A stretch of DNA of 64,000 nucleotides from Legionella taurinensis (GTDB taxonomy: Bacteria > Pseudomonadota > Gammaproteobacteria > Legionellales > Legionellaceae), in NCBI RefSeq assembly GCF_900452865.1, contig NZ_UGOZ01000001.1:1674001-1738000 (forward strand), in the 5' to 3' direction. Below the pieces are notes generated by a model. It worked only from the letters and a program-made list of their open reading frames with translations. It was not told where the DNA came from and did not search any database. This document shows, one piece after another, positions 1 through 64,000 of this stretch. The position numbers and the translations under genes are program-made. Position 1 is the stretch's first letter; every line of letters begins with the position of its first letter.

Positions 1-131
1 CCTGGCTCGCAGAAAAAACCTTAAGCGGCACCCCGCTGGACTTAAGTCAGGTGACAGGGGCCAAAGGCCGGGCAGTACTGGGGGCCATCTATGCGGCGGG
101 GATTGACAAACGAATTTCCGTTGAGGTGTAA
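1..131 (+). CDS. C-terminal end of an unidentified protein (5' end outside window)
   Basis: An open frame runs from the left edge to a TAA at 129-131 and gives about 42 residues ending in GAIYAAGIDKRISVEV. The start lies outside the window. The fragment is Ala/Gly-rich and soluble-looking; the ending would suit a cytoplasmic enzyme such as a Gfo/Idh/MocA-type oxidoreductase, but that is only an impression and no motif fixes it. The downstream MFS gene begins 12 bases later on the same strand, so the two may be co-transcribed and may act on the same substrate. Confidence 0.5.
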   Translation, partial: WLAEKTLSGTPLDLSQVTGAKGRAVLGAIYAAGIDKRISVEV

Positions 132-143
132 TGTGCGTTTTAA

Positions 144-1442
144 TTGCATGAAGACGCCATTTTGAGTACACGAAAGTTAGATTTTCAACAGCACAGCCAA
201 TTCAGTGCGTATGTCGTTTTTTTATTGTCCGCCACATTCTACCTGTATGAGTTCGTTCTCCAGGTAGCGCCCGGCGTTATGGCGGAATCCATGATGCAAA
301 CCTTCAAGGTGAGCGCTGCCGGTTTTGGTATTGTGTCTGCCTTTTATTTTTATGCCTATGCCCCCATGCAGTTGCCAGCCGGCGTGCTGTTTGATCGTTA
401 CGGCCCGCGTAAATTGATGACTTATGCCTTGATTCTCTGTGCCCTGGGCTCTTTCTTTTTTGCCTCGACGGACAGCCTGTTTACGGCCTCACTGGGGCGT
501 TTTCTTATTGGCATTGGTTCGGCCTTTTCCTTCATCGGTGTCCTCGTCCTGATTTCCAGATGGTTTCCGCCGCAACAGTTTGCCCTGCTGGCGGGCATTG
601 CTCAATTAATGAGTTCTGTGGGTGCCATGTTCGGTGAGATGCCTTTGGCTGCATTGATCGAAGCCGTGGGTTGGCGCAATGCCAGTTTTATTCTGGCGGC
701 TGTTGGCTTTCTTCTGGCAGCCTTAATCTGGTTTATTATTCGGGATTATCCCCATCAACCGACTCAAACCCCACCGAAGAGGGCCTTTATTGATGAATGG
801 AAGCGGTTGCTGAGTGTCTGGCGTCAATCCTACACCTGGTATACAGGCGCTTATGCCTGCACTATCTGGACGCCCATCGCGGTGTTTGCCGCCTTATGGG
901 GTGTACCCTATTTACAGCAAAAGTTTCAGATAAGCGTGATTGCCGCTTCCGGTTTATGCAGCATGATCTGGTTGGGTATTGGTGTTGGCAGCCCGCTCCT
1001 GGGGTGGGTCAGTGATCGCATTGCCAGCCGCCGTATTGCTTTAGGCTTGAGTTCGGTTTTTGGCTTGGGCGCGACCCTGTTCCTGCTGTATGTCCCCAAC
1101 GTTTCTCTGGGGGCAATGTATTTCGTCCTGTTCATGCTTGGCATGGGTGCGGGTGGGCAAACGGTTAGTTTTGCTGTGATTAAAGACAATAATCCACCCG
1201 AACTGGTCGGTACTGCTTCCGGATTTAATAATTTATCCGTGTTAATCGGCGGCGCGGTATTTCAGCCATTGGTTGGTGTGTTTCTACACCAGAGCGAGGG
1301 CTGGTATAAGGTGAATGGTGTTCATGTCTACACCGTCGCCAGTTATAACAAGGCCTTGCTGGTCATGCCATGCTGTTTCCTGCTCAGTCTTCTCATTACG
1401 CTCTTTTTCCTTAAGGAATCACACCCTGGGCGTCATGGCTAG
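144..1442 (+). CDS. MFS transporter
   Basis: A 432-aa inner-membrane protein of the major facilitator superfamily, expected to move a small solute by proton symport or antiport. Twelve hydrophobic segments can be followed in two halves separated by a charged cytoplasmic loop around residues 200-225. The signature motif A between TM2 and TM3 is present as FDRYGPRKLM, with a degenerate second copy (GWVSDRIASRR) in the C-terminal half. The first Met codon is far inside TM1-TM2, so initiation must be at a TTG: 144 gives the longest form and TTG 162 a form six residues shorter; neither has a strong ribosome site. It follows a gene tail by 12 bases and converges with the squalene synthase gene 4 bases downstream, with no terminator hairpin seen between them. 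The substrate cannot be told from the sequence. Confidence 0.88.
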   Translation: MHEDAILSTRKLDFQQHSQFSAYVVFLLSATFYLYEFVLQVAPGVMAESMMQTFKVSAAGFGIVSAFYFYAYAPMQLPAGVLFDRYGPRKLMTYALILCALGSFFFASTDSLFTASLGRFLIGIGSAFSFIGVLVLISRWFPPQQFALLAGIAQLMSSVGAMFGEMPLAALIEAVGWRNASFILAAVGFLLAALIWFIIRDYPHQPTQTPPKRAFIDEWKRLLSVWRQSYTWYTGAYACTIWTPIAVFAALWGVPYLQQKFQISVIAASGLCSMIWLGIGVGSPLLGWVSDRIASRRIALGLSSVFGLGATLFLLYVPNVSLGAMYFVLFMLGMGAGGQTVSFAVIKDNNPPELVGTASGFNNLSVLIGGAVFQPLVGVFLHQSEGWYKVNGVHVYTVASYNKALLVMPCCFLLSLLITLFFLKESHPGRHG

Positions 1443-1446
1443 CTGA

Positions 1447-2403
1447 CTACAGATTGAGCGCGGCAAATTTCTCCATGCCGCGCTGACAGTATGAATAAAG
1501 CTCCCGGGTGCAGTCTTCCCGTGATTTTCTCGAAATTTTTTTGTATAGGGAAAAGACATAAGACGACGACGGCTTGAATTTGGTCTCTTTTAGAACATCC
1601 GGGTTATCGATCATCTGCAGCAAATGGCTGATAGACAAATACAGCGCAAAGCGCACAAAATTTTCAAATGGGCTATCGCTGTACGGCAAAGCCTCCAGAT
1701 AACGAATGGCTGGAAGCGCATCGTTAACCAGGGCGTCTTTACATAGAATATTTAATGACTGCAGAGGGGAATGGCTTGCAGTGATGCTCTCAGGCCAGCG
1801 GTTTTTTTTTAAAATAAACGTGTCTTCATAATAATCACGTAAGTTATTGGTTTTTTGTAATAATAATCCCACGTGCCTGCTTGAGGCCATCAGTTCTTCC
1901 ATACCGCCGCTTAATTGATAACTATAAAATAACAGGCTGGTTAAAAATTCACCCACGATCCCCGCGGAGTAATAACAATAGTCATTCATAGCCGCCACAT
2001 CATGGATGGACTTGTGCAGGTATTTCTTCATCCCGTCTTTCATCGCTGTGCAATAGTGGAGGCATAGTGCTTTTTCATGATCATCCAGACGGTTGTACAA
2101 CGTCATCACCCAAGGGTAATAATGAAATTTTTTAGTTTCTTCACCGGGCAGAGCCAGAATAGACTTAAGCAGCGGCTCATCCGGCTGTGCCCGCGATAGA
2201 CTCACTAAAAAGGCGTCCAGGCGCCCGCATTTTTCATCGGGATTTAAATCGGTGGAATCTTCAATGATATCGAGAAGCTTGTTCAGATTGTACTGGCAAA
2301 GAATGGGGGTTTTTAAAGGGGGGGTTAACAGAAGAATAGGCACAGAAAAACTTTGCGACTCTTCGCGCAGAAAGGCTTCATTCTTTAGGAGAACCTCATT
2401 CAT
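1447..2403 (-). CDS. Squalene synthase-like prenyltransferase
   Basis: A 318-aa protein of the squalene/phytoene synthase fold that should join two farnesyl diphosphates head to head to make squalene, the hopanoid or sterol precursor. Both Asp-rich magnesium/diphosphate motifs are visible: LLDIIEDSTD near residue 43 (compare DTLEDD of eukaryotic enzymes) and NNLRDYYED at 186-194. The stretch YCYYSAGIVG at 142-151 and the RWPE segment after the second motif also match the eukaryote-like squalene synthase pattern rather than the bacterial HpnC/HpnD pair. No C-terminal membrane anchor is present. The start has AGGATAG upstream. The gene lies 13 bases after a family-2 glycosyltransferase gene and is the last gene of that leftward operon, which suggests a shared lipid or glycolipid pathway. 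No cyclase is in the window. Confidence 0.8.
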   Translation of the reverse strand: MNEVLLKNEAFLREESQSFSVPILLLTPPLKTPILCQYNLNKLLDIIEDSTDLNPDEKCGRLDAFLVSLSRAQPDEPLLKSILALPGEETKKFHYYPWVMTLYNRLDDHEKALCLHYCTAMKDGMKKYLHKSIHDVAAMNDYCYYSAGIVGEFLTSLLFYSYQLSGGMEELMASSRHVGLLLQKTNNLRDYYEDTFILKKNRWPESITASHSPLQSLNILCKDALVNDALPAIRYLEALPYSDSPFENFVRFALYLSISHLLQMIDNPDVLKETKFKPSSSYVFSLYKKISRKSREDCTRELYSYCQRGMEKFAALNL

Positions 2404-2416
2404 ACACTATCCTGTC

Positions 2417-3148
2417 TTAATACCAATACTTACAGTTTTTTTTCTGTTTGTAGCGGTTTCTAAAAAATAATCCGGAAATAAAATCCATGAGTAAATGAAA
2501 AGAGGGCGGGAACTTTTCCAATTTTCGCAAACACATGATGACGTATTTTTTATAAATAACGACCTTTTTGCCGTGTTTTGCAGCATAACGCTTTAAGGCA
2601 ATGGAAAGACTGATGTCTTCTGTCACATAATATTCCTCATCAAAACCACCAATGGCTAAAAAAGCGTCTTTTTTACAAAACACAAAGGAGCCGGCACAGC
2701 GCGTGCACCATTGGGCATACTGATTCCAAACGAAAAACAGAAATCGGACCAGCAAGGAAATATCCCTGTCCGCTTTAAGCAGAAAAGAGCCGGCTATGAT
2801 CTCAGGGTGCTGCAGAATACTCACACTGGTATGGAGCATTTCGTCGCTCATCAACGTATCCGCATCGATAAAAATCAACAGGTCGCCCAACGCATCGCGA
2901 GCGCCGCTATTTCGTACTCGTGCTATGTTGCGCACGGGCTCTAAAAGGACTCTCGCCCCAAAATGCGCGGCGATTTCAGCGGTTTTATCCGTAGAATTAT
3001 TATTCACTACAATGACCTCGCCCTTAAAACGGGATGGGAGCGTCTGGATAGCCTCATCGATGGAGTGGAGACTGGCAGGGAGCCAGGCTTCTTCATTATG
3101 AGCGGGTATGATAATGCTGAAATGGCAATGCGCTGAATTCGTAATCAT
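2417..3148 (-). CDS. Family-2 glycosyltransferase (paralogue A)
   Basis: A 243-aa soluble GT-A glycosyltransferase. The N-terminus FSIIIPAHNEE (residues 10-20) and the metal-binding DxD in FIDADTLM (D95, D97) are clear. The first nucleotide-binding position, usually Asp, reads Asn here (IVVNNNSTDKT), whereas the neighbouring paralogue keeps Asp. The start at 3148 was chosen over an in-frame upstream extension to 3238 because it has GAGAGG at a good distance and gives an N-terminus aligned with the paralogue. The two genes share most of their length, including the C-terminal RYKxKxNCxYWY ending, and are separated by 17 bases, so they arose by tandem duplication. No transmembrane segments are long enough to be convincing, except a hydrophobic patch near residue 140. 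Acceptor and donor are unknown; the operon partner suggests a polyprenyl or hopanoid-type lipid. Confidence 0.85.
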   Translation of the reverse strand: MITNSAHCHFSIIIPAHNEEAWLPASLHSIDEAIQTLPSRFKGEVIVVNNNSTDKTAEIAAHFGARVLLEPVRNIARVRNSGARDALGDLLIFIDADTLMSDEMLHTSVSILQHPEIIAGSFLLKADRDISLLVRFLFFVWNQYAQWCTRCAGSFVFCKKDAFLAIGGFDEEYYVTEDISLSIALKRYAAKHGKKVVIYKKYVIMCLRKLEKFPPSFHLLMDFISGLFFRNRYKQKKNCKYWY

Positions 3149-3165
3149 TTGAGACCTCTCAATCG

Positions 3166-3885
3166 TTAGTACCAGTACCTGCAATTTTCCTTTTTCTTGT
3201 ATCGGTTTCTTAAAAGGCCAATGGTTAAAAAATCCCAAATTACTCTTGGAGTTAGGGAAAATTTATTCATTTTTCGTAAACACATGACTGTGTATTTTTT
3301 ATAAACAATAACTTTTTTACGCTGCTGTTTGGCATACTGGTTTAACCTTGCTGAAAAATTAATGTTTTCAGCAGCGTAAAAGGACTCATCGTAGCCTCCG
3401 ATGGCATCGAAAACGTCTTTTTTGCAAAACAGAAAACAACCAGAGCAATGATGATTCCAGCGAGAGCGCATATTCCATATAAAAAAAATCATGCGAATCA
3501 TTCTCGAAACAGGTCTGTCGGGCTTTAACAAAAAGGAACCGGCAATGATTTCAGGATCATTCAGGGTCTCAATGCTCACTTTAAGCATTTCTTCACTCAT
3601 CAGCGTATCGGCGTCAAGAAAAATTACTACTTGTCCCCTGGCGTGCTTGACACCGGTATTCCTCACCCTGGCTATATTACGTACGGGCTCAATAAGAACC
3701 CGTGCTCCGAAACTTTCCGCAAGCGTCGCTGTCTTGTCAGTGGAATCATTATCCACCACAATCACTTCGCCCCGGTAAGCAGGAAGGGTATTAATAGCCG
3801 ACTGGACAGAACCCAGTGTAGCCGGTAAAAAAGCCTCTTCATTATGAGCAGGTATGACAATACTGTAATGATACTTCTCCGACAT
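3166..3885 (-). CDS. Family-2 glycosyltransferase (paralogue B)
   Basis: A 239-aa GT-A glycosyltransferase and first of a tandem pair. Motifs: YSIVIPAHNEE at residues 7-17, VIVVDNDSTDKT at 41-52 (nucleotide-binding Asp kept) and FLDADTLM with DxD at D91/D93. The hydrophobic MIFFIW patch near residue 130 is shared with the paralogue. The operon order is acidic peptide gene (ends 51 bases upstream), this gene, paralogue A, squalene synthase. The two copies differ at many positions, so the duplication is not recent and the enzymes may use different donors or act one after the other. The acceptor is not known. Confidence 0.85.
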   Translation of the reverse strand: MSEKYHYSIVIPAHNEEAFLPATLGSVQSAINTLPAYRGEVIVVDNDSTDKTATLAESFGARVLIEPVRNIARVRNTGVKHARGQVVIFLDADTLMSEEMLKVSIETLNDPEIIAGSFLLKPDRPVSRMIRMIFFIWNMRSRWNHHCSGCFLFCKKDVFDAIGGYDESFYAAENINFSARLNQYAKQQRKKVIVYKKYTVMCLRKMNKFSLTPRVIWDFLTIGLLRNRYKKKENCRYWY

Positions 3886-3936
3886 AAAATCATCTTGATA
3901 ACGTGATATCTTATTAAGTATAGTCTTCCCCCCGGC

Positions 3937-4074
3937 TTATTGAGCATTGGGCTCCTCTCGCTCAGACGGTTCCGGTTCTGGTGTGGTGTCCTGACCTGGC
4001 TCAACGTCATTGGGCAAGGAGGGATCTTCCAGAGGAATATCAGGTATTTCAGTGGGGGTGTCCGGATTTTGCAT
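3937..4074 (-). CDS. Small acidic Pro/Glu-rich protein (45 aa)
   Basis: A 45-residue frame starting MQNPDTPTEIPDIPLEDP and ending EPSEREEPNAQ, made almost entirely of Pro, Glu, Asp, Thr and Ser. It has no signal peptide and no hydrophobic core, so it should be intrinsically disordered. Support for it being a real gene: AAAGGA about nine bases before the ATG, an Asp/Glu/Pro composition very like the proteins at 5613 and 7216, and its place directly upstream of the glycosyltransferase operon in the same direction. The antisense frames through this stretch have no such organisation. Function unknown. Confidence 0.55.
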   Translation of the reverse strand: MQNPDTPTEIPDIPLEDPSLPNDVEPGQDTTPEPEPSEREEPNAQ

Positions 4075-4162
4075 TGTTCCAATCCTTTCTGGTTCTCTTT
4101 CTTTCATTATAGCGTTGTACTGGCGGCTATACTGTTATTAGCAACACAACAATGGAAACAGG

Positions 4163-5209
4163 ATGACCGAATCACTGTATTCAATGGAAGAATGTGAGCG
4201 TGTTGCCCGACTTGCCTCGTTGCGTTATGTCAAAGACACGATGCCCGGGATAACGCGCCAGAAACAGGGCGACGAATTCATTTATTTTCAAGATGGCAAA
4301 CCATTAAGCGATGAGAACGTCCTGGCCCGTATAAAAAAACTCGCCATTCCTCCCGCTTATCAGGACGTATGGATATGCCCCTATGAAAACGGACACATTC
4401 AGGCTACGGGCCGCGATAAAAACAATCGAAAACAATACCGCTATCATCCCCTCTGGTTTAAGGTGCGTAATCAGCAAAAATTCACGACCATGATTGAATT
4501 TGGCCAATCCCTGCCTTTAATTAAGCGCCATATCAACCGCGAGCTGAACAAACCGGCTCAATTGAATCGAGCGCAGGTTATTTGTGCCATTATTTATTTA
4601 CTTTATCATTTCAACGTGCGAGTAGGGAATACGGTTTATGCAAGACAAAATAAGTCGTATGGATTAACCACATTAAGAAAAAAACACCTGTCTTTGAAGA
4701 GAAACAAAGCAATACTTAATTTCAGAGGAAAAAATGCAAAATTATGGAACATAATATTAAGTGACAAACGAATACTAAAAATTTTGAAAAAATGTGAAGA
4801 AATATCAGGTTATGAATTATTTAAATACGTCGATGAAAATAATTCGTTAACGGTTGTCACATCTCAGGAAGTGAATTTTTATCTAAAAAACATTACCAAT
4901 TACCCATTCACAGCCAAAGATTTTCGCACCTGGATTGCCTGCCGCGAAACACTGTGCCGTTTAATTCGCTGCAACCATGGCGAAGAGGCCGCGGATCCTT
5001 TCAATGACACCATTAAACAGGTTTCTAAACTCATGGGACATACACCTGCCATCTGCCAAAAAAACTACATCCACCCCGACATTATTTTATCCTGGAAGGC
5101 CGACAGCCTACGGGATTGGGCCGATAAAAACCGCGATAAAATTGCCCGACTTACGGATGATAAAATCTTACTTTTATGGCTTAAATCAAATAAAAAAAGA
5201 ACAAAATAA
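4163..5209 (+). CDS. DNA topoisomerase IB (poxvirus type)
   Basis: A 348-aa type IB topoisomerase that relaxes supercoils by transient 3'-phosphotyrosyl nicking, in the family shared by poxviruses and some bacteria. Catalytic positions can be read: Arg in FNVRVGN (R153), the SYGLTTLRKKHL motif, Lys in FRGKNAK (K190), Arg in KDFRTW (R255) and the nucleophile Tyr302 in KNYIHP, with LMGHTPAICQ just before it. Length matches the family. Bases from about 4640 to 4900 are noticeably richer in A/T than the flanking codons of the same gene. The neighbours are unrelated: the divergent acidic peptide gene upstream and a small stress-type cluster downstream. Confidence 0.92.
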   Translation: MTESLYSMEECERVARLASLRYVKDTMPGITRQKQGDEFIYFQDGKPLSDENVLARIKKLAIPPAYQDVWICPYENGHIQATGRDKNNRKQYRYHPLWFKVRNQQKFTTMIEFGQSLPLIKRHINRELNKPAQLNRAQVICAIIYLLYHFNVRVGNTVYARQNKSYGLTTLRKKHLSLKRNKAILNFRGKNAKLWNIILSDKRILKILKKCEEISGYELFKYVDENNSLTVVTSQEVNFYLKNITNYPFTAKDFRTWIACRETLCRLIRCNHGEEAADPFNDTIKQVSKLMGHTPAICQKNYIHPDIILSWKADSLRDWADKNRDKIARLTDDKILLLWLKSNKKRTK

Positions 5210-5287
5210 TCATTTTTTAAACGATAAAAGTTTGCATTTTTTATCAATCTTCCTTACGCATTTTATGGTAGATAGTTGCCCATTCTG

Positions 5288-5303
5288 TTTGACAATTGTC
5301 AAA
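5288..5303. promoter_or_regulatory. Perfect 16-bp palindrome upstream of a small-gene cluster
   Basis: TTTGACAATTGTCAAA is its own reverse complement and lies 74 bases before the start codon at 5377. It contains a TTGACA that could serve as a -35 element, with TTTAGT 16 bases downstream as a poor -10. A symmetric site overlapping a -35 is what a dimeric repressor operator would look like. No regulator can be assigned. Confidence 0.35.
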
Positions 5304-5376
5304 ATTATGCTTTAGTTTAAATAGGGAAATTAATTTGGAGCATGAGGTTAATTCACTAAAAATGGCGGAGATAAAT

Positions 5377-5574
5377 ATGGAAATTTCTAAGGAAACCGTA
5401 CAGGCAGTTCAGGAACTGTGCCATATTTCAGATGAACTTAAGGAAATCAGGATTGCATTAAATAAATTGATTACTGTTTTTATGGAAACGCCTTATCCAA
5501 CCCACCCAAACACCTTGACGAATTATTTGGAATACAAAGGAAAGAAACCTCAAACCAATGACATAACGCTTTAA
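5377..5574 (+). CDS. Small hypothetical protein (65 aa)
   Basis: The frame can be extended upstream to 5296, but the ATG at 5377 is preceded by GGCGGAG at a good distance and is the best start. The protein MEISKETVQAVQELCH... is predicted to be mostly helical in its first 40 residues, where heptad-like Leu/Ile spacing suggests a short coiled coil, followed by a Pro/Thr-rich turn and a basic tail. I do not recognise a family. It is the first gene of a rightward group with the secreted acidic protein 38 bases downstream and the SDR gene beyond. The AT-rich region before it holds a perfect palindrome that may control the group. Confidence 0.55.
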   Translation: MEISKETVQAVQELCHISDELKEIRIALNKLITVFMETPYPTHPNTLTNYLEYKGKKPQTNDITL

Positions 5575-5612
5575 TTCACTGAGGCGTGTATGAAGGAGCC
5601 ACAGGAGAACGA

Positions 5613-6065
5613 ATGATGAAACGGATTATTCCAATGACTATTTTACTTGGAGGCGTTTTCGTTGCGCAAAACCCCATGTGGGCTGCAACCAATGTCCCCA
5701 ACACGACGCTGCCGTCCACTACGGTGAATCCGGCATCGCCGACAACGCCATCTCCAACGGATCCAACCACACCGTCACCGACTGACCCAACCACTCCAAC
5801 CGATCCTACTCTCCCGCAACCTGACGATGACAATGGAACGTCAACACCGTCAACAACCAATGGTGGGACAGGGATAGATCCGGCAACTGGGACAGGCATC
5901 AATACCGGGAAAGAGGCCACGGACATGGGCATTTCAACGGATCCCGATACGGATGCCACCGGAACCACAATAAACACCGGCACGGATGACGAGGACGATG
6001 ATGAGAGTAATGATGTCCTGGATGACACCAACACGAACCAGGATGGTATCTCGACAGGGGAGTAA
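5613..6065 (+). CDS. Secreted Thr/Pro/Asp-rich low-complexity protein
   Basis: A 150-aa protein with an N-terminal signal peptide (MMKRIIPMTILLGGVFVAQ, cleavage likely after PMWA) followed by an entirely low-complexity mature part. The mature region has repeated SPTDPTTP units, then Gly/Thr/Asp stretches and a DDEDDDE run near the end. It is expected to be a disordered, strongly acidic periplasmic or exported protein. The start was set at the ATG with AGGAG six bases before it; the open frame extends upstream to a GTG at 5586 that lacks a ribosome site. A long antisense frame exists here only because of the repetitive composition. The SDR gene follows after 18 bases. Function unknown; acidic disordered proteins are often linked with desiccation or osmotic stress, which is inference only. 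Confidence 0.6.
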   Translation: MMKRIIPMTILLGGVFVAQNPMWAATNVPNTTLPSTTVNPASPTTPSPTDPTTPSPTDPTTPTDPTLPQPDDDNGTSTPSTTNGGTGIDPATGTGINTGKEATDMGISTDPDTDATGTTINTGTDDEDDDESNDVLDDTNTNQDGISTGE

Positions 6066-6083
6066 TCAGGTCAGGAGCTAATC

Positions 6084-6932
6084 ATGGAAAAACAACCTGC
6101 TCAGCATCAACAAAGACAACCAGGGATTGAGGCCATCATGACACCTCAACCGGAATACCTGTCCTCCAGTTATAAAGGAAGCGAAAAATTACAAGGAAAA
6201 ATCGCACTGATAACTGGAGGAGACAGCGGCATAGGACGCGCAGTCGCCTGTGCCTTTGCCATGGAAGGCGCGGACCTGGTTGTCCATTACCTGAATGAAC
6301 AGCAGGATGCTGAGAAAACAAAAAAAATCATAGAAAACACAGGACAATCCTGTCTGTTGCTCGCAGCCAATCTGCAGAATTACACCGCCTGTGACGAAGT
6401 GGTCAGGCAAACGATGGAACGTTATGGCCGCCTTGACATACTGGTTAATAATGTGGCTGAGCAACACCCACAGGACACTATGGAAGAGATTAGTTGCGAA
6501 CAAATGGAAAACACGTTTAAAACTAATTTCTTCTCTTATTTTTATATGATTAAAGCCGCTTTGCCTTTTCTGAAAAAAGGCAGCGTCATTATCAACACCA
6601 CCTCGGTGACGGCTTATAAGGGCAGCGAACACCTGATTGATTATTCGGCCACCAAAGGCGCCATTCTGGCACTGACCCGGTCGCTTTCGCAAAACCTGGT
6701 TTCTCGGGGCATTCGCGTCAACGCCGTCGCACCAGGTCCCATCTGGACGCCGCTTATTCCTTCAAGTTTCAATGAAGAGGAAGTCCAGGAATTTGGCAGC
6801 CAGGTTCCCATGAAACGCGCAGGTCAACCCGCCGAAGTCGCGCCAGCCTATGTTTTTCTCGCTTCAAATGACTCGTCCTACATGACCGGACAAGTCATTC
6901 ATCCCAATGGCGGGGTCATTGTTAATGGTTAG
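6084..6932 (+). CDS. SDR family oxidoreductase (YghA-like)
   Basis: A 282-aa short-chain dehydrogenase/reductase of the longer, N-terminally extended YghA/glucose-ribitol dehydrogenase-like group. The Rossmann motif TGGDSGIGRAVA begins near residue 44, the structural NNVAEQ motif replaces the usual NNAG, and the catalytic Ser-Tyr-Lys set is visible as TTS...YSATKGA. The PGPIWTPL segment after the active site is typical of the family. The first 40 residues (Gln/Pro-rich) form the extension that precedes the core. AGGAG stands before the ATG. It sits between the acidic secreted protein and a 59-aa stress-type gene, all on one strand, consistent with a general stress operon. The substrate is not predictable. 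Confidence 0.88.
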   Translation: MEKQPAQHQQRQPGIEAIMTPQPEYLSSSYKGSEKLQGKIALITGGDSGIGRAVACAFAMEGADLVVHYLNEQQDAEKTKKIIENTGQSCLLLAANLQNYTACDEVVRQTMERYGRLDILVNNVAEQHPQDTMEEISCEQMENTFKTNFFSYFYMIKAALPFLKKGSVIINTTSVTAYKGSEHLIDYSATKGAILALTRSLSQNLVSRGIRVNAVAPGPIWTPLIPSSFNEEEVQEFGSQVPMKRAGQPAEVAPAYVFLASNDSSYMTGQVIHPNGGVIVNG

Positions 6933-6955
6933 ATTTAGGATCAAGGAGTGACATC

Positions 6956-7135
6956 ATGAGCCAGGGCGATAAATCAAAATACACCGACAAGCAAAAACGA
7001 AAAGCGGAACACATTGAAGAAGGCTATGAACGTCAAGGCATCTCTTCAAAAGAGGCTGAGCGCCGCGCCTGGGCCACCGTCAACAAACAAGACGGCGGAG
7101 GCAAGAAGCCGGGCGGCTCAGGACGTAAAAAATAA
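6956..7135 (+). CDS. Small basic stress-type protein (plasmid-stabilisation-like family)
   Basis: A 59-aa reading frame starting MSQGDKSKYTDKQKRKAEHI and ending GGGKKPGGSGRKK. The pattern GDKSKYTDKQ...EHIEEGYE...EAERRAWATVNK is that of a small conserved bacterial family usually labelled plasmid stabilisation protein, though a plasmid role is unproven and members sit on chromosomes beside stress genes. It is highly charged with a Gly/Lys-rich tail that could bind nucleic acid. CAAGGAG precedes the ATG. It lies 23 bases after the SDR gene in the same direction and is probably co-transcribed. Confidence 0.75.
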   Translation: MSQGDKSKYTDKQKRKAEHIEEGYERQGISSKEAERRAWATVNKQDGGGKKPGGSGRKK

Positions 7136-7215
7136 GCACACAACAGTCTATTTGATCTATAATTAGACAGCTATAGCGCTTTTCGCAGTCTAATTCCATT
7201 GAAAAGGAATTTATT

Positions 7216-7410
7216 ATGGATGAACAATTTGATAACTTGATAAGTATGGCCAGCCCGCTTGATCCGGACAGTCCCTTACCGACCGATCCTGTGAATCCTG
7301 GCCCGGATGTCCCCGATGAACCCGAATACCCCGTCCCCGTTATCCATGATGATGACGACAACACGGTGACGCCGGATGATCTGGGCACAGACGATAGTGA
7401 TGGCGGTTAG
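7216..7410 (+). CDS. Small Asp/Pro-rich acidic protein (64 aa)
   Basis: A 64-residue protein whose middle and end are dominated by Asp and Pro, including a DDDDN run and the ending DDLGTDDSDGG. It has no signal peptide and is probably disordered. AAAGGAA lies at a good distance before the ATG and an AT-rich promoter-like stretch lies at 7145-7180. Composition and Pro-Asp spacing resemble the proteins at 3937-4074 and 5613-6065. Function unknown. Confidence 0.55.
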   Translation: MDEQFDNLISMASPLDPDSPLPTDPVNPGPDVPDEPEYPVPVIHDDDDNTVTPDDLGTDDSDGG

Positions 7411-7443
7411 CTGCAAGACCCTAAAGGAAGGAGAGGATCGAAA

Positions 7444-7692
7444 ATGGTGGAATATCTCTATAAGGGATTTAAAGTGTCGTACAATATAAAACCAATTAAA
7501 AATCAAACCAAACTCTACGAAGCTGAAGGGTATGTTGCCCGTTTGGCGGATACGGAGCCTACCCAGAGAAAGCGATTTCATACGGAGTCCACGTCAATGC
7601 AGGGTGTTACGGCCGAGATTAAAAAACTGCTTGAAAATTACATCGATTTCGAATGGAAGGAATTCCACGAAATTCACGATCAAAATCTCTAA
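7444..7692 (+). CDS. Small conserved-looking hypothetical protein (82 aa)
   Basis: An 82-aa protein starting MVEYLYKGFKVSYNIKP. A likely beta-strand-rich first half (alternating hydrophobic residues, YKGFKVSYNI, YEAEGYVARL) is followed by an amphipathic helix (TAEIKKLLENYIDFEWKEF). The ribosome site AAGGAAGGAGAGG is strong. No family is recognised. It follows the acidic protein gene by 33 bases on the same strand and ends 13 bases before the end of a convergent gene. Confidence 0.6.
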   Translation: MVEYLYKGFKVSYNIKPIKNQTKLYEAEGYVARLADTEPTQRKRFHTESTSMQGVTAEIKKLLENYIDFEWKEFHEIHDQNL

Positions 7693-7705
7693 TCCGGGCC
7701 AGGGG

Positions 7706-7978
7706 TTATGTGTATTCGTTAAGCAACACGATTTGTAACCCCGCTTCGCTTAAGGACAGGAAATTGTAGCCAGGATCAATCGTTGTCCGTTCAAGCCATT
7801 CATTGGCAATGCAGACATCGGTCAGCCGCTGGGCTTCTTCCAGACTAACCGGCTGTTTTAACTTCTCCGATAATGTGCCGGCGGCAGCCTCATCGATGTT
7901 TAAGAAAACATCGTTTCGTGTGACACCTCGCGCCTTAATTTCATCATAAAACAGTTTAAGAATGTCCAATTCGTTCAT
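7706..7978 (-). CDS. Hypothetical protein, possibly winged-helix-like (90 aa)
   Basis: A 90-aa soluble protein, MNELDILKLFYDEIKARGVT at its N-terminus. The alternation of short helices and a final pair of strands (EWLERTTIDPGYNFLSLSEAGLQIVLL) resembles a small winged-helix domain, in which the DPGYNFLSLSEAG part would be the wing and last strand; this is a fold-level guess. GGATGA lies before the start. It is a single leftward gene between rightward neighbours. Function unknown. Confidence 0.6.
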   Translation of the reverse strand: MNELDILKLFYDEIKARGVTRNDVFLNIDEAAAGTLSEKLKQPVSLEEAQRLTDVCIANEWLERTTIDPGYNFLSLSEAGLQIVLLNEYT

Positions 7979-8116
7979 GAGATTATCATCCAGTTAATCC
8001 TACTCTTAATCTATAGCATAGACGAAAGGCGGGTAATTAAAAAAAGAAGGTAACCGGACTGGTATTTAATTCTATACTTAACAATAATGCAGGGATTGCA
8101 GCATCAGGAGCAAATA

Positions 8117-8503
8117 ATGACTAAAAAAATACTCATGTTACCCTTACTCGTTGCGTTCAGCCTGTTGGCAGGCTGCTGGACAACGCAATCAGGCCAAAAA
8201 TCGGGCATTATTGTGAAAGTAGCCAAGGAAGGGCGGTGGTGGGGCACTTATGAAGGCGAATTGATTCGTGGCGGCTTGGATAATGCCAGCGGGGCCACCG
8301 GACGTGAATTTCACTTCACTTTAGGCCAATTCAAGTCAGACCTGGTCGAAAAAGCAATTTACGCCATGGAAAACAACCGGCACGTGGTACTGACTTACCA
8401 CTGTGAGGAGTTTGTGGCTCCCTGGCGGGGGGAAACCCGGTGTTTCGTAGACAGTATTCGTATACTTGATACCGTTAACAAGCCTGCCCCACCAAAACAA
8501 TAG
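8117..8503 (+). CDS. Lipoprotein of unknown function
   Basis: A 128-aa protein with a clear lipoprotein signal: MTKKILMLPLLVAFSLLAGC, where LLAGC is the lipobox and C20 the lipidated residue. The mature part holds WWGTYEGELIRGGLDNASGA and a later TYHCEEF...GETRCF pair of cysteines that could form a disulfide. ATG 8117 is preceded by AGGAGC; an in-frame ATG 30 bases upstream has no site. Trp 2 after the lipid Cys is not Asp, so outer-membrane sorting is expected. No known family is recognised, though the single-domain, cytochrome-free pattern fits small phage-like or stress lipoproteins. It stands alone on its strand. Confidence 0.75.
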   Translation: MTKKILMLPLLVAFSLLAGCWTTQSGQKSGIIVKVAKEGRWWGTYEGELIRGGLDNASGATGREFHFTLGQFKSDLVEKAIYAMENNRHVVLTYHCEEFVAPWRGETRCFVDSIRILDTVNKPAPPKQ

Positions 8504-8515
8504 ACTATTCATCCA

Positions 8516-8532
8516 GCCCGCCGCTGGCGGGC
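8516..8532 (+). terminator. Short GC-rich hairpin after the lipoprotein gene
   Basis: GCCCGCC-GCT-GGCGGGC forms a perfect 7-bp stem with a 3-base loop, 13 bases after the stop codon. There is no T tract, so it may be a weak terminator or a REP-like palindrome; the related CGGGCAT sequence recurs at 61747. Confidence 0.35.
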
Positions 8533-8541
8533 ATGTGAGCA

Positions 8542-8721
8542 TTAGACCCGTTTCTCAATTCGCAAAGGCCGCTCAGATTGATGCTGGAAATAGGGCGGCC
8601 GATTGGCAACATCCCGGATCTTAAATCTGATTTTATATCCTTCTGTATCCGATGGAGTTGTGGAAGCATGGACATTGCCTGAAGGAAAAAAATACCCTAT
8701 GATTTCGCCCCTTGTCGCTCG
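8542..8721 (-). pseudogene. Remnant of a protein-coding gene, no start codon
   Basis: On the minus strand an uninterrupted frame of 59 codons lies between two stop codons (8722-8724 and 8542-8544). Its translation reads like a genuine protein end: EGYKIRFKIRDVANRPPYFQ near the middle and RPLRIEKRV at the terminus. No ATG, GTG or TTG occurs early in the frame, and the neighbouring frames upstream do not continue it convincingly, so it is best read as the decayed C-terminal part of a gene. It fills most of the 290-base gap between the lipoprotein and the next gene. Confidence 0.35.
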
Positions 8722-8795
8722 TTAAGCCAGCGCCTGGAGAACAAGGAAAACCTGTGCCTGCATAGGTAATCAATAACCATGAAAAGGAAGATCAG

Positions 8796-9428
8796 ATGCT
8801 TCGATTATTTACACAACCTAAATCAACGCATTACCCGTTGAGCGACAGTTCCGCGATCACCACCGCTTATTATACGGCCTGGACCGATCTGGTAGACCAA
8901 TTTCTCCAGACCATCGCTGCGATGGGATCAAAAGAATCAGATAAATCGCAAAGGTCGCAAAAATTAACCCTTTTATATGCCTGGGCCAGTAACGAGGGTA
9001 AACAGGCTTACCAAAAGGGACAAGGCAAATTTTTTATGCAACACATTGAAACCTATACCAGTGCGACCACTCCGTTGAAGGAGAATTTATTGACCCTCAC
9101 GAAAGAACAGGTTATCGAAGGTTTTAATGCTTGGTTTATAGCCTTGGTAGAAAAATTTCCAGAGTTCTCTTCGGACAAAATTAAAGAGGAATTCAACAAA
9201 TTCATTGAACAATGCAAGGCTGACGATTTTGATGAGCACATTGCTTTGCGCACCGTATTCACTTATCGATATGTTAAAACTGGAAACAGAGACAGTGTCC
9301 TGAAAGGGTATGAAAAATCAATTGAACGCTGTGTACAAGCCATTAACGCAATGAAGGAATCTGAACCTAAACTGGAACCTAAGCCCGAACCCGAACAGGA
9401 AAACACCCCCAAGTCTAGCTTTTCCTAA
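8796..9428 (+). CDS. Hypothetical protein, effector-like (210 aa)
   Basis: A 210-aa mostly helical protein with no signal peptide or membrane segment and no recognised domain. The C-terminal 25 residues are rich in Glu, Pro, Lys and Ser (EPKLEPKPEPEQENTPKSSF), the kind of Glu-rich, Ser/Thr-containing tail found on many Dot/Icm type IV substrates of Legionella; that is a compositional argument only. AAGGAAG precedes the ATG. It opens the accessory block that contains F-box, ankyrin and kinase-like genes. Confidence 0.6.
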   Translation: MLRLFTQPKSTHYPLSDSSAITTAYYTAWTDLVDQFLQTIAAMGSKESDKSQRSQKLTLLYAWASNEGKQAYQKGQGKFFMQHIETYTSATTPLKENLLTLTKEQVIEGFNAWFIALVEKFPEFSSDKIKEEFNKFIEQCKADDFDEHIALRTVFTYRYVKTGNRDSVLKGYEKSIERCVQAINAMKESEPKLEPKPEPEQENTPKSSFS

Positions 9429-9500
9429 ATTAGTTTAGCGAAGGCTGGGTGGTTCTTCAAAATTGATCTTGGATGGGTTCCACCAGTGCCTTACTTATCA

Positions 9501-9532
9501 TTAAGTCTGATTATTTTGATAATCAGACTTAA
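9501..9532. terminator. Hairpin between convergent genes (14-bp stem)
   Basis: TTAAGTCTGATTAT and ATAATCAGACTTAA pair perfectly around a TTTG loop. The hairpin lies in the gap between the rightward gene ending at 9428 and the leftward F-box gene ending at 9579, so it is well placed to stop transcription from both sides. A long T tract is missing. Confidence 0.55.
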
Positions 9533-9578
9533 CCTATATAGCCGTGTGGTGGATTCAATATGGAAGTGCAATTTACTG

Positions 9579-9941
9579 TTAAGAAAGAATATAACTATTA
9601 GTTTCTGAAATTTCTTTAACAGTTTCTTCCGATAATTTATCCTTTAATTTATCGGTCTTTAATATTAAGTTTTTAAAATCGGAATGCACCCTGCTGTATC
9701 CTTTGAAAAATCCTTCATTTGTTTGACTCATTGCTTCAAAATACCCCTGAACTAATTGTTTAGGATGCAATGAGAACTTGTTAATTCCAGATAATGATTG
9801 CAGCTTATCTTTCCATACCAAGCTGCTGGACGCGAGATCACGCAATAAGACACAAACGGAAGATATCTTTCCTAAATCTTTAACATCTAATAATTTCAGT
9901 ATAGTAATTAATAGGTCTTGGGGTAATTCAATTAACTTCAT
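9579..9941 (-). CDS. F-box domain protein (putative effector)
   Basis: A 120-aa protein whose N-terminus is a textbook F-box: LPQDLLITILKLLDVKDLGK, continuing through SSVCVLLRDLASSSLVWKD, over residues 5-50. F-boxes bind eukaryotic Skp1 and recruit substrates to SCF ubiquitin ligases; bacteria have no such machinery, so the protein should act inside a host cell, as known F-box effectors of Legionella do. The remaining 70 residues are helical and carry no recognised substrate domain, which makes it smaller than most such effectors. No signal peptide. It lies downstream of another leftward gene, from which a terminator at 9973-9998 separates it. Confidence 0.8.
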   Translation of the reverse strand: MKLIELPQDLLITILKLLDVKDLGKISSVCVLLRDLASSSLVWKDKLQSLSGINKFSLHPKQLVQGYFEAMSQTNEGFFKGYSRVHSDFKNLILKTDKLKDKLSEETVKEISETNSYILS

Positions 9942-9972
9942 TTTCTTTCACTGCTTTAGGTAAAAAGAAAAT

Positions 9973-9998
9973 AAAAGGAGTCTCTCGTGACTCCTTTT
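9973..9998 (-). terminator. Rho-independent terminator (leftward)
   Basis: A 10-bp stem (AAAAGGAGTC with GACTCCTTTT) and a 6-base loop overlap the TAA stop codon of the leftward gene at 9997. Read in the minus direction the stem is followed by a T-rich run (TTATTTTCTTTTTA), as expected of an intrinsic terminator. It separates that gene from the F-box gene. Confidence 0.75.
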
Positions 9999-10434
9999 AC
10001 TTATTTTCCATTTCACCGTAATTATTGTAGATTTCAATGTTTACTTCTTCAGAAAAAGCTTCAAAATTAATGTTGGTTTTTTGTTGAATTACGTTCAATA
10101 TTCTATTTAAATCACCATCCTTTTTTAAAAGCTGTCCAGAAAGATTCCTTTTAAGTTCATTTAATAAATTTCGCACGGTTTGGTATTCACGTCCAAGAGC
10201 ATCCATATCATGAAATGAACCCAAGGTCCTTTGAACTGCTTGTCCATGATTTGTTCCCCAGCGTCCTGAGAAAAAAAGTCCGATTTTACTTCCCCACACA
10301 TGTGAAAAAGAAAACACTGGGGTTTTTTTATAGGACTGGCAATATTCAAACAATAATTCAGACGCCTTTTCAAAATCACTTCCGGAAAGACTGTCCCATT
10401 TCTTAGACCATCGATTGATAGACATGCCTGCCAT
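9997..10434 (-). CDS. Hypothetical protein (145 aa)
   Basis: A 145-aa soluble protein starting MAGMSINRWSKKWDSL. It is rich in Ser, aromatic and charged residues with a predicted helical second half (NLLNELKRNLSGQLLKKDGD). The start has AAGGTGAG before it; an alternative Met lies three residues in. No domain is recognised. Its position between an F-box protein and an ankyrin/cysteine-protease-like protein in an IS-rich block makes a translocated effector plausible but unproven. Confidence 0.55.
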   Translation of the reverse strand: MAGMSINRWSKKWDSLSGSDFEKASELLFEYCQSYKKTPVFSFSHVWGSKIGLFFSGRWGTNHGQAVQRTLGSFHDMDALGREYQTVRNLLNELKRNLSGQLLKKDGDLNRILNVIQQKTNINFEAFSEEVNIEIYNNYGEMENK

Positions 10435-10626
10435 TTTCTCACCTTATACTGCAAATGTGCACATATTTTACACCAAATGACCTCAATTTACCATAGTAAA
10501 CGCTAAGTGCTTTGGCGTGTTTTGAATGATTTCAATTTCAAACAACGGCTCACGCACTTATTTTATGACTAAATTATGATACCATAGCCCAATTTAAGAT
10601 CACAGGGCGCAGGTCTAGCTAGAAAA

Positions 10627-12975
10627 ATGTTACCTAAAGAAATCGCTGAATTACTGCAAAATTTAAATTCAAGCAAGGTTGACATCAGCCAGGCCAAGCT
10701 GAATAAAAAAATCATCCAGTATTTAAGTTCAAAAACAGATTACGATGAAAAACTACTCAAAAACGTCATTAAGCAACTGAATGCGGGGTGCTGTGCAGGT
10801 TATACCGCACTGTGGGGTTATTCTCATTGTCTAACCAATCAACCGGTGCGCAAAACTGGCGATAATGCGCCTATCCCACGAAATGACATTTTCTATTTCT
10901 ATGATCTACTGAGTGCTTTGTCCTTATGGGATGGCGAATCTCCATTGGATGAAAAACTGGATAAGGAAATGGAGTATTTTCTGGGAAACCTCCTTTTTTA
11001 CCAACAGATCAATGAATTCCTGCGCGTAGGCCATGGCAATTTCAGTGCGTTAGAAGACACACGTCGAGGCAATCAGTCTTTTCAGGAGGAATACTCCATT
11101 GCGGCAATGTTTAATAAAGAACAATTGGGAAAACTGCTCCAAAACTACGACGTGTTTCCTGAGAATAAATTCATCGACATTACTCACAGCGTTCTTACGG
11201 ACAACAGTTATACCCGTTATCACGCGTTAGGATTAATGAGGCGCGGCAATCGTTATTATTTATACAATTCAAACAACCCCAAAGGCGAGAAGGAATTTAC
11301 CTCCATTCAGGGCTTGGTTAATTACCTCTTTAATGTTTCTGCCGATTCTGTTCCATGTCAATTCCTGCCTTTTAGTTTTAGAGTCTTTGATATTCCCTCC
11401 GATAAAACGCATGAGTACCCTCCTCAACACGACGTTTTAGACAAGCTCAATAGCGGCATCGAACGCGAAAATGGATGGGACGGCTTAGCGATGGCCGCGT
11501 GGGTAGGCTGTGAGAAATCCGCCCAGTATTTCCTCGAAAAAGGGGCTAAACCTTATCTTACCAACCTGTGGAATACAACGCCGATTACCATCGCGGCCAG
11601 AGGTGGACACGCCCGCGTGTTGAAATTGCTCGTTGACAGCACGCCCACTGATGAATTAATAAACCTTTTCTGGACGGCCATTCGCTTAGGCTACACTGAA
11701 ATTGTTAAGATTTTTGTCACCCTTACGCCCATTAAAAACCAGATTAATGCTTTACAGCGCGGTATTACCCCCTTAATTGCTGCAATTAAACAGGACCACG
11801 TGGAGATCATCGCCATTTTATTAGAGGCCGGGGCTGATTCCACTGGAAACCCTTTAATGTATGCCGCAGAAAAAGGGAATTGCCAGGTTTGCGCGCTGTT
11901 ATTGGACAAAGGGATTTCCATAACCGGTTATTTGTCCGGAGGGATAGGGCCACTTGAAAAAGCGGCTCAAAATGGTCATAGTCAACTCGTTAATTTATTG
12001 ATTAACAAAGGGTATCCACCCTCATTACAAGCGGTACAGCTTGCCATATTTGGCGGGCACTTTGAATTAGCCGATGCGCTGCGCCGTAAGCTCAAGGAGC
12101 ATGAAGGCGCTCATACTCCTGTCTCTGAAAAAGAAAATCCCAAGGCTGAAATCACGGATGTAACCAGCACAGCCGAATACAAAGCGTACACCGTAATGAA
12201 ACAAAAACAACGATTGAATTCCCCTACTACCCCCCCTGCAAAGCCAGGATTTCCTCCTTTGCCAGTAACTAAACCTCAACCCTCCCATAACCAAGATGAC
12301 GCCCAGCTTGAAGAAATAAAAAAAATAAGAGCAGAAAAAAACCGACAGTTTAAAGAGGACAAATTCATGTCCTCTGTGCGGGAATCCGCCCCGCTGTTTT
12401 TTAGCTTATTACTCAAAATTCCTCAAACCAAGCATTCTGCTCATTGTTTTTTTGGGGAAAAGAAGGCAAAAAGCGACACCGAATTTTTTCACGTGCAAAT
12501 CAAGACCCTAAAAAAAGAGTTGACCAATAAAAAATTAAGCGTAGACGAGGCGTTATGGCGTGCCTTCACCTTAGCTCATTTTTTGAGTTCAGATCCCTCT
12601 CAAACGCAATTTAATAACCAGTTCAATCAAGCTGTACAACAAGCGTTCGCCACCCATTCATCGCCGGACTATCCCCCTGAGACGATTAAAAAAGGTATTT
12701 TTCAGATTGTGACAAAAAACAGGAAAATAAGTCAGGAGCAGATTTTATGGATCAAGGCCATGTACACGCATCAACGCCAGAAGCAATGGTTCTCGCGTCA
12801 AAGCGCCGCATCCGGTGAAATTTTAAATGCCACAGAAAATTTAACGGATGAACAACGCTATCAGAAGCTTAGCCATTATTTCTTTAATGGCGACAATCAA
12901 CACCGCCGCCTTCACAAGATTTTAGAAACGGTGTTTGCAGACAGCCTGACCACCTCTCAACCCAATCATCCTTAA
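10627..12975 (+). CDS. Ankyrin-repeat protein with papain-like cysteine-protease N-terminus (putative effector)
   Basis: A 782-aa multidomain protein. Residues 50-240 resemble a clan CA cysteine protease or transglutaminase-type fold: LNAGCCAGYTALW with Cys55/Cys56 as nucleophile candidates, then RYHALGLMRRGNRYYLYNSN where His199 and Asn214/Asn216 would complete the triad, in the spacing seen in YopT/AvrPphB-type enzymes. Residues about 270-500 hold six or more ankyrin repeats (for example TPITIAARGGHARVLKLLVD, TPLIAAIKQDHVEIIAILLE, NPLMYAAEKGNCQVCALLLD). A Pro/Lys-rich linker and a helical C-terminal domain follow. The N-terminus shows no signal peptide. The ribosome site is weak. Ankyrin repeats would bind a host protein and the enzyme domain would modify it; no substrate is predicted. 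Confidence 0.8.
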   Translation: MLPKEIAELLQNLNSSKVDISQAKLNKKIIQYLSSKTDYDEKLLKNVIKQLNAGCCAGYTALWGYSHCLTNQPVRKTGDNAPIPRNDIFYFYDLLSALSLWDGESPLDEKLDKEMEYFLGNLLFYQQINEFLRVGHGNFSALEDTRRGNQSFQEEYSIAAMFNKEQLGKLLQNYDVFPENKFIDITHSVLTDNSYTRYHALGLMRRGNRYYLYNSNNPKGEKEFTSIQGLVNYLFNVSADSVPCQFLPFSFRVFDIPSDKTHEYPPQHDVLDKLNSGIERENGWDGLAMAAWVGCEKSAQYFLEKGAKPYLTNLWNTTPITIAARGGHARVLKLLVDSTPTDELINLFWTAIRLGYTEIVKIFVTLTPIKNQINALQRGITPLIAAIKQDHVEIIAILLEAGADSTGNPLMYAAEKGNCQVCALLLDKGISITGYLSGGIGPLEKAAQNGHSQLVNLLINKGYPPSLQAVQLAIFGGHFELADALRRKLKEHEGAHTPVSEKENPKAEITDVTSTAEYKAYTVMKQKQRLNSPTTPPAKPGFPPLPVTKPQPSHNQDDAQLEEIKKIRAEKNRQFKEDKFMSSVRESAPLFFSLLLKIPQTKHSAHCFFGEKKAKSDTEFFHVQIKTLKKELTNKKLSVDEALWRAFTLAHFLSSDPSQTQFNNQFNQAVQQAFATHSSPDYPPETIKKGIFQIVTKNRKISQEQILWIKAMYTHQRQKQWFSRQSAASGEILNATENLTDEQRYQKLSHYFFNGDNQHRRLHKILETVFADSLTTSQPNHP

Positions 12976-12996
12976 CCGCACCATCCTATCTATTCT

Positions 12997-13021
12997 CTGG
13001 CAGGTCATGCTGGCCTGCCAG
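12997..13021. terminator. Hairpin between convergent genes (8-bp stem)
   Basis: CTGGCAGG pairs with CCTGCCAG around a 9-base loop, 21 bases after the ankyrin gene stop and 62 bases before the end of the convergent F-box-like gene. There is no T tract; it is a possible terminator only. Confidence 0.3.
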
Positions 13022-13083
13022 GTGGGAATCACCCTCCTTGCAGAGTAAGCAGGCACCGCCATCCTCGCTTCATAATCGCCAGG

Positions 13084-13440
13084 TTAAATAAACGCCAGAT
13101 AAGGGATTTCATCATAGGATTTACCATTTTTATCAATGTACTCTTTGTGCATCTGCTTGGCCATGCTGTTTGCTTTTTTACAGGTCTCAGCCATTTTTGC
13201 TGCATCGCCTCGATTCAAATAATCCCCTATCAGCGCTCCAACTTCTCGCGGCAATCCAGGGTTGTCCTCTGCAGGTAATGAACTGTTTTCTGAGGCGGCA
13301 TAAGGTCGCCACATCATAAACATCCCACCGGCAGCTCCGAGCGTATAGGCTTTTTCTTCTTTGGAATTATAACGCGCTTCGTTATTGCTCCAACGAGTCA
13401 ATCGATTACAGGGAATGATGTCACTTTGATTTAATTTCAT
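13084..13440 (-). CDS. Small F-box-like protein (putative effector)
   Basis: A 118-aa protein. Residues about 63-100 read LPREVGALIGDYLNRGDAAK followed by MAETCKKANSMAKQMHKEY, which has the hydrophobic spacing and the Leu-Pro start of an F-box, though less canonical than that of the protein at 9579-9941. The segment LGAAGGMFMMW near residue 35 is a short hydrophobic stretch, probably not membrane-spanning. GAGGTATAG lies upstream of the ATG. If real, it would engage host Skp1. The N-terminal 50 residues are unassigned. Confidence 0.55.
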   Translation of the reverse strand: MKLNQSDIIPCNRLTRWSNNEARYNSKEEKAYTLGAAGGMFMMWRPYAASENSSLPAEDNPGLPREVGALIGDYLNRGDAAKMAETCKKANSMAKQMHKEYIDKNGKSYDEIPYLAFI

Positions 13441-13543
13441 GATGCTCTATACCTCAAATTCGCCTTGTTATTAATGTATTTGTTTATCAGGGTATGCCAT
13501 ACTTTTCACAGACCGCTTTAAACTCAAATAGCCAGGAAATAGT

Positions 13544-13723
13544 ATGGCCGATATTATTAGCCTCAGTAAGAAAAGAAAAGCGAAGGCTCGCTCTCAGAAA
13601 GAAAAAAAAGCCAGTGAAAACCGCATCAAATTTGGCAGAACCAAGTCAGAGAAGAAACTGGATACGCTGGAAAAAGAAAGGCATGAACGCCAACTGGATG
13701 GCCATAAGCTGGAAAAGGAATGA
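13544..13723 (+). CDS. DUF4169-like small basic protein (59 aa)
   Basis: A 59-aa frame starting MADIISLSKKRKAKARSQKE, with the core ASENRIKFGRTKSEKK and LDGHKLEKE at the end. The pattern (I-x-L...K/R-rich, NRxxFGRTK, RxLDGH) is that of the short DUF4169 family, best known from alphaproteobacteria. A longer overlapping frame exists in this stretch but has no family pattern, so this one was chosen. It is almost wholly helical and strongly basic. Function unknown. Confidence 0.7.
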   Translation: MADIISLSKKRKAKARSQKEKKASENRIKFGRTKSEKKLDTLEKERHERQLDGHKLEKE

Positions 13724-13798
13724 CGTCTGGCCTTATTCGTCACAGAATACTCCAAACGTCATGCCCCCAAATCCGGGGTGCTGATTGATGGTCTAGAC

Positions 13799-14860
13799 CT
13801 ACAGATTTACTCTGGACAACGCCTCGCTTACGGTGGTTTCCTCTTCTTTGGAAGGTGGAGATGAGGACAAGATTCCAGCAGTATTTGGAATCGCCGCGGA
13901 AGTCTCTGGGCATGAAAAAAAGGATGCCTTCCATTGGCTTGACTTCAATAACGTACCCCGGGTAACGCATCGCTGCGTAGGCGAAGCAATTACTCCTTCC
14001 GGTTTTTTAGCGTCGATGAGGATGGTGTCATTGTCCATCAATAAAGACTGAATCGTTGTCAAAAAAGCCTCACGTTGCTCCGGTTGATACATCCACTCGC
14101 CAATATTGCTGACATAGACCGTATCAATGCGCATGGCATTATTAATCAGCAGATTTTGAACGGATTTAAACACGTTATCTGCACAAATGCTTTCAGTAAT
14201 GACAGCGATTTTATCAGTCATTGCCAATGTGCGGATATGTTTATAACGCTCGGCAGTGTAAAGCCAGCTCGTTTCACGGAGCTTTTCCAAATCGACTTCT
14301 TCAAGCACAGTGAAATGATCAGGGTAAGGCGGTTCATCGCTGACATTCAGACAAAACTTGATGCTTTTTGTCTGTATTTTACCCAGAACCGAGGAACGTG
14401 ACGTGTCCCTGCTGCCGCCATAATGGTATTTCTTAACAAACGCAGTCATTTTTTCAATGAAGGCGTCTTTGTCCTCGCACTGCCTCACGTATTTTAAGGC
14501 CGTGGTTAAGAACAAGGTGTTTTCAGGATTAATATCACAGATTAATCCTCTGGACGATAAACGTTGAGCCATGATGTCAAAATTATGCCAGCCTGAAAAA
14601 CCAACATGCATCCCTCCTTCGACTCGAGGCAATAAATCCAAAGCCTGGGCAGTGTTTATAACACCACTTTCATTGGTATTGATGTAGACCCCGCTTTGAT
14701 TGGGAAAAGGATATAAAATCGCGTGATTTTCAAATTGACGAAGCCGTTTTGAAAAGGGATCTTCTATTATTCCTTTGATGGGTTTGCGCGGAACCGGTAC
14801 ATACTCAACTGGCTTCTGATGAGGTTTTGATTCTGTTTTAAAGTCTTGCATATCGTACAT
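13799..14860 (-). CDS. Putative effector with methyltransferase-like pattern
   Basis: A 353-aa protein counted from the ATG at 14860; the frame stays open upstream to 14974, but that extension runs into the end of an inserted IS element and is rejected. The body shows strand-loop patterns like a Rossmann-type SAM methyltransferase: MHVGFSGWHN (motif I position), LICDINPENT (acidic end of strand 2), and DTVYVSNIGEWMY plus DTILIDAKKP as later strands. None is decisive, and the Gly-rich motif is atypical. The C-terminus is Ser/Glu-rich (SSPPSKEEETTVSEAL), as in type IV substrates. IS copy 1 lies about 80 bases upstream of the start and has probably displaced the natural promoter. Confidence 0.5.
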   Translation of the reverse strand: MYDMQDFKTESKPHQKPVEYVPVPRKPIKGIIEDPFSKRLRQFENHAILYPFPNQSGVYINTNESGVINTAQALDLLPRVEGGMHVGFSGWHNFDIMAQRLSSRGLICDINPENTLFLTTALKYVRQCEDKDAFIEKMTAFVKKYHYGGSRDTSRSSVLGKIQTKSIKFCLNVSDEPPYPDHFTVLEEVDLEKLRETSWLYTAERYKHIRTLAMTDKIAVITESICADNVFKSVQNLLINNAMRIDTVYVSNIGEWMYQPEQREAFLTTIQSLLMDNDTILIDAKKPEGVIASPTQRCVTRGTLLKSSQWKASFFSCPETSAAIPNTAGILSSSPPSKEEETTVSEALSRVNL

Positions 14861-14938
14861 TGTTAGATCGGAATGCACTGTATTATAATGGCGAATTATT
14901 AAGAAAAACTTAATCAGAGGATGATAAGATGACTTCGG

Positions 14939-16156
14939 CTCTGTGCCGGACAATTTTTTAAAAAACAGTCTCATCTAAGGCAAACAGAATCCAATTTGAT
15001 AATTTAGCAAACAATTTTATATTGATTCTGTGATTGGTGAGCAAATCTCTGAGATGATCTAAGCCCAATCGAAAAAAGCTATTTTTTGGTCTTTTTTGGT
15101 TGCGTAATTTTTTAAGAGGAATAGGCTTGATAGATGCTTTCCACTCGCCAATTCGATGTGCCCAAACAAAGCCCAAGGCGAGTAAAACCAAGAGCTTTTC
15201 GATGCGCTTAGGCTCAATGACTCGTGTATCTTCAAATCGCCATCCCTTTGTTTTTAAAGAGGCAAAAAGCGTTTCTATTTCCCAACGGCGCAAATAGCAA
15301 GCAATTGCATTTTTGGGTGGTTGATTTGTGATAACAATCATCAAGTCTTCCCGAGAATTTTTGCTTCCGGCCAAATAAAGTGAGTGCCCAAAAACATGGA
15401 CTTTCATACCAAATACTTGGTGCTGATAAGGGGCTAAGTGGCTGAATAACTGTGCCGAAGCTTTAAATTTCTTTTTGCCAATACACACGTCTACGTTCCC
15501 CTTAATCCGTAAATAAAAGGGAATATTCTCTGCTACAAGCCAAGCTATGAGTGCTTTGTTAGGAAATTCTCGATCACCGAGTATGCCTTGTATTGATTCT
15601 TTACCAAACGTATTAATAAATCGAGATAATAATTCTATCTGCTCTTTACCCGTCGTGCTTCCTGCTTTTTTTAGCAGTCGCCAAAATATGGGTATGGCTA
15701 TTCCTTCATAACAAATAGACAACATAAACACATTGATTTTGGCTTTACCCCAATACCAATTTGTCCTGTCTATGGCTAAATAAACCTTGTGAGCTTTATT
15801 AAAAAACAGAGAGTATATCCAGCGAGCAATCCAGGTAAAATCTACCTCAAACTTTGAAAAAAAACGGTATACTCTTTTGTAGCGGGAATCAATGCTCGCT
15901 CTATCACCATCCATTGCAACCGCAATTTCACTTAAATTAACACTTCTCACCATAAACAAGGCTAATAACATTTGGGCAAAACAGTCAATGCGTGACTTGT
16001 GCCAATTCAATCTCTGGCTTAAAATTCCACTCAACTCGCTGATATATTTCATATTTACATCCTTTTTTAGACGAAATGATTATATGAAATACATTTAAAA
16101 TCAGCGAGTTATTTATAATATCTCATCTCTTTAAGCGTTTTTTGTCCGGCACAGAG
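14939..16156 (-). mobile_element. IS4-family insertion sequence, copy 1 (1218 bp)
   Basis: The ends are 15-bp perfect inverted repeats, CTCTGTGCCGGACAA at the left and its complement at the right. A 9-bp target repeat TGACTTCGG flanks it (14930-14938 and 16157-16165). It encodes one 364-aa transposase on the minus strand. It is nearly identical to copy 3 and less similar to copy 2. The right-hand target repeat is shared with copy 2, which starts directly after it. Confidence 0.95.
14958..16052 (-). CDS. IS4-family transposase (copy 1)
   Basis: A 364-aa DDE transposase. The first catalytic Asp lies in LAIDRTNWYWGK (about D94), the second in GDREFPNK, and the Glu in YLRRWEIETLFASLK, which matches exactly the Y-(2)-R-(3)-E-(6)-K signature of the IS4 family. 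It catalyses cut-and-paste transposition of its element. AAAGGATG precedes the ATG and the stop codon lies within 20 bases of the element end. The reading frame is intact, so the element may be active. Confidence 0.95.
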   Translation of the reverse strand: MKYISELSGILSQRLNWHKSRIDCFAQMLLALFMVRSVNLSEIAVAMDGDRASIDSRYKRVYRFFSKFEVDFTWIARWIYSLFFNKAHKVYLAIDRTNWYWGKAKINVFMLSICYEGIAIPIFWRLLKKAGSTTGKEQIELLSRFINTFGKESIQGILGDREFPNKALIAWLVAENIPFYLRIKGNVDVCIGKKKFKASAQLFSHLAPYQHQVFGMKVHVFGHSLYLAGSKNSREDLMIVITNQPPKNAIACYLRRWEIETLFASLKTKGWRFEDTRVIEPKRIEKLLVLLALGFVWAHRIGEWKASIKPIPLKKLRNQKRPKNSFFRLGLDHLRDLLTNHRINIKLFAKLSNWILFALDETVF

Positions 16157-16165
16157 TGACTTCGG

Positions 16166-17383
16166 CTTTGTGCCGGACAATTTTTTAAAAAACAGTCTCA
16201 TCTAAGGCAAACAGAATCCAATTTGATAATTTAGCAAACAATTTTATATTGATTCTGTGATTGGTGAGCAAATCTCTGAGATGATCTAAGCCCAATCGAA
16301 AAAAGCTATTTTTTGGTCTTTTTTGGTTGCGTAATTTTTTAAGAGGAATAGGCTTGATAGATGCTTTCCACTCGCCAATTCGATGTGCCCAAACAAAGCC
16401 CAAGGCGAGTAAAACCAAGAGCTTTTCGATGCGCTTAGGCTCAATGACTCGTGTATCTTCAAATCGCCATCCCTTTGTTTTTAAAGAGGCAAAAAGCGTT
16501 TCTATTTCCCAACGGCGCAAATAGCAAGCAATTGCATTTTTGGGTGGTTGATTTGTGATAACAATCATCAAGTCTTCCCGAGAATTTTTGCTTCCGGCCA
16601 AATAAAGTGAGTGCCCAAAAACATGGACTTTCATACCAAATACTTGGTGCTGATAAGGGGCTAAGTGGCTGAATAACTGTGCCGAAGCTTTAAATTTCTT
16701 TTTGCCAATACACACGTCTACGTTCCCCTTAATCCGTAAATAAAAGGGAATATTCTCTGCTACAAGCCAAGCTATGAGTGCTTTGTTAGGAAATTCTCGA
16801 TCACCGAGTATGCCTTGTATTGATTCTTTACCAAACGTATTAATAAATCGAGATAATAATTCTATCTGCTCGTGACCCGTCGTGCTTCCTGCTTTTTTTA
16901 GCAGTCGCCAAAATATGGGTATGGCTATTCCTTCATAACAAATAGACAACATAAACACATTGATTTTGGCTTTACCCCAATACCAATTTGTCCTGTCTAT
17001 GGCTAAATAAACCTTGTGAGCTTTATTAAAAAATAGAGAGTATATCCAGCGAGCGATCCAGGTAAAATCTACCTCAAACTTTGAAAAAAAACGGTATACT
17101 CTTTTGTAGCTGGAATCAATGCTCGCTCTATCACCATCCATTGCAACCGCAATTTCACTTAAATTAACACTTCTCACCATAAACCAGGCTAATAACATTT
17201 GGGCAAAACAGTCAATGCGTGACTTGTGCCAATTCAATCTCTGGCTTAAAATTCCACTCAACTCGCTGATATATTTCATATTTACATCCTTTTTTAGACG
17301 AAATGATTATATGAAATACATTTAAAATCAGCGAGTTATTTATAATATCTCATCTCTTTAAGCGTTTTTTGTCCGGCACAGAG
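16166..17383 (-). mobile_element. IS4-family insertion sequence, copy 2 (1218 bp)
   Basis: Same length and orientation as copy 1 and directly adjacent to it. Its left end reads CTTTGTGCCGGACAA (one change in the inverted repeat) and its right end is perfect. The 9-bp TGACTTCGG lies before it (16157-16165, shared with copy 1) and after it (17384-17392). It differs from copies 1 and 3 at several bases, among them changes that replace Arg by Ser, Lys by His and Leu by Trp in the transposase. Confidence 0.95.
16185..17279 (-). CDS. IS4-family transposase (copy 2)
   Basis: 364 aa with the same DDE residues and IS4 signature (YLRRWEIETLFASLK) as the other copies. Amino-acid differences: LLAWF for LLALF near residue 31, IDSSYKR for IDSRYKR near 57, and STTGHEQ for STTGKEQ near 133. 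The frame is intact. The variants mark this copy as a separate lineage from copies 1 and 3. Confidence 0.93.
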   Translation of the reverse strand: MKYISELSGILSQRLNWHKSRIDCFAQMLLAWFMVRSVNLSEIAVAMDGDRASIDSSYKRVYRFFSKFEVDFTWIARWIYSLFFNKAHKVYLAIDRTNWYWGKAKINVFMLSICYEGIAIPIFWRLLKKAGSTTGHEQIELLSRFINTFGKESIQGILGDREFPNKALIAWLVAENIPFYLRIKGNVDVCIGKKKFKASAQLFSHLAPYQHQVFGMKVHVFGHSLYLAGSKNSREDLMIVITNQPPKNAIACYLRRWEIETLFASLKTKGWRFEDTRVIEPKRIEKLLVLLALGFVWAHRIGEWKASIKPIPLKKLRNQKRPKNSFFRLGLDHLRDLLTNHRINIKLFAKLSNWILFALDETVF

Positions 17384-17506
17384 TGACTTCGGGCAATTAA
17401 AGCAATCGAGCGAGTATTAAAAGAGAACAATTTATCTGGAATCTTATACAATTAAGTGTCCGCATAGGATAAAATGATCATTTTGTGGCCATTATCAGGA
17501 TTAAGC

Positions 17507-18655
17507 ATGTTTAATTCGTTTCATATAAATGGAGTACGAGCATTTGATGCAAAACATTATCAAATAGCTAAGGACTTTTTTCTTCAAGCAATTGATATAA
17601 ATCCAGAAGTAGCAGAAAGCCATCTTTATTTAGGAAAATGCTTCTTTTTTTGTGATGAAAAACAACAAGCGATTCCCCCTATAAAAAAATTCATTGAATT
17701 AAGGCAAAGTCATTCAGATGACGTGGCCAATGTGTCTTATGCATTCGATTTATTAGGCCAATGTTATGAAGCGGAAAACAAGGACACTGCGGCGTTAACC
17801 TGTTACGAGACGGCAACCAAAATTTATCCGTCTGGCGCTTCTGCTTGGAATAACATGGGTTTGCTTTATATCAAATCGGCTCGTCATTTACTTGAAACAG
17901 ACCTGGCAAACAGCGCCAAACTGTTTAAAGGCGCACTGGCTTTTATCACAAAAGCCTTGGAAATAGCCAGTGACAACCCGGTGTTTTTACACAGTGCTGC
18001 CAGTTGGTATGAACAATACATTGAAGTACTTGAACGAGTCGTTGAAGACAACGATGCTGTACAGAAGAATAAAGCAGGCAACTTTAGTTACGCACTCATT
18101 TATTACCGAAAAGCATTAGCGGTATGTAGCGAAAACGACGTCGTATTAAGAAACATTATTTTATCTAACCTTACCGACTGTTTAGCGCAATATGGTCATC
18201 ATTTTTATAAAAATAAAGAGTATAAAAAGGCGCAAGAAACTTATATGGAAGCACTTCAGCTTGATCCGGAACATCTTATTGTCATTAATCAAATAGGGAT
18301 GTCTCTTTTTAAACAGGATTGTTTCCCGGAATCAAGAAAATACTTTTCTTCCATCCTGGATAAAACAGACGATAAACAAGAAATTGCGGATGCCTGGTTA
18401 AACATTGCTTGCACTTACAGATTAGAGAAAAAGTGGAGTGACGCTGAAGAAGCCCTTAGCCAAGCAAAAAAATTCGCACCCGAAGACTCGTCTATTGCCG
18501 AGGAAGAAATGACATTGAATCAATCAAAATTAAATGCTCTTCTTCTATCTGCACCTCAAACATTATTTGGCAGCTCAAATCCTGATTCTCCAGGTGCTGT
18601 GAATAAAAAAGCCCAAGAATCCGGTTCGGATTTGAGTGTAACAAGAATGTTCTGA
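17507..18655 (+). CDS. TPR-repeat protein (putative effector)
   Basis: A 382-aa protein built of tetratricopeptide repeats: FDAKHYQIAKDFFLQAIDIN near the start, ALTCYETATKIYPSGASAWN, ALIYYRKALAVCSENDVVL, KAQETYMEALQLDPEHLIVI and a final DAEEALSQAKKFAPED unit, roughly seven repeats over residues 5-330. TPRs form a superhelix for protein binding. The ATG 17507 with AGGATTA was preferred; an in-frame ATG at 17474 adds 11 residues and also has an AGGATAA site. No signal peptide is evident. The tail is Ser/Pro-rich. IS copy 2 ends about 120 bases upstream, so its promoter may be IS-derived or newly made. Confidence 0.8.
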   Translation: MFNSFHINGVRAFDAKHYQIAKDFFLQAIDINPEVAESHLYLGKCFFFCDEKQQAIPPIKKFIELRQSHSDDVANVSYAFDLLGQCYEAENKDTAALTCYETATKIYPSGASAWNNMGLLYIKSARHLLETDLANSAKLFKGALAFITKALEIASDNPVFLHSAASWYEQYIEVLERVVEDNDAVQKNKAGNFSYALIYYRKALAVCSENDVVLRNIILSNLTDCLAQYGHHFYKNKEYKKAQETYMEALQLDPEHLIVINQIGMSLFKQDCFPESRKYFSSILDKTDDKQEIADAWLNIACTYRLEKKWSDAEEALSQAKKFAPEDSSIAEEEMTLNQSKLNALLLSAPQTLFGSSNPDSPGAVNKKAQESGSDLSVTRMF

Positions 18656-18711
18656 AGCAGGTGGGTTGATTGCCCGCTTGCGGCCAAACCCATTTGATGC
18701 TGTCCTAAATG

Positions 18712-18757
18712 CTGCTCGCCTCCCCTCTTCCTCAAGCGACAGAGGGGAGGCGAGCAG
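18712..18757. terminator. Long GC-rich hairpin between convergent genes (17-bp stem)
   Basis: CTGCTCGCCTCCCCTCT at 18712-18728 pairs without mismatch with 18741-18757, leaving a 12-base loop. It lies 56 bases after the TPR gene and 8 bases before the end of a convergent gene, so it is suitably placed as a two-way terminator, although T tracts are poor on both sides. Confidence 0.5.
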
Positions 18758-18765
18758 GCAATAAA

Positions 18766-19047
18766 TTACGCGTTTTGAGGCTGAGGGATACTTTTCAGTT
18801 GCGCTTTCACTAACTTCGTGATCTCATCCAGCATGTATTCGCAGGCGTCCTGATTGTCCGGGTACTGTTTGTAGATCGTGTTGGTTAGAAAAGCCGACAG
18901 CGCCTGGGCCACCAATTGACGGCTGCGTAACGGATTCGGCAATTGCTCTACCGATTTCTGCAGGGCTGACAACAGGTTTTGTCCGACAAAATTCATCGCT
19001 TTTGTATACTCTTCGGCCGTTAAGGCATCGTTTTGAGTCGCGTTCAT
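18766..19047 (-). CDS. Hypothetical helical protein (93 aa)
   Basis: A 93-aa protein starting MNATQNDALTAEEYTKAMNF. It seems to be a small all-helical bundle with a Leu/Ala-rich middle (LLSALQKSVEQLPN, QALSAFLTNTIYK) and acidic DACEYMLDEITKLVKA. ATG 19047 has AAAGGACAG upstream; the open frame continues 105 bases further but without such a site. No domain is recognised. It is not visibly linked with the genes on either side. Confidence 0.6.
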   Translation of the reverse strand: MNATQNDALTAEEYTKAMNFVGQNLLSALQKSVEQLPNPLRSRQLVAQALSAFLTNTIYKQYPDNQDACEYMLDEITKLVKAQLKSIPQPQNA

Positions 19048-19140
19048 GCTCTGTCCTTTTAATTCATAGGGCCCGCGATTATAGAGTGTCTCTCCACACA
19101 CTGCAATGCAGATGCCCAGCGTAAAATCATAAACAAGAAA

Positions 19141-19160
19141 GGCAACCAGCAAAGGTTGCC
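19141..19160 (-). terminator. Rho-independent terminator for the double-HEPN gene
   Basis: GGCAACC-AGCAAA-GGTTGCC forms a 7-bp stem with a 6-base loop. Read leftward it is followed by TTTCTTGTTT, a fair T tract, about 100 bases beyond the end of the leftward gene at 19260. Confidence 0.6.
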
Positions 19161-19259
19161 TCTCTACGGATCAAATAGTACCAAGGGATTATTTCAAAAC
19201 CCCGTGAGACAGGCTATCGCCTTCTCAGTCACCTGGCTTCTTTCAGAAAGTCGACACCG

Positions 19260-21818
19260 TTATTTAAACACTACCCCAGGCAATTCAATAGTCGCCCGTC
19301 TGCTCTTGCCTTTTTCCGCCGATTTAACCTGGGGAGCAAAAAACAGATTGCCATGGCCACAGACCTTCGTCCATTCCTCATTCTCTTTTGCTGTCACCAG
19401 AACACCGGGATGCAACTCTTTTGCATTGGCCTTTTCTGTTTCTTTCCTCATTTTCTCTCGTTTTAATGCAGGTTTTAATTCGATAAGTAATCGAATAACC
19501 ATGTCTGCTGTTTTCTTTTCCCTGTAATCCTGCTGCAGGTAAATGTCATTTTGATTGTCAACGAGCGGGTTTCCGTGCTCGAGGTAATTTCGAAACAATC
19601 GTAAATCGGAATAGCCATTCGCTATCAAAGGACAAACAGCTAATTCCTTGTAGGTCTTGATGGTTTCCAGGTGTTGCAGGATCTGACCGATGTGGTATTC
19701 CAGTGCATCATTGAGTTTAGGGTTTTTCACCAGGAAGTTCGACAGGGGTTCACTTCCCTGATCCAGAAGGTCTGCCTCCCATTCCGCGATGGTATTAAAG
19801 AATGGCGAGTCCGTCCAATACCCTTCTTCTATCAGAAATTCTTCAATATCAGATAAGGATTCGAGGGTGGCCTCAATGCGTTTTAGAGGATTGAGCTGAT
19901 GCTCCTTGTTTACCGGTTCAAGTAAATATTTTGCCAATTTCCTAATGCCCTCTAATCCGTCAAACTTAGACTCCCTGTCTGCCTCTCGTTTTTCACTGGC
20001 CGCTTTTTCATCCAATCGTTTCTTTTCTCGATCAGCCAGCGTTGAAGGTTTAGCGATGGCGTTGTCCAACAGGGTGCTTAGTTCCTTGTATTTCTCCCCC
20101 AGTTCCTTACGCGGCAGGCATTGCAGAATCATGCCTTTCTGCATTTTAGAAACTGCCCCGGCCTGGCCTGCAAAAATGGCTAAGCTGAGTTCAATAATGT
20201 CCTTCGCGGCTTTGAATTGTTCCAAATAGTGGATGAACTCCTTTTCACTCGCTGACAAGACATGTTTTTGGGCAGCGGCCTGATCTGGCGTATCAACCTC
20301 CTGTTTACCTGAGTCATTGTTATTATTATTGCCGCCGTCACCTTTCTTCTGCAAACTGACCGCTTCCCTTTTTAACAGGTGTTGCCAGTAAGACGCCGGA
20401 TCATGGGTGTATTTTCCAAGGCTCTGTTCGCGTAACCAGATGAGTTGATTGAGTTTCATCCCAAGCGTATGCATATCCTGCGCAAAAACCTGCTGCAGCA
20501 AACCGTTATCGCCTAAAAATTGTTCTATTCGGTATTTTAAATCCCTTTCATCCTGGTGAGTAATCGCATCGCGAATAACAATAAAAGCACGCCAATCCGT
20601 GGTGGGGTCGAGATCAATTAAAAATTTGGAAAAATTTTTGCCCGTGATTAGCTCACCCAGACTCTGAAGCCGACGCAGCGCGGCATGCCGTTCTACCTTT
20701 TTTGAAACATCGTAACCGGATCTTAGGTTAAGCAATTGAATGGAGGGTGCTTCCGATTCTGGCCATAGCGGCAATTTCATGCGGGCGGTGCTGTCGTGAC
20801 TCAGATTCAATAATTTAATCAGGCTTTGAATATCATTAAAGTAAGTGATGATGCATTTACTGGCTGCAAATTCAGGCCTTGGGACCGTGATTGGCTTGTC
20901 GGGTGCGATGAGAGTTACAGCGAGCGCGTGGAAAAAATTCCTAAGGGTAGGAAGATCTTTTTCAATAATAGTCAAGGCAGCGTGGGGAATCATTAATTGC
21001 AAATCACCCACTTCAGCGATTAAATGGAAAGCGCTGTCGATGTTTACTCTATCGGGCGAGGTGGTTTTCTGGCCGATTACAGGCACGAGCGCCGCTTTCT
21101 GCATCGACGGCTCAATCATGATGCCACCCAAGTGTTCAAACGAAAGCCAGTTAAAGGACGAGGCTTCAAGAGCCTTATCAAATCTTTTTCTTAAATCAGG
21201 AGACAATTGCTGGATCACGGAACACATTTTTTGTATCAGAATGCGATTTTGTTCATCGCGTGTATCTTTTATTGCCTGCATTGCCAAACTGGAAATATTT
21301 TTGGGCATTTTTTTGAATCGAGCCTCAAGGGTATGGTATTTTATCAGGAAATCAATCAATTTAATGACGTAGAGTACTCGTTTCGCATCGGTTGTGTAAT
21401 GATTAAGCGGCTGGTTTTTCAGCGAGGCATACTCCTGTAAAAATTCAGGGCGATAGTGTTTGTCAAATGAGGCACTGGCTTTGCGCTGTTTCATGGCCAT
21501 AATGCGCCCGGCTTCCGCATCCTCCGCGCCGGCTGTAACCAGTTCATAATAAAGATTGATATTGTCGTTATCCGCAGCCAACCGCAGCGCACTCCGCGCA
21601 TACTGATTCAGGTTAAGATCAATGCCAAGATTACGGCAATGGAGCACCAGTATTTTTATTAATTTCAGGGCCTCATCATCGTCCATGCGGCAATGCAGAC
21701 ACGCCAGGTAAAATGCTTTTTCAAATTCATGATTGGTCAGGAGCTTATGGATTGATTGACCATTTTTTATCTTGTCAAAGTCTATTTGTTTAATTTCAAG
21801 TAATACTGCTTCAAACAT
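19260..21818 (-). CDS. Large protein with two HEPN-type RxxxxH motifs (putative effector)
   Basis: An 852-aa soluble protein. An ankyrin-like stretch (ARSALRLAADNDNINLYYEL) lies near residues 74-93. Two separate segments carry the HEPN RNase signature R-(N/D)-xxx-H: IRDAITHQDE (R416, H421) and FRNYLEHGNP (R743, H748), each at the end of a long-helix region, as in HEPN nucleases and HepT-type toxins. An Asn run (NNNNN) in a charged linker near residue 500 and a Lys/Glu-rich coiled coil at 575-625 separate the two. The C-terminus is basic. The start at 21818 was chosen over TTG/ATG codons up to 21863 because GGGTGAGG precedes it. If the HEPN sites are active, it would cut RNA, perhaps in the host; inactive HEPN domains also exist. 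Confidence 0.6.
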   Translation of the reverse strand: MFEAVLLEIKQIDFDKIKNGQSIHKLLTNHEFEKAFYLACLHCRMDDDEALKLIKILVLHCRNLGIDLNLNQYARSALRLAADNDNINLYYELVTAGAEDAEAGRIMAMKQRKASASFDKHYRPEFLQEYASLKNQPLNHYTTDAKRVLYVIKLIDFLIKYHTLEARFKKMPKNISSLAMQAIKDTRDEQNRILIQKMCSVIQQLSPDLRKRFDKALEASSFNWLSFEHLGGIMIEPSMQKAALVPVIGQKTTSPDRVNIDSAFHLIAEVGDLQLMIPHAALTIIEKDLPTLRNFFHALAVTLIAPDKPITVPRPEFAASKCIITYFNDIQSLIKLLNLSHDSTARMKLPLWPESEAPSIQLLNLRSGYDVSKKVERHAALRRLQSLGELITGKNFSKFLIDLDPTTDWRAFIVIRDAITHQDERDLKYRIEQFLGDNGLLQQVFAQDMHTLGMKLNQLIWLREQSLGKYTHDPASYWQHLLKREAVSLQKKGDGGNNNNNDSGKQEVDTPDQAAAQKHVLSASEKEFIHYLEQFKAAKDIIELSLAIFAGQAGAVSKMQKGMILQCLPRKELGEKYKELSTLLDNAIAKPSTLADREKKRLDEKAASEKREADRESKFDGLEGIRKLAKYLLEPVNKEHQLNPLKRIEATLESLSDIEEFLIEEGYWTDSPFFNTIAEWEADLLDQGSEPLSNFLVKNPKLNDALEYHIGQILQHLETIKTYKELAVCPLIANGYSDLRLFRNYLEHGNPLVDNQNDIYLQQDYREKKTADMVIRLLIELKPALKREKMRKETEKANAKELHPGVLVTAKENEEWTKVCGHGNLFFAPQVKSAEKGKSRRATIELPGVVFK

Positions 21819-21909
21819 TGCCTCACCCGATACAACCATTAATACAGCACGCATTCTATTCAAAATACATTAAGGAAAAATTAACTTGGTTAAATAGAGA
21901 TCAATTCTT

Positions 21910-23127
21910 CTCTGTGCCGGACAATTTTTTAAAAAACAGTCTCATCTAAGGCAAACAGAATCCAATTTGATAATTTAGCAAACAATTTTATATTGATTCT
22001 GTGATTGGTGAGCAAATCTCTGAGATGATCTAAGCCCAATCGAAAAAAGCTATTTTTTGGTCTTTTTTGGTTGCGTAATTTTTTAAGAGGAATAGGCTTG
22101 ATAGATGCTTTCCACTCGCCAATTCGATGTGCCCAAACAAAGCCCAAGGCGAGTAAAACCAAGAGCTTTTCGATGCGCTTAGGCTCAATGACTCGTGTAT
22201 CTTCAAATCGCCATCCCTTTGTTTTTAAAGAGGCAAAAAGCGTTTCTATTTCCCAACGGCGCAAATAGCAAGCAATTGCATTTTTGGGTGGTTGATTTGT
22301 GATAACAATCATCAAGTCTTCCCGAGAATTTTTGCTTCCGGCCAAATAAAGTGAGTGCCCAAAAACATGGACTTTCATACCAAATACTTGGTGCTGATAA
22401 GGGGCTAAGTGGCTGAATAACTGTGCCGAAGCTTTAAATTTCTTTTTGCCAATACACACGTCTACGTTCCCCTTAATCCGTAAATAAAAGGGAATATTCT
22501 CTGCTACAAGCCAAGCTATGAGTGCTTTGTTAGGAAATTCTCGATCACCGAGTATGCCTTGTATTGATTCTTTACCAAACGTATTAATAAATCGAGATAA
22601 TAATTCTATCTGCTCTTTACCCGTCGTGCCTCCTGCTTTTTTTAGCAGTCGCCAAAATATGGGTATGGCTATTCCTTCATAACAAATAGACAACATAAAC
22701 ACATTGATTTTGGCTTTACCCCAATACCAATTTGTCCTGTCTATGGCTAAATAAACCTTGTGAGCTTTATTAAAAAACAGAGAGTATATCCAGCGAGCAA
22801 TCCAGGTAAAATCTACCTCAAACTTTGAAAAAAAACGGTATACTCTTTTGTAGCGGGAATCAATGCTCGCTCTATCACCATCCATTGCAACCGCAATTTC
22901 ACTTAAATTAACACTTCTCACCATAAACAAGGCTAATAACATTTGGGCAAAACAGTCAATGCGTGACTTGTGCCAATTCAATCTCTGGCTTAAAATTCCA
23001 CTCAACTCGCTGATATATTTCATATTTACATCCTTTTTTAGACGAAATGATTATATGAAATACATTTAAAATCAGCGAGTTATTTATAATATCTCATCTC
23101 TTTAAGCGTTTTTTGTCCGGCACAGAG
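21910..23127 (-). mobile_element. IS4-family insertion sequence, copy 3 (1218 bp)
   Basis: Identical in length, ends and orientation to copy 1, with 15-bp perfect terminal repeats. Its 9-bp target repeat TCAATTCTT (21901-21909 and 23128-23136) differs from that of copies 1 and 2, so it entered separately. It sits in the divergent gap between the double-HEPN gene and the gene at 23216 and must have separated their promoters. Confidence 0.95.
21929..23023 (-). CDS. IS4-family transposase (copy 3)
   Basis: 364 aa, intact, with the DDE and Y-(2)-R-(3)-E-(6)-K residues of the other copies. It shares the IDSRYKR, LLALF and GKEQ residues of copy 1 and differs from it by Gly for Ser in the KKAGGTTGKEQ stretch, so copies 1 and 3 are close relatives. 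Confidence 0.94.
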   Translation of the reverse strand: MKYISELSGILSQRLNWHKSRIDCFAQMLLALFMVRSVNLSEIAVAMDGDRASIDSRYKRVYRFFSKFEVDFTWIARWIYSLFFNKAHKVYLAIDRTNWYWGKAKINVFMLSICYEGIAIPIFWRLLKKAGGTTGKEQIELLSRFINTFGKESIQGILGDREFPNKALIAWLVAENIPFYLRIKGNVDVCIGKKKFKASAQLFSHLAPYQHQVFGMKVHVFGHSLYLAGSKNSREDLMIVITNQPPKNAIACYLRRWEIETLFASLKTKGWRFEDTRVIEPKRIEKLLVLLALGFVWAHRIGEWKASIKPIPLKKLRNQKRPKNSFFRLGLDHLRDLLTNHRINIKLFAKLSNWILFALDETVF

Positions 23128-23215
23128 TCAATTCTTGGCCTTGCTCCTCTCTTAAGCTTCCCATAAGATTTAATTTGTACAATATAAGCACTTTAAATTC
23201 ACTCTGATTTAAATA

Positions 23216-25060
23216 ATGCCTTTTAGCATCGACCTGAAAACTGTGCAACAAACCAAACAATGGACTTTTAAGCAAACCGAAGAAGCCCTGCATCTACAAA
23301 CCCTTCTCCAACGAGGTGACCGCAAAGGCTATATCCAGCGCTTGCGTGAACTCAACGACACGCACAAATTCACTCGCACACAGGGGAAAGTGTATGAATT
23401 GTTTGATGAAGGGGAAATGATTCAGGTGCCCATCAAATTTCAAGTCAAAAAATCAGTCATTACCTGGTCATTTATCGCCCCTTTTGATAGAACCCACCAG
23501 TCATTCCGCGATGAGGTATTTAATACAGCCGCTAAAGCGCATGCCTGTGTTGCCAATTCCTGTGAAACGTATTACCGGGGTACAGACCACCTTCACTTAA
23601 AAGAAATGCACAGTTACGCGGAAGAAGCCTTTTTCAATCACAACCACTACCGTACAGCCAATGGCGGCCCCATTACCCCGGTGGAAGTGTATGAGCATCT
23701 ATTTGGTTTTTACGCGCAGCAGGAAGGCAGAAAATTCATACCCACAACGTGGGAAAGGGATAACATCATTTTAACCTTTGCCGTGTATTGGGCTAATTTT
23801 AATGCCGATATCCGCTATGTCGCGTTTTCTTTTCTTCCTCACGAAGGAGGATTCGCACAGGTGCTTCATCAATTAAAAGAAATTGCACGTATTGGTCGAT
23901 TAACACCCGCTCAGGCTGAAAAAGAAATCGATGCCTTTTTTGACTCTGAGCATGGAAAAAACATGCTGCATCTTGCGAAGAATCACGACTTTCCCAACAT
24001 TGAAACAATCAAGGCGTTCATCAAATCCAATTACCGCGAACTGTATAAAAAGTTCGCGCCAGCAATTGAATTGGAAATTGCGTCCAATACGTCGATGGAA
24101 CCTTACGCAATAGCATCCACACCGACGTCGACATCCAGCAGCCGCCGCTCAAGTCCCAGAGACGAATACTTAGCCGGCCCCGATCAGGCCTTTGATGAAA
24201 TTGACCACCTCGAATACGAAACCTTTGCTCGCGATTTGACGAAGCACTGCCAAAGCGTCAGGAAAGAACTGCTGCAGGATTTGGAGCTGGCCGATTTTCG
24301 TAAGGGACTCATGCTTTATTATGCACTGTGTACTGCCCAAAAATGCGCTTTAGCCTACCCTAACGACAAAGGCATACGATTTCACGAGGATTTTTTAACC
24401 AACGAGCTCATTGAACAAATGCTGGATGAATTACCCTGCCTGAAACCGGGTGCGTCCTCTCTTCCAGGAAGCGATTCGTTGCAGAAACTGGTTACCTGGA
24501 TCAAGGAGGCGCCGCCTGAGCTTGAGGCGTGGATTAATTGGGTCCGTGTGAATGGCTCACGCGGCCTGGGCGCAGAAATAGGCGGGGTTCGCTCAAAAAC
24601 AGGTCAGGTGGATCTCAGTCAGGCCATTCCCAAGGAAGATCGGAAGGCTTCTGACAATGTGGCAGAGATTGATTTTGAAAAAGTTGATTTACGAGAAGTT
24701 TTCTCCCCACGCTCCCATTCATCCAAGGACGAAACGGAGGAGAGTCTGATTGATACCAACGCCGAGGAATTGATGAGTCAGCTCAACCGATATCTTCAGG
24801 ACATAGTGAAACAACGATTAGTGTCTTCCTCACAACCGATAGAACCCTTTAAAGCCAAAGTCCAGATTGTCGAATTGGCCTTGTCGGTGCTCAAAGGCAA
24901 GGAGGATGTCAAAAAACTGATCATCCTGGCTTCTTCTCAAGTGGAATGGGAGGCGACCCCTCCTGGCTTCAAAAACAAACTGGAAAGCCTCATTCGTGAC
25001 GTGATTCGCTTTAAGTCGCCGACACCGCGGGATGAATTGGTTGTGCACACGGGACTATAG
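23216..25060 (+). CDS. Unknown protein, effector-like (614 aa)
   Basis: A 614-aa soluble protein with no recognised family. The first 280 residues seem a folded domain with several His and aromatic residues (TYYRGTDHLHLKEMHSYAEE, NHNHYRTANGG, VLHQLKEIARIGRL). A Ser/Thr-rich linker at about 295-315 (ASTPTSTSSSRRSS) leads to a second, helical and acidic domain, then a last helical domain that ends ELVVHTGL. The His/Glu cluster in the first domain could bind metal, but no known motif such as HExxH is present. No signal peptide. No ribosome site is obvious, and IS copy 3 ends about 90 bases upstream. Neighbours are the double-HEPN and kinase-like genes, so a translocated substrate is a fair guess. 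Confidence 0.6.
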   Translation: MPFSIDLKTVQQTKQWTFKQTEEALHLQTLLQRGDRKGYIQRLRELNDTHKFTRTQGKVYELFDEGEMIQVPIKFQVKKSVITWSFIAPFDRTHQSFRDEVFNTAAKAHACVANSCETYYRGTDHLHLKEMHSYAEEAFFNHNHYRTANGGPITPVEVYEHLFGFYAQQEGRKFIPTTWERDNIILTFAVYWANFNADIRYVAFSFLPHEGGFAQVLHQLKEIARIGRLTPAQAEKEIDAFFDSEHGKNMLHLAKNHDFPNIETIKAFIKSNYRELYKKFAPAIELEIASNTSMEPYAIASTPTSTSSSRRSSPRDEYLAGPDQAFDEIDHLEYETFARDLTKHCQSVRKELLQDLELADFRKGLMLYYALCTAQKCALAYPNDKGIRFHEDFLTNELIEQMLDELPCLKPGASSLPGSDSLQKLVTWIKEAPPELEAWINWVRVNGSRGLGAEIGGVRSKTGQVDLSQAIPKEDRKASDNVAEIDFEKVDLREVFSPRSHSSKDETEESLIDTNAEELMSQLNRYLQDIVKQRLVSSSQPIEPFKAKVQIVELALSVLKGKEDVKKLIILASSQVEWEATPPGFKNKLESLIRDVIRFKSPTPRDELVVHTGL

Positions 25061-25128
25061 CCTTTCCGTGGTAGTAACCCTTCGTTTTTTTTGTTAAAGT
25101 AGCGCAAATTTAAATCATTATGTGAATT

Positions 25129-26106
25129 ATGCCGAAACACGAAGGGAACGCCCACGAAAAAAAAGTAGTCTCGACTGGCACCGCCCGCAGCAATCAGTCA
25201 GAGCCTGAAAAAGAAGAAGTCGCAGCCTATTCAAAAAAATCGCATTGGCTTGTTTTGGGTAACGGCAGCTATAACCGGGTCTGGCGATCAGCCGCCCCGG
25301 ATAAATCAGGGATTTATCGGGTCCTTAAATACCCCCTGCCGTCTAATGACTCCTGTGTTACTGCCTTAAGCCATAATCAGAGGGGGGTAAGGCTCTGGAA
25401 TGAAATCAATTCGCCATCCCGAACCGGCCTTCCTGAAGCCATAACCAGTCAATCAGGCTGGATAGCACCCTACATTGCCAATACACGCCCCGCTACGGAT
25501 GAAGAAACGGCCAATAAAGTGGTGGAAGTGTATCAGGCTACCCGACGCATTGTGCTGGATGCTGCAACCCGCGGCAATGTATTGACCCGTCTGGATACGG
25601 GAGAAGTCATTGTGGTTGACGTTGACTTGGCGCTGAACCTGCGCAATTCCACAGCCAGCCTGAACTTTGCCGAGACGCTTCATGAGCGTTTTCAAAGTTA
25701 CTGGAATGATCCCGATTTGAACAAAAACATGCCAAACACATTAGAAGTTACACGAAACCTGATTTTTCTTGAAGAACAGTTATCGAGCAAGGACATTGAT
25801 ACTCTGGCTTCCGAAAATCACCTCACCCTGGCTAACCTTAAGTCATTAAGCTGGTTAAGACGACATAATAAGCCGCTAACTCAGGGATTGTTTCTTGAGC
25901 TTTTGGTGCTTAACCAGGCTAACATAGAGATTAGTGACATTCTGTTTGAAAGCCTGACCAGCAACAATGAAGAAAAGCAAACAGGAAAACAAAAAGAAAA
26001 ACAAAAAGACAAGCAATCAAGCGTGTATCCCTTTTTCATGCACGCCAACCACGCCGCGTTTCCCGTAAATAAGGCAAGTAGTCCAGAAACGAAACTGGCT
26101 TGCTAA
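25129..26106 (+). CDS. Kinase-like protein (putative effector)
   Basis: A 325-aa protein whose middle follows the protein-kinase/aminoglycoside-kinase plan in order: Gly-rich loop VLGNGSYNRVW (residues 42-52), strand-3 Lys in YRVLKYPL (K67), helix-C Glu in RLWNEIN (E92), catalytic loop VLDAATRGNVL (D144, N150) and DFG-like VVDVDLAL (D164/D166). The N-lobe is short. The spacing from Asp to Asn in the catalytic loop is one residue longer than the usual D-x-x-x-x-N, and the loop Lys is missing, so activity is uncertain. The C-terminal 150 residues are helical with a basic repeat KQKEKQKDKQ. It is likely translated from the ATG at 25129 in a short AT-rich gap after the 614-aa gene. Target unknown. 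Confidence 0.6.
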   Translation: MPKHEGNAHEKKVVSTGTARSNQSEPEKEEVAAYSKKSHWLVLGNGSYNRVWRSAAPDKSGIYRVLKYPLPSNDSCVTALSHNQRGVRLWNEINSPSRTGLPEAITSQSGWIAPYIANTRPATDEETANKVVEVYQATRRIVLDAATRGNVLTRLDTGEVIVVDVDLALNLRNSTASLNFAETLHERFQSYWNDPDLNKNMPNTLEVTRNLIFLEEQLSSKDIDTLASENHLTLANLKSLSWLRRHNKPLTQGLFLELLVLNQANIEISDILFESLTSNNEEKQTGKQKEKQKDKQSSVYPFFMHANHAAFPVNKASSPETKLAC

Positions 26107-26113
26107 CCCAGGA

Positions 26114-26164
26114 TGCCTTGAGTAAACTCGCCGAGCGGGCAATGCTGAACGCTCACGCAAGGCA
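26114..26164. repeat. Possible three-way-junction structure in an intergenic gap
   Basis: The outer arms TGCCTTG (26114-26120) and CAAGGCA (26158-26164) are complementary. Between them lie two further inverted pairs, GAGT with ACTC and GAGCG with CGCTC, which could fold as separate hairpins. This starts 8 bases after the kinase-like gene. It may be a terminator-like structure or a small structured RNA element; no T tract follows. Confidence 0.35.
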
Positions 26165-26201
26165 CTATAAAAATAAAGGCCATTGTTATACGATATTTTA
26201 T

Positions 26202-26230
26202 TAGACTCTGCGTAATGAATTACTTATAAT
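26202..26230 (+). promoter_or_regulatory. Probable sigma-70 promoter for the gene at 26319
   Basis: TAGACT (26202-26207) and a perfect TATAAT (26225-26230) are separated by 17 bases. Transcription would begin near 26238 and give an untranslated leader of about 80 bases. Confidence 0.55.
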
Positions 26231-26318
26231 TGTGACGTTTATTTGTTCTTAGAATTCAAATAGATGGATTCATGTTTTATTTATCAGCAGTTAAGCGACC
26301 TAAAGGAAAGGATACGAA

Positions 26319-26882
26319 ATGGGATATTCAGACACAGAATCATCAGACCACGAGCAAGGAATTACGTTTCTTACCCCTTCTGCTTTCTATCCGTTATCGG
26401 ATCACCATAAAGATCGCATTCAACCGCCGACACGGACTCTCCCAACGCGAAGGACCAAAGCAGAGGAAGCTCCTGATAAACTAACCAGGCAACTCTTTGA
26501 TGCCATAGCCAATGGGATTACAAGTTATAACAATAAAGAGAAGCGGCCAGGCATTGATAACGGCTATCTCACCTTGTTTCGGCATGGCCATTATGGAGTA
26601 AAAAAGGCGGACAAGTTAGAAAAAAGCCTCTCCCAAAAATCATACGGTGAAATGCTTCACCTACTGGACGACTTTTTTAATTCAAAGGATACCCACTACA
26701 ACAACCATTCGCTGACTTCTTATTTATTGGACAAACTCAGTAATTTTGCGAAAACGCTGGACTCATCTTTCCAACCTGACACAGGCAGCATGACATGGTC
26801 TTCCATTCTAACGCACCTTAAACAGTACGAGAAAGACCAGACGGACGAGTGCCTGAGCGTTGAGATAAAATCCACACTCTAA
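26319..26882 (+). CDS. Hypothetical protein with RHGxYG-type motif (187 aa)
   Basis: A 187-aa soluble protein. After a polar, Thr/Arg-rich N-terminus (to about residue 55) comes a helical domain with LFRHGHYGVKKADKLEKSL. To me this resembles a domain repeated at the C-termini of several Legionella-specific proteins, often annotated as DUF5617, but that assignment is from memory of the pattern and not certain. Strong ribosome site AAAGGAAAGGA. A promoter with perfect TATAAT lies about 90 bases upstream. An overlapping frame starting at 26272 lacks these features. It ends 10 bases before the SDR gene start and may be co-transcribed with it. Confidence 0.6.
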   Translation: MGYSDTESSDHEQGITFLTPSAFYPLSDHHKDRIQPPTRTLPTRRTKAEEAPDKLTRQLFDAIANGITSYNNKEKRPGIDNGYLTLFRHGHYGVKKADKLEKSLSQKSYGEMLHLLDDFFNSKDTHYNNHSLTSYLLDKLSNFAKTLDSSFQPDTGSMTWSSILTHLKQYEKDQTDECLSVEIKSTL

Positions 26883-26892
26883 GGGTAAGCGC

Positions 26893-27663
26893 ATGTCGAG
26901 TTTGAAAAACAAAATTATCCTGATTACGGGTGCCTCCAGCGGCATTGGCGAAGCCTGCGCCCGGCTTTTTGCTTCGCAAGGGGCGCAATTGATTCTGACG
27001 GCCCGCCGAGTGGACAGGCTTAAAGCCCTGGCAACGCAATTACAAAGCGAGTATGGCCATGCGCATCATGTTCATGGTCTGGATGTCAGCGATCCCGTCG
27101 CTGTCAAAACCTTTGTGGAAACCTTGCCCATGCCCTGGCAAGGCATTGATGTATTGCTCAATAACGCAGGACTTGCCTTAAGCAGCGATCCGGTTCAGCA
27201 AGGCGTGATCGACAATTGGGAAACCATGATAGACACCAACGTCAAGGGGCTTCTTTACATGACTCGTCATGTTCTGCCCGGGATGTTGAAACGGCAGCAA
27301 GGGCATATTGTGAATATTGGCTCCATTGCCGGCCAGGAGATCTATCCCAACGGCAATGTGTATTGTGCGAGCAAGCATGCAGTCAGAGCCCTGTCCAAAT
27401 CCATACGCCTTGACTTGATGGGCAGCCCCATTCGAGTCAGTGAAATTGCGCCCGGCGCGGTAGAAACAGAATTCAGTCTTGTACGTTGGCAAGACGCGGA
27501 ACGGGCGAAAACCTTTTATCAGGACTTTACCCCGCTTTCGGCGAAAGACGTTGCTGATGCCGTTTTCTATTGTATTTCCGCGCCGCCACACGTCAACATT
27601 GCCGAAATCACGATTCTGCCTACCGACCAGAGGTCAGCCAATCACCTTCATCGCAGGAAATAA
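26893..27663 (+). CDS. SDR family oxidoreductase (YdfG-like)
   Basis: A 256-aa classical short-chain dehydrogenase. TGASSGIGEACA (residues 12-23) is the NADP-binding turn, RRVDRL follows the second strand (Arg suggests NADP(H)), NNAGLAL near residue 95 is the structural motif, and the catalytic triad is seen in NIGSIAGQ (Ser) and VYCASKHAVRA (Tyr, Lys). The C-terminal half RVSEIAPGAVETEFSLVRW closely follows YdfG/serine 3-dehydrogenase-type enzymes, which oxidise 3-hydroxy acids such as L-allo-threonine or reduce malonic semialdehyde. The short N-terminus starts directly at the Rossmann fold. This is the first gene of conserved type after the effector island. Confidence 0.88.
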   Translation: MSSLKNKIILITGASSGIGEACARLFASQGAQLILTARRVDRLKALATQLQSEYGHAHHVHGLDVSDPVAVKTFVETLPMPWQGIDVLLNNAGLALSSDPVQQGVIDNWETMIDTNVKGLLYMTRHVLPGMLKRQQGHIVNIGSIAGQEIYPNGNVYCASKHAVRALSKSIRLDLMGSPIRVSEIAPGAVETEFSLVRWQDAERAKTFYQDFTPLSAKDVADAVFYCISAPPHVNIAEITILPTDQRSANHLHRRK

Positions 27664-27691
27664 CATCCTCTGCCATGCGGGTGTCTCTTCC

Positions 27692-27732
27692 TTGACGCGT
27701 CACTCTGCTTCCTCCTGGAATGACGGCGTCAA
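27692..27732. repeat. REP-like inverted repeat before the type I secretion operon
   Basis: TTGACGCGTCA at 27692-27702 pairs with TGACGGCGTCAA at 27721-27732 through an 11-bp stem with a single bulged G, leaving an 18-base loop. It lies in the 183-base gap between the SDR and the secretion operon and could stop transcription or be a repetitive extragenic palindrome. Confidence 0.4.
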
Positions 27733-27846
27733 TGCCTTGGATGGACGCCCTCACAAGGTCGTTAAAATCAACCAGCATAAGATAACATTTTTTATACAGT
27801 GGTCTATAGTTATTACATGCTTCTTCTGTTTGTCCGTTGTACCTAC

Positions 27847-29562
27847 ATGGCCCCAAAAGAAAAACACCCATTGAAACAGACCTTTGAGGCCAGCAAAAGT
27901 GCATTCATTTATGTTGGTCTCTTCAGTCTTTTTATCAATGTCCTCATGCTCACAACCCCTCTCTACATGATGCAGGTTTTTGACCGGGTTCTCGCGAGCT
28001 ACAGTTACGATACCCTCATCTATTTGACCCTGATTGCAGTATTGGCTCTTCTGATTTTAAGCCTGCTGGATGCCGTTAGAACCTACATTATTATCCATGT
28101 CAGTGTCTGGTTTGAGAGGAAGTTGTCACCGCCTGCCCTAGCGCTAAGTCCTGACCAAATTCTTCTCGGCAATACCTACCCCGAACATGCCCTGCGGGAT
28201 ATCGCCACAGTCAAGCAGTTTATTGGTGGCTCAGCCGTTTTTACCTTTTTTGACTCACCCTGGGTTCCCGTCTACCTCATTGTTATCTTTATGCTCGATC
28301 CTGTCTTGGGCTGGATCTCCACCATAGGGGCTCTTATTCTTTTTTTGTGTGCGCTGCTCAATGAACTGTGCACCCGAAAACTGTTGCGCGATGCCAGTGA
28401 AATGGCCATCAATACCCAACAAGAAATGGCAGCCAGTTTACGCAATGCCGAAGCCATTCAGGCCATGGGCATGCTGCCTGCCTTAATCAGCGCATGGCAC
28501 AAGAACAATGAAGCAATCCTCCATTTTCAGATTAAGTCCAGCAAAATTTCCGGCAATATTCTCGCCTTAAGCAAATTTATCCGCTCCTCCCTGCAAATTT
28601 TTATCCTGGGGGTCGGCGCTTACCTGGTTTTGACCAATCGCATCACCTCCGGCATGATGATTGCCGGCTCCATTTTAATGTCGCGCGCCCTGGCACCGGT
28701 CGAGCAGGCAATCAGCGCCTGGAAACAGTATCAGAGCGCCAAACATGCCATTGACAGGCTTAAACCCCATCTGGCTTTTCAATCACACCGTTTAAGCGGT
28801 ATTCAATTGCCTGCACCGAAAGGCCATTTGTCCGTGGAAAATCTCTACTACATGCCTCCTGCCCTTCAGAAATTCGTGATCAACGGCATCACTCTTCACA
28901 TTAAACCCGGGGAAATGGCCGCCCTCATTGGTCCCTCGGCGGCAGGAAAATCAACGCTTGCCCGCCTGATTGCCGGGGTTTTAAAGCCCAATAACGGCAG
29001 TGTAAGGCTGGATACCGCCGATGTGTATCAATGGGAACGAACCGACTTTGGCCGCTACGTGGGGTACCTGCCCCAGGACATTGAATTATTTAATGGCAGT
29101 GTGAAAGAAAATATCGCCCGCATGGGAACAATCAATGATGCCGCCGTCATTAAAGCGGCAAAACAGGCGGGCTGCCATGAACTCATCCTCAGACTGCCTC
29201 AAGGTTATGATACGGTAATTCACCGCAACAGCTTTGGTTTATCCGGCGGGCAACGTCAACGCATTGCCTTAGCTCGGGCATTGTATGGGGATCCGCAGCT
29301 GGTGATTCTTGATGAGCCCAATTCCAATTTGGACAGCGATGGCGAGCTGGCGCTCCTTAATGCCTTGCAGGAATTGAAGCGTCGTCAGGCCACGGTGATC
29401 CTCATCGCCCATCGTCCCCACGTCATTCATTTTGTTGATACCCTCATTGTCCTTAATGAAGGCAAAATTCAGTTCTCAGGTCCTCGCGATCAGATACTGA
29501 ACAAGCTTAAAGAATTAGCCGCCGCTCAGGCTGACGCACAATCGCAGTCCAAGGGGAATTAA
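27847..29562 (+). CDS. Type I secretion ABC transporter (permease-ATPase)
   Basis: A 571-aa half-transporter of the PrtD type, which exports an unfolded substrate from cytoplasm to outside with a membrane-fusion protein and TolC. Six membrane segments occupy residues about 15-300; there is no N-terminal C39 peptidase domain. The ATPase has Walker A GPSAAGKST near 362, signature LSGGQRQR near 465, Walker B LVILDEP near 486, and the switch His in LIAHRP. The start at ATG 27847 fits the usual N-terminus (KQTFEASKSAFIYVGLFSLF); GTG 27799 would give a longer form. The stop TAA overlaps the next start (TAATG), so the two are translated together. Substrate: probably the RTX protein downstream. Confidence 0.93.
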   Translation: MAPKEKHPLKQTFEASKSAFIYVGLFSLFINVLMLTTPLYMMQVFDRVLASYSYDTLIYLTLIAVLALLILSLLDAVRTYIIIHVSVWFERKLSPPALALSPDQILLGNTYPEHALRDIATVKQFIGGSAVFTFFDSPWVPVYLIVIFMLDPVLGWISTIGALILFLCALLNELCTRKLLRDASEMAINTQQEMAASLRNAEAIQAMGMLPALISAWHKNNEAILHFQIKSSKISGNILALSKFIRSSLQIFILGVGAYLVLTNRITSGMMIAGSILMSRALAPVEQAISAWKQYQSAKHAIDRLKPHLAFQSHRLSGIQLPAPKGHLSVENLYYMPPALQKFVINGITLHIKPGEMAALIGPSAAGKSTLARLIAGVLKPNNGSVRLDTADVYQWERTDFGRYVGYLPQDIELFNGSVKENIARMGTINDAAVIKAAKQAGCHELILRLPQGYDTVIHRNSFGLSGGQRQRIALARALYGDPQLVILDEPNSNLDSDGELALLNALQELKRRQATVILIAHRPHVIHFVDTLIVLNEGKIQFSGPRDQILNKLKELAAAQADAQSQSKGN

Positions 29563-30878
29563 TGGACACGAAGCAATTACCTCAAACACCGGAACAACCT
29601 GCCATAAGCAACGTGATTAAAACAGGGCTTTCGATTCTTTTGTTTTTTATTGGCGGCTTTCTCTTATGGTCTTTACTGTTCCATCTTGATGCCGCTGCCG
29701 TAGCGCAAGGCAAGCTGGTGGTAGAATATGAACGCAAAACGATTCAGCACATGGAAGGCGGCATCATTAAAACCATTTACATTAATGAAGGCTCGGTGGT
29801 TAAAGCCAACACGCCCCTCATTCAATTGGACGACACACAGGCTAAAGCCACGCTCGATTTATTACAAGGTCAACTGTATGAAAATTTAGCCGCGGAGGCG
29901 CGCATTTTTGCCGAACTCAATAATGAAAAGCAGGTCCATTATCCAGCGCAATTACAGCAGTTGGCCAATGATCCTAAAGTAAAAAAAATCATCGAAGGTC
30001 AAAACAAATTATTTATTGCCCGTAACAAAAGTTACGAAGGGCAAGGCAAAATTTTAAATGAGCGCATCGAGGAATATAAAAAAGAAATCAGCAGCCTTGA
30101 TGCTCAGGTGATCGCCAATAACGAACAGCTCAAATTGATTGAGGAGGAAATTAAGGCCGTACAATACCTGGAGGAGCGGAAGTTAATTGATAAACCGCGG
30201 TTGCTGGCGCTTAAACGGGAAGCCGCACGCTTAACCGGTGATCGAGGAGAACACCTGGGGTTAATTGCCAAGGCGCATCAAGGCATAGGCGAAATTCAGT
30301 CGCAGCTGTTTACCATGATTGAAACCCGACGCAAGGATTTATTGGAAGAACTTCGCGATGTGCAACAAAAGCTCGCTGACCTAACAGAAAAATGCAAGGC
30401 TGCCGAGGATGTTTTAAAACGAACATTGATTACAGCTCCGCAATCAGGCACTGTCATTGGCCTTAAAAAACACACAACGGGCGGAGTCATTACCCCAGGC
30501 CAGGACATTCTCGACATTATCCCCTCGGGTGATCAACTCATTGTTGAAGCTCAGATTGAACCACTGGACATTAATTCAGTCAAACCGGGCTTGACGGCAA
30601 AAGTCAGGCTTGTCGCTTTCAAGCAGAGGAACACACCCCTGGTTGAAGGTATCGTGACCCAGGTGTCCCCCGATGTGTTCGAAGATCAGGCGACTAAAAA
30701 ACAATTTTACAAAGCCCGCATCACCCTTAACAAAGACGAACTCAACAAACTGAAACACGTTGCTCTCTATCCTGGCATGCCGGTTCAGGTGATGATTATT
30801 ATAGAAAAACGAACCGCATTTAATTATTTCATTACCCCGCTTCATGACAGTTTTGAGCGTGCATTCCACGAAGAATGA
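29562..30878 (+). CDS. Type I secretion membrane-fusion protein (HlyD family)
   Basis: A 438-aa periplasmic adaptor. A single TM near residues 22-41 (GLSILLFFIGGFLLWSLLF) is followed by the HlyD biotinyl-lipoyl half VAQGKLVVEYERKTIQHMEG, a long coiled coil (about 90-290), and the second lipoyl half TAPQSGTVIGLKKHTTGGVI with the beta-barrel TAKVRLVAFKQRNTP. This is the PrtE/HlyD pattern. It joins the ABC transporter to a TolC-type outer-membrane channel encoded elsewhere. The start codon overlaps the transporter stop by one base. The RTX gene follows after 110 bases with its own promoter. Confidence 0.93.
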   Translation: MDTKQLPQTPEQPAISNVIKTGLSILLFFIGGFLLWSLLFHLDAAAVAQGKLVVEYERKTIQHMEGGIIKTIYINEGSVVKANTPLIQLDDTQAKATLDLLQGQLYENLAAEARIFAELNNEKQVHYPAQLQQLANDPKVKKIIEGQNKLFIARNKSYEGQGKILNERIEEYKKEISSLDAQVIANNEQLKLIEEEIKAVQYLEERKLIDKPRLLALKREAARLTGDRGEHLGLIAKAHQGIGEIQSQLFTMIETRRKDLLEELRDVQQKLADLTEKCKAAEDVLKRTLITAPQSGTVIGLKKHTTGGVITPGQDILDIIPSGDQLIVEAQIEPLDINSVKPGLTAKVRLVAFKQRNTPLVEGIVTQVSPDVFEDQATKKQFYKARITLNKDELNKLKHVALYPGMPVQVMIIIEKRTAFNYFITPLHDSFERAFHEE

Positions 30879-30930
30879 GAATAAGACCACCCACTTGAAA
30901 CACAGACCAGCATTCATTTTTGCAATCATC

Positions 30931-30958
30931 TTGATTAAAATTTATACAATACTATACT
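30931..30958 (+). promoter_or_regulatory. Probable sigma-70 promoter of the RTX gene
   Basis: TTGATT (30931-30936) and TATACT (30953-30958) lie 16 bases apart, about 30 bases before the RTX start codon. It would allow the exported protein to be made in greater amount than the transporter genes. Confidence 0.55.
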
Positions 30959-30988
30959 TTAATTTGTCTTAGTTGTAGAGGTGTAGCC

Positions 30989-33900
30989 ATGACGATTATA
31001 ACGGGCACCAATGGTGCTGATGTTATTGAGGGTGGCGCAGCAAATGACTTACTGCTAGGTGGTAATGGTAACGATACACTAAACGGCGGTTCCGGGAGTG
31101 ATCTGCTCGATGGTGGTAATGGTAATGATCTGCTTGATGGAGGAAGTGGTTCGGATATTTTATCAGGGGGGAACGGAAACGACACCCTCCTTGGAGGTGC
31201 CGGAAATGATTTGCTCGATGGGGGCAATGGTAACGACACGTTAAACGGCGGCGACGGCACCGACATTCTCAACGGCGGCAACGGCAATGACATACTGGAT
31301 GGCGGTGCCGGTTCTGATCTTCTCAGTGGCGGTAACGGTAACGATACCTTTACTTACCACGTCGAAAACAATCTCAATGCACTGGATATCTACATTGGCG
31401 GTAACGGCACTGACACCCTCATTATCGAGGGTACTTCCCAGTTTTTTGCGCGCACGGATGTTCAACAGGCACTGGCCGCATTTCAGGCCGCGTGTGATAA
31501 CCTGCTGTTTAATTTTGCCGCCTACGTGGAGGGTTGGAATTTAATTGTCAACACCATCGAGAATGTCATACTGAAAGTCGTTGCACCCCTGAATGTCGCA
31601 CCCGTTGCCAATGGGGATCTTGTGAACGCGGTAGAAGACACGCCCCTGGCTATACCAGTCGCCAATCTGCTGGGCAACGATACCGATGGCAACAACGATG
31701 CATTGACCGTTCAGTCCGTTGGCAATGCAGCCCATGGTACCGTGGTGCTTAACGATGGCGTTATCACTTACACGCCCAACAGCAATTACAATGGCTCTGA
31801 CAGTTTCACTTACACCATCAGTGATGGACGGGGCGGCATCAGTCAGGCCACCGTCACTGTCGCTGTTGCTGCCGTTAATGATGCGCCCACAGGCGAAGTC
31901 GTCATTACTGGCGACGTCATTGAAAATCAAACGCTCACAGCCGACGCCAGTGCCATCGCTGACATCGACGGGCTGGGTGCTGTCACTTACCAGTGGAAGG
32001 CGGATGGCGAAACGATTGATGGCGCTACTGCTAGTACCTATACGCTCACTGACGCAGACGTTGGTAAAGTGATCACAGTCGCTGTAAGTTATACGGATGG
32101 CGGTGGAACACAGGAAACCGTGGTTTCAGCGGCCACTGATCCCGTGCTCTCAGACAATGTCGCACCAGTGGCCATGGATGATGTGATTGATGGCAACGAA
32201 GACACCCCGTTAGTCCTTGCTGCGGGTGTGTTACTTGCTAATGACACCGATGCCAATAATGACGTGCTGACCATTCAGTCGGTTGGCAATGCCACCAATG
32301 GCACAGTCACCCTGGATAACAATGGCAACATCGTGTTTACACCGGCAGCCAATTACAATGGCCCTGCCAGTTTTACTTACGTTGTAGCGGATGGGGATGG
32401 CGCCACCAGTGAAGCAGTGGTTCACATCAATGTGGCTGCTGTCAATGATGCCCCCACAGGCGATGTGACCATTCAAGGGACACCGCAGGAGGGTCAAGTT
32501 CTTATCGCCAATGCCAATCTGACGGATGTGGAAGGCCTTGGTGCCTTTAACTACCAGTGGTTTGTCAATGGTAACGTCATTTCAGGGGCCAATGGCAGTA
32601 CCTACACGTTAACCGAGGGGGATATCGGTAAAACGATCACTGCGACAGTCAGTTACACCGATGGAGCAGGCACTCAGGAAACCGTGCAATCGCAAGCGAC
32701 CGATCCTGTGGCTTCTCTGTTTGATGTGGATACAGACACCGCAACCGCTGTGAAACTGGAGAATGGGCAGGTTTTTGTTAATGATGTCCTTCAAACAGGG
32801 GTTGACAGTATTCGCACCAGCGATTTAGACGATGTTCTGGTGGTTAAAAACGTCATCAATGGCCTGGTCGTGAATTTGGCTGGCGAAGTGAATGCCGACG
32901 CCATCGATTTACGTGGTATTTCAGGTATAACCTATACTGCCAGTACCGATGTGATCAGCAAAAACACCGACAGCATGACGGTTCATGATGTGGAGAATTT
33001 CCTCATTGGCGATCGCGGCAACTCCTTTGTGATTGATCAGGGCGGCAACTACACGTTCCTGTTTGATCAATCCATCCCAAGCTCGATTACCGGAACCAAT
33101 CCTCAGCCCTCGACAACCATACAGATGATCGAAGGCACAGGCGCTACGAATGTGGGTTTGTTTGTCTACAACTCCGCAGGGCTTCCAGCGACAGCCGAAG
33201 ATATCCAGAAAATTAATCTGCAGATGCAGTTTAATAATGCTGGCCCCAACATTGACAACGTCGCGACATTGGATTTCCAAAACGGTGCTTATGCATTCAA
33301 TGCAACAGCCATTGAGTATGGGTTAATTGCTGCCTTGATTGCGCTTGCCGCGATTGCCGCGTTGCAAAACCTCGGCATTCCTCAATCCACCTTCACGCAA
33401 CAATCCTTCGGGGATGTTAAATTGTCCTTAACCAGCAGCGGTCTTGATGCCACACAGGATTCCGTGACCGCCAAACTGACAGGACTGCGTGAAGTGGTTG
33501 TCCCGGTAGGAAATGACGCAAGCTTTAAACCCTGGACAATTATCTCCAATGACAGCGGTTTGAAAGGCGTTGTCGACTTGACCCAGTTAGTCAGTATCAA
33601 TGAAAGCAACAGCAATGCTCCCCACCTACAAGTGAATTGGGATACGTCTGTGGACAGTGATCTGCCCGCTGTGCTGATTAGCGAACAAGGCCTCCTGACG
33701 TCCAATGAGCATGCCTTTTATAAATTTCAACACTACAAGTTGGGTCAAGGCAGCGATACCTTGAACGTGACTGCATTGGATACCAATCCCAATGCTCTCG
33801 TTGAAATGGGTGAAAAAGCGGATGGCAGTGATCTCGATACGCTCAATCTGTTTAGGGTTGGCGATCTGTTCAACCCGCTTGTCGCAGCCACGTATAACGG

Positions 33901-34261
33901 CGCCACAGGCTTGTTGCAGATGGGAGCCAATCAAATGCATGTGACAGGTGTCGAAAAGATTGTTGGTACCTTGCTGGCTGATAACATCACTGGCGATAGC
34001 GGCAACAACATTATCGAAGGCGGCGCAGGCAATGATACTCTGGCTGGCGGTGCAGGCAGCGATACGTTTGTTTATACTGCACTGGCCTCCGGCAATGACA
34101 CCATCAGTGATTTCAATCTGATTGAAGATGCATTACAGTTCACTGGGGTAACCATTGATAGTATTAATTACTTCGGTCCCAACACCATCGTTGATTTAAG
34201 CAATAATGGTGTAGTAACGCTGCTCGGGGTTGTTGCCACCCTGGACGACTTGATAGGATAG
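30989..34261 (+). CDS. RTX-type secreted protein with cadherin-like modules
   Basis: A 1090-aa acidic protein exported unprocessed by the adjacent type I system. Residues 15-122 hold twelve consecutive Ca-binding RTX nonapeptides (GGNGNDTLN-type). From about 204 to 575 there is a duplicated module: a tandem-95/cadherin-like domain ([19 protein letters not shown]) followed by an Ig-like domain with TYQWKADG, then a second pair with NYQWFVNG. The middle region is unassigned and contains an odd hydrophobic run ([18 protein letters not shown], near 780). The C-terminus carries two more RTX repeats ([17 protein letters not shown], near 1012) and a typical uncleaved signal that ends [16 protein letters not shown] precedes the ATG. 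It is probably a surface adhesin or matrix protein; no enzymatic domain is visible. Confidence 0.88.
31031..31354 (+). repeat. RTX nonapeptide-coding tandem repeat (12 units of 27 bp)
   Basis: Twelve 27-bp units encode GGxGxDxLx nonapeptides that form a Ca-bound parallel beta roll. They stand at the N-terminal end of the protein, whereas most RTX proteins carry the main block near the C-terminus. Confidence 0.9.
31598..32710 (+). repeat. Internal duplication, two modules of about 560 bp
   Basis: The stretch from about 31598 to 32155 and the stretch from about 32159 to 32710 encode the same order of domains (cadherin-like then Ig-like). Matching landmarks are EDTPL, LLxNDTD, Tx[15 protein letters not shown] and YQW. 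The codons have diverged, so the duplication is old. Confidence 0.75.
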
Positions 34262-34276
34262 TCCCTTCTCTCTCCG

Positions 34277-34309
34277 AAACTACCCTGCCTGCAGGGTAGT
34301 TTTTTTTTT
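34277..34309 (+). terminator. Rho-independent terminator of the RTX gene
   Basis: AAACTACCCTG and CAGGGTAGTTT pair as an 11-bp perfect stem with a CCTG loop, followed by a continuous run of T. It begins 16 bases after the stop codon. Confidence 0.95.
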
Positions 34310-34332
34310 ATTATTTACTTATCGGCATGACC

Positions 34333-34653
34333 CTAGGGTTTTTGTTTAACCACCTGCTGCTGCACCTGGGCAATCTGTTGTTGCAGGTTGGTTTGTATCT
34401 GCTTCATTTGATTCTGAGTTTGGGCATTGACGGTTTGAATCTGAGCCTGCAATTGCGTCTGGACCTGTTTGATTTGGGCCTGCAGTTGCGTGTTTAAAGC
34501 CGCCAGTTGCTGCTGCTGTTGAGCCTGCAATTGCTTTAACTGGTTTTGAATGTCGGCGTTTAACTGTTGAACCTGATTATTGCCTGCGGCATCAGCAGCA
34601 TACACGCTGTGGGTGAGGACAATGCCACTCAAAAGAGCGAGAATAGTTTTCAT
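34333..34653 (-). CDS. Exported Gln-rich coiled-coil protein (106 aa)
   Basis: A 106-aa protein with a signal peptide (MKTILALLSGIVLTHSVYAA, cut after the Ala-rich end) and a mature part made almost entirely of Gln, Leu, Ala, Ile, Val and Asn. Hydrophobic residues recur every three or four positions (LQAQIKQVQTQLQAQIQTVN), so it should form one long coiled coil in the periplasm or outside. ATG 34653 has AAGGAA upstream; another Met two codons earlier does not. Function unknown: a role as an Lpp-like spacer is possible, but there is no lipobox. It is transcribed convergently with the RTX gene and shares its terminator gap. Confidence 0.75.
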   Translation of the reverse strand: MKTILALLSGIVLTHSVYAADAAGNNQVQQLNADIQNQLKQLQAQQQQQLAALNTQLQAQIKQVQTQLQAQIQTVNAQTQNQMKQIQTNLQQQIAQVQQQVVKQKP

Positions 34654-34714
34654 GATCAATTCCTTTTTAAATGATTCCTTTTCACTTTACCGAATAACAG
34701 CTTCCTTGCAAAGA

Positions 34715-35389
34715 CTAAGACAAACCGAGCAATCGCCGGGTAAAGGCGGTACGTAAGTAAAAACCGCGGGGCAGCGTCAGAATTTTATTGCCTTCGCTGT
34801 CAAATCCATAACACAATGAACGGGTGTTGGCTGCTTTGGGACGTACCTGCAGGTAATGGCCGAAGGTCGCGTCAATCTCTTCCAGCCGGCCCGTGGCAAT
34901 CATGGTGGTCAACTCATGCCAGTCGGATGCGAGTATGGCCTCTTCTTCGGCATCAGGCGACCACAGTATCCCACGCCCAATCCGCCGTTGCTCGAAAGGG
35001 ATACGATTATCCCCTTCAACCGGTATCCACAAGACGCGTTTTAATTTCTCAAAACATTGGGAGTTATGCCATTGCTGCTGATGAATCGTCATTAAGGGAA
35101 TACTGGTGACAAACGTGGACTCGGCAGGCGTACCCTGATGGCTTAGCGGGATGGTTTTGAGTTCTATGCCAAGGTTTTTAAAATCAGGCACCGGTTGACA
35201 ACCGGCCGTTGTACCTAATGCCTGCTCAATGGCCATGCCCGCCCACCCCTTACGGCGCGCGGCCTGCTCGGGGATGGTCAGCGATAATTCCGCCGCCAGC
35301 TGAGCAAAACTCAATCCTTCAATGGCTTCGCAGCGTTGCAGCAATTCGGCTTCGCTGGCGGGGCCGCTATTTAATGAATAAAGCCTCAT
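34715..35389 (-). CDS. mutH: DNA mismatch repair endonuclease MutH
   Basis: A 224-aa MutH, which nicks the unmethylated GATC strand after MutS/MutL recognise a mismatch. The catalytic pattern D-x(n)-E-x-K is clear in PDFKNLGIELKTIPL, with the helper residues of VLWIPVEGDNRIPFEQRR and the C-terminal LPRGFYLRTAFT. Length equals that of the E. coli enzyme. The start ATG 35389 lies inside the end of the upstream channel gene (23-base overlap), which argues for translational coupling; a longer frame upstream is only a reading-frame extension through that gene. Presence of MutH suggests Dam-directed repair in this organism. Confidence 0.93.
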   Translation of the reverse strand: MRLYSLNSGPASEAELLQRCEAIEGLSFAQLAAELSLTIPEQAARRKGWAGMAIEQALGTTAGCQPVPDFKNLGIELKTIPLSHQGTPAESTFVTSIPLMTIHQQQWHNSQCFEKLKRVLWIPVEGDNRIPFEQRRIGRGILWSPDAEEEAILASDWHELTTMIATGRLEEIDATFGHYLQVRPKAANTRSLCYGFDSEGNKILTLPRGFYLRTAFTRRLLGLS

Positions 35390-38279
35390 GCTCACCTTCT
35401 TTAATCTCCACGCTGATGGGCGGAATCGGCGGTTTAATGCCGGCAGCCTTGAATTGAGCGGCAATGGCAAACAGAACTTTGGAGCGGATTTCAAAACGGG
35501 TATGCAACTGCACGTTAATAAAATAACGCACTTCAAATTCGATCAAGGCTTCATCAATTTGTTTCAGGAAAACCTGGGCCGGCGGGTCGGCGACAATTTC
35601 GGGGATAATGGCCAACACATCCAGAATCAATTGCTGAATCATGACCGGATCATCCGCCCGACTGACCTTGATCGGAATAACGGTGCGCACAATACCATCC
35701 TGGTGTGTCCAGTTGGTAAAGGGTTTGTTGAAAGTTTCGGCATTGGGAATCAACACTTCCATGTTGTCCCAGGACGACACCCGCATGGAGCGTATGCCGA
35801 TATGGGCCACCCGGCCTTCATAATTTCCAAGGGTAATGAGATCGCCTTCACGCACTGGGCGTTCAATGAGCAGCATTAACCCACCCACCACATTACTGGC
35901 AAAATCACGCAAACCAAACCCCATCCCTACCGCGAGACCACCGATGACCATGGACATGCCGCTAAAATCAAATCCTAACGCCCTCAAGGTGACAAACCCA
36001 CCAATGAGAATGACGGCGTATTGGGTAAACACCGACAGGCTGTTACGGATCCCGGGATCACGGGCATCGCGGTACAGCCAGCGGTAACTGAATTCACGAG
36101 TCCATTTGGCAGCCCACATGAATACTGAAAGGAGGATTATAAAATTCAGGATGCTAAAGGCGGTGATGTGTATCCCGGCCATGTTGATTAAGGGGTAATG
36201 ACCAAACTGAACCAGTTTAGCCATTACCATCGAATCCGAATGCCAGCCAAACAGTTGAAACACGACATAGATTGAAGCGGCCAGCAATCCAACCCGCAAT
36301 ACTTTATCCAGCGGCTTAAGCCAGACTTCAATCCAAAGCCAGCCATTGGTCATGGTGGAAATCATCCATTCCGACAACAGCTCCATGGCATCAAACAATA
36401 AACCGCGCATCAGCACGTAAGCGGACAACAACAGCAGCAACTGCATCTGGTAGCGGCTCAAAGTCCAGGCCAGATTGATGTAACCCACCATGCCGATCAC
36501 AGCGATAGCCAGCAGAGTCAAGGGAATAAGAATGACAAGCAGCATCACCGCGTGCCGGAAATAGCGCTTCTTACTTTTCAGCACAGGATGAAGCAAATGG
36601 GTAATGATGTGACGGTTTTTCCAGGACAGAATCGAAACCGCCACTAAAAACAGCATGAACAGTCGATTAAAAATATCTTGCAGCAGTGTCGATAATGGCA
36701 ACAGGTAACTAATCACCATGAGAGCTGTTGTCCACCCGCCGGCTAAAAGCAGCCATTTTAAGCGATGATACAAGCGTACATCCGTCCCCGATGAGTCGGT
36801 TACGCGCTCTAATAGTACGAGCCTTGCGATCTGAATCAAGGTGCTGAATGCAAGTCCGACTAAGCTTAACTGCATCAGCATCTGGTAGTTTGCAAAGGGA
36901 ATGTGGTTGAAATAAAACAGGCAGAGGAACGCGCCGGTCACCCCTAACAAAGGCAGGTTGCGGTTAAACAGCGTCAGTGTGCCTTCATACAAATGACCCG
37001 TTAATCGTGATCGCTCCTTGTCGCGGCTGCGTTGCTTCAACAAACGGTACAACACGGTGGTGGTGAGCGTGATGAAACTTAAGGCCATCCACAGCAACAC
37101 AGTCGGTAACGTATCCAGCCACTGGTAATTATCCCTGATTTTAAGCGTAAGGGTCTTCAAATACCCATAAACCTGACTGGGAATCTTACTGATCTGGTTT
37201 AAAATTTCTGGCCAGCTGTCAAGACGGTATTCGGATAAGCTTTGCCTCACCGACAATTGTTTTTTTAACTCCTCCTGATGATTTTCCAGGTCCTCCTGCA
37301 GCGTTTGTTCCTGAATGCCAATGCTGGCGATCCGATCATTGATGATGCCCGTTAACGCGGTAAACCTTTTTTGAAGGGCCTGTTCACTGACATGACTTTG
37401 TTCATTTTTTAGCATGGTGCGCATTTTACGCAGCGATTGCTCCATGTCCGAAAGCTGGGCAATGGTCGTTTTATAGGTCTCGGCCACAGACTGCAACGTG
37501 CGGATATCCGGCGTTTTTTTAAGTAGAAATTCCGCCTTGGCCAATTTCCGTTGCAGGTGGAGTTCCGCCATTTTATGCTGAGTCAGATTGATCAGTTGGT
37601 TATTTAACAAGAGACGGGCTTCCAGGGCATAGTTATTACGGAATTCCCCTTCACTTTTAATCTGTTGCTGTAGATCAATGCTCTTGTCATACAGGCTGAG
37701 CAGGTTGTCATTTAAACGTGTTTCCCTGGCATGAAGCGCATCCAGTTCGGCACGCAACTGTTCTTTTGATTTCCAAAGGAAGAGCGCCTGCTGGCGGCTT
37801 AGCAACAGTTGCTGATAGCGCTTGGCCAACTCGATGTTGTCATTGAGCAGGCTGATGGTTTTTTTATTGATGTCGTTTAATGTGTTGATTTTTTCTATTT
37901 TTTGCTGAGCGTCCATGGGGCTAAGATCAGCCCCGGGAAATTGCTGCAACTGCTTTAAGCGCTGAGCAAAATCATCCTGCAGTTTCGTCTGATTGACGAG
38001 GAAATTTTCATAGCTCGCTATTTTGGCTTTATTCAGCGCGATGAGCGCATCATTCTGCTCGATTAATTGCTTGTATTCGCTTTCATTTGATGGGATGGAA
38101 GGCAGCCGGGATTCATTCAAGACCAGGGTGAGGTTATTTTTTTCCTGAGCCAGGTACTCGATTAATTGCCCGCTATTCCCCTCAGGTTTGGCTAAAAGAG
38201 GGGCGCTTACAGCGAAGCACACTACAGTGATTAACGCGTAAAACCGGTTTTTCCAGGAGGAAAAACCGGTTCTGACCAT
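35367..38279 (-). CDS. MscS-family mechanosensitive channel, large KefA-like type
   Basis: A 970-aa protein. A signal peptide (near MVRTGFSSWKNRFYALI) is followed by a 450-residue periplasmic part rich in coiled coil, then about eleven membrane segments, and a C-terminal MscS core with the pore-lining helix GLAVGMGFGLRDFASNVVGG and the beta domain PVREGDLITLGNYEGRVAHI. This is the layout of MscK/YbiO/MscM-type channels, which release solutes on hypo-osmotic shock. The ATG 38279 overlaps the stop region of aspS, whose TAG ends at 38281; longer starts would run further into aspS. mutH overlaps its 3' end. The gene lies in an operon with no functional link to osmotic control. Confidence 0.9.
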   Translation of the reverse strand: MVRTGFSSWKNRFYALITVVCFAVSAPLLAKPEGNSGQLIEYLAQEKNNLTLVLNESRLPSIPSNESEYKQLIEQNDALIALNKAKIASYENFLVNQTKLQDDFAQRLKQLQQFPGADLSPMDAQQKIEKINTLNDINKKTISLLNDNIELAKRYQQLLLSRQQALFLWKSKEQLRAELDALHARETRLNDNLLSLYDKSIDLQQQIKSEGEFRNNYALEARLLLNNQLINLTQHKMAELHLQRKLAKAEFLLKKTPDIRTLQSVAETYKTTIAQLSDMEQSLRKMRTMLKNEQSHVSEQALQKRFTALTGIINDRIASIGIQEQTLQEDLENHQEELKKQLSVRQSLSEYRLDSWPEILNQISKIPSQVYGYLKTLTLKIRDNYQWLDTLPTVLLWMALSFITLTTTVLYRLLKQRSRDKERSRLTGHLYEGTLTLFNRNLPLLGVTGAFLCLFYFNHIPFANYQMLMQLSLVGLAFSTLIQIARLVLLERVTDSSGTDVRLYHRLKWLLLAGGWTTALMVISYLLPLSTLLQDIFNRLFMLFLVAVSILSWKNRHIITHLLHPVLKSKKRYFRHAVMLLVILIPLTLLAIAVIGMVGYINLAWTLSRYQMQLLLLLSAYVLMRGLLFDAMELLSEWMISTMTNGWLWIEVWLKPLDKVLRVGLLAASIYVVFQLFGWHSDSMVMAKLVQFGHYPLINMAGIHITAFSILNFIILLSVFMWAAKWTREFSYRWLYRDARDPGIRNSLSVFTQYAVILIGGFVTLRALGFDFSGMSMVIGGLAVGMGFGLRDFASNVVGGLMLLIERPVREGDLITLGNYEGRVAHIGIRSMRVSSWDNMEVLIPNAETFNKPFTNWTHQDGIVRTVIPIKVSRADDPVMIQQLILDVLAIIPEIVADPPAQVFLKQIDEALIEFEVRYFINVQLHTRFEIRSKVLFAIAAQFKAAGIKPPIPPISVEIKEGEHEALFIK

Positions 38280-38280
38280 T

Positions 38281-40059
38281 CTATTTCTGCACATTGGGAG
38301 CAAGTCGTATGCCTAAATCACCAAGCTGTGTCGTACTGACACCGGTTGGTGCATTGGTTAATAAACACGATGCCGATTGCGTTTTAGGAAAAGCAATGAC
38401 ATCACGGATGGAACTGGAATACGTGAGCAGCATCGCCAATCGATCCATTCCCAATGCGATACCGCCATGGGGAGGACAGCCGTATTGCAAGGCATCGAGT
38501 AAAAAGCCGAATTTTTCCTGGGCTTCCTGCTCGTCAATGCCCAATAATTCAAACACGGCCTGTTGCAACTGCGGTTGATGAATGCGGATGGATCCCCCGC
38601 CGATTTCATACCCGTTAATCACAATATCGTAAGCCTTCGCTAACGTTTTAGTCGGTTGCTGCTTGAGCGATTCAATGTTCAGTTCCTGAGGCGAAGTAAA
38701 CGGATGGTGCATGGATTGTAATAACCCTGATTTGGCATCCAATTCAAACATGGGCCAGTCTACCACCCAAAGCAAACGCCAGCCGTCTTCAACCAGGTGC
38801 CGATCATGACCCAGTTTGACACGCAAGGCCCCCATGGATTCATTGACGGTTTGTTCCTGGCCCGCTCCGAAGAACAGGACATCACCGCTTTGCGCTTCAA
38901 CGCGGTCAAGAATGGCTTGTACGCTTTCAGGTTTTAAAAACTTGATAATCGGCGATTGCAAGCCCTCCATTCCCTGACTGCGGTCATTGACCTTGATATA
39001 AGCCAAGCCTTTCGCGCCATAAATGCCGACAAATTGACCGTAGCCATCCAACTCTTTACGGCTTAATTCACAACCATTGGGTAACCGCAGAGCAACAACC
39101 CGGCCATCCGGGCGGGTTGCCGCTTCGGAAAAGACCTGAAAATCAGAATCCTTCACCAGGTCATCCACATCAACCAGTTCGAGCGGAATACGCAGATCCG
39201 GTTTGTCGCTGCCGTAGCGGCGCATCGCTTCAGCGTACGTCATGCGCGGCAGTTTTTCTGGTAAGTCAATCTGCATTAATTCTTTAAAGACCTTTTTCAG
39301 CATGCCTTCAATCAGATTCTGAATGGCCTGTTCGTCGATGAAGGCCATCTCGATATCAAGCTGGGTAAATTCAGGTTGTCTGTCGGCACGCAGATCCTCA
39401 TCACGGAAGCAACGAACAATCTGATAATACTTATCGAAACCCGACATCATCAGCAGCTGTTTGAATAACTGCGGCGATTGCGGCAAGGCATAGAACTGCC
39501 CGGGATGCACACGGGACGGGACCAGGTAATCACGCGCGCCCTCTGGAGTCGCCTTGGTCAGCATGGGCGTTTCGATGTCCATGAACTGTTGTTCGTTTAA
39601 GTAGTCGCGGATGCAGCGCACCATATTGTGGCGCAGGGTCAGATTATGCTGCATGTCGTTTCGACGCAAATCAAGGTAGCGGTAACGATAGCGCAGATCT
39701 TCACTCACAGTCTGATTATCATCCGGCAGGAATGGCGGTGTTTGCGACTGGTTTAAAATCTGCAGCGTCTGGCCCAGGATTTCTATTTTACCGGTTGGCA
39801 TCTTTTCATTGATCATCCCGGACGGCCTGAGGCGTACCTTGCCTTCAATGCGAACCACGTATTCATGACGCAGTTTTTCAGCAATAGTGAACACGTCAGC
39901 CAATTCCGGTTCATACACCACCTGAACCAGGCCTGAGCGATCGCGGATATCGAGGAAGATCACGCCGCCATGATCACGGCGATTATGCACCCACCCGCAA
40001 ATACTGACGGATTCGTTAAGTAATGTTTCATTGACTGATGTGCAATAGTGTGATCTCAT
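38281..40059 (-). CDS. aspS: Aspartyl-tRNA synthetase
   Basis: A 592-aa class IIb synthetase of the bacterial type, which charges tRNA-Asp. In order: N-terminal OB-fold anticodon-binding domain (residues 1-105, [18 protein letters not shown]), class II motif 1 and 2 ([16 protein letters not shown] near 215), the bacterial GAD insertion (about 290-425), and motif 3 GMDRLAML near 530. Length is as in E. coli AspRS. The intact GAD domain suggests the discriminating enzyme, though GatCAB-dependent variants cannot be excluded. It lies 12 bases after the DUF502 gene and precedes the MscS-family gene in one operon. Confidence 0.97.
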
Positions 40060-40071
40060 AAAACCGCCTGT

Positions 40072-40704
40072 TTAATTCGCATGAGTTAATATTTCCGGCG
40101 TTAGCGTAGGAGGCATTACCCCCAGTGAAATGATGTATTTCAACGCCTCGTCAATCGTCATCCCAACTTCAATGACGTCCTTTTTTGGTACCATCATCAA
40201 AAAACCGGATGTCGGGTTTGGTGTCGTTGGTACAAAGACCGATACCATTTCTTCCGTGGTATTGGCAAAAAGTTGAGGCCCTGGATTTCCTGTCATAAAA
40301 GCCAGTGACCATGAATCCTTGCGTGGGTATTCAATTAAAAGAACCTTGCGGAAAGCCTGACTGTTGGTTGCAAAAATAGCCTGAATCACCTGTTTGGAGG
40401 CGTTATAAATGGAACGCACCAGAGGGATTCTTGCGAGCAATGCCTCGCCCCAGCCAAACAGGCGCTGCCCCAGGATATTGGTCGCCACGAGGCCGGTTAA
40501 AATTAACAGCACCAGGGAAAAAATAACGCCGAAACCGGGGATGTCCACCCCTAAAAGGCGTTCAGGTCGATAGGCGGAGGGCAAGAGCGCAATGGTGCTG
40601 TCCAGCAGGTCAACCATAAAGCGCAAGACAACAAACGTCACGAGAATTGGCAGCCAGACCACTAAGCCGGCAAACAGATAACTGCGTATGGATTTAGACT
40701 TCAA
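40072..40704 (-). CDS. DUF502 family membrane protein
   Basis: A 210-aa inner-membrane protein with two N-terminal TM helices (LFAGLVVWLPILVTFVVLRF and PGFGVIFSLVLLILTGLVAT) and a soluble C-terminal domain containing PLVRSIYNASKQV and FVPTTPNPTSGFLMMVPK, both highly typical of DUF502. The family is widespread and its function is unknown. The start overlaps the stop of the fmdB-like gene by four bases (ATGA), and aspS follows after 12 bases; this fmdB-DUF502-aspS order is common in gammaproteobacteria. Confidence 0.92.
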   Translation of the reverse strand: MKSKSIRSYLFAGLVVWLPILVTFVVLRFMVDLLDSTIALLPSAYRPERLLGVDIPGFGVIFSLVLLILTGLVATNILGQRLFGWGEALLARIPLVRSIYNASKQVIQAIFATNSQAFRKVLLIEYPRKDSWSLAFMTGNPGPQLFANTTEEMVSVFVPTTPNPTSGFLMMVPKKDVIEVGMTIDEALKYIISLGVMPPTLTPEILTHAN

Positions 40705-41006
40705 TCACTTTCACCTTTGGTTTTCGTGCTGCCGGTATCGCTGCTTCCTGTCGCGCTATCTGCTTTCTTTTGACCGCTGGCGTCACTGCCGCCGGTTTCT
40801 GTTTTTTTCATTTCGGGCTTGTTTTTATTTTTAAAATCGGTCACATACCAACCGCTGCCTTTGAGCTGAAAGCCCGCGGCAGAAACCAGACGCACAGCCG
40901 TATTTTCAAAACACTTCGGGCATTGTTTTGCAGGCGTGTCGCTGACCTTCTGCATCAAATCAAAATGATGATGACAATTTGTACATTCATATTCATAAAT
41001 TGGCAT
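40701..41006 (-). CDS. FmdB-family zinc-ribbon protein
   Basis: A 101-aa protein starting MPIYEYECTNCHHHFDL. Its first 45 residues form the FmdB zinc ribbon with Cys pairs C8/C11 and C33/C36 in CTNC and CPKC. A Lys/Ser/Gly-rich disordered tail follows (DASGQKKADSATGSSDTGS). The frame is open upstream to 41123, but ATG 41006 is the family start. FmdB was proposed as a regulator of a formamidase operon; most family members are uncharacterised. First gene of the aspS operon, with a good promoter at 41088-41116. Confidence 0.92.
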   Translation of the reverse strand: MPIYEYECTNCHHHFDLMQKVSDTPAKQCPKCFENTAVRLVSAAGFQLKGSGWYVTDFKNKNKPEMKKTETGGSDASGQKKADSATGSSDTGSTKTKGESD

Positions 41007-41087
41007 CAAAAATCTCCCAATAGTTGACAATGGCCCATCACACAATGGAGCCAAGGAAATAAACGTTTTGAAAAAAACCAACGTTAA

Positions 41088-41116
41088 ATTATAACGGACA
41101 AGTGGCGTGGCGACAA
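41088..41116 (-). promoter_or_regulatory. Promoter of the fmdB-DUF502-aspS-mscS-mutH operon
   Basis: On the minus strand TTGTCG (41111-41116) and a perfect TATAAT (41088-41093) are separated by exactly 17 bases. Transcription would start near 41081, about 75 bases before the fmdB-like start codon. Confidence 0.7.
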
Positions 41117-41185
41117 CGGTCAAACCAGTGGTTTAAGACGATAAACTACGCTTCAATGCATTAAATGATCACGCTTATCCTGACC

Positions 41186-41857
41186 TTATGGCTCGCAAAC
41201 CTGAGGGAGCGAGTCAAAATCAATCGCTTCCGGCAGCCATTGCCCCTGAAAAGGAATACGCCCCAAATAAGGCATTCCCATGGTTTCCTGCAGGGTGTGA
41301 AGGTTTTCATCCAGGCAAAGCATGTGTTCATCCAGGCAGTTGGCAATCCAGCCCGCACAGGGAATGGCATGCGCCTTTAACACCGCAGCCGTCAACAGCG
41401 CATGATTGATGCATCCAAGCCGCATACCCACCACCAGGATGACTGGAATTTGACTAAGTGTCAAAAAATCAATCCAGGTCTCTTTCGCATTGACAGGGAC
41501 CATTAACCCCCCAGCTCCCTCGATCAGCAGCAGATCTGGGCCAGTTAATGCTTTCGTCAGGCAATAATCAAGAATCGCCCTTGCATCCATATCCGTTCCT
41601 GCTTTGGCGGCAGCGATATGCGGTGAAATCGGCGGTTCAAACAGCCAATGACTATTGTCTTCATTACTGCCAGCATGGTGCTTAAGCAGGCGGGCATCTT
41701 CGCTGTAAAGGTCGCCATTCTCAGTGACGCACCCGGTGGCTACTGGTTTTAATGCCAACACCTGCCTCCCCTGCCGACGATAAAAATCGATCAGTTGGCA
41801 GGTGGTATAGGTTTTACCGCAATCCGTGTTGGTGCCGGTGATAAAAAAAGTCTTCAT
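41186..41857 (-). CDS. bioD: Dethiobiotin synthetase
   Basis: A 223-aa ATP-dependent enzyme that closes the ureido ring of dethiobiotin from 7,8-diaminopelargonic acid. P-loop ITGTNTDCGKT at residues 6-16, then the active-site KPVATGC near 37-43, LLIEGAGGLMVP near 110-121, and the nucleotide-base loop near the C-terminus. The ATG overlaps the stop of bioH by four bases (41854-41857). It is the last gene of the bioBFHD operon. Confidence 0.95.
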   Translation of the reverse strand: MKTFFITGTNTDCGKTYTTCQLIDFYRRQGRQVLALKPVATGCVTENGDLYSEDARLLKHHAGSNEDNSHWLFEPPISPHIAAAKAGTDMDARAILDYCLTKALTGPDLLLIEGAGGLMVPVNAKETWIDFLTLSQIPVILVVGMRLGCINHALLTAAVLKAHAIPCAGWIANCLDEHMLCLDENLHTLQETMGMPYLGRIPFQGQWLPEAIDFDSLPQVCEP

Positions 41858-42573
41858 AACAGAAACTCAAATAATAATTGCAAATAATCATCCTGATGCG
41901 ACAGGAAAGGCATGTGCGCCGCTTTTTGGAAAAGCCGGTAATGAAAATCAGGGTATTTTTCTGCCATAACCTCCAGGGTCAGGCGCGGTGTAATGGCATC
42001 AAGACGGCCAAAGGCAAAACAGGCAGGGTTTTGGTAATGAAGCAAGGCCTCACGAAAATCCCACTCGTTTAAAATCGTAAGACCTTGCTGCAGGGCTTCC
42101 ATTGAAACCTTATCAGGAATTGATGGCGTCACTGAATGATGACGAGATTGCAGTTGAATAAACGCCCGCATTGTCTGTTCGGGATCCCGTGCTAAATTGC
42201 TTAAAAAGCCATCAAACACCTGTTTTTCAATTCCTGGCCACTGGCCTTTGCGAATAAAATGCGGCGAGGAAGCGGTTACCATCAATCGCGTCACCCGCAG
42301 CGGCTCCTCGATGGCGAGCCGCATGGCATACAAGCCGCCCATACTCCAGCCCGACACTGCAAATTCCCGAGGCAAGGCATTAAGAAGCTGATCTTTAAAG
42401 GCAGTCCACTCCATTAACGGCGAGCGGCCAAACCCCGGAAGATCAACCAGATACACGGTAAAATGCGCAAGCAGTTCGGTCGCCAGGGGCTCAAAAACGC
42501 GGTGGTCAAATCCCCAGCCATGCAGCAGCACCAGGGCCGGCCCTTTTCCTCTAATTTGAATGTTCAGTGTCAT
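41854..42573 (-). CDS. bioH: Pimeloyl-ACP methyl ester esterase
   Basis: A 239-aa alpha/beta hydrolase that removes the methyl group from pimeloyl-ACP methyl ester, ending the disguised fatty-acid route to pimelate. LLHGWGFDHRVF gives the oxyanion loop, GWSMGGLYAMRLA the nucleophile elbow with the Ser, and FGRLDAITP plus KAAHMPFLSHQ the Asp and His of the triad. ATG 42573 starts inside bioF, overlapping its end by 23 bases; the longer frame is read-through into bioF. The gene occupies the slot that bioC has in E. coli. Confidence 0.93.
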   Translation of the reverse strand: MTLNIQIRGKGPALVLLHGWGFDHRVFEPLATELLAHFTVYLVDLPGFGRSPLMEWTAFKDQLLNALPREFAVSGWSMGGLYAMRLAIEEPLRVTRLMVTASSPHFIRKGQWPGIEKQVFDGFLSNLARDPEQTMRAFIQLQSRHHSVTPSIPDKVSMEALQQGLTILNEWDFREALLHYQNPACFAFGRLDAITPRLTLEVMAEKYPDFHYRLFQKAAHMPFLSHQDDYLQLLFEFLL

Positions 42574-43696
42574 AAATGGCGTGGAGCTCGTTAAATAAAT
42601 GGTCAATGTCTTTCGCATCGTGCTGATAATTGAGCACGATGCGTAACCCACTGTACTTGCGCGGAACCGTGGGCTCACGAATGGCCTGACAAAAAATCCG
42701 GCGTTGGCTTAATTCCTGAGCGTAGTTCAGGGCGGCGTGCGGACACCCCAGCCGCAGTTGCTGGATAGCGCTCGTCGAGTCGGCGAAACACAGCGGGCTT
42801 TGCGCGGCTTTTTCGCGAAAATAAGCGACCAATCCGTGCAACTGCCGCCGCCTGTCATCGGCATCGTAAATCAACTGAAACGTCTTTAAAAGCCCATACA
42901 CCAGGGCGGGACTGATGGCAGTGGAGTAAAGGTAGGGACGTGCATATTGCACCAGGGCATCGACCCACTCGCCACATCCAGCCACCATCGCACCCTGCCC
43001 GCCGAATGCCTTGCCAAAGGTAATGATTCGAAGCGGTATCTGTTCCTGTGTTAAGGAAAAATGCCTGACAGCGCCCAGACCATGTTCGCCCAGCACCCCG
43101 AACGAATGCGCTTCATCGACAATGCAGGGGGCCTCATGCCTATCGCATAAATGACTGATGTCCTGCAAAGGCGCCATCTGACCGCTCATGCTGAAAAGCC
43201 CTTCGGTCACCACCGCCGCTTGCGCAGTATGGGCCAGTTTCTGACTTAAATCCGCCATGTCATTGCATCGATACCGGCAAAAGCGGGCATCGGCGAGTTT
43301 AATGCCATCATAAAACGAAGCATGGATGGCTTTATCAACAAGCAGGTGGCGATCAATCTTCGACAACAGATTAACCACAGCCAGATTGGCTGCATAGCCG
43401 GAACTGAATACCACCGCCGCATCCGTTGCAAGCGCTGCGGCGATGGTTTGCTCAAACTCCGCATGAATGGGGTGGTAACCGCAAATGACACCGGATCCGC
43501 CGCTGCCGACGGGATAGTGCTCAAACCCCAGCTGATACGCTTTTTTTACACGCGGGTCATTACTTAACGACAAATAGTCGTTGCTGCAAAAATGCAGATG
43601 AGTCGCGTCTACCGGTAACCCCTTGCGTGTGCGGTGAAGGCCTTGTTGCTGCAATCCCTGCATTTTCTCCGAAATAAGAGCAGAAAACCGACTCAA
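42551..43696 (-). CDS. bioF: 8-amino-7-oxononanoate synthase
   Basis: A 381-aa PLP enzyme joining pimeloyl-ACP and L-alanine. Characteristic landmarks: [15 protein letters not shown] near residue 31, [15 protein letters not shown] near 69, the PLP-ring Asp in [15 protein letters not shown] near 198, and the PLP Lys in [12 protein letters not shown] near 235. Length is that of the E. coli enzyme. Its ATG overlaps the bioB stop by four bases. Confidence 0.95.
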
Positions 43697-44640
43697 GAGA
43701 AGGTTTCCAGGCCCAGTTTGCCAAACAGGCGGTTGTCTTTATCGCGTTGCGGGTTATCTTCCGTCAGCAGTTTATCGCCAATGAAAACCGAATTGGCACC
43801 GGCAAAAAAGCAGAGAGCCTGCAATTCATCGCTCATTTCAGTACGCCCGGCGGTCAGGCGGATCACACTGTGAGGCATGATAATCCTTGCCGTGGCAATG
43901 GTTCTTACCAGTTCAAGGCCTTCCACTTGGCGGGAATTCGAAAGCGGCGTGCCTTCAACCGGAATCAATCGATTAATTGGCACGCTTTCCGGAGGGGTTT
44001 CCATGTTGGCCAGCGTCATGAGGAATTCGATACGGTCTTCGCGTGTTTCACCCAGACCTAAAATTCCCCCGCAGCACACACGGATGCCCGCTTTTCTAAC
44101 CTGCTCAAGGGTATCCAGGCGATCGCTGAATTTGCGGGTCGTGACCACCTTGTCATAATAGGACGGCGAGGTGTCAATGTTATGGTTATAATAATCAAGG
44201 CCGGCGTCTTTAAGGCACTTCGCCTGTTCACCGTTTAACATGCCAAGCGTCATGCAGGTTTCCAGCCCCATGTCTTTAACGCCTTTAATCATTTCCTGCA
44301 GTTGAGGCATGACTTTATCGGGAGGACAACGCCAGGCGGCTCCCATGCAGAAGCGCGTAGCGCCTCCCGCTTTCGCTTCCTGTGCCTGTTTAAGCACCTG
44401 ATCAACCGACAGGAGTTTTTCTTTTTCCACGTGGGTTTGATGGTGTCCGCTTTGCGAGCAGTAACCGCAATCTTCGGGACAGGCTCCGGTTTTAATACTG
44501 AGCAGCGTTGCTAATTGCAAGCCATTGGCCGGGTGATGCGTGCGATGAATGGTGTGCGCCTTGTGCAGCAGATCGTTAAACGGCTGGGTATAAATGGCGG
44601 CAACGTCACTTAACGTCCATCCTGCGCTGGGTTTGTTCAT
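43693..44640 (-). CDS. bioB: Biotin synthase
   Basis: A 315-aa radical SAM enzyme that inserts sulfur into dethiobiotin. The radical-SAM cluster Cys are in [14 protein letters not shown] (CxxxCxxC, near residue 53), and the [2Fe-2S] ligands fall in [18 protein letters not shown] and [13 protein letters not shown] regions, as in E. coli BioB. The C-terminal RLTAGRTEM and [16 protein letters not shown] match. AGAAGG precedes the ATG. First gene of the leftward bio operon, driven by the promoter at 44670-44697. Confidence 0.97.
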
Positions 44641-44669
44641 AGACCTTCTCTTTTTATTTCAGTGCCGCC

Positions 44670-44697
44670 ATGATAAAGTCGCCAATTTTCTTGTCAA
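44670..44697 (-). promoter_or_regulatory. bioB operon promoter
   Basis: On the minus strand TTGACA (44692-44697) and TATCAT (44670-44675) lie 16 bases apart, about 30 bases before the bioB start. The -35 element lies inside the BirA-type operator, so a bound repressor would block polymerase. Confidence 0.75.
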
Positions 44698-44722
44698 CCA
44701 AAAAATATATTATGGTTAACAT
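44691..44722. promoter_or_regulatory. BirA-type biotin operator
   Basis: TTGTCAACC (44691-44699) and GGTTAACAT (44714-44722) form an imperfect inverted pair with a 14-base AT-rich spacer, matching the known BirA operator plan TTGTAAACC-N14-16-GGTTTACAA. It stands between divergent bioB and bioA and covers the bioB -35 element as well as the bioA start codon. Confidence 0.8.
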
Positions 44723-46028
44723 AGCGCAAGTCATCGCCAAGGATTTAAACCACATCTGGCATCCCTGCATGCAGATGAAAGAATTTGAAACTTACCCGCC
44801 GCTGGTGATTCATGAAGCCAAGGGCAGCTACCTCTACACGGATCAGGGACCCCTTATTGACGGCATCTCCAGCTGGTGGTGTAAGTCCTTAGGCCACGGC
44901 CATCCTGCCATTGTTGATGCCATCCGGCAACAGTTACAGTATTTTGAGCAGGTGATTGCCGCCAATACCACGCATCCCCTCCTTGCTGAATTCGGAGAAA
45001 AAATCGCTGAAATTACCAACAAACAGCATGTGTTTTTTGCCAGCGACGGTTCTTCGGCAGTTGAGATTGCCATGAAACTGGCGCTGCATGCCATGCAAAT
45101 CCGGGGCGAGCATGCGCGTAACCAGTTTATTGCCTTACGGCATGCCTATCATGGAGAAACCTTGGCTACCATCAGTGTCAGCGACTTAGGCCTCTATAAA
45201 AAACCGTATGAAGGCTATGGCGTAGAATGCCATTTCATTCAGGAGGTACCCTATGTTCAAAGCCGCTTCGACCCCTTATGGGATGACAGCGAAGCGGCAT
45301 GGCAGGCGATGTTGCCGCAACTCGAAAAAGTAAAGCACCAGACCTGTGCTGTTCTTGTCGAACCGCTTGTTCAGGGCGCAGGGGGTATGCTCTGCTACAG
45401 CGCCGACTTCCTTAAAAAACTGGCTCAGTGGGCAAACGACAACGGCATTTATTTCATTGCCGACGAAATCATGACCGGCATGGGCCGAACCGGGCAATGG
45501 CTGGCCTGTGAATGGGCAGGCGTTGAACCGGATTTAGTGTGTCTGTCCAAAGGACTGACCGCTGGCGCCCTGCCCTTGAGTTGCGTACTGATTGACCACG
45601 AGGTGTATACGCTCTTCTATGATGATTATGCGTCAGGCAACTCATTCCTGCATTCGCATACGCACAGCGGCAATGCCTTAGCGGTCAGCGCCGCCCTAGC
45701 GGCCATCAAGGTCATGGAATCAGAGGGGATTCCTGAGCAGGCCCGTGCATTGGGTGAGTTGATGCACGCCCTGATGCTTGACATTGCCGAAACCACCGGG
45801 AAACTCAGCCAGGTGCGAAGCCTGGGAGCGATTGTCGCTGCCGACATGGAGGCGTTGCCAGGGCAGCGAATCAGTCAGCGATTTTATCAAGAAGCCTGCC
45901 GGCATGGCGCCTTATTACGTCCGATGGGCAATACTCTTTACTGGCTGCCACCTTTGAATTCGGATGAGAAAACGATTAGGCAATTGGCGGAAATCACTCT
46001 AAACTCTCTGTATGGGGTGTATAAATAA
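44712..46028 (+). CDS. bioA: Adenosylmethionine-8-amino-7-oxononanoate aminotransferase
   Basis: A 438-aa class III PLP aminotransferase converting 8-amino-7-oxononanoate to 7,8-diaminopelargonate with SAM as amino donor. LNHIWHPCMQM near the N-terminus, SSWWCKSLGHGHP, the PLP Asp in FIADEIMTGMGRTG, and the PLP Lys in LVCLSKGLTAG are all as expected. ATG 44712 places HIWHP at the family position (residue 14); an in-frame ATG at 44670 would fall in the promoter region. No ribosome site precedes it, and the BirA operator runs across the start codon. The EAL gene follows after 8 bases. Confidence 0.95.
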   Translation: MVNIAQVIAKDLNHIWHPCMQMKEFETYPPLVIHEAKGSYLYTDQGPLIDGISSWWCKSLGHGHPAIVDAIRQQLQYFEQVIAANTTHPLLAEFGEKIAEITNKQHVFFASDGSSAVEIAMKLALHAMQIRGEHARNQFIALRHAYHGETLATISVSDLGLYKKPYEGYGVECHFIQEVPYVQSRFDPLWDDSEAAWQAMLPQLEKVKHQTCAVLVEPLVQGAGGMLCYSADFLKKLAQWANDNGIYFIADEIMTGMGRTGQWLACEWAGVEPDLVCLSKGLTAGALPLSCVLIDHEVYTLFYDDYASGNSFLHSHTHSGNALAVSAALAAIKVMESEGIPEQARALGELMHALMLDIAETTGKLSQVRSLGAIVAADMEALPGQRISQRFYQEACRHGALLRPMGNTLYWLPPLNSDEKTIRQLAEITLNSLYGVYK

Positions 46029-46036
46029 CTAAAACA

Positions 46037-47623
46037 ATGATAAACGACATCCACAGCAGGCAGTTAAGTGCACAACAGACATTAACCATCAGCTGGTTCC
46101 TGCTATCGCTTATCGTGTTGTTTCTGGCTCTTTTCTATGAGTGGCGGCATTACCGTGAAGCCCGCGAGAATCAGATGGAATTGATCGCCAAGGAACGGGC
46201 GTTCCAGTTTGATGAGTTCATGGAAAATCTGATTCAAGGGACCTTTGCCTTAAATTTTACCCGTGATGAATTCAATGCCTGCCAAACTCAATTACTGCCA
46301 GTACTCACCGATTGGTTATTTAACAACCCCAATGTGTCTGCCATTGCCATAACCGATCCGGACGGAAAGACAACCTGTTCCACCTTAAACCTCACGCCGC
46401 CTGTTTTTTTCCCTGCCTCGGCGGCGCCTCATCTGCACGGGCCTTTTGATTCCGGCCATCACAAGCAACCGACTTACCTGTTGCAGCAGAAACTTGGGCA
46501 GTACCATTTTACGCTTTACATCTTAAGAAGCATTTTTGAAAACCTGCTAAGGCCTCTTGAAGCCACCAGCTTCAAAGCCATTGCCCTCTACGACACCCAA
46601 CATAAAAAGCAGGTTTTTCAACTCACCCAGCGGCAGCCGGATTCTTCCCCGGAAAAAAGCATGATGCTGCGTATCCCATCGCAGACACTGGATGATTACC
46701 AACTGCTGTTTACGGCAAAAGGCCTGGTTTATGAAAAGCACTTTATTTATACTGAATTAATCATTGCCGCGGTGGTCATTCTCCTCTCGCTCTTTCTTTA
46801 CTACCTTTTGCGAAAAGCCTTAAACCGTCGGTTTTCGCTGGATTACGCCCTGCAGAATGGACTGAGGCAGGGGCATTTTGAACCGATGTATCAGCCGGTC
46901 GTCGATGTAGCGAATAACCGGTTTTGCGGCGCTGAAGTTCTCATCCGCTGGCAGATGGATGCCAAACAGACCATCATGCCAGACTTGTTTATTGAAGAGG
47001 CCGAGGCCTCGGGGCTTATCGTACCCATGACCCTGCAACTGGTTGAAAAATCATTTCAGCAATGCGCTGAACTGCTTAGCAGCAATAACGATTTTCATCT
47101 GGCGTTCAATGTCTCCGTCAATCATTTTCTCGACAGACGCTTTTTTCCGCAATTTTATCAGCTCTGCGAACAATACGGCGTCAACAATCAGCAGATTATT
47201 CTTGAACTGACCGAGCGGCAGCTTTTTAATAAGGAAGACAAGGACAGCATGCGCATCATGCAGGACCTCCGTGAGCGCGGCTATTCACTGGCCATTGATG
47301 ACTTTGGTACAGGACATGCCAGTATTCATTACCTGCAGCACCTGCCCTTTAATTATCTTAAAATTGATAAATTGTTTATCCAGGCCATTGGTACCGGTGC
47401 AATCACCGAAACCCTGAATCAGGCCATCATTAACATGGCGAACTCGCTTGACCTGGCGATCATCGCCGAAGGCGTGGAAACCATGGAACAATATGATTAT
47501 TTGCGGCGTCATCGTGTAGACTATATACAGGGATGGTACTTTGCCAGGGCCATGACGATTGAGCAGCTCATCACGTTCATTGAGGAGAAAGCAAATGAAG
47601 CGATGCTTACAGCAGGCAGCTAG
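46037..47623 (+). CDS. CSS-motif EAL-domain c-di-GMP phosphodiesterase
   Basis: A 528-aa inner-membrane protein. Two TM segments (LSLIVLFLALFY near 25 and ELIIAAVVILLSLFLYYLL near 240) bracket a periplasmic sensor with the CSS-type sequence DGKTTCSTLNL near 110 and an earlier Cys in NACQTQLL. CSS sensors are thought to report periplasmic redox state through these cysteines. The C-terminal EAL domain keeps the catalytic residues: EVLIRW (EVL in place of EAL), FNVSVNHFL, ELTERQ, AIDDFGTG, LKIDKLFI and AEGVETM. It should hydrolyse cyclic di-GMP to pGpG. It lies 8 bases after bioA, and the next gene starts within its 3' end. Confidence 0.92.
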   Translation: MINDIHSRQLSAQQTLTISWFLLSLIVLFLALFYEWRHYREARENQMELIAKERAFQFDEFMENLIQGTFALNFTRDEFNACQTQLLPVLTDWLFNNPNVSAIAITDPDGKTTCSTLNLTPPVFFPASAAPHLHGPFDSGHHKQPTYLLQQKLGQYHFTLYILRSIFENLLRPLEATSFKAIALYDTQHKKQVFQLTQRQPDSSPEKSMMLRIPSQTLDDYQLLFTAKGLVYEKHFIYTELIIAAVVILLSLFLYYLLRKALNRRFSLDYALQNGLRQGHFEPMYQPVVDVANNRFCGAEVLIRWQMDAKQTIMPDLFIEEAEASGLIVPMTLQLVEKSFQQCAELLSSNNDFHLAFNVSVNHFLDRRFFPQFYQLCEQYGVNNQQIILELTERQLFNKEDKDSMRIMQDLRERGYSLAIDDFGTGHASIHYLQHLPFNYLKIDKLFIQAIGTGAITETLNQAIINMANSLDLAIIAEGVETMEQYDYLRRHRVDYIQGWYFARAMTIEQLITFIEEKANEAMLTAGS

Positions 47624-48038
47624 CCTGGCTTTATTCTGCGTTTCAGCCGCATCCATTGCACAAACACCAACAGGAGATAATTTCTGGCTGTGCAAAGCCC
47701 ATGATCAGGCGAACCGCGAATGGCTGGCGCAGAGTGTGTATTCCATCACGGCGATTAACAAAGCCTATGACGCCTGTAAAAAACAAAGCGAATACCCGGA
47801 AACCTGCAAAACGTCCAGGGCAGATTGTGATGCCTTCGTTGACGGACGCTCCACCCGCCCGATGTGGCAATGCACGGCGCTGGATTTTTCAGGAACACCC
47901 TGGTTAAGCGACATCTACACGCTCCGCGATGATGCCGCCCTGGGCGCCAAGGCATATTGCATGGACAACAGCGGTATTCCTGAGACATGTTACATTAACA
48001 TGATAACCTGTCGAAACATCAATGCGGCGAAACCCTGA
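47595..48038 (+). CDS. Secreted protein with duplicated four-Cys motif (147 aa)
   Basis: A 147-aa protein with a signal peptide (MKRCLQQAASLALFCVSAAS, cut after SIAQ). The mature part consists of two copies of a unit of about 55 residues with the order W-x-C, A-x-D, W-L, a second C, PETC and a final x-C: FWLCKAHDQANREWL...PETCKTSRADC and MWQCTALDFSGTPWL...PETCYINMITC. Each copy thus has four cysteines, probably two disulfides. The ATG 47595 with GAGGAGA lies inside the end of the EAL gene (29-base overlap), and coaE begins on its last base, so the three are translated as one group. No known family is recognised; an extracytoplasmic role alongside a Cys-sensing EAL protein is tempting but unproven. 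Confidence 0.75.
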   Translation: MKRCLQQAASLALFCVSAASIAQTPTGDNFWLCKAHDQANREWLAQSVYSITAINKAYDACKKQSEYPETCKTSRADCDAFVDGRSTRPMWQCTALDFSGTPWLSDIYTLRDDAALGAKAYCMDNSGIPETCYINMITCRNINAAKP

Positions 48039-48649
48039 TGTATTGCGTCGGTTTAACGGGAAACATTGCCAGCGGCAAATCCAGCGCTATCCGTTGTTTT
48101 AAAAGCTTAGGCATTCCGGTGGTCATTGCCGATGACATCGCCCGCGAGGTCACAGCCCCAGGACAACCGGCACTTCGGGCGATTCAGCAGCACTTTGGCG
48201 ATGCGATGCTTCACCAGGGCCACTTGAACCGTTCAAAATTACGTCAATTAATTTTTAAACAGCCTGAAGAGAGGCAGTGGCTTGAAAGCCTTCTTCATCC
48301 CCTTATCCGTCGTCAGATAGAAATGCGGGTTACGTCCTTTAAAGCCCCCTATTGCGTGATTGAAATACCTTTATTACTCGATCGCAGCCATTACCCGTAT
48401 TTAAACCGAATCCTGGTCATTTTAAGTGAGTCCGAGCGTTTAATTGAGCGGGTGATGGCACGCGACCAGCATACCCGGGAAGAAGCGCTTGCTATTTTAG
48501 CAGCCCAACCTGACGAAGCCGCCAGACGGGCAATTGCTGACGATCTGGTCATAAATGAAGGTTCTCTTGCGGATTTTGAACAGAAAATTTATGATTTGCA
48601 CGAAAAGTATTTATTTCTCGCAAACCTACCGTTGAATTCCAGCCAATAA
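48038..48649 (+). CDS. coaE: Dephospho-CoA kinase
   Basis: A 203-aa P-loop kinase that performs the last step of CoA synthesis, phosphorylating the 3'-OH of dephospho-CoA. Walker A GNIASGKS near residues 8-15 directly at the N-terminus, the substrate-binding IADDIAREV, LLHPLIRRQIE near 87, and the lid VMARDQHTREEA near 140. Length is typical. It starts on the last base of the previous stop codon (TGATG). The zapD gene follows, as in many gammaproteobacteria; a pilD-type gene normally upstream is missing here. Confidence 0.95.
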   Translation: MYCVGLTGNIASGKSSAIRCFKSLGIPVVIADDIAREVTAPGQPALRAIQQHFGDAMLHQGHLNRSKLRQLIFKQPEERQWLESLLHPLIRRQIEMRVTSFKAPYCVIEIPLLLDRSHYPYLNRILVILSESERLIERVMARDQHTREEALAILAAQPDEAARRAIADDLVINEGSLADFEQKIYDLHEKYLFLANLPLNSSQ

Positions 48650-48752
48650 GTATTGATTATTTTTAAAAACTCTTGTAAAGACCGGTTTGTATACTTTAAT
48701 ATTTCAAGTACAAAAAAACTGTTTAAACGTTGGCTAAGGATAGCAATTTTTT

Positions 48753-49499
48753 ATGCCTCAAGATACGATCACCTTTCAACTGGCAACCCACTTTTTGCCA
48801 AAAATTGCCTTGCGCCTTGAATGCCTTTATCAAACCATTGATCAAGCCTGTCAGGAAACTCATCCGGTCATCCATCATTACGCGTTAAAAAACATCATTG
48901 AAATCATTAAACTGATCGAAAAACCGGAATTAAAAAGCCGTTTCCTTAAAGAGTTAATGCGCATAGAGCATTCGATTAACAAATCCAATACCATCATTGC
49001 GAGCGAGCTTTACGATAATCTTTATACTCAAATTCAATCCTTAACTCACACGGCCGGCCTGTTTGGCGAAGGCATTCATCAGAATCCGTTTTTACAATCG
49101 ATTCGCCTGACACAGCCAACCCAAAGCAATGATTGCGAAATGTATTCTCCGCAATTGCTTCTCTGGCTGGAATCCAATCCCGGCGAGAGACAACGCGATT
49201 TAGCCATCTGGTTAAACCACCTGCGCACCCTGCAGGCGACGGTCACCATTTACCTGCGCTTACTGCGCGACACCGCCCAATTCGATGAAATCGACTTATT
49301 CAGCGGCTTTTACCAACGTGCTTTACCGCCGAAAACCTCCTGTCATCTTATTCTTTTGCGCATCGACAAAACCTTTGGCATTGTCCCGCGCATGCAGCTG
49401 GGTCATCATGGGTTAAGTCTTCGCCTGTGTGAAGCGTCCACCATGAGGGAAATTCGTGAAACCCATGCCCGATTGGACTTAGGCATTTGCCAGATATAA
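48753..49499 (+). CDS. zapD: Cell division protein ZapD
   Basis: A 248-aa cytoplasmic ZapD (formerly YacF), which cross-links FtsZ filaments in the Z ring. The N-terminal ITFQLATHFLPKIALRLECL, the helical first domain and the later LLWLESNPGERQRDLAIWL plus CHLILLRIDKTFGIVPRMQL are characteristic. Ribosome site TAAGGA. The coaE-zapD order is a conserved gammaproteobacterial feature. The yacG gene that often follows is not present; an EamA permease occupies its place. Confidence 0.93.
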   Translation: MPQDTITFQLATHFLPKIALRLECLYQTIDQACQETHPVIHHYALKNIIEIIKLIEKPELKSRFLKELMRIEHSINKSNTIIASELYDNLYTQIQSLTHTAGLFGEGIHQNPFLQSIRLTQPTQSNDCEMYSPQLLLWLESNPGERQRDLAIWLNHLRTLQATVTIYLRLLRDTAQFDEIDLFSGFYQRALPPKTSCHLILLRIDKTFGIVPRMQLGHHGLSLRLCEASTMREIRETHARLDLGICQI

Positions 49500-49584
49500 T
49501 CCTTGCGACGGTGGGGATATTTGCGCTGACAATCTAAGCCATATATGATTTGGGCAATGATATGATTTGCCCAGGGGTTTTTAT

Positions 49585-50451
49585 TTGTTTTCACGATCGA
49601 AAGGCGTTCTTTATTGCCTGTTATCCGGATTATTTTTTGGCTTAATCGGTTATTTTGGCATTACTGTGATTCATGAGCATATTTCCGTTTATACCATGTT
49701 ATTCTGGCGATTCATGGTGGCTGGGTTATTCATTGCCTTGATCATGCTTTGGCAAAGGGATGGGTTAAAATTAACGCGCAGGGATTTTTTAACGATTCTA
49801 AGTCATGGGATTTTTTTCTATGGCGCCTGCTCCATCCTGTATTTTATCGCGGCAAACTACATCGGTTCCGGGTTAGCTATGGTCGTGTTTTTTACTTACC
49901 CCGCCTTAGTCATGTTAATCAACAAGCTCGTCTACCAGCTCCCCTTCAACCTCATTTATTGCATATCCTTGCTGATTATTTTCAGCGGCATGGTGTTTTT
50001 GGTGCAGGGCGGACAGTTTCATTTCAATCCAATTGGCCTTATTTTAAGCATTCTGTCTGCCCTGCTTTATGCGTTTTATATTTTGGCCAGTAAGAAAAGC
50101 CGTGTATCACCGCTGCCCTCGACCCTGGTGTTATGCCTGGGATGCATGGTCATTTCATTGATTACAGCCCTGCTTGATCGATCCTTCACCTGGCCTGCAA
50201 GTTGGTCGGTTTGGGCTAATATTTTGGGCATCGGCATCCTGTGCACGGCCCTGCCCATTCTTCTGCTGCTAAATGGTTTAAAACTGATTAGTTCCACCCA
50301 GGCCTCCATTTTGTCAGTTCTTGAGCCTGTGTTTGTGGTGATCTTCGGCATCCTGCTCTTGGGTGAACAGGTTAGCCTCATGCAAATGATGGGTGTCAGT
50401 ATTATACTGTTAGGCTCTCTTCTGTCGTTGCTCAATGAACGGCACTCATGA
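49585..50451 (+). CDS. EamA-family (DMT) permease
   Basis: A 288-aa inner-membrane protein of the drug/metabolite transporter superfamily with ten hydrophobic helices and the two EamA repeats (first half LYCLLSGLFFGLIGYFG onwards, second half LILSILSALLYAFYILASKK onwards, ending SILSVLEPVFVVIFGILLLGE). The start is probably the TTG at 49585 with AGGGG seven bases before it; the frame is also open to TTG 49567. No ATG occurs early enough to keep TM1. Transport substrate unknown; relatives export metabolites or amino acids. It is the last gene of a rightward stretch and faces a convergent gene. Confidence 0.88.
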   Translation: MFSRSKGVLYCLLSGLFFGLIGYFGITVIHEHISVYTMLFWRFMVAGLFIALIMLWQRDGLKLTRRDFLTILSHGIFFYGACSILYFIAANYIGSGLAMVVFFTYPALVMLINKLVYQLPFNLIYCISLLIIFSGMVFLVQGGQFHFNPIGLILSILSALLYAFYILASKKSRVSPLPSTLVLCLGCMVISLITALLDRSFTWPASWSVWANILGIGILCTALPILLLLNGLKLISSTQASILSVLEPVFVVIFGILLLGEQVSLMQMMGVSIILLGSLLSLLNERHS

Positions 50452-50507
50452 TTGAATTTGGCTATTCATTGAGCCATGCACCCAGGCCAGCGTTTAAACG
50501 GGGTCTG

Positions 50508-51002
50508 TTAACGTCCCTGACGAACAACCTGTTCAAGATCAATGGTTCTTTCAGAAGAGACTGAGGGCGTCATGCAACCCACGATGCCGCGGGCAAACGG
50601 GTAAATGCAAAACACTCCCGTGGCCATTCCAACCAGTGTGGAGACTGGCGTTAAAGCCAACCACAGCATGCGGATGTCCGCATCGACCTCCGCCGCACCC
50701 AGAATATAATAGGTTGCCACATGAACGCCAGTGGAGAGCGTCATGCTGGTACAGGCCGACACTTTATGGAAAAAGCGGCTGCTTGTCACCTGCGACGTCG
50801 TGTCTTTCACTGCGTCTTTCCTGGCCTCTACCTCACGTTCATAGTGTGATTTTTCTTTCCTGATTAACGCATCAATCTGAGGAGTAATGTAGGTTTGCTC
50901 AATGCCGGGATCAATTGCTTTGTCATACAGAGCCAATAATTTTTCAGGGTGGTTGTTTCTCAGTGATTGCGCAGCAAGTATTTTTAACGATAAAACGGTC
51001 AT
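50508..51002 (-). CDS. Hypothetical membrane protein (164 aa)
   Basis: A 164-aa protein with a helical cytoplasmic N-terminus (RNNHPEKLLALYDKAIDPG, then a charged coil KEKSHYEREVEARKDAV) and two TM segments near residues 83-105 (SACTSMTLSTGVHVATYYIL) and 110-140 (LWLALTPVSTLVGMATGVFC). No family is recognised. It lies 43 bases after the membrane-fusion gene of the polysaccharide operon in the same direction, so it might be its last gene, though it shows no relation to known export proteins. Effector-like two-TM proteins of this size are also common in Legionella. Confidence 0.55.
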   Translation of the reverse strand: MTVLSLKILAAQSLRNNHPEKLLALYDKAIDPGIEQTYITPQIDALIRKEKSHYEREVEARKDAVKDTTSQVTSSRFFHKVSACTSMTLSTGVHVATYYILGAAEVDADIRMLWLALTPVSTLVGMATGVFCIYPFARGIVGCMTPSVSSERTIDLEQVVRQGR

Positions 51003-51045
51003 AATCCACTCAATGATTGTTTACAAATTAACAAAGTTGATTATT

Positions 51046-52077
51046 TTATTCTAATTCGATGGTAACGGGTATACCAAAGACCTGATATATTTGGGGGATC
51101 GCCTCATCGGGACGAATAATGGCAATCAATTTATTCTCGCGGGTAGCTAACGGATTAATCTGCGACAGAGGCACTTTCTCCGCGTAACTGGGTGTGTTAA
51201 TGATGCGCCCTTCGATTTTCTCATTGCCAGGGAAAGTGATGGTGACCTGTTTGTTCTGATACACTTCTTCGGCGTATTTTGGATCAATGAAAGCAATGAT
51301 GCGCATATTCCGTTCAGTAACAATGGTCATTAAATTTTGCCCGGCAGACACGTACTCATCCTGATGGGTTGAAATGCTCATGATGGTGCCCGGTTGAGGG
51401 GCCAGGATAGAAAAATGAGCTATTTTATCTTTCACTTCCGCAATATTGCTTTCAATTTCTAAAATCTTGCGTTTGTAATTGACCTCAAGGAGCGTTTTGG
51501 ACTGCAGCTTCGCTTCCTGAATCTGCTGTTCAAGCGCGGCATAATTTCTCTGCGCGTTTACCCAGTTTTTCCGGGCTTCTTCCAATTGCAGCTCTGCCAT
51601 ATCCCCCTTATTGACGTATTTTACAAAGCGCTCGTAGACCGCTTTACTGGAATCGATGTCTTTTTTAGCGACGTCCAGTAAATTTTCCAAATTGTCTGGC
51701 GTTTGATCGCCCAAGGAGTTCATCAGGTCGGTGATGCGTTCTTTTTCCTTCTCCAGGTACTGCAGTTTGGTCAGGGTTTCCGGTGAAATGAATTTTAAAA
51801 TCATCTCGCCTTTCCTGACCTTTTGTCCCGGTTGCACATTCAGATTTTCAATGTAACCTTCATCAGGCGCACGGATAATGATGGTGTCGTAAGCTATCAA
51901 TCCTGAAAAACGGATAAAAACGTATTCATTAATTAATTGATACAACAAAATAGCCAAAGGAATACTTAAAATAAGTACCAGAAGAATCCAGCGCATCTTG
52001 GGAGGCGTACGGATCCCCTCGCCATACTGGACTGGCAATTGTTCTGACGGCGCTTTTTTACGAAAGTGAATTCCCAT
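51046..52077 (-). CDS. Membrane-fusion-type protein of the polysaccharide operon (Alg44/HlyD-like)
   Basis: A 343-aa protein: short cytoplasmic N-terminus, one TM (WILLVLILSIPLAILLYQLI, residues 30-50), lipoyl half TIIIRAPDEGYIENLNVQPG, a coiled coil at about 105-215, the second lipoyl half FSILAPQPGTIMSISTHQDE and a beta-barrel with ITFPGNEKIEGRI. This is the HlyD-like periplasmic part found in Alg44 of alginate synthases, but without the cytoplasmic PilZ domain that Alg44 carries. It lies 12 bases after the glycosyltransferase gene. Inference: it carries nascent polysaccharide across the periplasm. It could alternatively serve an unrelated exporter, but no ABC gene is near. Confidence 0.8.
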   Translation of the reverse strand: MGIHFRKKAPSEQLPVQYGEGIRTPPKMRWILLVLILSIPLAILLYQLINEYVFIRFSGLIAYDTIIIRAPDEGYIENLNVQPGQKVRKGEMILKFISPETLTKLQYLEKEKERITDLMNSLGDQTPDNLENLLDVAKKDIDSSKAVYERFVKYVNKGDMAELQLEEARKNWVNAQRNYAALEQQIQEAKLQSKTLLEVNYKRKILEIESNIAEVKDKIAHFSILAPQPGTIMSISTHQDEYVSAGQNLMTIVTERNMRIIAFIDPKYAEEVYQNKQVTITFPGNEKIEGRIINTPSYAEKVPLSQINPLATRENKLIAIIRPDEAIPQIYQVFGIPVTIELE

Positions 52078-52089
52078 ATCACCCGACTT

Positions 52090-53418
52090 TTATTTGGTTC
52101 TCTTTATAACCCACCAGGGGGCCATTGAAGAATCCTTATGTCCTTTAAAAATGATTTCATTTAAAATAAAAATGGTCGCCATGTAACGCATGAACTGCTG
52201 ATAAATGGGCATTAATAGCACCCAGCCTATCATTTTGGCATCCTGCCGCGGCCTTTCCGAGACCAACAGTAAAAATAACACATACATCACTATTCCGGTC
52301 AGCAAATAATAACAGTAAACCAGGATGTTAACAGCGACAACCACCGTCAGGCTATATTGCAGAAATAATAGAATGCTGTAAAGCAGAACGATAAACGGCA
52401 GCACCAATTGGTAATACAGGCCATACCAGCTAAAGAAGAACATTTTCATGCGATTCATCAGTGCCGGGCTGAATTTACGCCAATGCCGCCTCACGTAAAT
52501 ATAATACAAATCCCCATCCCAGCGTAAGCGTTGCTTCAGCAGGGTTTTTAATTTGACAGGCGCCGCCGTCCAGGCAATGGCGAAAGGTTCATGGACTATT
52601 TTTAAATGGGAATACCGGCTGACGTAAACGTGCAGGCGCAAGGTTAAATCCAGATCTTCCGCGGTGCCATTTAACCAGCCGCCAATCTGCTTTAAAAACC
52701 CAGTGCGGAAAACACCAAAAGCACCGGAAATATTATTGGTTACATTTAATTCGGTTAAGCCGAAACGGCCAAGCTGAATACCGATCATGTACTCAATGGC
52801 CTGAAGCCTTGTCAGGATGGAGTCTTTGTAATTTCTCACCCGGACTGCCCCGGAAACCGCAATGACGTTCGGATCAATAAAATGAGCCGCAGCCTTGGCT
52901 ACCGTCTGATTATCAATGGACGTATCTGCATCCAGCATAATCAATACTTCACCCTTGGCCAGTTTAAGACCTAAATTCATGGAGCTGGCGTGGCCGCCAC
53001 GAGTCTGGCGTTCAATGACTGTGAAAAAACGATTAGGCAACTTCCCATACTGCAAGGCCAATTGTTTGGCATATTGCGCTGTTTTTATATTCTTGACGGC
53101 ATTATCGACAATGATCATTGTTTCGATTTTACCCGGATAGATTTGCTCGCCTACCGCACGCATCGTGGTCAGGATTTCTTCATAGGTTTCGTTGTAAGCT
53201 GTAATGACAATGGTGACAATGGGATAATAGCCCCTGGCGAACTCGCCCTTAAAATGCAGGTTAATCCAGCCCCGAATACTGTAAAGTATCGTCAACACAT
53301 AAAATGGCAACTCAAGTAAAAATACAAATGGGAAAAAAATAAACAGGAAGCTTTTGATGTTTCCCATGGAAAACAGGCTGGTAAAGTAGTAGGCCAGTCC
53401 ATAGAGAAAATCATTCAT
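52090..53418 (-). CDS. Membrane family-2 glycosyltransferase (polysaccharide synthase)
   Basis: A 442-aa processive-type GT2 with TM helices at the N-terminus (about 1-45) and four at the C-terminus (from about 310). Between them the full synthase signature can be read: VTIVITAYNET, MLDADTSID (DxD), GTAEDLDLTLR (the TED-like catalytic Asp) and KQRLRWDGDLYY (QxxRW). This set is shared by cellulose, hyaluronan, PNAG (PgaC) and alginate (Alg8) synthases. ATG 53418 was taken; it overlaps the end of the upstream gene by 8 bases, so translation is coupled. It should polymerise and perhaps extrude a glycan whose precursor the operon's epimerase supplies. Confidence 0.88.
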   Translation of the reverse strand: MNDFLYGLAYYFTSLFSMGNIKSFLFIFFPFVFLLELPFYVLTILYSIRGWINLHFKGEFARGYYPIVTIVITAYNETYEEILTTMRAVGEQIYPGKIETMIIVDNAVKNIKTAQYAKQLALQYGKLPNRFFTVIERQTRGGHASSMNLGLKLAKGEVLIMLDADTSIDNQTVAKAAAHFIDPNVIAVSGAVRVRNYKDSILTRLQAIEYMIGIQLGRFGLTELNVTNNISGAFGVFRTGFLKQIGGWLNGTAEDLDLTLRLHVYVSRYSHLKIVHEPFAIAWTAAPVKLKTLLKQRLRWDGDLYYIYVRRHWRKFSPALMNRMKMFFFSWYGLYYQLVLPFIVLLYSILLFLQYSLTVVVAVNILVYCYYLLTGIVMYVLFLLLVSERPRQDAKMIGWVLLMPIYQQFMRYMATIFILNEIIFKGHKDSSMAPWWVIKRTK

Positions 53419-54793
53419 TGCTGTTGATCCGGTTATACAATTCCGCCAGCAGCAAATCCGACCCGATGTCATTTTTTATCACATCCCAGGACGACATCAT
53501 GCCCACACTGATATTAATTTTATTTTCAGACTGAATTTCAGCAAACGCCCTGATGCGCTCATGGATAATGTCGCAACCCTGCTGTGGGGTCATGGGTAAA
53601 AAGAAAATGACGGTTTTATTGTCACGCGTCACCAAATCACTGTCCCTTAATAAAGTCCTCACCCGCTCGAAAAACTCCATCAACAGTTTTTCTGTTTTAA
53701 ACATCCCAAGCGTGTTGACTAACTCCTCTTCGTTGGTTACTTTTAGGGCAAAGAGGCTATAAATTAATTGATCATATCGTCGGGCAAGAATGGTTTGCCA
53801 TTTGACAACCATCATAAAAATACTTAAATCAATGAGCTTCAAAAACTGGCCCAGTTCAACAATCAAATGCTGATCAAGCCCCTTGGCAAGAGACTCCCCG
53901 CGTCGCGCGAGCCGGTATTCATACAGGCGTTTCGCCTGCAAATCACCAGGATCAGAGAGTTTCTCACAAACCATGCAAACGGCATTGACCGCGGCCTCAA
54001 AGAAAGCATGTTGACAATCCTGGCAAATCTTATCCTCCATCGGCTTGTCATAATCGATGCCGATGTGCCGGAGTTTCACATGGCAGCGGCTGCAGACCAA
54101 TTCTTCGTGGTGAAGAAATTCAGACAACGGACCGACATTTCCACAGGAAAAACAATGAATGAATGATTGCACAGCAATATGGACAGACTGGCAATTGGGA
54201 CAGCAATTTTTAAAGTTTAGCAAACCGGATCGGCAATGCGGGCAGGTCTGGATTTCATCAATTAAAGTCTCATGCTTTAGGAGTTTTCGTGACTCCATCC
54301 CCTGCAGCATGTACCAATAGTGCTGAGCATCTTCATGAAATCCAAGAATATCCAGCAAGGGGTATTGGAAGCCGGAAGGTGAGCGATAATCCAGAAAACC
54401 TCTCAGAATGTACTCTTCTCTCACGAACAGGTAACTGCATATTAATTGCTCGAAATCGCTGATTTTTTCTTTATGGACGGCTTTAACTAACTGGATTTTA
54501 TCCTGAATGGCTTTGGCCCGAGAAAACAGATCGTCGGTAAAAGCCCCATCCAGAAGCTGCTCGGCATGCTCAGGCGGCGTACCGGTATAAAAAACAGGGG
54601 ACAGCTGGTAATTTTCCTTCTGTCTGATGTCGTGGATCACACTCAGAGTATAGCCGTCATTGAAATCAATAAGGACAAAAAGACAGCCCTGAGGTGGCAG
54701 CTGATTGATGCTTTCAATGGGAATAATCCCGTCGGGCAGTGTTTTCGCTGTCAATTGGCGGGTAATCAGATACCCGTTATTATCCTGCGCCAT
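53411..54793 (-). CDS. Zinc-ribbon (TackOD1-like) protein with degenerate GGDEF domain
   Basis: A 460-aa cytoplasmic protein with three parts. Residues 1-120 look like a receiver-type or similar alpha/beta domain without the phosphoacceptor set. Residues 180-280 are Cys-rich, with CxxC pairs at 184/187, 198/201, 214/217, 234/237, 257/260 and 273/276, in the style of the TackOD1 metal-binding output domain. Residues 320-460 follow a GGDEF domain: ERVRTLLRDSDLVTR then DNKTVIFFLP where GGDEF should stand, so diguanylate cyclase activity must be lost. The I-site RxxD is kept as R383-D384-S385-D386. That combination is the one used by PelD, a c-di-GMP receptor. It lies between epimerase and glycosyltransferase genes, overlapping the latter. 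It is the candidate regulator of the operon. Confidence 0.75.
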   Translation of the reverse strand: MAQDNNGYLITRQLTAKTLPDGIIPIESINQLPPQGCLFVLIDFNDGYTLSVIHDIRQKENYQLSPVFYTGTPPEHAEQLLDGAFTDDLFSRAKAIQDKIQLVKAVHKEKISDFEQLICSYLFVREEYILRGFLDYRSPSGFQYPLLDILGFHEDAQHYWYMLQGMESRKLLKHETLIDEIQTCPHCRSGLLNFKNCCPNCQSVHIAVQSFIHCFSCGNVGPLSEFLHHEELVCSRCHVKLRHIGIDYDKPMEDKICQDCQHAFFEAAVNAVCMVCEKLSDPGDLQAKRLYEYRLARRGESLAKGLDQHLIVELGQFLKLIDLSIFMMVVKWQTILARRYDQLIYSLFALKVTNEEELVNTLGMFKTEKLLMEFFERVRTLLRDSDLVTRDNKTVIFFLPMTPQQGCDIIHERIRAFAEIQSENKINISVGMMSSWDVIKNDIGSDLLLAELYNRINSNE

Positions 54794-54808
54794 GTTGTTA
54801 TCCTTTTT

Positions 54809-55729
54809 TTAGCAGGAATCGTTTAAAAATCGCTTTAAACCATCCTCAATGGGCGTTTTTGCCTTAAACCCCAGTTGCATTTGCGCCAGTTCCGTTTTAC
54901 CCAGGGAGTGTATTAAATCGCCGCCGCGGGCAGGCAAGTAGTCAATTTCAGCCTGTGAATGAGTTAATTTAAGCATTAGCCAGGCTAAGGATTCAATAGT
55001 TATTGCCTCTCCGCTGCAGATATTAAATACGAAAGCCTCTGAACAATCGACACTGGCGGCTTTTATTAACGCATCCACCACGTCATCGATGTAAATAAAA
55101 TCGCGCGTTTGCTGGCCATCACCATAAATGGTCAGGTTTTGGTGTGTCAAAATCGCCTGTTTGAAGTGACTTATGACACCGCTGTAGGGATTGGTGGCGG
55201 ATTGACCAGGGCCGTACACATTGAAAAATCGCAGCCCAATGGAAGAAACGCCGGCCATTCGTGACATCATTCCTGCATACATTTCATTGCAAAGTTTGTC
55301 GCAGCCGTAATTGGAAACAGGATGAGGCGGCTCTTTTTCTTCCAGAGGCAGGGTCCTTGAGTCGCCATACACCGCCGCCGAGGAGGCATAGACCAGTTTG
55401 GGACGTTTATCTCGCAGCCTGATTTCATCGAGCAGATAATTAAACGCCAATGCATTCACGGCATGGCTGAAGAGCCAATCCCGCTCGCACAGGGCAATGG
55501 ACGCCAGGGCAGCCAGATGAAAACAGGCATCGACCTCGTTGAGCAGATCATGCAACAGCGCTTTTGACAACACATCGCCCTCGATAATCAACGCATCACG
55601 CACGTCATAATACCCTGGCTTGTCGATGTTTTTATCAAGAATGATGACCTCAACCCCTGCCTTAAGCAGCCGGCGAGCGAGATGATTGCCGATAAAGCCC
55701 ATTCCTCCCGTAACAAGTGCTTTTTTCAT
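54809..55729 (-). CDS. NAD-dependent sugar-nucleotide epimerase/dehydratase
   Basis: A 306-aa extended SDR of the GalE/WbpP type. TGGMGFIGNHLARRL at residues 7-21 binds NAD; SSAAVYGD near 118 gives the catalytic Ser/Thr and NYGCDKLCNEMY the Tyr-Lys pair; LRFFNVYGPGQ, FIYIDDVVDAL and the sugar-binding TKTP-type end follow. Such enzymes interconvert UDP-glucose/galactose or UDP-GlcNAc/GalNAc or form related UDP sugars. It is the first gene of the leftward polysaccharide operon, with 15 bases to the next gene, and probably supplies the polymerase donor, as PelX does in some pel loci. Confidence 0.9.
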   Translation of the reverse strand: MKKALVTGGMGFIGNHLARRLLKAGVEVIILDKNIDKPGYYDVRDALIIEGDVLSKALLHDLLNEVDACFHLAALASIALCERDWLFSHAVNALAFNYLLDEIRLRDKRPKLVYASSAAVYGDSRTLPLEEKEPPHPVSNYGCDKLCNEMYAGMMSRMAGVSSIGLRFFNVYGPGQSATNPYSGVISHFKQAILTHQNLTIYGDGQQTRDFIYIDDVVDALIKAASVDCSEAFVFNICSGEAITIESLAWLMLKLTHSQAEIDYLPARGGDLIHSLGKTELAQMQLGFKAKTPIEDGLKRFLNDSC

Positions 55730-55863
55730 GATAATGAAATCCCTCCACTACCGTTTAAGGCTGTCCGATGAAGAATCAAAGCATGAATTGGGCCAGATTG
55801 TTAGGAGTAACAAGCGGAAACCGCGCCACCACAAAGAGTCTGAAGTAGCGCGGAAAAAGATGA

Positions 55864-56913
55864 TTAATGAATGATAACCACTTTGTGGTCGTTGTGCCGC
55901 TTACAAAATTCCTTAACGAACTGCAAGTCGTCGCCAATTCTGTCTTTTAATCGGCCTTGTTGCAACGCGGCGAGTTCATTGTCATTAAGAACATTTTTGG
56001 CGTCATCACAACCCTGCAAAATTTTTATTGCTTTTTTTGCGGCACTAATTTTGACGGTTGCAGCGCGAGAATCCCACGCGAACAATCGAGCCCAGGAGCC
56101 ATTGTATTCGCTGTGGGACAATCGACGTTCCCCTTCACGAAGCACCACGTAGTTGCATAATTTCGCTAAAGAAGTCTCTTGCAGTTCGCTCTTTATTTGT
56201 TCATTGACGCTCTTTGTATTAGGGTAATCGACTTGCCATTGATTCAGAGTGCCAATATACGCTTCTTGTACGACCATGCATTGGGGAGGATTCTTATTAT
56301 CTTTGGTTTCTTGGGCCACCTCGTAAAGATTATGCAGGCTGTCGTCAAAATAGGTAATTTCCAAATCATCCGTTTCCAGCATCCCAAAGAGTTCCCGTCT
56401 TAAATGATCAAATTGCGCTACTTTGCCTTGCGGATAAAAGGAGGCAGGGTCTTCTTTTTTCATAGAATCGGTTTTTTCAACACCATCCCAAACCAAGGTG
56501 ATTTCTTCGTTATATTGTTCCACTAAAGGAGCCGGTAACTTGAACTCTTCTCCCTGTTTTACTGAGCCGGCTGCCTTTTTTAATTCGTCTTCAAAGCCTT
56601 TCAGCACATCATCAAAGTATTGCATCGGCTTGCCATTTTTATAGTATGGGTCAATGGAGGTCGATACTCGGATGCGTTTTCCCAGCACCTTCCCAAGCTC
56701 ATCAACCACATCGGGCGTATTAACAAGATCACCTTCTTCCACGCCAGATAATTGGTATTTACGTGGGATTTGTGCCATTTGAAGATAGACGCTTCGTTGC
56801 GTAAATAGAATGACTTCATCATACTCACGAAGTTGTTCAACCAGGGCTTGATTTAACCTGTTCCCATGAAGAATACAGCCATCAATATCCACAAATGCTA
56901 CTTTTTTAGTCAT
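55864..56913 (-). CDS. HAD-like protein, effector-like (349 aa)
   Basis: A 349-aa soluble protein whose N-terminus is a haloacid-dehalogenase motif I, VAFVDIDGCIL (D9, D11), followed by motif II VILFTQRS (T38) and a late acidic pair ITYFDDSLHN (D190, D191) as motif IV. These are the Asp nucleophile, Thr/Ser and Mg-binding Asp pair of HAD phosphatases. About 150 residues between motifs II and IV form an insertion (cap) of unusual length, and the C-terminal 130 residues are unassigned. No signal peptide. Its nearest neighbours are the epimerase (divergent spacing of 134 bases) and mutT. A Dot/Icm substrate is plausible but the sequence does not prove it. Confidence 0.65.
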   Translation of the reverse strand: MTKKVAFVDIDGCILHGNRLNQALVEQLREYDEVILFTQRSVYLQMAQIPRKYQLSGVEEGDLVNTPDVVDELGKVLGKRIRVSTSIDPYYKNGKPMQYFDDVLKGFEDELKKAAGSVKQGEEFKLPAPLVEQYNEEITLVWDGVEKTDSMKKEDPASFYPQGKVAQFDHLRRELFGMLETDDLEITYFDDSLHNLYEVAQETKDNKNPPQCMVVQEAYIGTLNQWQVDYPNTKSVNEQIKSELQETSLAKLCNYVVLREGERRLSHSEYNGSWARLFAWDSRAATVKISAAKKAIKILQGCDDAKNVLNDNELAALQQGRLKDRIGDDLQFVKEFCKRHNDHKVVIIH

Positions 56914-57013
56914 AATTCACTCATCTGGTCATTTCCTGCCAGTATACCGGCCTTGAATTAAGGGATTATTAACACCATTGAAAACAGGAATTGAACAACT
57001 TATGAATTTTGGG

Positions 57014-57031
57014 CGCGCGGAATTTCGCGCG
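57014..57031 (-). terminator. Short GC-rich hairpin after mutT
   Basis: CGCGCG pairs with CGCGCG around a GAATTT loop (57014-57031), 11 bases beyond the end of mutT on the leftward strand. The T tract is poor. Confidence 0.35.
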
Positions 57032-57041
57032 TGAATCTAAT

Positions 57042-57452
57042 TTATAGCGAGTGTTCAGCGGAAAAAGAGGCATGCGCCTTTAGCAATTGCACAATTTTAT
57101 AATTGGCTTCAGGAAATGAATAATCGGAGAGCTGCTCAAAGGGTACCCAACACAAGCCCATTTGGTTTTCGCGGCAGGTCGCGCGACCGGTGAATTCGTC
57201 CACCAAAAAAACAACCAGCGTCACTGTTCTATGGGGATATTGGTGATTGATTTCGCCGAGGAATGTGGACTTGTTGATTTGAATGCCCACTTCTTCATCA
57301 ATTTCACGAGTCAAGGCTTGATCGGCCGCCTCGCCTTCTTCAAGCTTACCACCGGGGAATTCCCACATCCCCCCATGGCTGGCATGGGCGGGACGGCGGG
57401 TAATCAGAATACGCTGGTTTTTGTCTACTATAACGGCAACAGCGACTTTCAC
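57042..57452 (-). CDS. mutT: Nudix hydrolase MutT (8-oxo-dGTP diphosphatase)
   Basis: A 136-aa Nudix protein. The Nudix box [20 protein letters not shown] fits GX5EX7REUXEEXGU exactly, starting near residue 38. The N-terminus [19 protein letters not shown] and the tail with [19 protein letters not shown] are MutT-type. It clears oxidised dGTP from the nucleotide pool. The ATG overlaps the secA stop by four bases, so mutT is translationally coupled with secA, an order seen in gammaproteobacteria. Confidence 0.93.
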
Positions 57453-60151
57453 ACCAGACTTCCGTGGCAGCTCTTGTATTTCTTACCAGAACCGCAGGGG
57501 CAAGGATCATTGCGTCCTATTTTTTGTCCTTCACGGCGATAAGGCGTATGGTCTTCCATGCCTTCCGCCGTCTCCTCGCCGTCCTCTTCGCTCTGACGCA
57601 GTAACTGCACGTTCTGGACCTGCTCGGAACGACGCTGATCTTCAATGGCCTGGACGTCCTCTTCCGTTTGGACCTGCACCGAGGTCAACAAGCGGATGAT
57701 TTCGTATTTGAGGGTATCAAGCATCATGGTAAACAGAGCAAAGGCTTCGCGTTTATACTCCTGTTTAGGATCTTTCTGCGCGTAGCCGCGTAAATGAATG
57801 CCCTGACGCAAATGATCCATGGACGCTAAATGCTCACGCCAATGATTATCCATGGTCTGGAGAATAACCGACTTCTCAAACTGCGCCAGCACTTCACGGC
57901 CAGCCTGTTTCTCCTTCTCCTGGTAGCGTTCATAGCATAAGTTAAAGACACGTTCTTTAATCTGCTCCGGTTGCAGGGTATGATCGTTGTCCACCCAGTC
58001 CGCCACATCGGCTCTGACCTGAAAATCTTCATACAGGGTTTTGGACAACCCATCCAGATTCCATTGATCTTCGAGACTTTGCGGGGGAATAAAATTATCC
58101 ACCAGGGTAAAAATGACTTCTTCGCGCATGGCATCAACCACTTCCTTCGGATCGGTCATGGCCATGATGGCCGCGCGTTGAGTGTAAATCACCCGCCGTT
58201 GGTTGTTGGCAACGTTGTCATAATCCAACAGCTGTTTACGGACATCAAAATGATGGCCTTCGAGTTTACGCTGCGCGTTTTCAATCGCTTTGGTGACCAA
58301 GTTATGCTCAATCGGCTCTCCCGGTTTCATGCCTAAACGACGCATCATGTTAATGACCCGTTCGGAAGCGAAAATACGCATTAAATTGTCATCGAGCGAT
58401 AAATAGAATCGGCTGCTGCCGGGGTCGCCCTGACGGCCGGCACGGCCTCGTAACTGGTTATCGATACGACGGGATTCATGGCGTTCAGAACCGATAATGC
58501 GCAGCCCCCCTGCCTTAATCACGTCATCATGACGTGTTTGCCAATCGTCTTTAATGGCCTGACGCTCAGCTTCAGAAGCCCCTTCAGGCAACATGGCCAG
58601 CTCCGCTGCAAGGCTGCCGCCCAGAACGATGTCGGTTCCTCGTCCTGCCATGTTGGTGGCAATGGTGACTGCACCGGGGCGCCCTGCCTCTGCAATAATC
58701 TGTGCTTCCTTTTCATGGAATTTGGCATTCAACACCTGATGTTTAATGCCCGCTTTCTTCATTAACTGGCTTAATAATTCGGATGCTTCAATGGAAGCCG
58801 TTCCCACAAGAACAGGCTGTTTGCGCGCCATGCAGTCTTTCACGTCGTCGATGATGGCCTGGTATTTGTCTTCAAGGCCCAGGTAGATGAGATCGGCCTG
58901 ATCCTGACGGCGCATGGGCTTGTTAGTCGGAATAACCACCACTTCAAGATTGTAAATCTGCTGGAATTCATAGGCTTCGGTATCCGCCGTTCCGGTCATC
59001 CCCGCCAGCTTGTCGTACAGTCGGAAATAGTTCTGGAACGTAATGGATGCCAGCGTCTGGTTTTCATGCTGAATGGGCACCAGCTCTTTAGCTTCAATGG
59101 CCTGATGCAGGCCTTCTGACCAGCGTCGACCCGACATGGTACGGCCAGTGTGTTCGTCAACAATCACCACCTGGCCATCTTTGACAATGTAGTCCACATC
59201 GCGATGGAACATGGCATGCGCTTTCAACGCCGCATTGACATGGTGCATGAGGATGATATTGCTGGCGTGGTATAAACTTTCGCCTTCATCCAGCAGGCCT
59301 TCTTTCATCAACAGTTCTTCGATATGCTGATGCCCGGCTTCGGTGAGGTGCGCCTGCTTCTGCTTTTCGTCCACCGTGTAATCGCCGCCATCCCCTTCTT
59401 CTTCCTGCTTTCTCAATTGAGGAATCAGTTTGTTGACTTTCATGTACAGCTCAGAGCTTCCTTCCGCCGCACCGGAAATGATGAGCGGTGTTCTCGCCTC
59501 ATCAATCAGAATGGAATCCACCTCATCGACGATGGCAAAATTCAATTCGCGCTGCACCTTGTCGCTTAAGCTGAAAGCCATGTTGTCGCGCAGGTAATCA
59601 AAACCAAATTCGTTATTGGTACCAAAGACTATGTCAGCACGGTAAGCCTGCTGTTTTGCAGCATGCGTCATGTCCGGTGCAATGACGCCCACGGTTAAGC
59701 CCAAAAATTCGTAAATGGGTCCCATCCACTGGCTGTCGCGCTTGGCCAGATAATCATTCACAGTAACCACATGAACCCCGCGACCGCTGATGGCATTTAA
59801 ATAAGCCGGTAAAGTACCGACCAAGGTTTTACCTTCCCCGGTGCGCATTTCAGCGATATTCCCTTCATGCAGAACCATGCCGCCAATCAGCTGTACATCA
59901 AAATGACGAAGCCCCATGGTACGGACAGACACTTCACGCACCACAGCAAAGGCTTCCGGCAGCAACTGGTCAAGTGATTCACCCTGGGAAAAACGTTGTT
60001 TGAACTCCGCTGTTTTCAGAGCAAGCTGTTCATTGGACAAAGCCTTCATTGCAGGCTCAAGGGCATTGATGCTGAGGACGGTTTTTTCCATGCGCCGCAG
60101 AGTCCGCTCGTTACGACTCCCAAACATTTTCTTTATCAACGTATTCAGCAT
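57449..60151 (-). CDS. secA: Protein translocase subunit SecA
   Basis: A 900-aa SecA, the ATPase motor of the general secretion pathway. Walker [12 protein letters not shown] near residue 103, Walker [15 protein letters not shown] near 208, the preprotein-binding domain with [13 protein letters not shown] and [16 protein letters not shown]-binding motor 2 with [13 protein letters not shown], and the C-terminal zinc finger [14 protein letters not shown], which binds SecB and phospholipid. The start at ATG 60151 follows AAGG and matches the usual N-terminus ([17 protein letters not shown]). mutT follows with a four-base overlap. No SecM-like gene precedes it in the same direction. Confidence 0.97.
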
Positions 60152-60288
60152 GACCTTGCAAATCCTCTTAATAATCGTGGCAATCAAAATCGCTTAATTT
60201 ACTAGAAATTGAGGAAAATTACTATGAATATAGTGATTCATCCGCTTTACCAGCCGGACTTTTGGCTTATTGGTTATTCTCTCAGCAT

Positions 60289-60645
60289 CTAGGACGCCAT
60301 GGGTTTAAAAATAAAATACACAGCTCCCAGCAAACAGAGCGAGGCCCATAAAAAATTCAAATGCACCCGCTGCCCCATATAAAAAACAGCAAAAGGCAAA
60401 AACACCGACAGGGTAATCACTTCCTGCATGATTTTAAGCTGCGGTAAATTCAAGTGAGCCTGGTTAAAGCCAATGCGGTTAGCGGGGATCATCAGTGTGT
60501 ATTCAAAAAAGGCGATCAACCAGCTTAAAATAATAATCACTATCAGCGGCTTGCTGCTCTGCTGTTTCAAATGACCATACCAGGCCATGGTCATGAAGGT
60601 ATTGGAACCCACCAGCAAGACTATCGTGGTCAGCAACGCATTCAT
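60289..60645 (-). CDS. DUF486 family DMT-like membrane protein
   Basis: A 118-aa inner-membrane protein with four TM helices (VLLVGSNTFMTMAWYGHLK, IVIIILSWLIAFFEYTLM, ITLSVFLPFAVFYMG, FLWASLCLLGAVYFIFKP). The FMTMAWYGHLK and FEYxLMIPANRIGF segments are the DUF486 hallmark. The family is thought to be a small relative of drug/metabolite transporters; no substrate is known. Its start overlaps the dusA stop by four bases, so the pair is coupled in translation without obvious function in common. Confidence 0.9.
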   Translation of the reverse strand: MNALLTTIVLLVGSNTFMTMAWYGHLKQQSSKPLIVIIILSWLIAFFEYTLMIPANRIGFNQAHLNLPQLKIMQEVITLSVFLPFAVFYMGQRVHLNFLWASLCLLGAVYFIFKPMAS

Positions 60646-61637
60646 TCAACCCACTCTCCTTGTTTTGTTTTTTCCATCGCCTGCAACAGAAAAACGGCAT
60701 CCCCCACCAAGCCAGGATTTTTTTTCTGCTGCGCGCAAACCAGCAACTCTTTAAAACGCCTTGCTCCTGCCAACCCGTGCGCCAGATTAAGCACCGGCTT
60801 AAGCAGAATGCTCAACGGCACGCCCTCTTCGAATTGCTCGACTGCATAGCGATGATAATTCTCCATCACGGCACTGCGGCTTTGAATGGCGACATCGGGA
60901 TACAGGAAGCGATGAAAGTCGGCTAAAGCATAAGGATTATTGCAGGCAAGACGCCCCAGCATTACGCCGTCCACCGCCTGCCAGTGCACTCGGGCTTCCT
61001 CCACCGTGTTGATGTTGCCGTTAATAACCACGGGCAGCGCGGGGAATGCCCTCTTGATACGATAAACATAATCATAATGCAGGGGAGGAATAGTCCGGTT
61101 TTGCTTAGGACTTAAACCCTGAAGCCAGGCTTTGCGGGCGTGAACAACCAGCTTGTCGCATCCGGCATCGATTAACTGGTGAGCGAAGGCTGAAAAAAAA
61201 TCATAACTGTCCTGCTCATCAATACCGATGCGGGTTTTTGCGGTTACTGGAATACGAACCGCCGCCTTCATGGCCTTGATGCTTTGAGCCACCTGCTCGG
61301 GTTCTGCCATCAGGCAGGCGCCAAAACGGCCCGCCTGCACCCGATCACTCGGGCAGCCTAAATTCAGGTTCACTTCACTGTAACCCTTTTCCTCCGCTAA
61401 AATGGCGCATTGCACCAAGGCCTCTTGATCTGACCCGCCCAACTGCAGAGCCAAAGGCAATTCACAGCCGTGAAAGCCCAGGGCTTTTTTGGGATTGTTC
61501 AGCACAGCACCGGTGGTTTGCATGTCAGTATAAAGCAGCGCCCGCGGTGCGATAAGCCGCATCAACACGCGAAAATGGGTATAGCTCCAATCAATCATCG
61601 GAGCGACCGCCAAAGGAGAAATTAACGCATTAGTCAA
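60642..61637 (-). CDS. dusA: tRNA-dihydrouridine(20/20a) synthase DusA
   Basis: A 331-aa flavoprotein reducing uridine 20/20a in the D-loop of tRNA. Landmarks: LAVAPMIDWSYTHFR near residue 10 (FMN barrel), LQLGGSD near 65, VNLNLGCPSDRVQAGRFGAC near 94-113 with the catalytic Cys, KTRIGIDEQDSYDFF near 138, and the DusA-specific KAWLQGLSPKQNRTIPPL. The latter distinguishes DusA from DusB and DusC. It is transcribed leftward with a DUF486 gene. Confidence 0.95.
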   Translation of the reverse strand: MTNALISPLAVAPMIDWSYTHFRVLMRLIAPRALLYTDMQTTGAVLNNPKKALGFHGCELPLALQLGGSDQEALVQCAILAEEKGYSEVNLNLGCPSDRVQAGRFGACLMAEPEQVAQSIKAMKAAVRIPVTAKTRIGIDEQDSYDFFSAFAHQLIDAGCDKLVVHARKAWLQGLSPKQNRTIPPLHYDYVYRIKRAFPALPVVINGNINTVEEARVHWQAVDGVMLGRLACNNPYALADFHRFLYPDVAIQSRSAVMENYHRYAVEQFEEGVPLSILLKPVLNLAHGLAGARRFKELLVCAQQKKNPGLVGDAVFLLQAMEKTKQGEWVE

Positions 61638-61729
61638 AACTTGGGCATCACATGAAAAAGAATGCGGAAATTATACACTAAAAACGCGCGGCTGAAGACA
61701 AATGATGCGGCGTTATGATGATTTGAATG

Positions 61730-61753
61730 GGATGCCTGCGCAGGCGGGCATCC
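61730..61753. repeat. REP-like palindrome between dusA and recJ
   Basis: GGATGCC (61730-61736) and GGCATCC (61747-61753) pair around TGCGCAGGCG, itself partly symmetric. This is the general look of repetitive extragenic palindromes (GGATGCC...GGCATCC). It lies in a 209-base intergenic gap that otherwise shows no gene; a further GGCATC occurs near 61843. Confidence 0.5.
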
Positions 61754-61846
61754 ATTGGAAACTCGGATGAGGATGCTTGGGACTGAGCAGGCAAGGGCTA
61801 CTATTCCGTCTTTGGATCCCTCCATGGCCGCTTGCGAAGGTAGGCA

Positions 61847-63577
61847 TCAACTCACTGGATTTAACGCTTCAATCATCAGCTGTAAACGGGTGCGCCCCTG
61901 GTAGACATTGATATCCAGACGATAGGCGGCATGCACTTCCCGGACACGGTGGTTCGGCCATTGGCTGCGGTCGACATTAAAGGCGATGGCATCGACAGTG
62001 CCGCCGGTTTCAGGCAGTGCGAAAGTCAGCTTCAGGTGATTTTGCCCAACGACGCGCTGATCCAGAATTTCAAACACATTATCAAAACAGGGCTCTGGAA
62101 ACTGTTGGCCCCAGGGGCCTGCCTGTTGCAGCAGGTGGGCGGTTTCAAGATTGAATTCAGTGTCTTTCAGAGGACCGTCCGTCAACAATTGCCCTTCGCA
62201 CTGGCTGATGTCCAAATGCCGTTCGACTTCAGCAAGAAAAGCCGCCTGAAACGCGCTGAAGGAGTGCACCGGTAAACTTAAACCCGCGGCCATGGCATGA
62301 CCACCGAATTTGGTGATTAAACCAGGGTGGTCTTTGTCAACAGCAGCCAGCACATCCCGGATATTTAAATCCGTCACGGAGCGGGCCGACCCTTTCAGTT
62401 CGGTTTCACTGACCATCGCAAAAGCAATCACCGGGCGATGGTAACGCTCTTTCAAGCGCCCAGCCAGAATACCGATGACCCCTTGATGCCACAATTTATC
62501 CATCAAGCACAAGGCCACAGGCAGGCGCTGCCCGTCAATCTTTTTAATGAGATCATCCACCGAAGCCAGCGCCTGTTCTTTCATCTCCGCTTCAATCAGG
62601 CGGCGCTCCTGGTTGAGCTCATCCAGTCGCTCGGCAAGGGCTTTGGCCTGTTTTTCATCTTCACACAACAGGCAGGAAATACCCAGCGACATATCATCCA
62701 ACCGACCGGCCGCGTTAAGTCTTGGCGCGACCGCAAACCCCAGATCACTCTCACGCAGGCGGGAACACTCGCGTCCGGCGACAGTAATCATGGCTTTAAT
62801 GCCCGGTCGGCATAAGCCCTGACGAATGCGTGTCAATCCCTGATTAACCAGAATGCGGTTATTCTGATCCAGTGCAACAACATCCGCGACAGTACCTAAA
62901 GCCACGAGATCAAGAAATTGCGCCATGTTAGGTTCGAGCAGCTGCTGAGCAGTAAACCAGCCGCTATTGACCAGATGACGTCTTAAAGCCAGCATGACAT
63001 AAAAAATAACCCCTACACCCGCAATCGATTTACTCTCAAACCCATCCCCGGCCTGATTGGGGTTCACAATGGCGCAGGCATTGGGCAACTGCTCGCCCGG
63101 CAAGTGATGATCGGTAATCAGCACATCAATGTTTGCCCGATTGGCGGCCTCTACCCCTTCAATACTGGCAATGCCGTTATCGACCGTGATGATCAAATCG
63201 GGCTGCCATTTTTTGGCGACCTCGACAATGGCAGGCGTCAGGCCATAACCAAATTCAAACCGATTAGGCACCAGAAAATCAACATACTGGGCGCCAAATG
63301 CTTTCAGCGCCGAGACAGCAAGCGCTGTCGACGTGGCACCGTCGGCATCAAAGTCGCCAATGATTAAAATGCATTGCTGTTCGCGGAGCGCCTGTTCAAG
63401 GCGCAGGCAGGCTTTATCAATGTCTTTCAAGGCACTGAACGGCAGCAGGGTTTGCAGACGCCGGTCCAGTTGCGCTTCATCCGTGACTCCGCGGGTGGCA
63501 TAAATACGCTGCAGGATAGGCGGTAATGAGTGGAGTTGAGGCATTGCCTCGGGTATTTCACGTTGTTTAATGCGCAT
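61847..63577 (-). CDS. recJ: Single-stranded-DNA-specific exonuclease RecJ
   Basis: A 576-aa DHH-family 5'-3' exonuclease acting in mismatch repair and RecF-pathway recombination. Motif I ILIIGDFDADGATST near residue 70, the Mn-binding IITVDNGIAS near 127, DHH motif in LITDHHLPG near 153-161, and the DHHA1 motif with FGGHAMAAGLSL near 405. Length is slightly above E. coli RecJ. ATG 63577 follows GAAGAGATGA; the first codon of the longer frame is a GTG. The gene starts 3 bases after the stop of an RpfE-like gene, as in Xanthomonas-type and Legionella loci. Confidence 0.96.
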   Translation of the reverse strand: MRIKQREIPEAMPQLHSLPPILQRIYATRGVTDEAQLDRRLQTLLPFSALKDIDKACLRLEQALREQQCILIIGDFDADGATSTALAVSALKAFGAQYVDFLVPNRFEFGYGLTPAIVEVAKKWQPDLIITVDNGIASIEGVEAANRANIDVLITDHHLPGEQLPNACAIVNPNQAGDGFESKSIAGVGVIFYVMLALRRHLVNSGWFTAQQLLEPNMAQFLDLVALGTVADVVALDQNNRILVNQGLTRIRQGLCRPGIKAMITVAGRECSRLRESDLGFAVAPRLNAAGRLDDMSLGISCLLCEDEKQAKALAERLDELNQERRLIEAEMKEQALASVDDLIKKIDGQRLPVALCLMDKLWHQGVIGILAGRLKERYHRPVIAFAMVSETELKGSARSVTDLNIRDVLAAVDKDHPGLITKFGGHAMAAGLSLPVHSFSAFQAAFLAEVERHLDISQCEGQLLTDGPLKDTEFNLETAHLLQQAGPWGQQFPEPCFDNVFEILDQRVVGQNHLKLTFALPETGGTVDAIAFNVDRSQWPNHRVREVHAAYRLDINVYQGRTRLQLMIEALNPVS

Positions 63578-63580
63578 CAC

Positions 63581-64000
63581 TCATCTCTTCCATACTCTTA
63601 ACCACCAGGGGAGGCGTCTGCATTGATAGGCCACATTACTCCAATACCATTGCGTGCGTTTTTTCCTGGCGGTTGCCTTTAATACTTGCGCCGTAGCAGC
63701 GGCCTGATCAGTCCCTATCACAACCACGCTGTCTGTGGGGAGTGTCTGTTCCTGAAGAGGCTGACATCCCGGGAAAGCGGTGAGTAAAACCGCATCGTTG
63801 CTAATCAGCGGTTTGGAGTGATTCGCATGCAATGTCCCACCACCCCAGAACCACAAGCCATTGATCGGCATGGCTCTGTTTTTGGCAGAATTAAGCGGGT
63901 GTGTACTCATGAACATCTGTAATTCAGTCAACAGCTTTTGCCAGAACATCGATTTATCCATAGTCTGCAATACCGGCATCATGGAGCGATGAAGCATAGT
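63581..64000 (-). CDS. RpfE-like protein, N-terminus outside window (partial)
   Basis: The frame is open to the window edge, so only the C-terminal 139 residues or so are seen. ELQMFMSTHPLNSAKNRA, followed by MPINGLWFWGGG, is the hallmark of the RpfE-type regulatory/phosphoglycerate-mutase-like proteins, where the usual form is N-x-LWFWGGG. The ATG at 63997 is only three bases from the edge and would remove most of the usual N-terminal domain, so the real start lies to the right. The conserved rpfE-recJ neighbourhood supports the assignment. Function is not settled in the family. Confidence 0.75.
   Translation of the reverse strand, partial: TMLHRSMMPVLQTMDKSMFWQKLLTELQMFMSTHPLNSAKNRAMPINGLWFWGGGTLHANHSKPLISNDAVLLTAFPGCQPLQEQTLPTDSVVVIGTDQAAATAQVLKATARKKRTQWYWSNVAYQCRRLPWWLRVWKR

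What the first reader, a model, noticed from the sequence alone, without database searches (positions are those of the whole stretch)
51046..55729. Candidate exopolysaccharide synthase operon with a c-di-GMP-receptor-like GGDEF protein
Four leftward genes with gaps of 15 bases or overlaps: epimerase, zinc-ribbon plus degenerate GGDEF, processive GT2 with DxD, TED and QxxRW motifs, and an HlyD/Alg44-like adaptor without PilZ. Established knowledge: in Pel a degenerate GGDEF (PelD) and in alginate a PilZ (Alg44) make polymer synthesis depend on c-di-GMP. Here the receptor would be neither of these but a cytoplasmic zinc-ribbon GGDEF. No outer-membrane secretin, deacetylase or lyase gene is present, so the system would be minimal or rely on genes elsewhere. 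Inference: an undescribed or poorly described polysaccharide system.
Basis: partly seen in the sequence, partly recalled or inferred. Interest (0 to 1): 0.8.

Follow-up and report, generated by a model that had tools for sequence, protein, structure and literature searches.

The report
Legionella Mxd-type c-di-GMP-gated sugar-polymer synthase
A Legionella genome carries a compact gene set that very probably makes and exports a sticky sugar polymer under control of the signal molecule c-di-GMP; it is a relative of the Mxd biofilm system known from Shewanella, whose gene core turns out to be spread over many bacterial phyla.

Summary
In detail: four leftward, nearly gapless genes at 51046-55729. 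The 'zinc-ribbon GGDEF' protein is a receiver-like domain, a TackOD1 zinc domain (E 7e-63) and a GGDEF fold whose catalytic motif is gone (0 of 134 aligned relatives, 130 of them with that stretch), while the c-di-GMP I-site RxxD is the domain's only strongly conserved feature. The GT2 is modelled like hyaluronan and cellulose synthases. TackOD1-GGDEF, GT2 and HlyD match Shewanella oneidensis MxdA, MxdB and MxdC in the same order (31%, 43%, 22% identity), a locus I found by exact match of a published mxd primer. Papers report that MxdA binds c-di-GMP and that mxd is needed for 3D biofilm. The epimerase is an accessory of four close relatives. What looks new: the receptor/GT2 pair occurs in 12 named phyla; about half of the clustered loci add a large protein with outer-membrane-efflux and glycosidase-like parts; and Legionella keeps a solitary second receptor gene, even in species without the synthase. 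Verdict: new member of a known, poorly characterised kind.

The parts
54809..55729 (-). NAD-dependent sugar epimerase/dehydratase, first gene; accessory, at this place only in the closest relatives
   Evidence: Pfam Epimerase E 1.5e-50; clade-specific place; SSAAVYG and YGCDK read in the sequence fit an epimerase-type site (motif meaning recalled)
53411..54793 (-). MxdA-like protein: receiver-like domain, TackOD1, degenerate GGDEF
54479..54793 (-). receiver-like N-terminal domain (about residues 1-105); the residue at the likely phospho-acceptor place is D in 28 of 54 relatives, so probably a pseudo-receiver in many
   Evidence: rows spanning residues 1-5 to 460 of PleD, WspR and DgcR, at high rmsd because the domains are placed differently; column 43; the place of the acceptor is my own reading
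53909..54466 (-). TackOD1 zinc-binding domain (residues 110-295)
   Evidence: PF18551 E 6.7e-63; 11 of 12 aligned Cys columns kept in 133 or 134 of 134 rows, the twelfth (C214) is C in 70 and H in 64; H213 in 134 of 134
53414..53863 (-). GGDEF-fold domain without GG(D/E)EF motif (residues 311-460)
53636..53647 (-). I-site RxxD (R383-D386), predicted c-di-GMP binding
   Evidence: R in 107 and D in 129 of 134 rows, 130 of which have the stretch; the only columns of the domain conserved at 90% or more in 54 sequences; aligned with the RxxD of a canonical cyclase of the same genome
52090..53418 (-). MxdB-like membrane GT2 synthase (442 aa from the ATG at 53418; longest ORF starts at 53472)
   Evidence: 43% identity over 420 aa to S. 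oneidensis MxdB; model nearest to hyaluronan synthase; invariant D, DxD, D of TED/GxD, QxxRW in 47 of 47
51046..52077 (-). MxdC-like HlyD-family periplasmic adaptor, no PilZ
   Evidence: HlyD_3 E 3.1e-15; 22% identity over 334 aa, E 3e-24, to S. oneidensis MxdC

Best explanation
This is an Mxd-type exopolysaccharide system. The TackOD1-GGDEF protein (MxdA-like) is a cytoplasmic c-di-GMP receptor: c-di-GMP binds the RxxD site of its inactive GGDEF domain, and the bound protein switches on the adjacent membrane GT2 (MxdB-like), which polymerises a sugar nucleotide and threads the chain across the inner membrane. The HlyD-type adaptor (MxdC-like) guides it through the periplasm to a TolC-type channel encoded elsewhere. 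The leading epimerase supplies a 4-epimerised sugar nucleotide. Shown here: domains, degenerate active site with kept I-site, synthase-like model, homology and shared gene order with mxdABC. Reported for Shewanella in papers: MxdA binds c-di-GMP; mxd genes needed for 3D biofilm. Inferred: direct MxdA-MxdB contact, polymer identity, the TolC-type exit, the role of the epimerase.
For: Homology to the experimentally studied operon: MxdA 31%/326 aa E 4e-51, MxdB 43%/420 aa E 2e-119, MxdC 22%/334 aa E 3e-24, same order. The Shewanella locus was pinned by the published primer Pmxd-fw-150, found in 1 of 129 genomes of that genus. S. oneidensis MxdA also has TackOD1 (E 4.7e-71) and a sub-threshold GGDEF (22.5 bits). 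I-site kept, GGDEF motif lost. GT2 fold of hyaluronan/cellulose synthases and invariant catalytic motifs. A GT2 lies next to the TackOD1-GGDEF gene in 72 of 80 named loci; all 10 genomes of a 369-genome class sample with an MxdB-like GT2 (E 1e-80) also have TackOD1. Some relatives carry a gene of a UDP-glucose dehydrogenase cluster (9 loci, one member identified) or of an efflux/glycosidase-like protein beside the core. Papers (passages only): PMC7666153, PMC11395469, PMC3691769, PMC3409153.
Confidence: 0.8

Rival explanations
1. The GT2 transfers sugars to a lipid or surface glycan instead of making a long polymer, and HlyD exports a glycolipid; the MxdA-like protein gates this by c-di-GMP.
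Against: QxxRW, DxD and a final acidic D are invariant in 47 of 47; best NCBIfam match is the PNAG synthase PgaC (125 bits, below its cut-off); ArnC and YfdH are separated from the MxdB rows by a very long branch, though long branches make this weak; relatives carry efflux/glycosidase-like genes; mxdB loss in Shewanella blocks 3D biofilm (PMC3691769 passage).
Confidence: 0.12
2. The TackOD1-GGDEF protein is not a c-di-GMP receptor but a scaffold that regulates other diguanylate cyclases or links the synthase to CheY-like signalling.
For: MxdA was earlier reported to modulate c-di-GMP indirectly (Rakshe 2011, cited; the paper is not held) and to interact with CheY3 and the cyclase PdgA; the receiver-like N-terminus would suit such contacts; solitary copies sit beside a gene of one cyclase cluster in 5 of 14 loci (only the L003 member checked by Pfam).
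Against: Strong, selective conservation of the RxxD site alone in the domain; MxdA reported to bind c-di-GMP.
Confidence: 0.1
3. The protein is an active diguanylate cyclase, as some annotations call it.
For: Annotated 'diguanylate cyclase' in Aeromonas and Plesiomonas plasmid records; GGDEF fold.
Against: GG(D/E)EF in 0 of 134 rows, 130 of them with the stretch.
Confidence: 0.02

Closest known systems
Mxd system of Shewanella oneidensis MR-1 (mxdABCD; mxdA is SO4180)
   Same: TackOD1-degenerate GGDEF, GT2 and HlyD in the same order and with homologous sequences
   Different: The window has a leading epimerase and no mxdD homologue nearby; MxdC only 22% identical; the gene in front of S. oneidensis mxdA is not an epimerase (read from the ORFs)
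Pel (PelD)
   Same: Degenerate GGDEF with kept RxxD, in a polysaccharide operon (PelD facts from PMC8461298 passages)
   Different: PelD has TM helices and GAF; the window protein has no PelD or GAF match but TackOD1 and receiver-like domains; Pel uses a soluble GT4, here a membrane GT2
Alginate Alg8/Alg44
   Same: Membrane GT2 beside an HlyD-like adaptor (make-up of Alg8/Alg44 partly recalled)
   Different: No PilZ in the adaptor; the receptor is a separate protein
PNAG (PgaCD) and cellulose (BcsA)
   Same: Processive GT2 fold and motifs
   Different: Scores far below the equivalog cut-offs (PgaC 125 of 422 bits; CelA 34 of 699 bits); no PgaA/PgaB or BcsB/BcsC in the operon
TackOD1 response regulators of Archaea
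   Same: Same zinc domain, there fused to REC (PMC5847659 passages)
   Different: That paper's text has no 'mxd' or 'Shewanella' and its GGDEF passages concern other proteins

Membership tests
Mxd (Shewanella mxdABCD) | MxdA: TackOD1 plus degenerate GGDEF with RxxD | tested here: met
Mxd (Shewanella mxdABCD) | MxdB: membrane GT2 directly downstream | tested here: met
   43% over 420 aa; 8-base overlap
Mxd (Shewanella mxdABCD) | MxdC: HlyD-type protein third in order | tested here: met
   22% over 334 aa, E 3e-24
Mxd (Shewanella mxdABCD) | MxdD small protein fourth in order | tested here: not met
   tblastn of the 122-aa candidate against window 46000-60000: best E 3.3. I do not count mxdD as defining: its cluster (c211) is seen in no other of the loci laid out
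Mxd (Shewanella mxdABCD) | MxdA binds c-di-GMP | not testable with these tools
   reported for S. oneidensis; here only the I-site is seen
Pel | PelD-type GAF-GGDEF receptor | tested here: not met
   no GAF or PelD family among Pfam matches up to E 1
Alginate | PilZ domain on the adaptor (Alg44) | tested here: not met
   no PilZ up to E 1
PNAG (Pga) | PgaC equivalog score | tested here: not met
   125.2 against cut-off 422.3
Cellulose (Bcs) | CelA equivalog score, BcsB partner | tested here: not met
   34.3 against 699.1; no BcsB among the operon's proteins

The most novel reading that the evidence does not exclude
The TackOD1-GGDEF/GT2 pair defines a major, largely unrecognised class of c-di-GMP-gated synthase-dependent exopolysaccharide machines, found in at least 12 named phyla. 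The receptor is a receiver-TackOD1-inactive GGDEF protein, the synthase is hyaluronan-synthase-like, and the polymer leaves through an HlyD adaptor and a TolC-type channel, in some members apparently fused to a glycosidase-like domain. Legionella has also split off a solitary receptor copy for another target.
Probability: 0.5. Interest if true: 0.75.

Novelty: new member of a known kind. Interest (0 to 1): 0.5.

Why it matters
It places a Legionella operon in a known biofilm system, gives the poorly understood MxdA a clear domain make-up and a testable ligand site, and shows that the pair of receptor and synthase is a widespread module. A 2021 review of c-di-GMP-controlled exopolysaccharides has no occurrence of mxd or Shewanella in its main text (PMC8461298). 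An HlyD/TolC-type route for a polysaccharide would differ from the exits of cellulose, PNAG, Pel and alginate systems (exits recalled).

Tried and rejected
Tried: reading the protein as an active diguanylate cyclase (rejected). Filing it under Pel, alginate, PNAG or cellulose (rejected). A GT2 tree with six E. coli references: the references sit on long branches, so it does not settle synthase against lipid enzyme. Finding Shewanella through decaheme cytochromes: the genomes checked from the first class sample were not convincing, two genomes gave full-length MtrC matches. Primer search in loci L168-L197: no match with up to 3 mismatches. Promoter and terminator scan: counts close to shuffles (12 against mean 9.9; 7 against 5.8), no use made. 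Literature: the one held paper with TackOD1 has no 'mxd' in its text, so no held paper has both; no Legionella Mxd paper showed in the listings; further listings. Two papers searched for terms gave nothing useful.

Full report
What is there. The window lies in a genome of 3.15 Mb. The best named matches to its receptor-like protein are Legionella rubrilucens (96%) and L. erythra (93%), so it is a Legionella close to these. Four minus-strand genes run from 55729 to 51046: an epimerase, a 460-aa protein, a GT2 and an HlyD-family protein. Gaps are 15 and 12 bases; the GT2 start at 53418 overlaps the gene before it by 8 bases.

Link to Mxd. I suspected Shewanella mxdABCD and tested it. A primer from the mxd promoter paper (PMC3691769, Table 2) matches 1 of 129 genomes of the genus exactly, on a contig of 4,969,811 bases. 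The genes there are MxdA (TackOD1 E 4.7e-71, GGDEF 22.5 bits), MxdB and MxdC. Window against Shewanella: 31% over 326 aa, 43% over 420 aa, 22% over 334 aa. The 122-aa candidate for mxdD has no counterpart in window 46000-60000 (best E 3.3). Papers say that mxd is needed for 3D biofilm, that MxdB is GT-like, that MxdA has a degenerated GGDEF, and that MxdA binds c-di-GMP and interacts with CheY3 (passages of PMC3691769, PMC3409153, PMC7666153, PMC11395469). The binding study itself (Gambari 2019) was not read.

Conservation in Legionellales. TackOD1 is in 27 of 143 genomes of the order searched and 11 of 11 of the genus. I fetched 34 of the 35 full-length places, the window being the 35th (places counted). 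In 18 of 34 the order TackOD1-GGDEF, GT2, HlyD is kept (in L004 with a short HlyD ORF); one (L034) has an epimerase between the first two; one (L019) lacks a detected GT2; 14 are solitary. The epimerase leads the operon in 3 of these 34 and in the window. An MxdB-like GT2 (E 1e-60) is found in 20 of 140 genomes of the order.

Conservation beyond. Of 80 named loci kept from 272, 72 have the GT2 adjacent; of the other 8, four are solitary Legionella copies, three break off within about 1 kb of the gene at a contig end, and one (L054) shows none (read). The 80 are Bacteroidota 33, Pseudomonadota 28 and at least ten further named phyla, mostly metagenome-assembled genomes, so single records may be misplaced. 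In a 394-genome sample of the order of Aliiglaciecola I fetched 20 of the 25 full-length places: 18 of 20 have the A-B-C order; the other two (L204, L216) have a more distant GT2. Plesiomonas and Photobacterium plasmid loci also show it. In a Gammaproteobacteria sample, all 10 genomes of 369 with a strong MxdB-like GT2 are among the 27 with a TackOD1 match. Clustering neighbours in 113 loci with an adjacent GT2, 111 of them distinct, gives TackOD1-GGDEF 111, GT2 109, HlyD 100 and a fourth protein of about 700 aa in 58 loci, or 98 HlyD and 56 of the fourth in distinct loci. Of 33 of those 58 scanned, 12 match the outer membrane efflux family and 3 glycosyl hydrolase family 18 (in the one member that I saw in detail, L087, the latter was below its cut-off). 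Their profile matches a putative GH97 entry over part of its C-terminal half (E 2.2e-9) and, weakly, phage portal proteins (E 0.0016) and efflux channels (CmeC E 0.0091, OprN E 0.012) over its N-terminal part, so its make-up is a lead, not settled. No member of that cluster lies beside the Legionella or Shewanella operons laid out. Two GT2 groups appear, one with TAEDLD (window, Shewanella) and one with GxDGD (Bacteroidota and others).

Mechanism. Most likely c-di-GMP binds the MxdA-like protein, which turns on the GT2; the chain crosses the inner membrane in the synthase and leaves by HlyD plus a TolC-type channel. Binding in Legionella, the contact, the exit and the sugar are inferred. Against it: weak MxdC similarity, no mxdD, the lost I-site Arg in part of the family, and a GT2 fold shared with one mannosyltransferase not known to me as a polymer synthase.

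Solitary copies. The same genome has a second TackOD1-GGDEF gene without GT2 (L003:7216-8637), with the I-site kept. It lies by a polyprenyl synthetase gene (Pfam; the cluster is in 12 of 14 solitary loci) and in 5 of 14 by a gene of one cyclase cluster (Pfam on the L003 member only). Five genus members (G001, G002, G006, G007, G010) have TackOD1 but no MxdB-like GT2, so the solitary copy probably acts on something else there.

Verdict. Ordinary in kind, since Mxd is known, but a poorly characterised kind with an unexpectedly wide and coherent gene core.

Noticed in passing
L003:7216-8637 (own genome, C1 about 2547 kb): Second, solitary TackOD1-GGDEF gene with kept I-site, next to a membrane diguanylate cyclase gene (L003:8751-9905); solitary copies also occur in five genus members without the synthase.
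   Followed up: partly
L055:8610-10775, L062:8597-10741, L087:8375-10489 and others: A protein of about 700 aa with an outer-membrane-efflux part and, by profile, a glycosidase-like tail accompanies the core in 58 of 113 loci (56 of 111 distinct); no Pfam match in some members, L055 among them.
   Followed up: partly
L063:72-1415 and eight other loci of the same cluster: UDP-glucose/GDP-mannose dehydrogenase gene near the core in some loci, hinting at a uronic acid in the polymer there; only the L063 member was scanned.
   Followed up: no
L017:6320-8596 and L036:5971-8247: TackOD1 protein of 758 aa with two TackOD1 stretches; no GGDEF match up to E 0.01 in L017.
   Followed up: no
L019, L004, L160: Operons that look decayed: no detected GT2 and a short receptor ORF (L019), a short HlyD ORF (L004), GT2 in two pieces (L160). 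Described only.
   Followed up: no
L145 (Aeromonas caviae plasmid pKAM345_3): A TackOD1-GGDEF gene without a GT2 in the stretch seen, annotated diguanylate cyclase, on a mobilizable 29-kb plasmid.
   Followed up: no
window 50508-51002 and 55864-56913: Flanking 164-aa and 349-aa proteins without a Pfam match over cut-off, found beside the operon only in the closest relatives.
   Followed up: no
L003:5920-7173: Calpain-family cysteine protease domain protein (E 1.7e-15) beside the solitary receptor gene.
   Followed up: no
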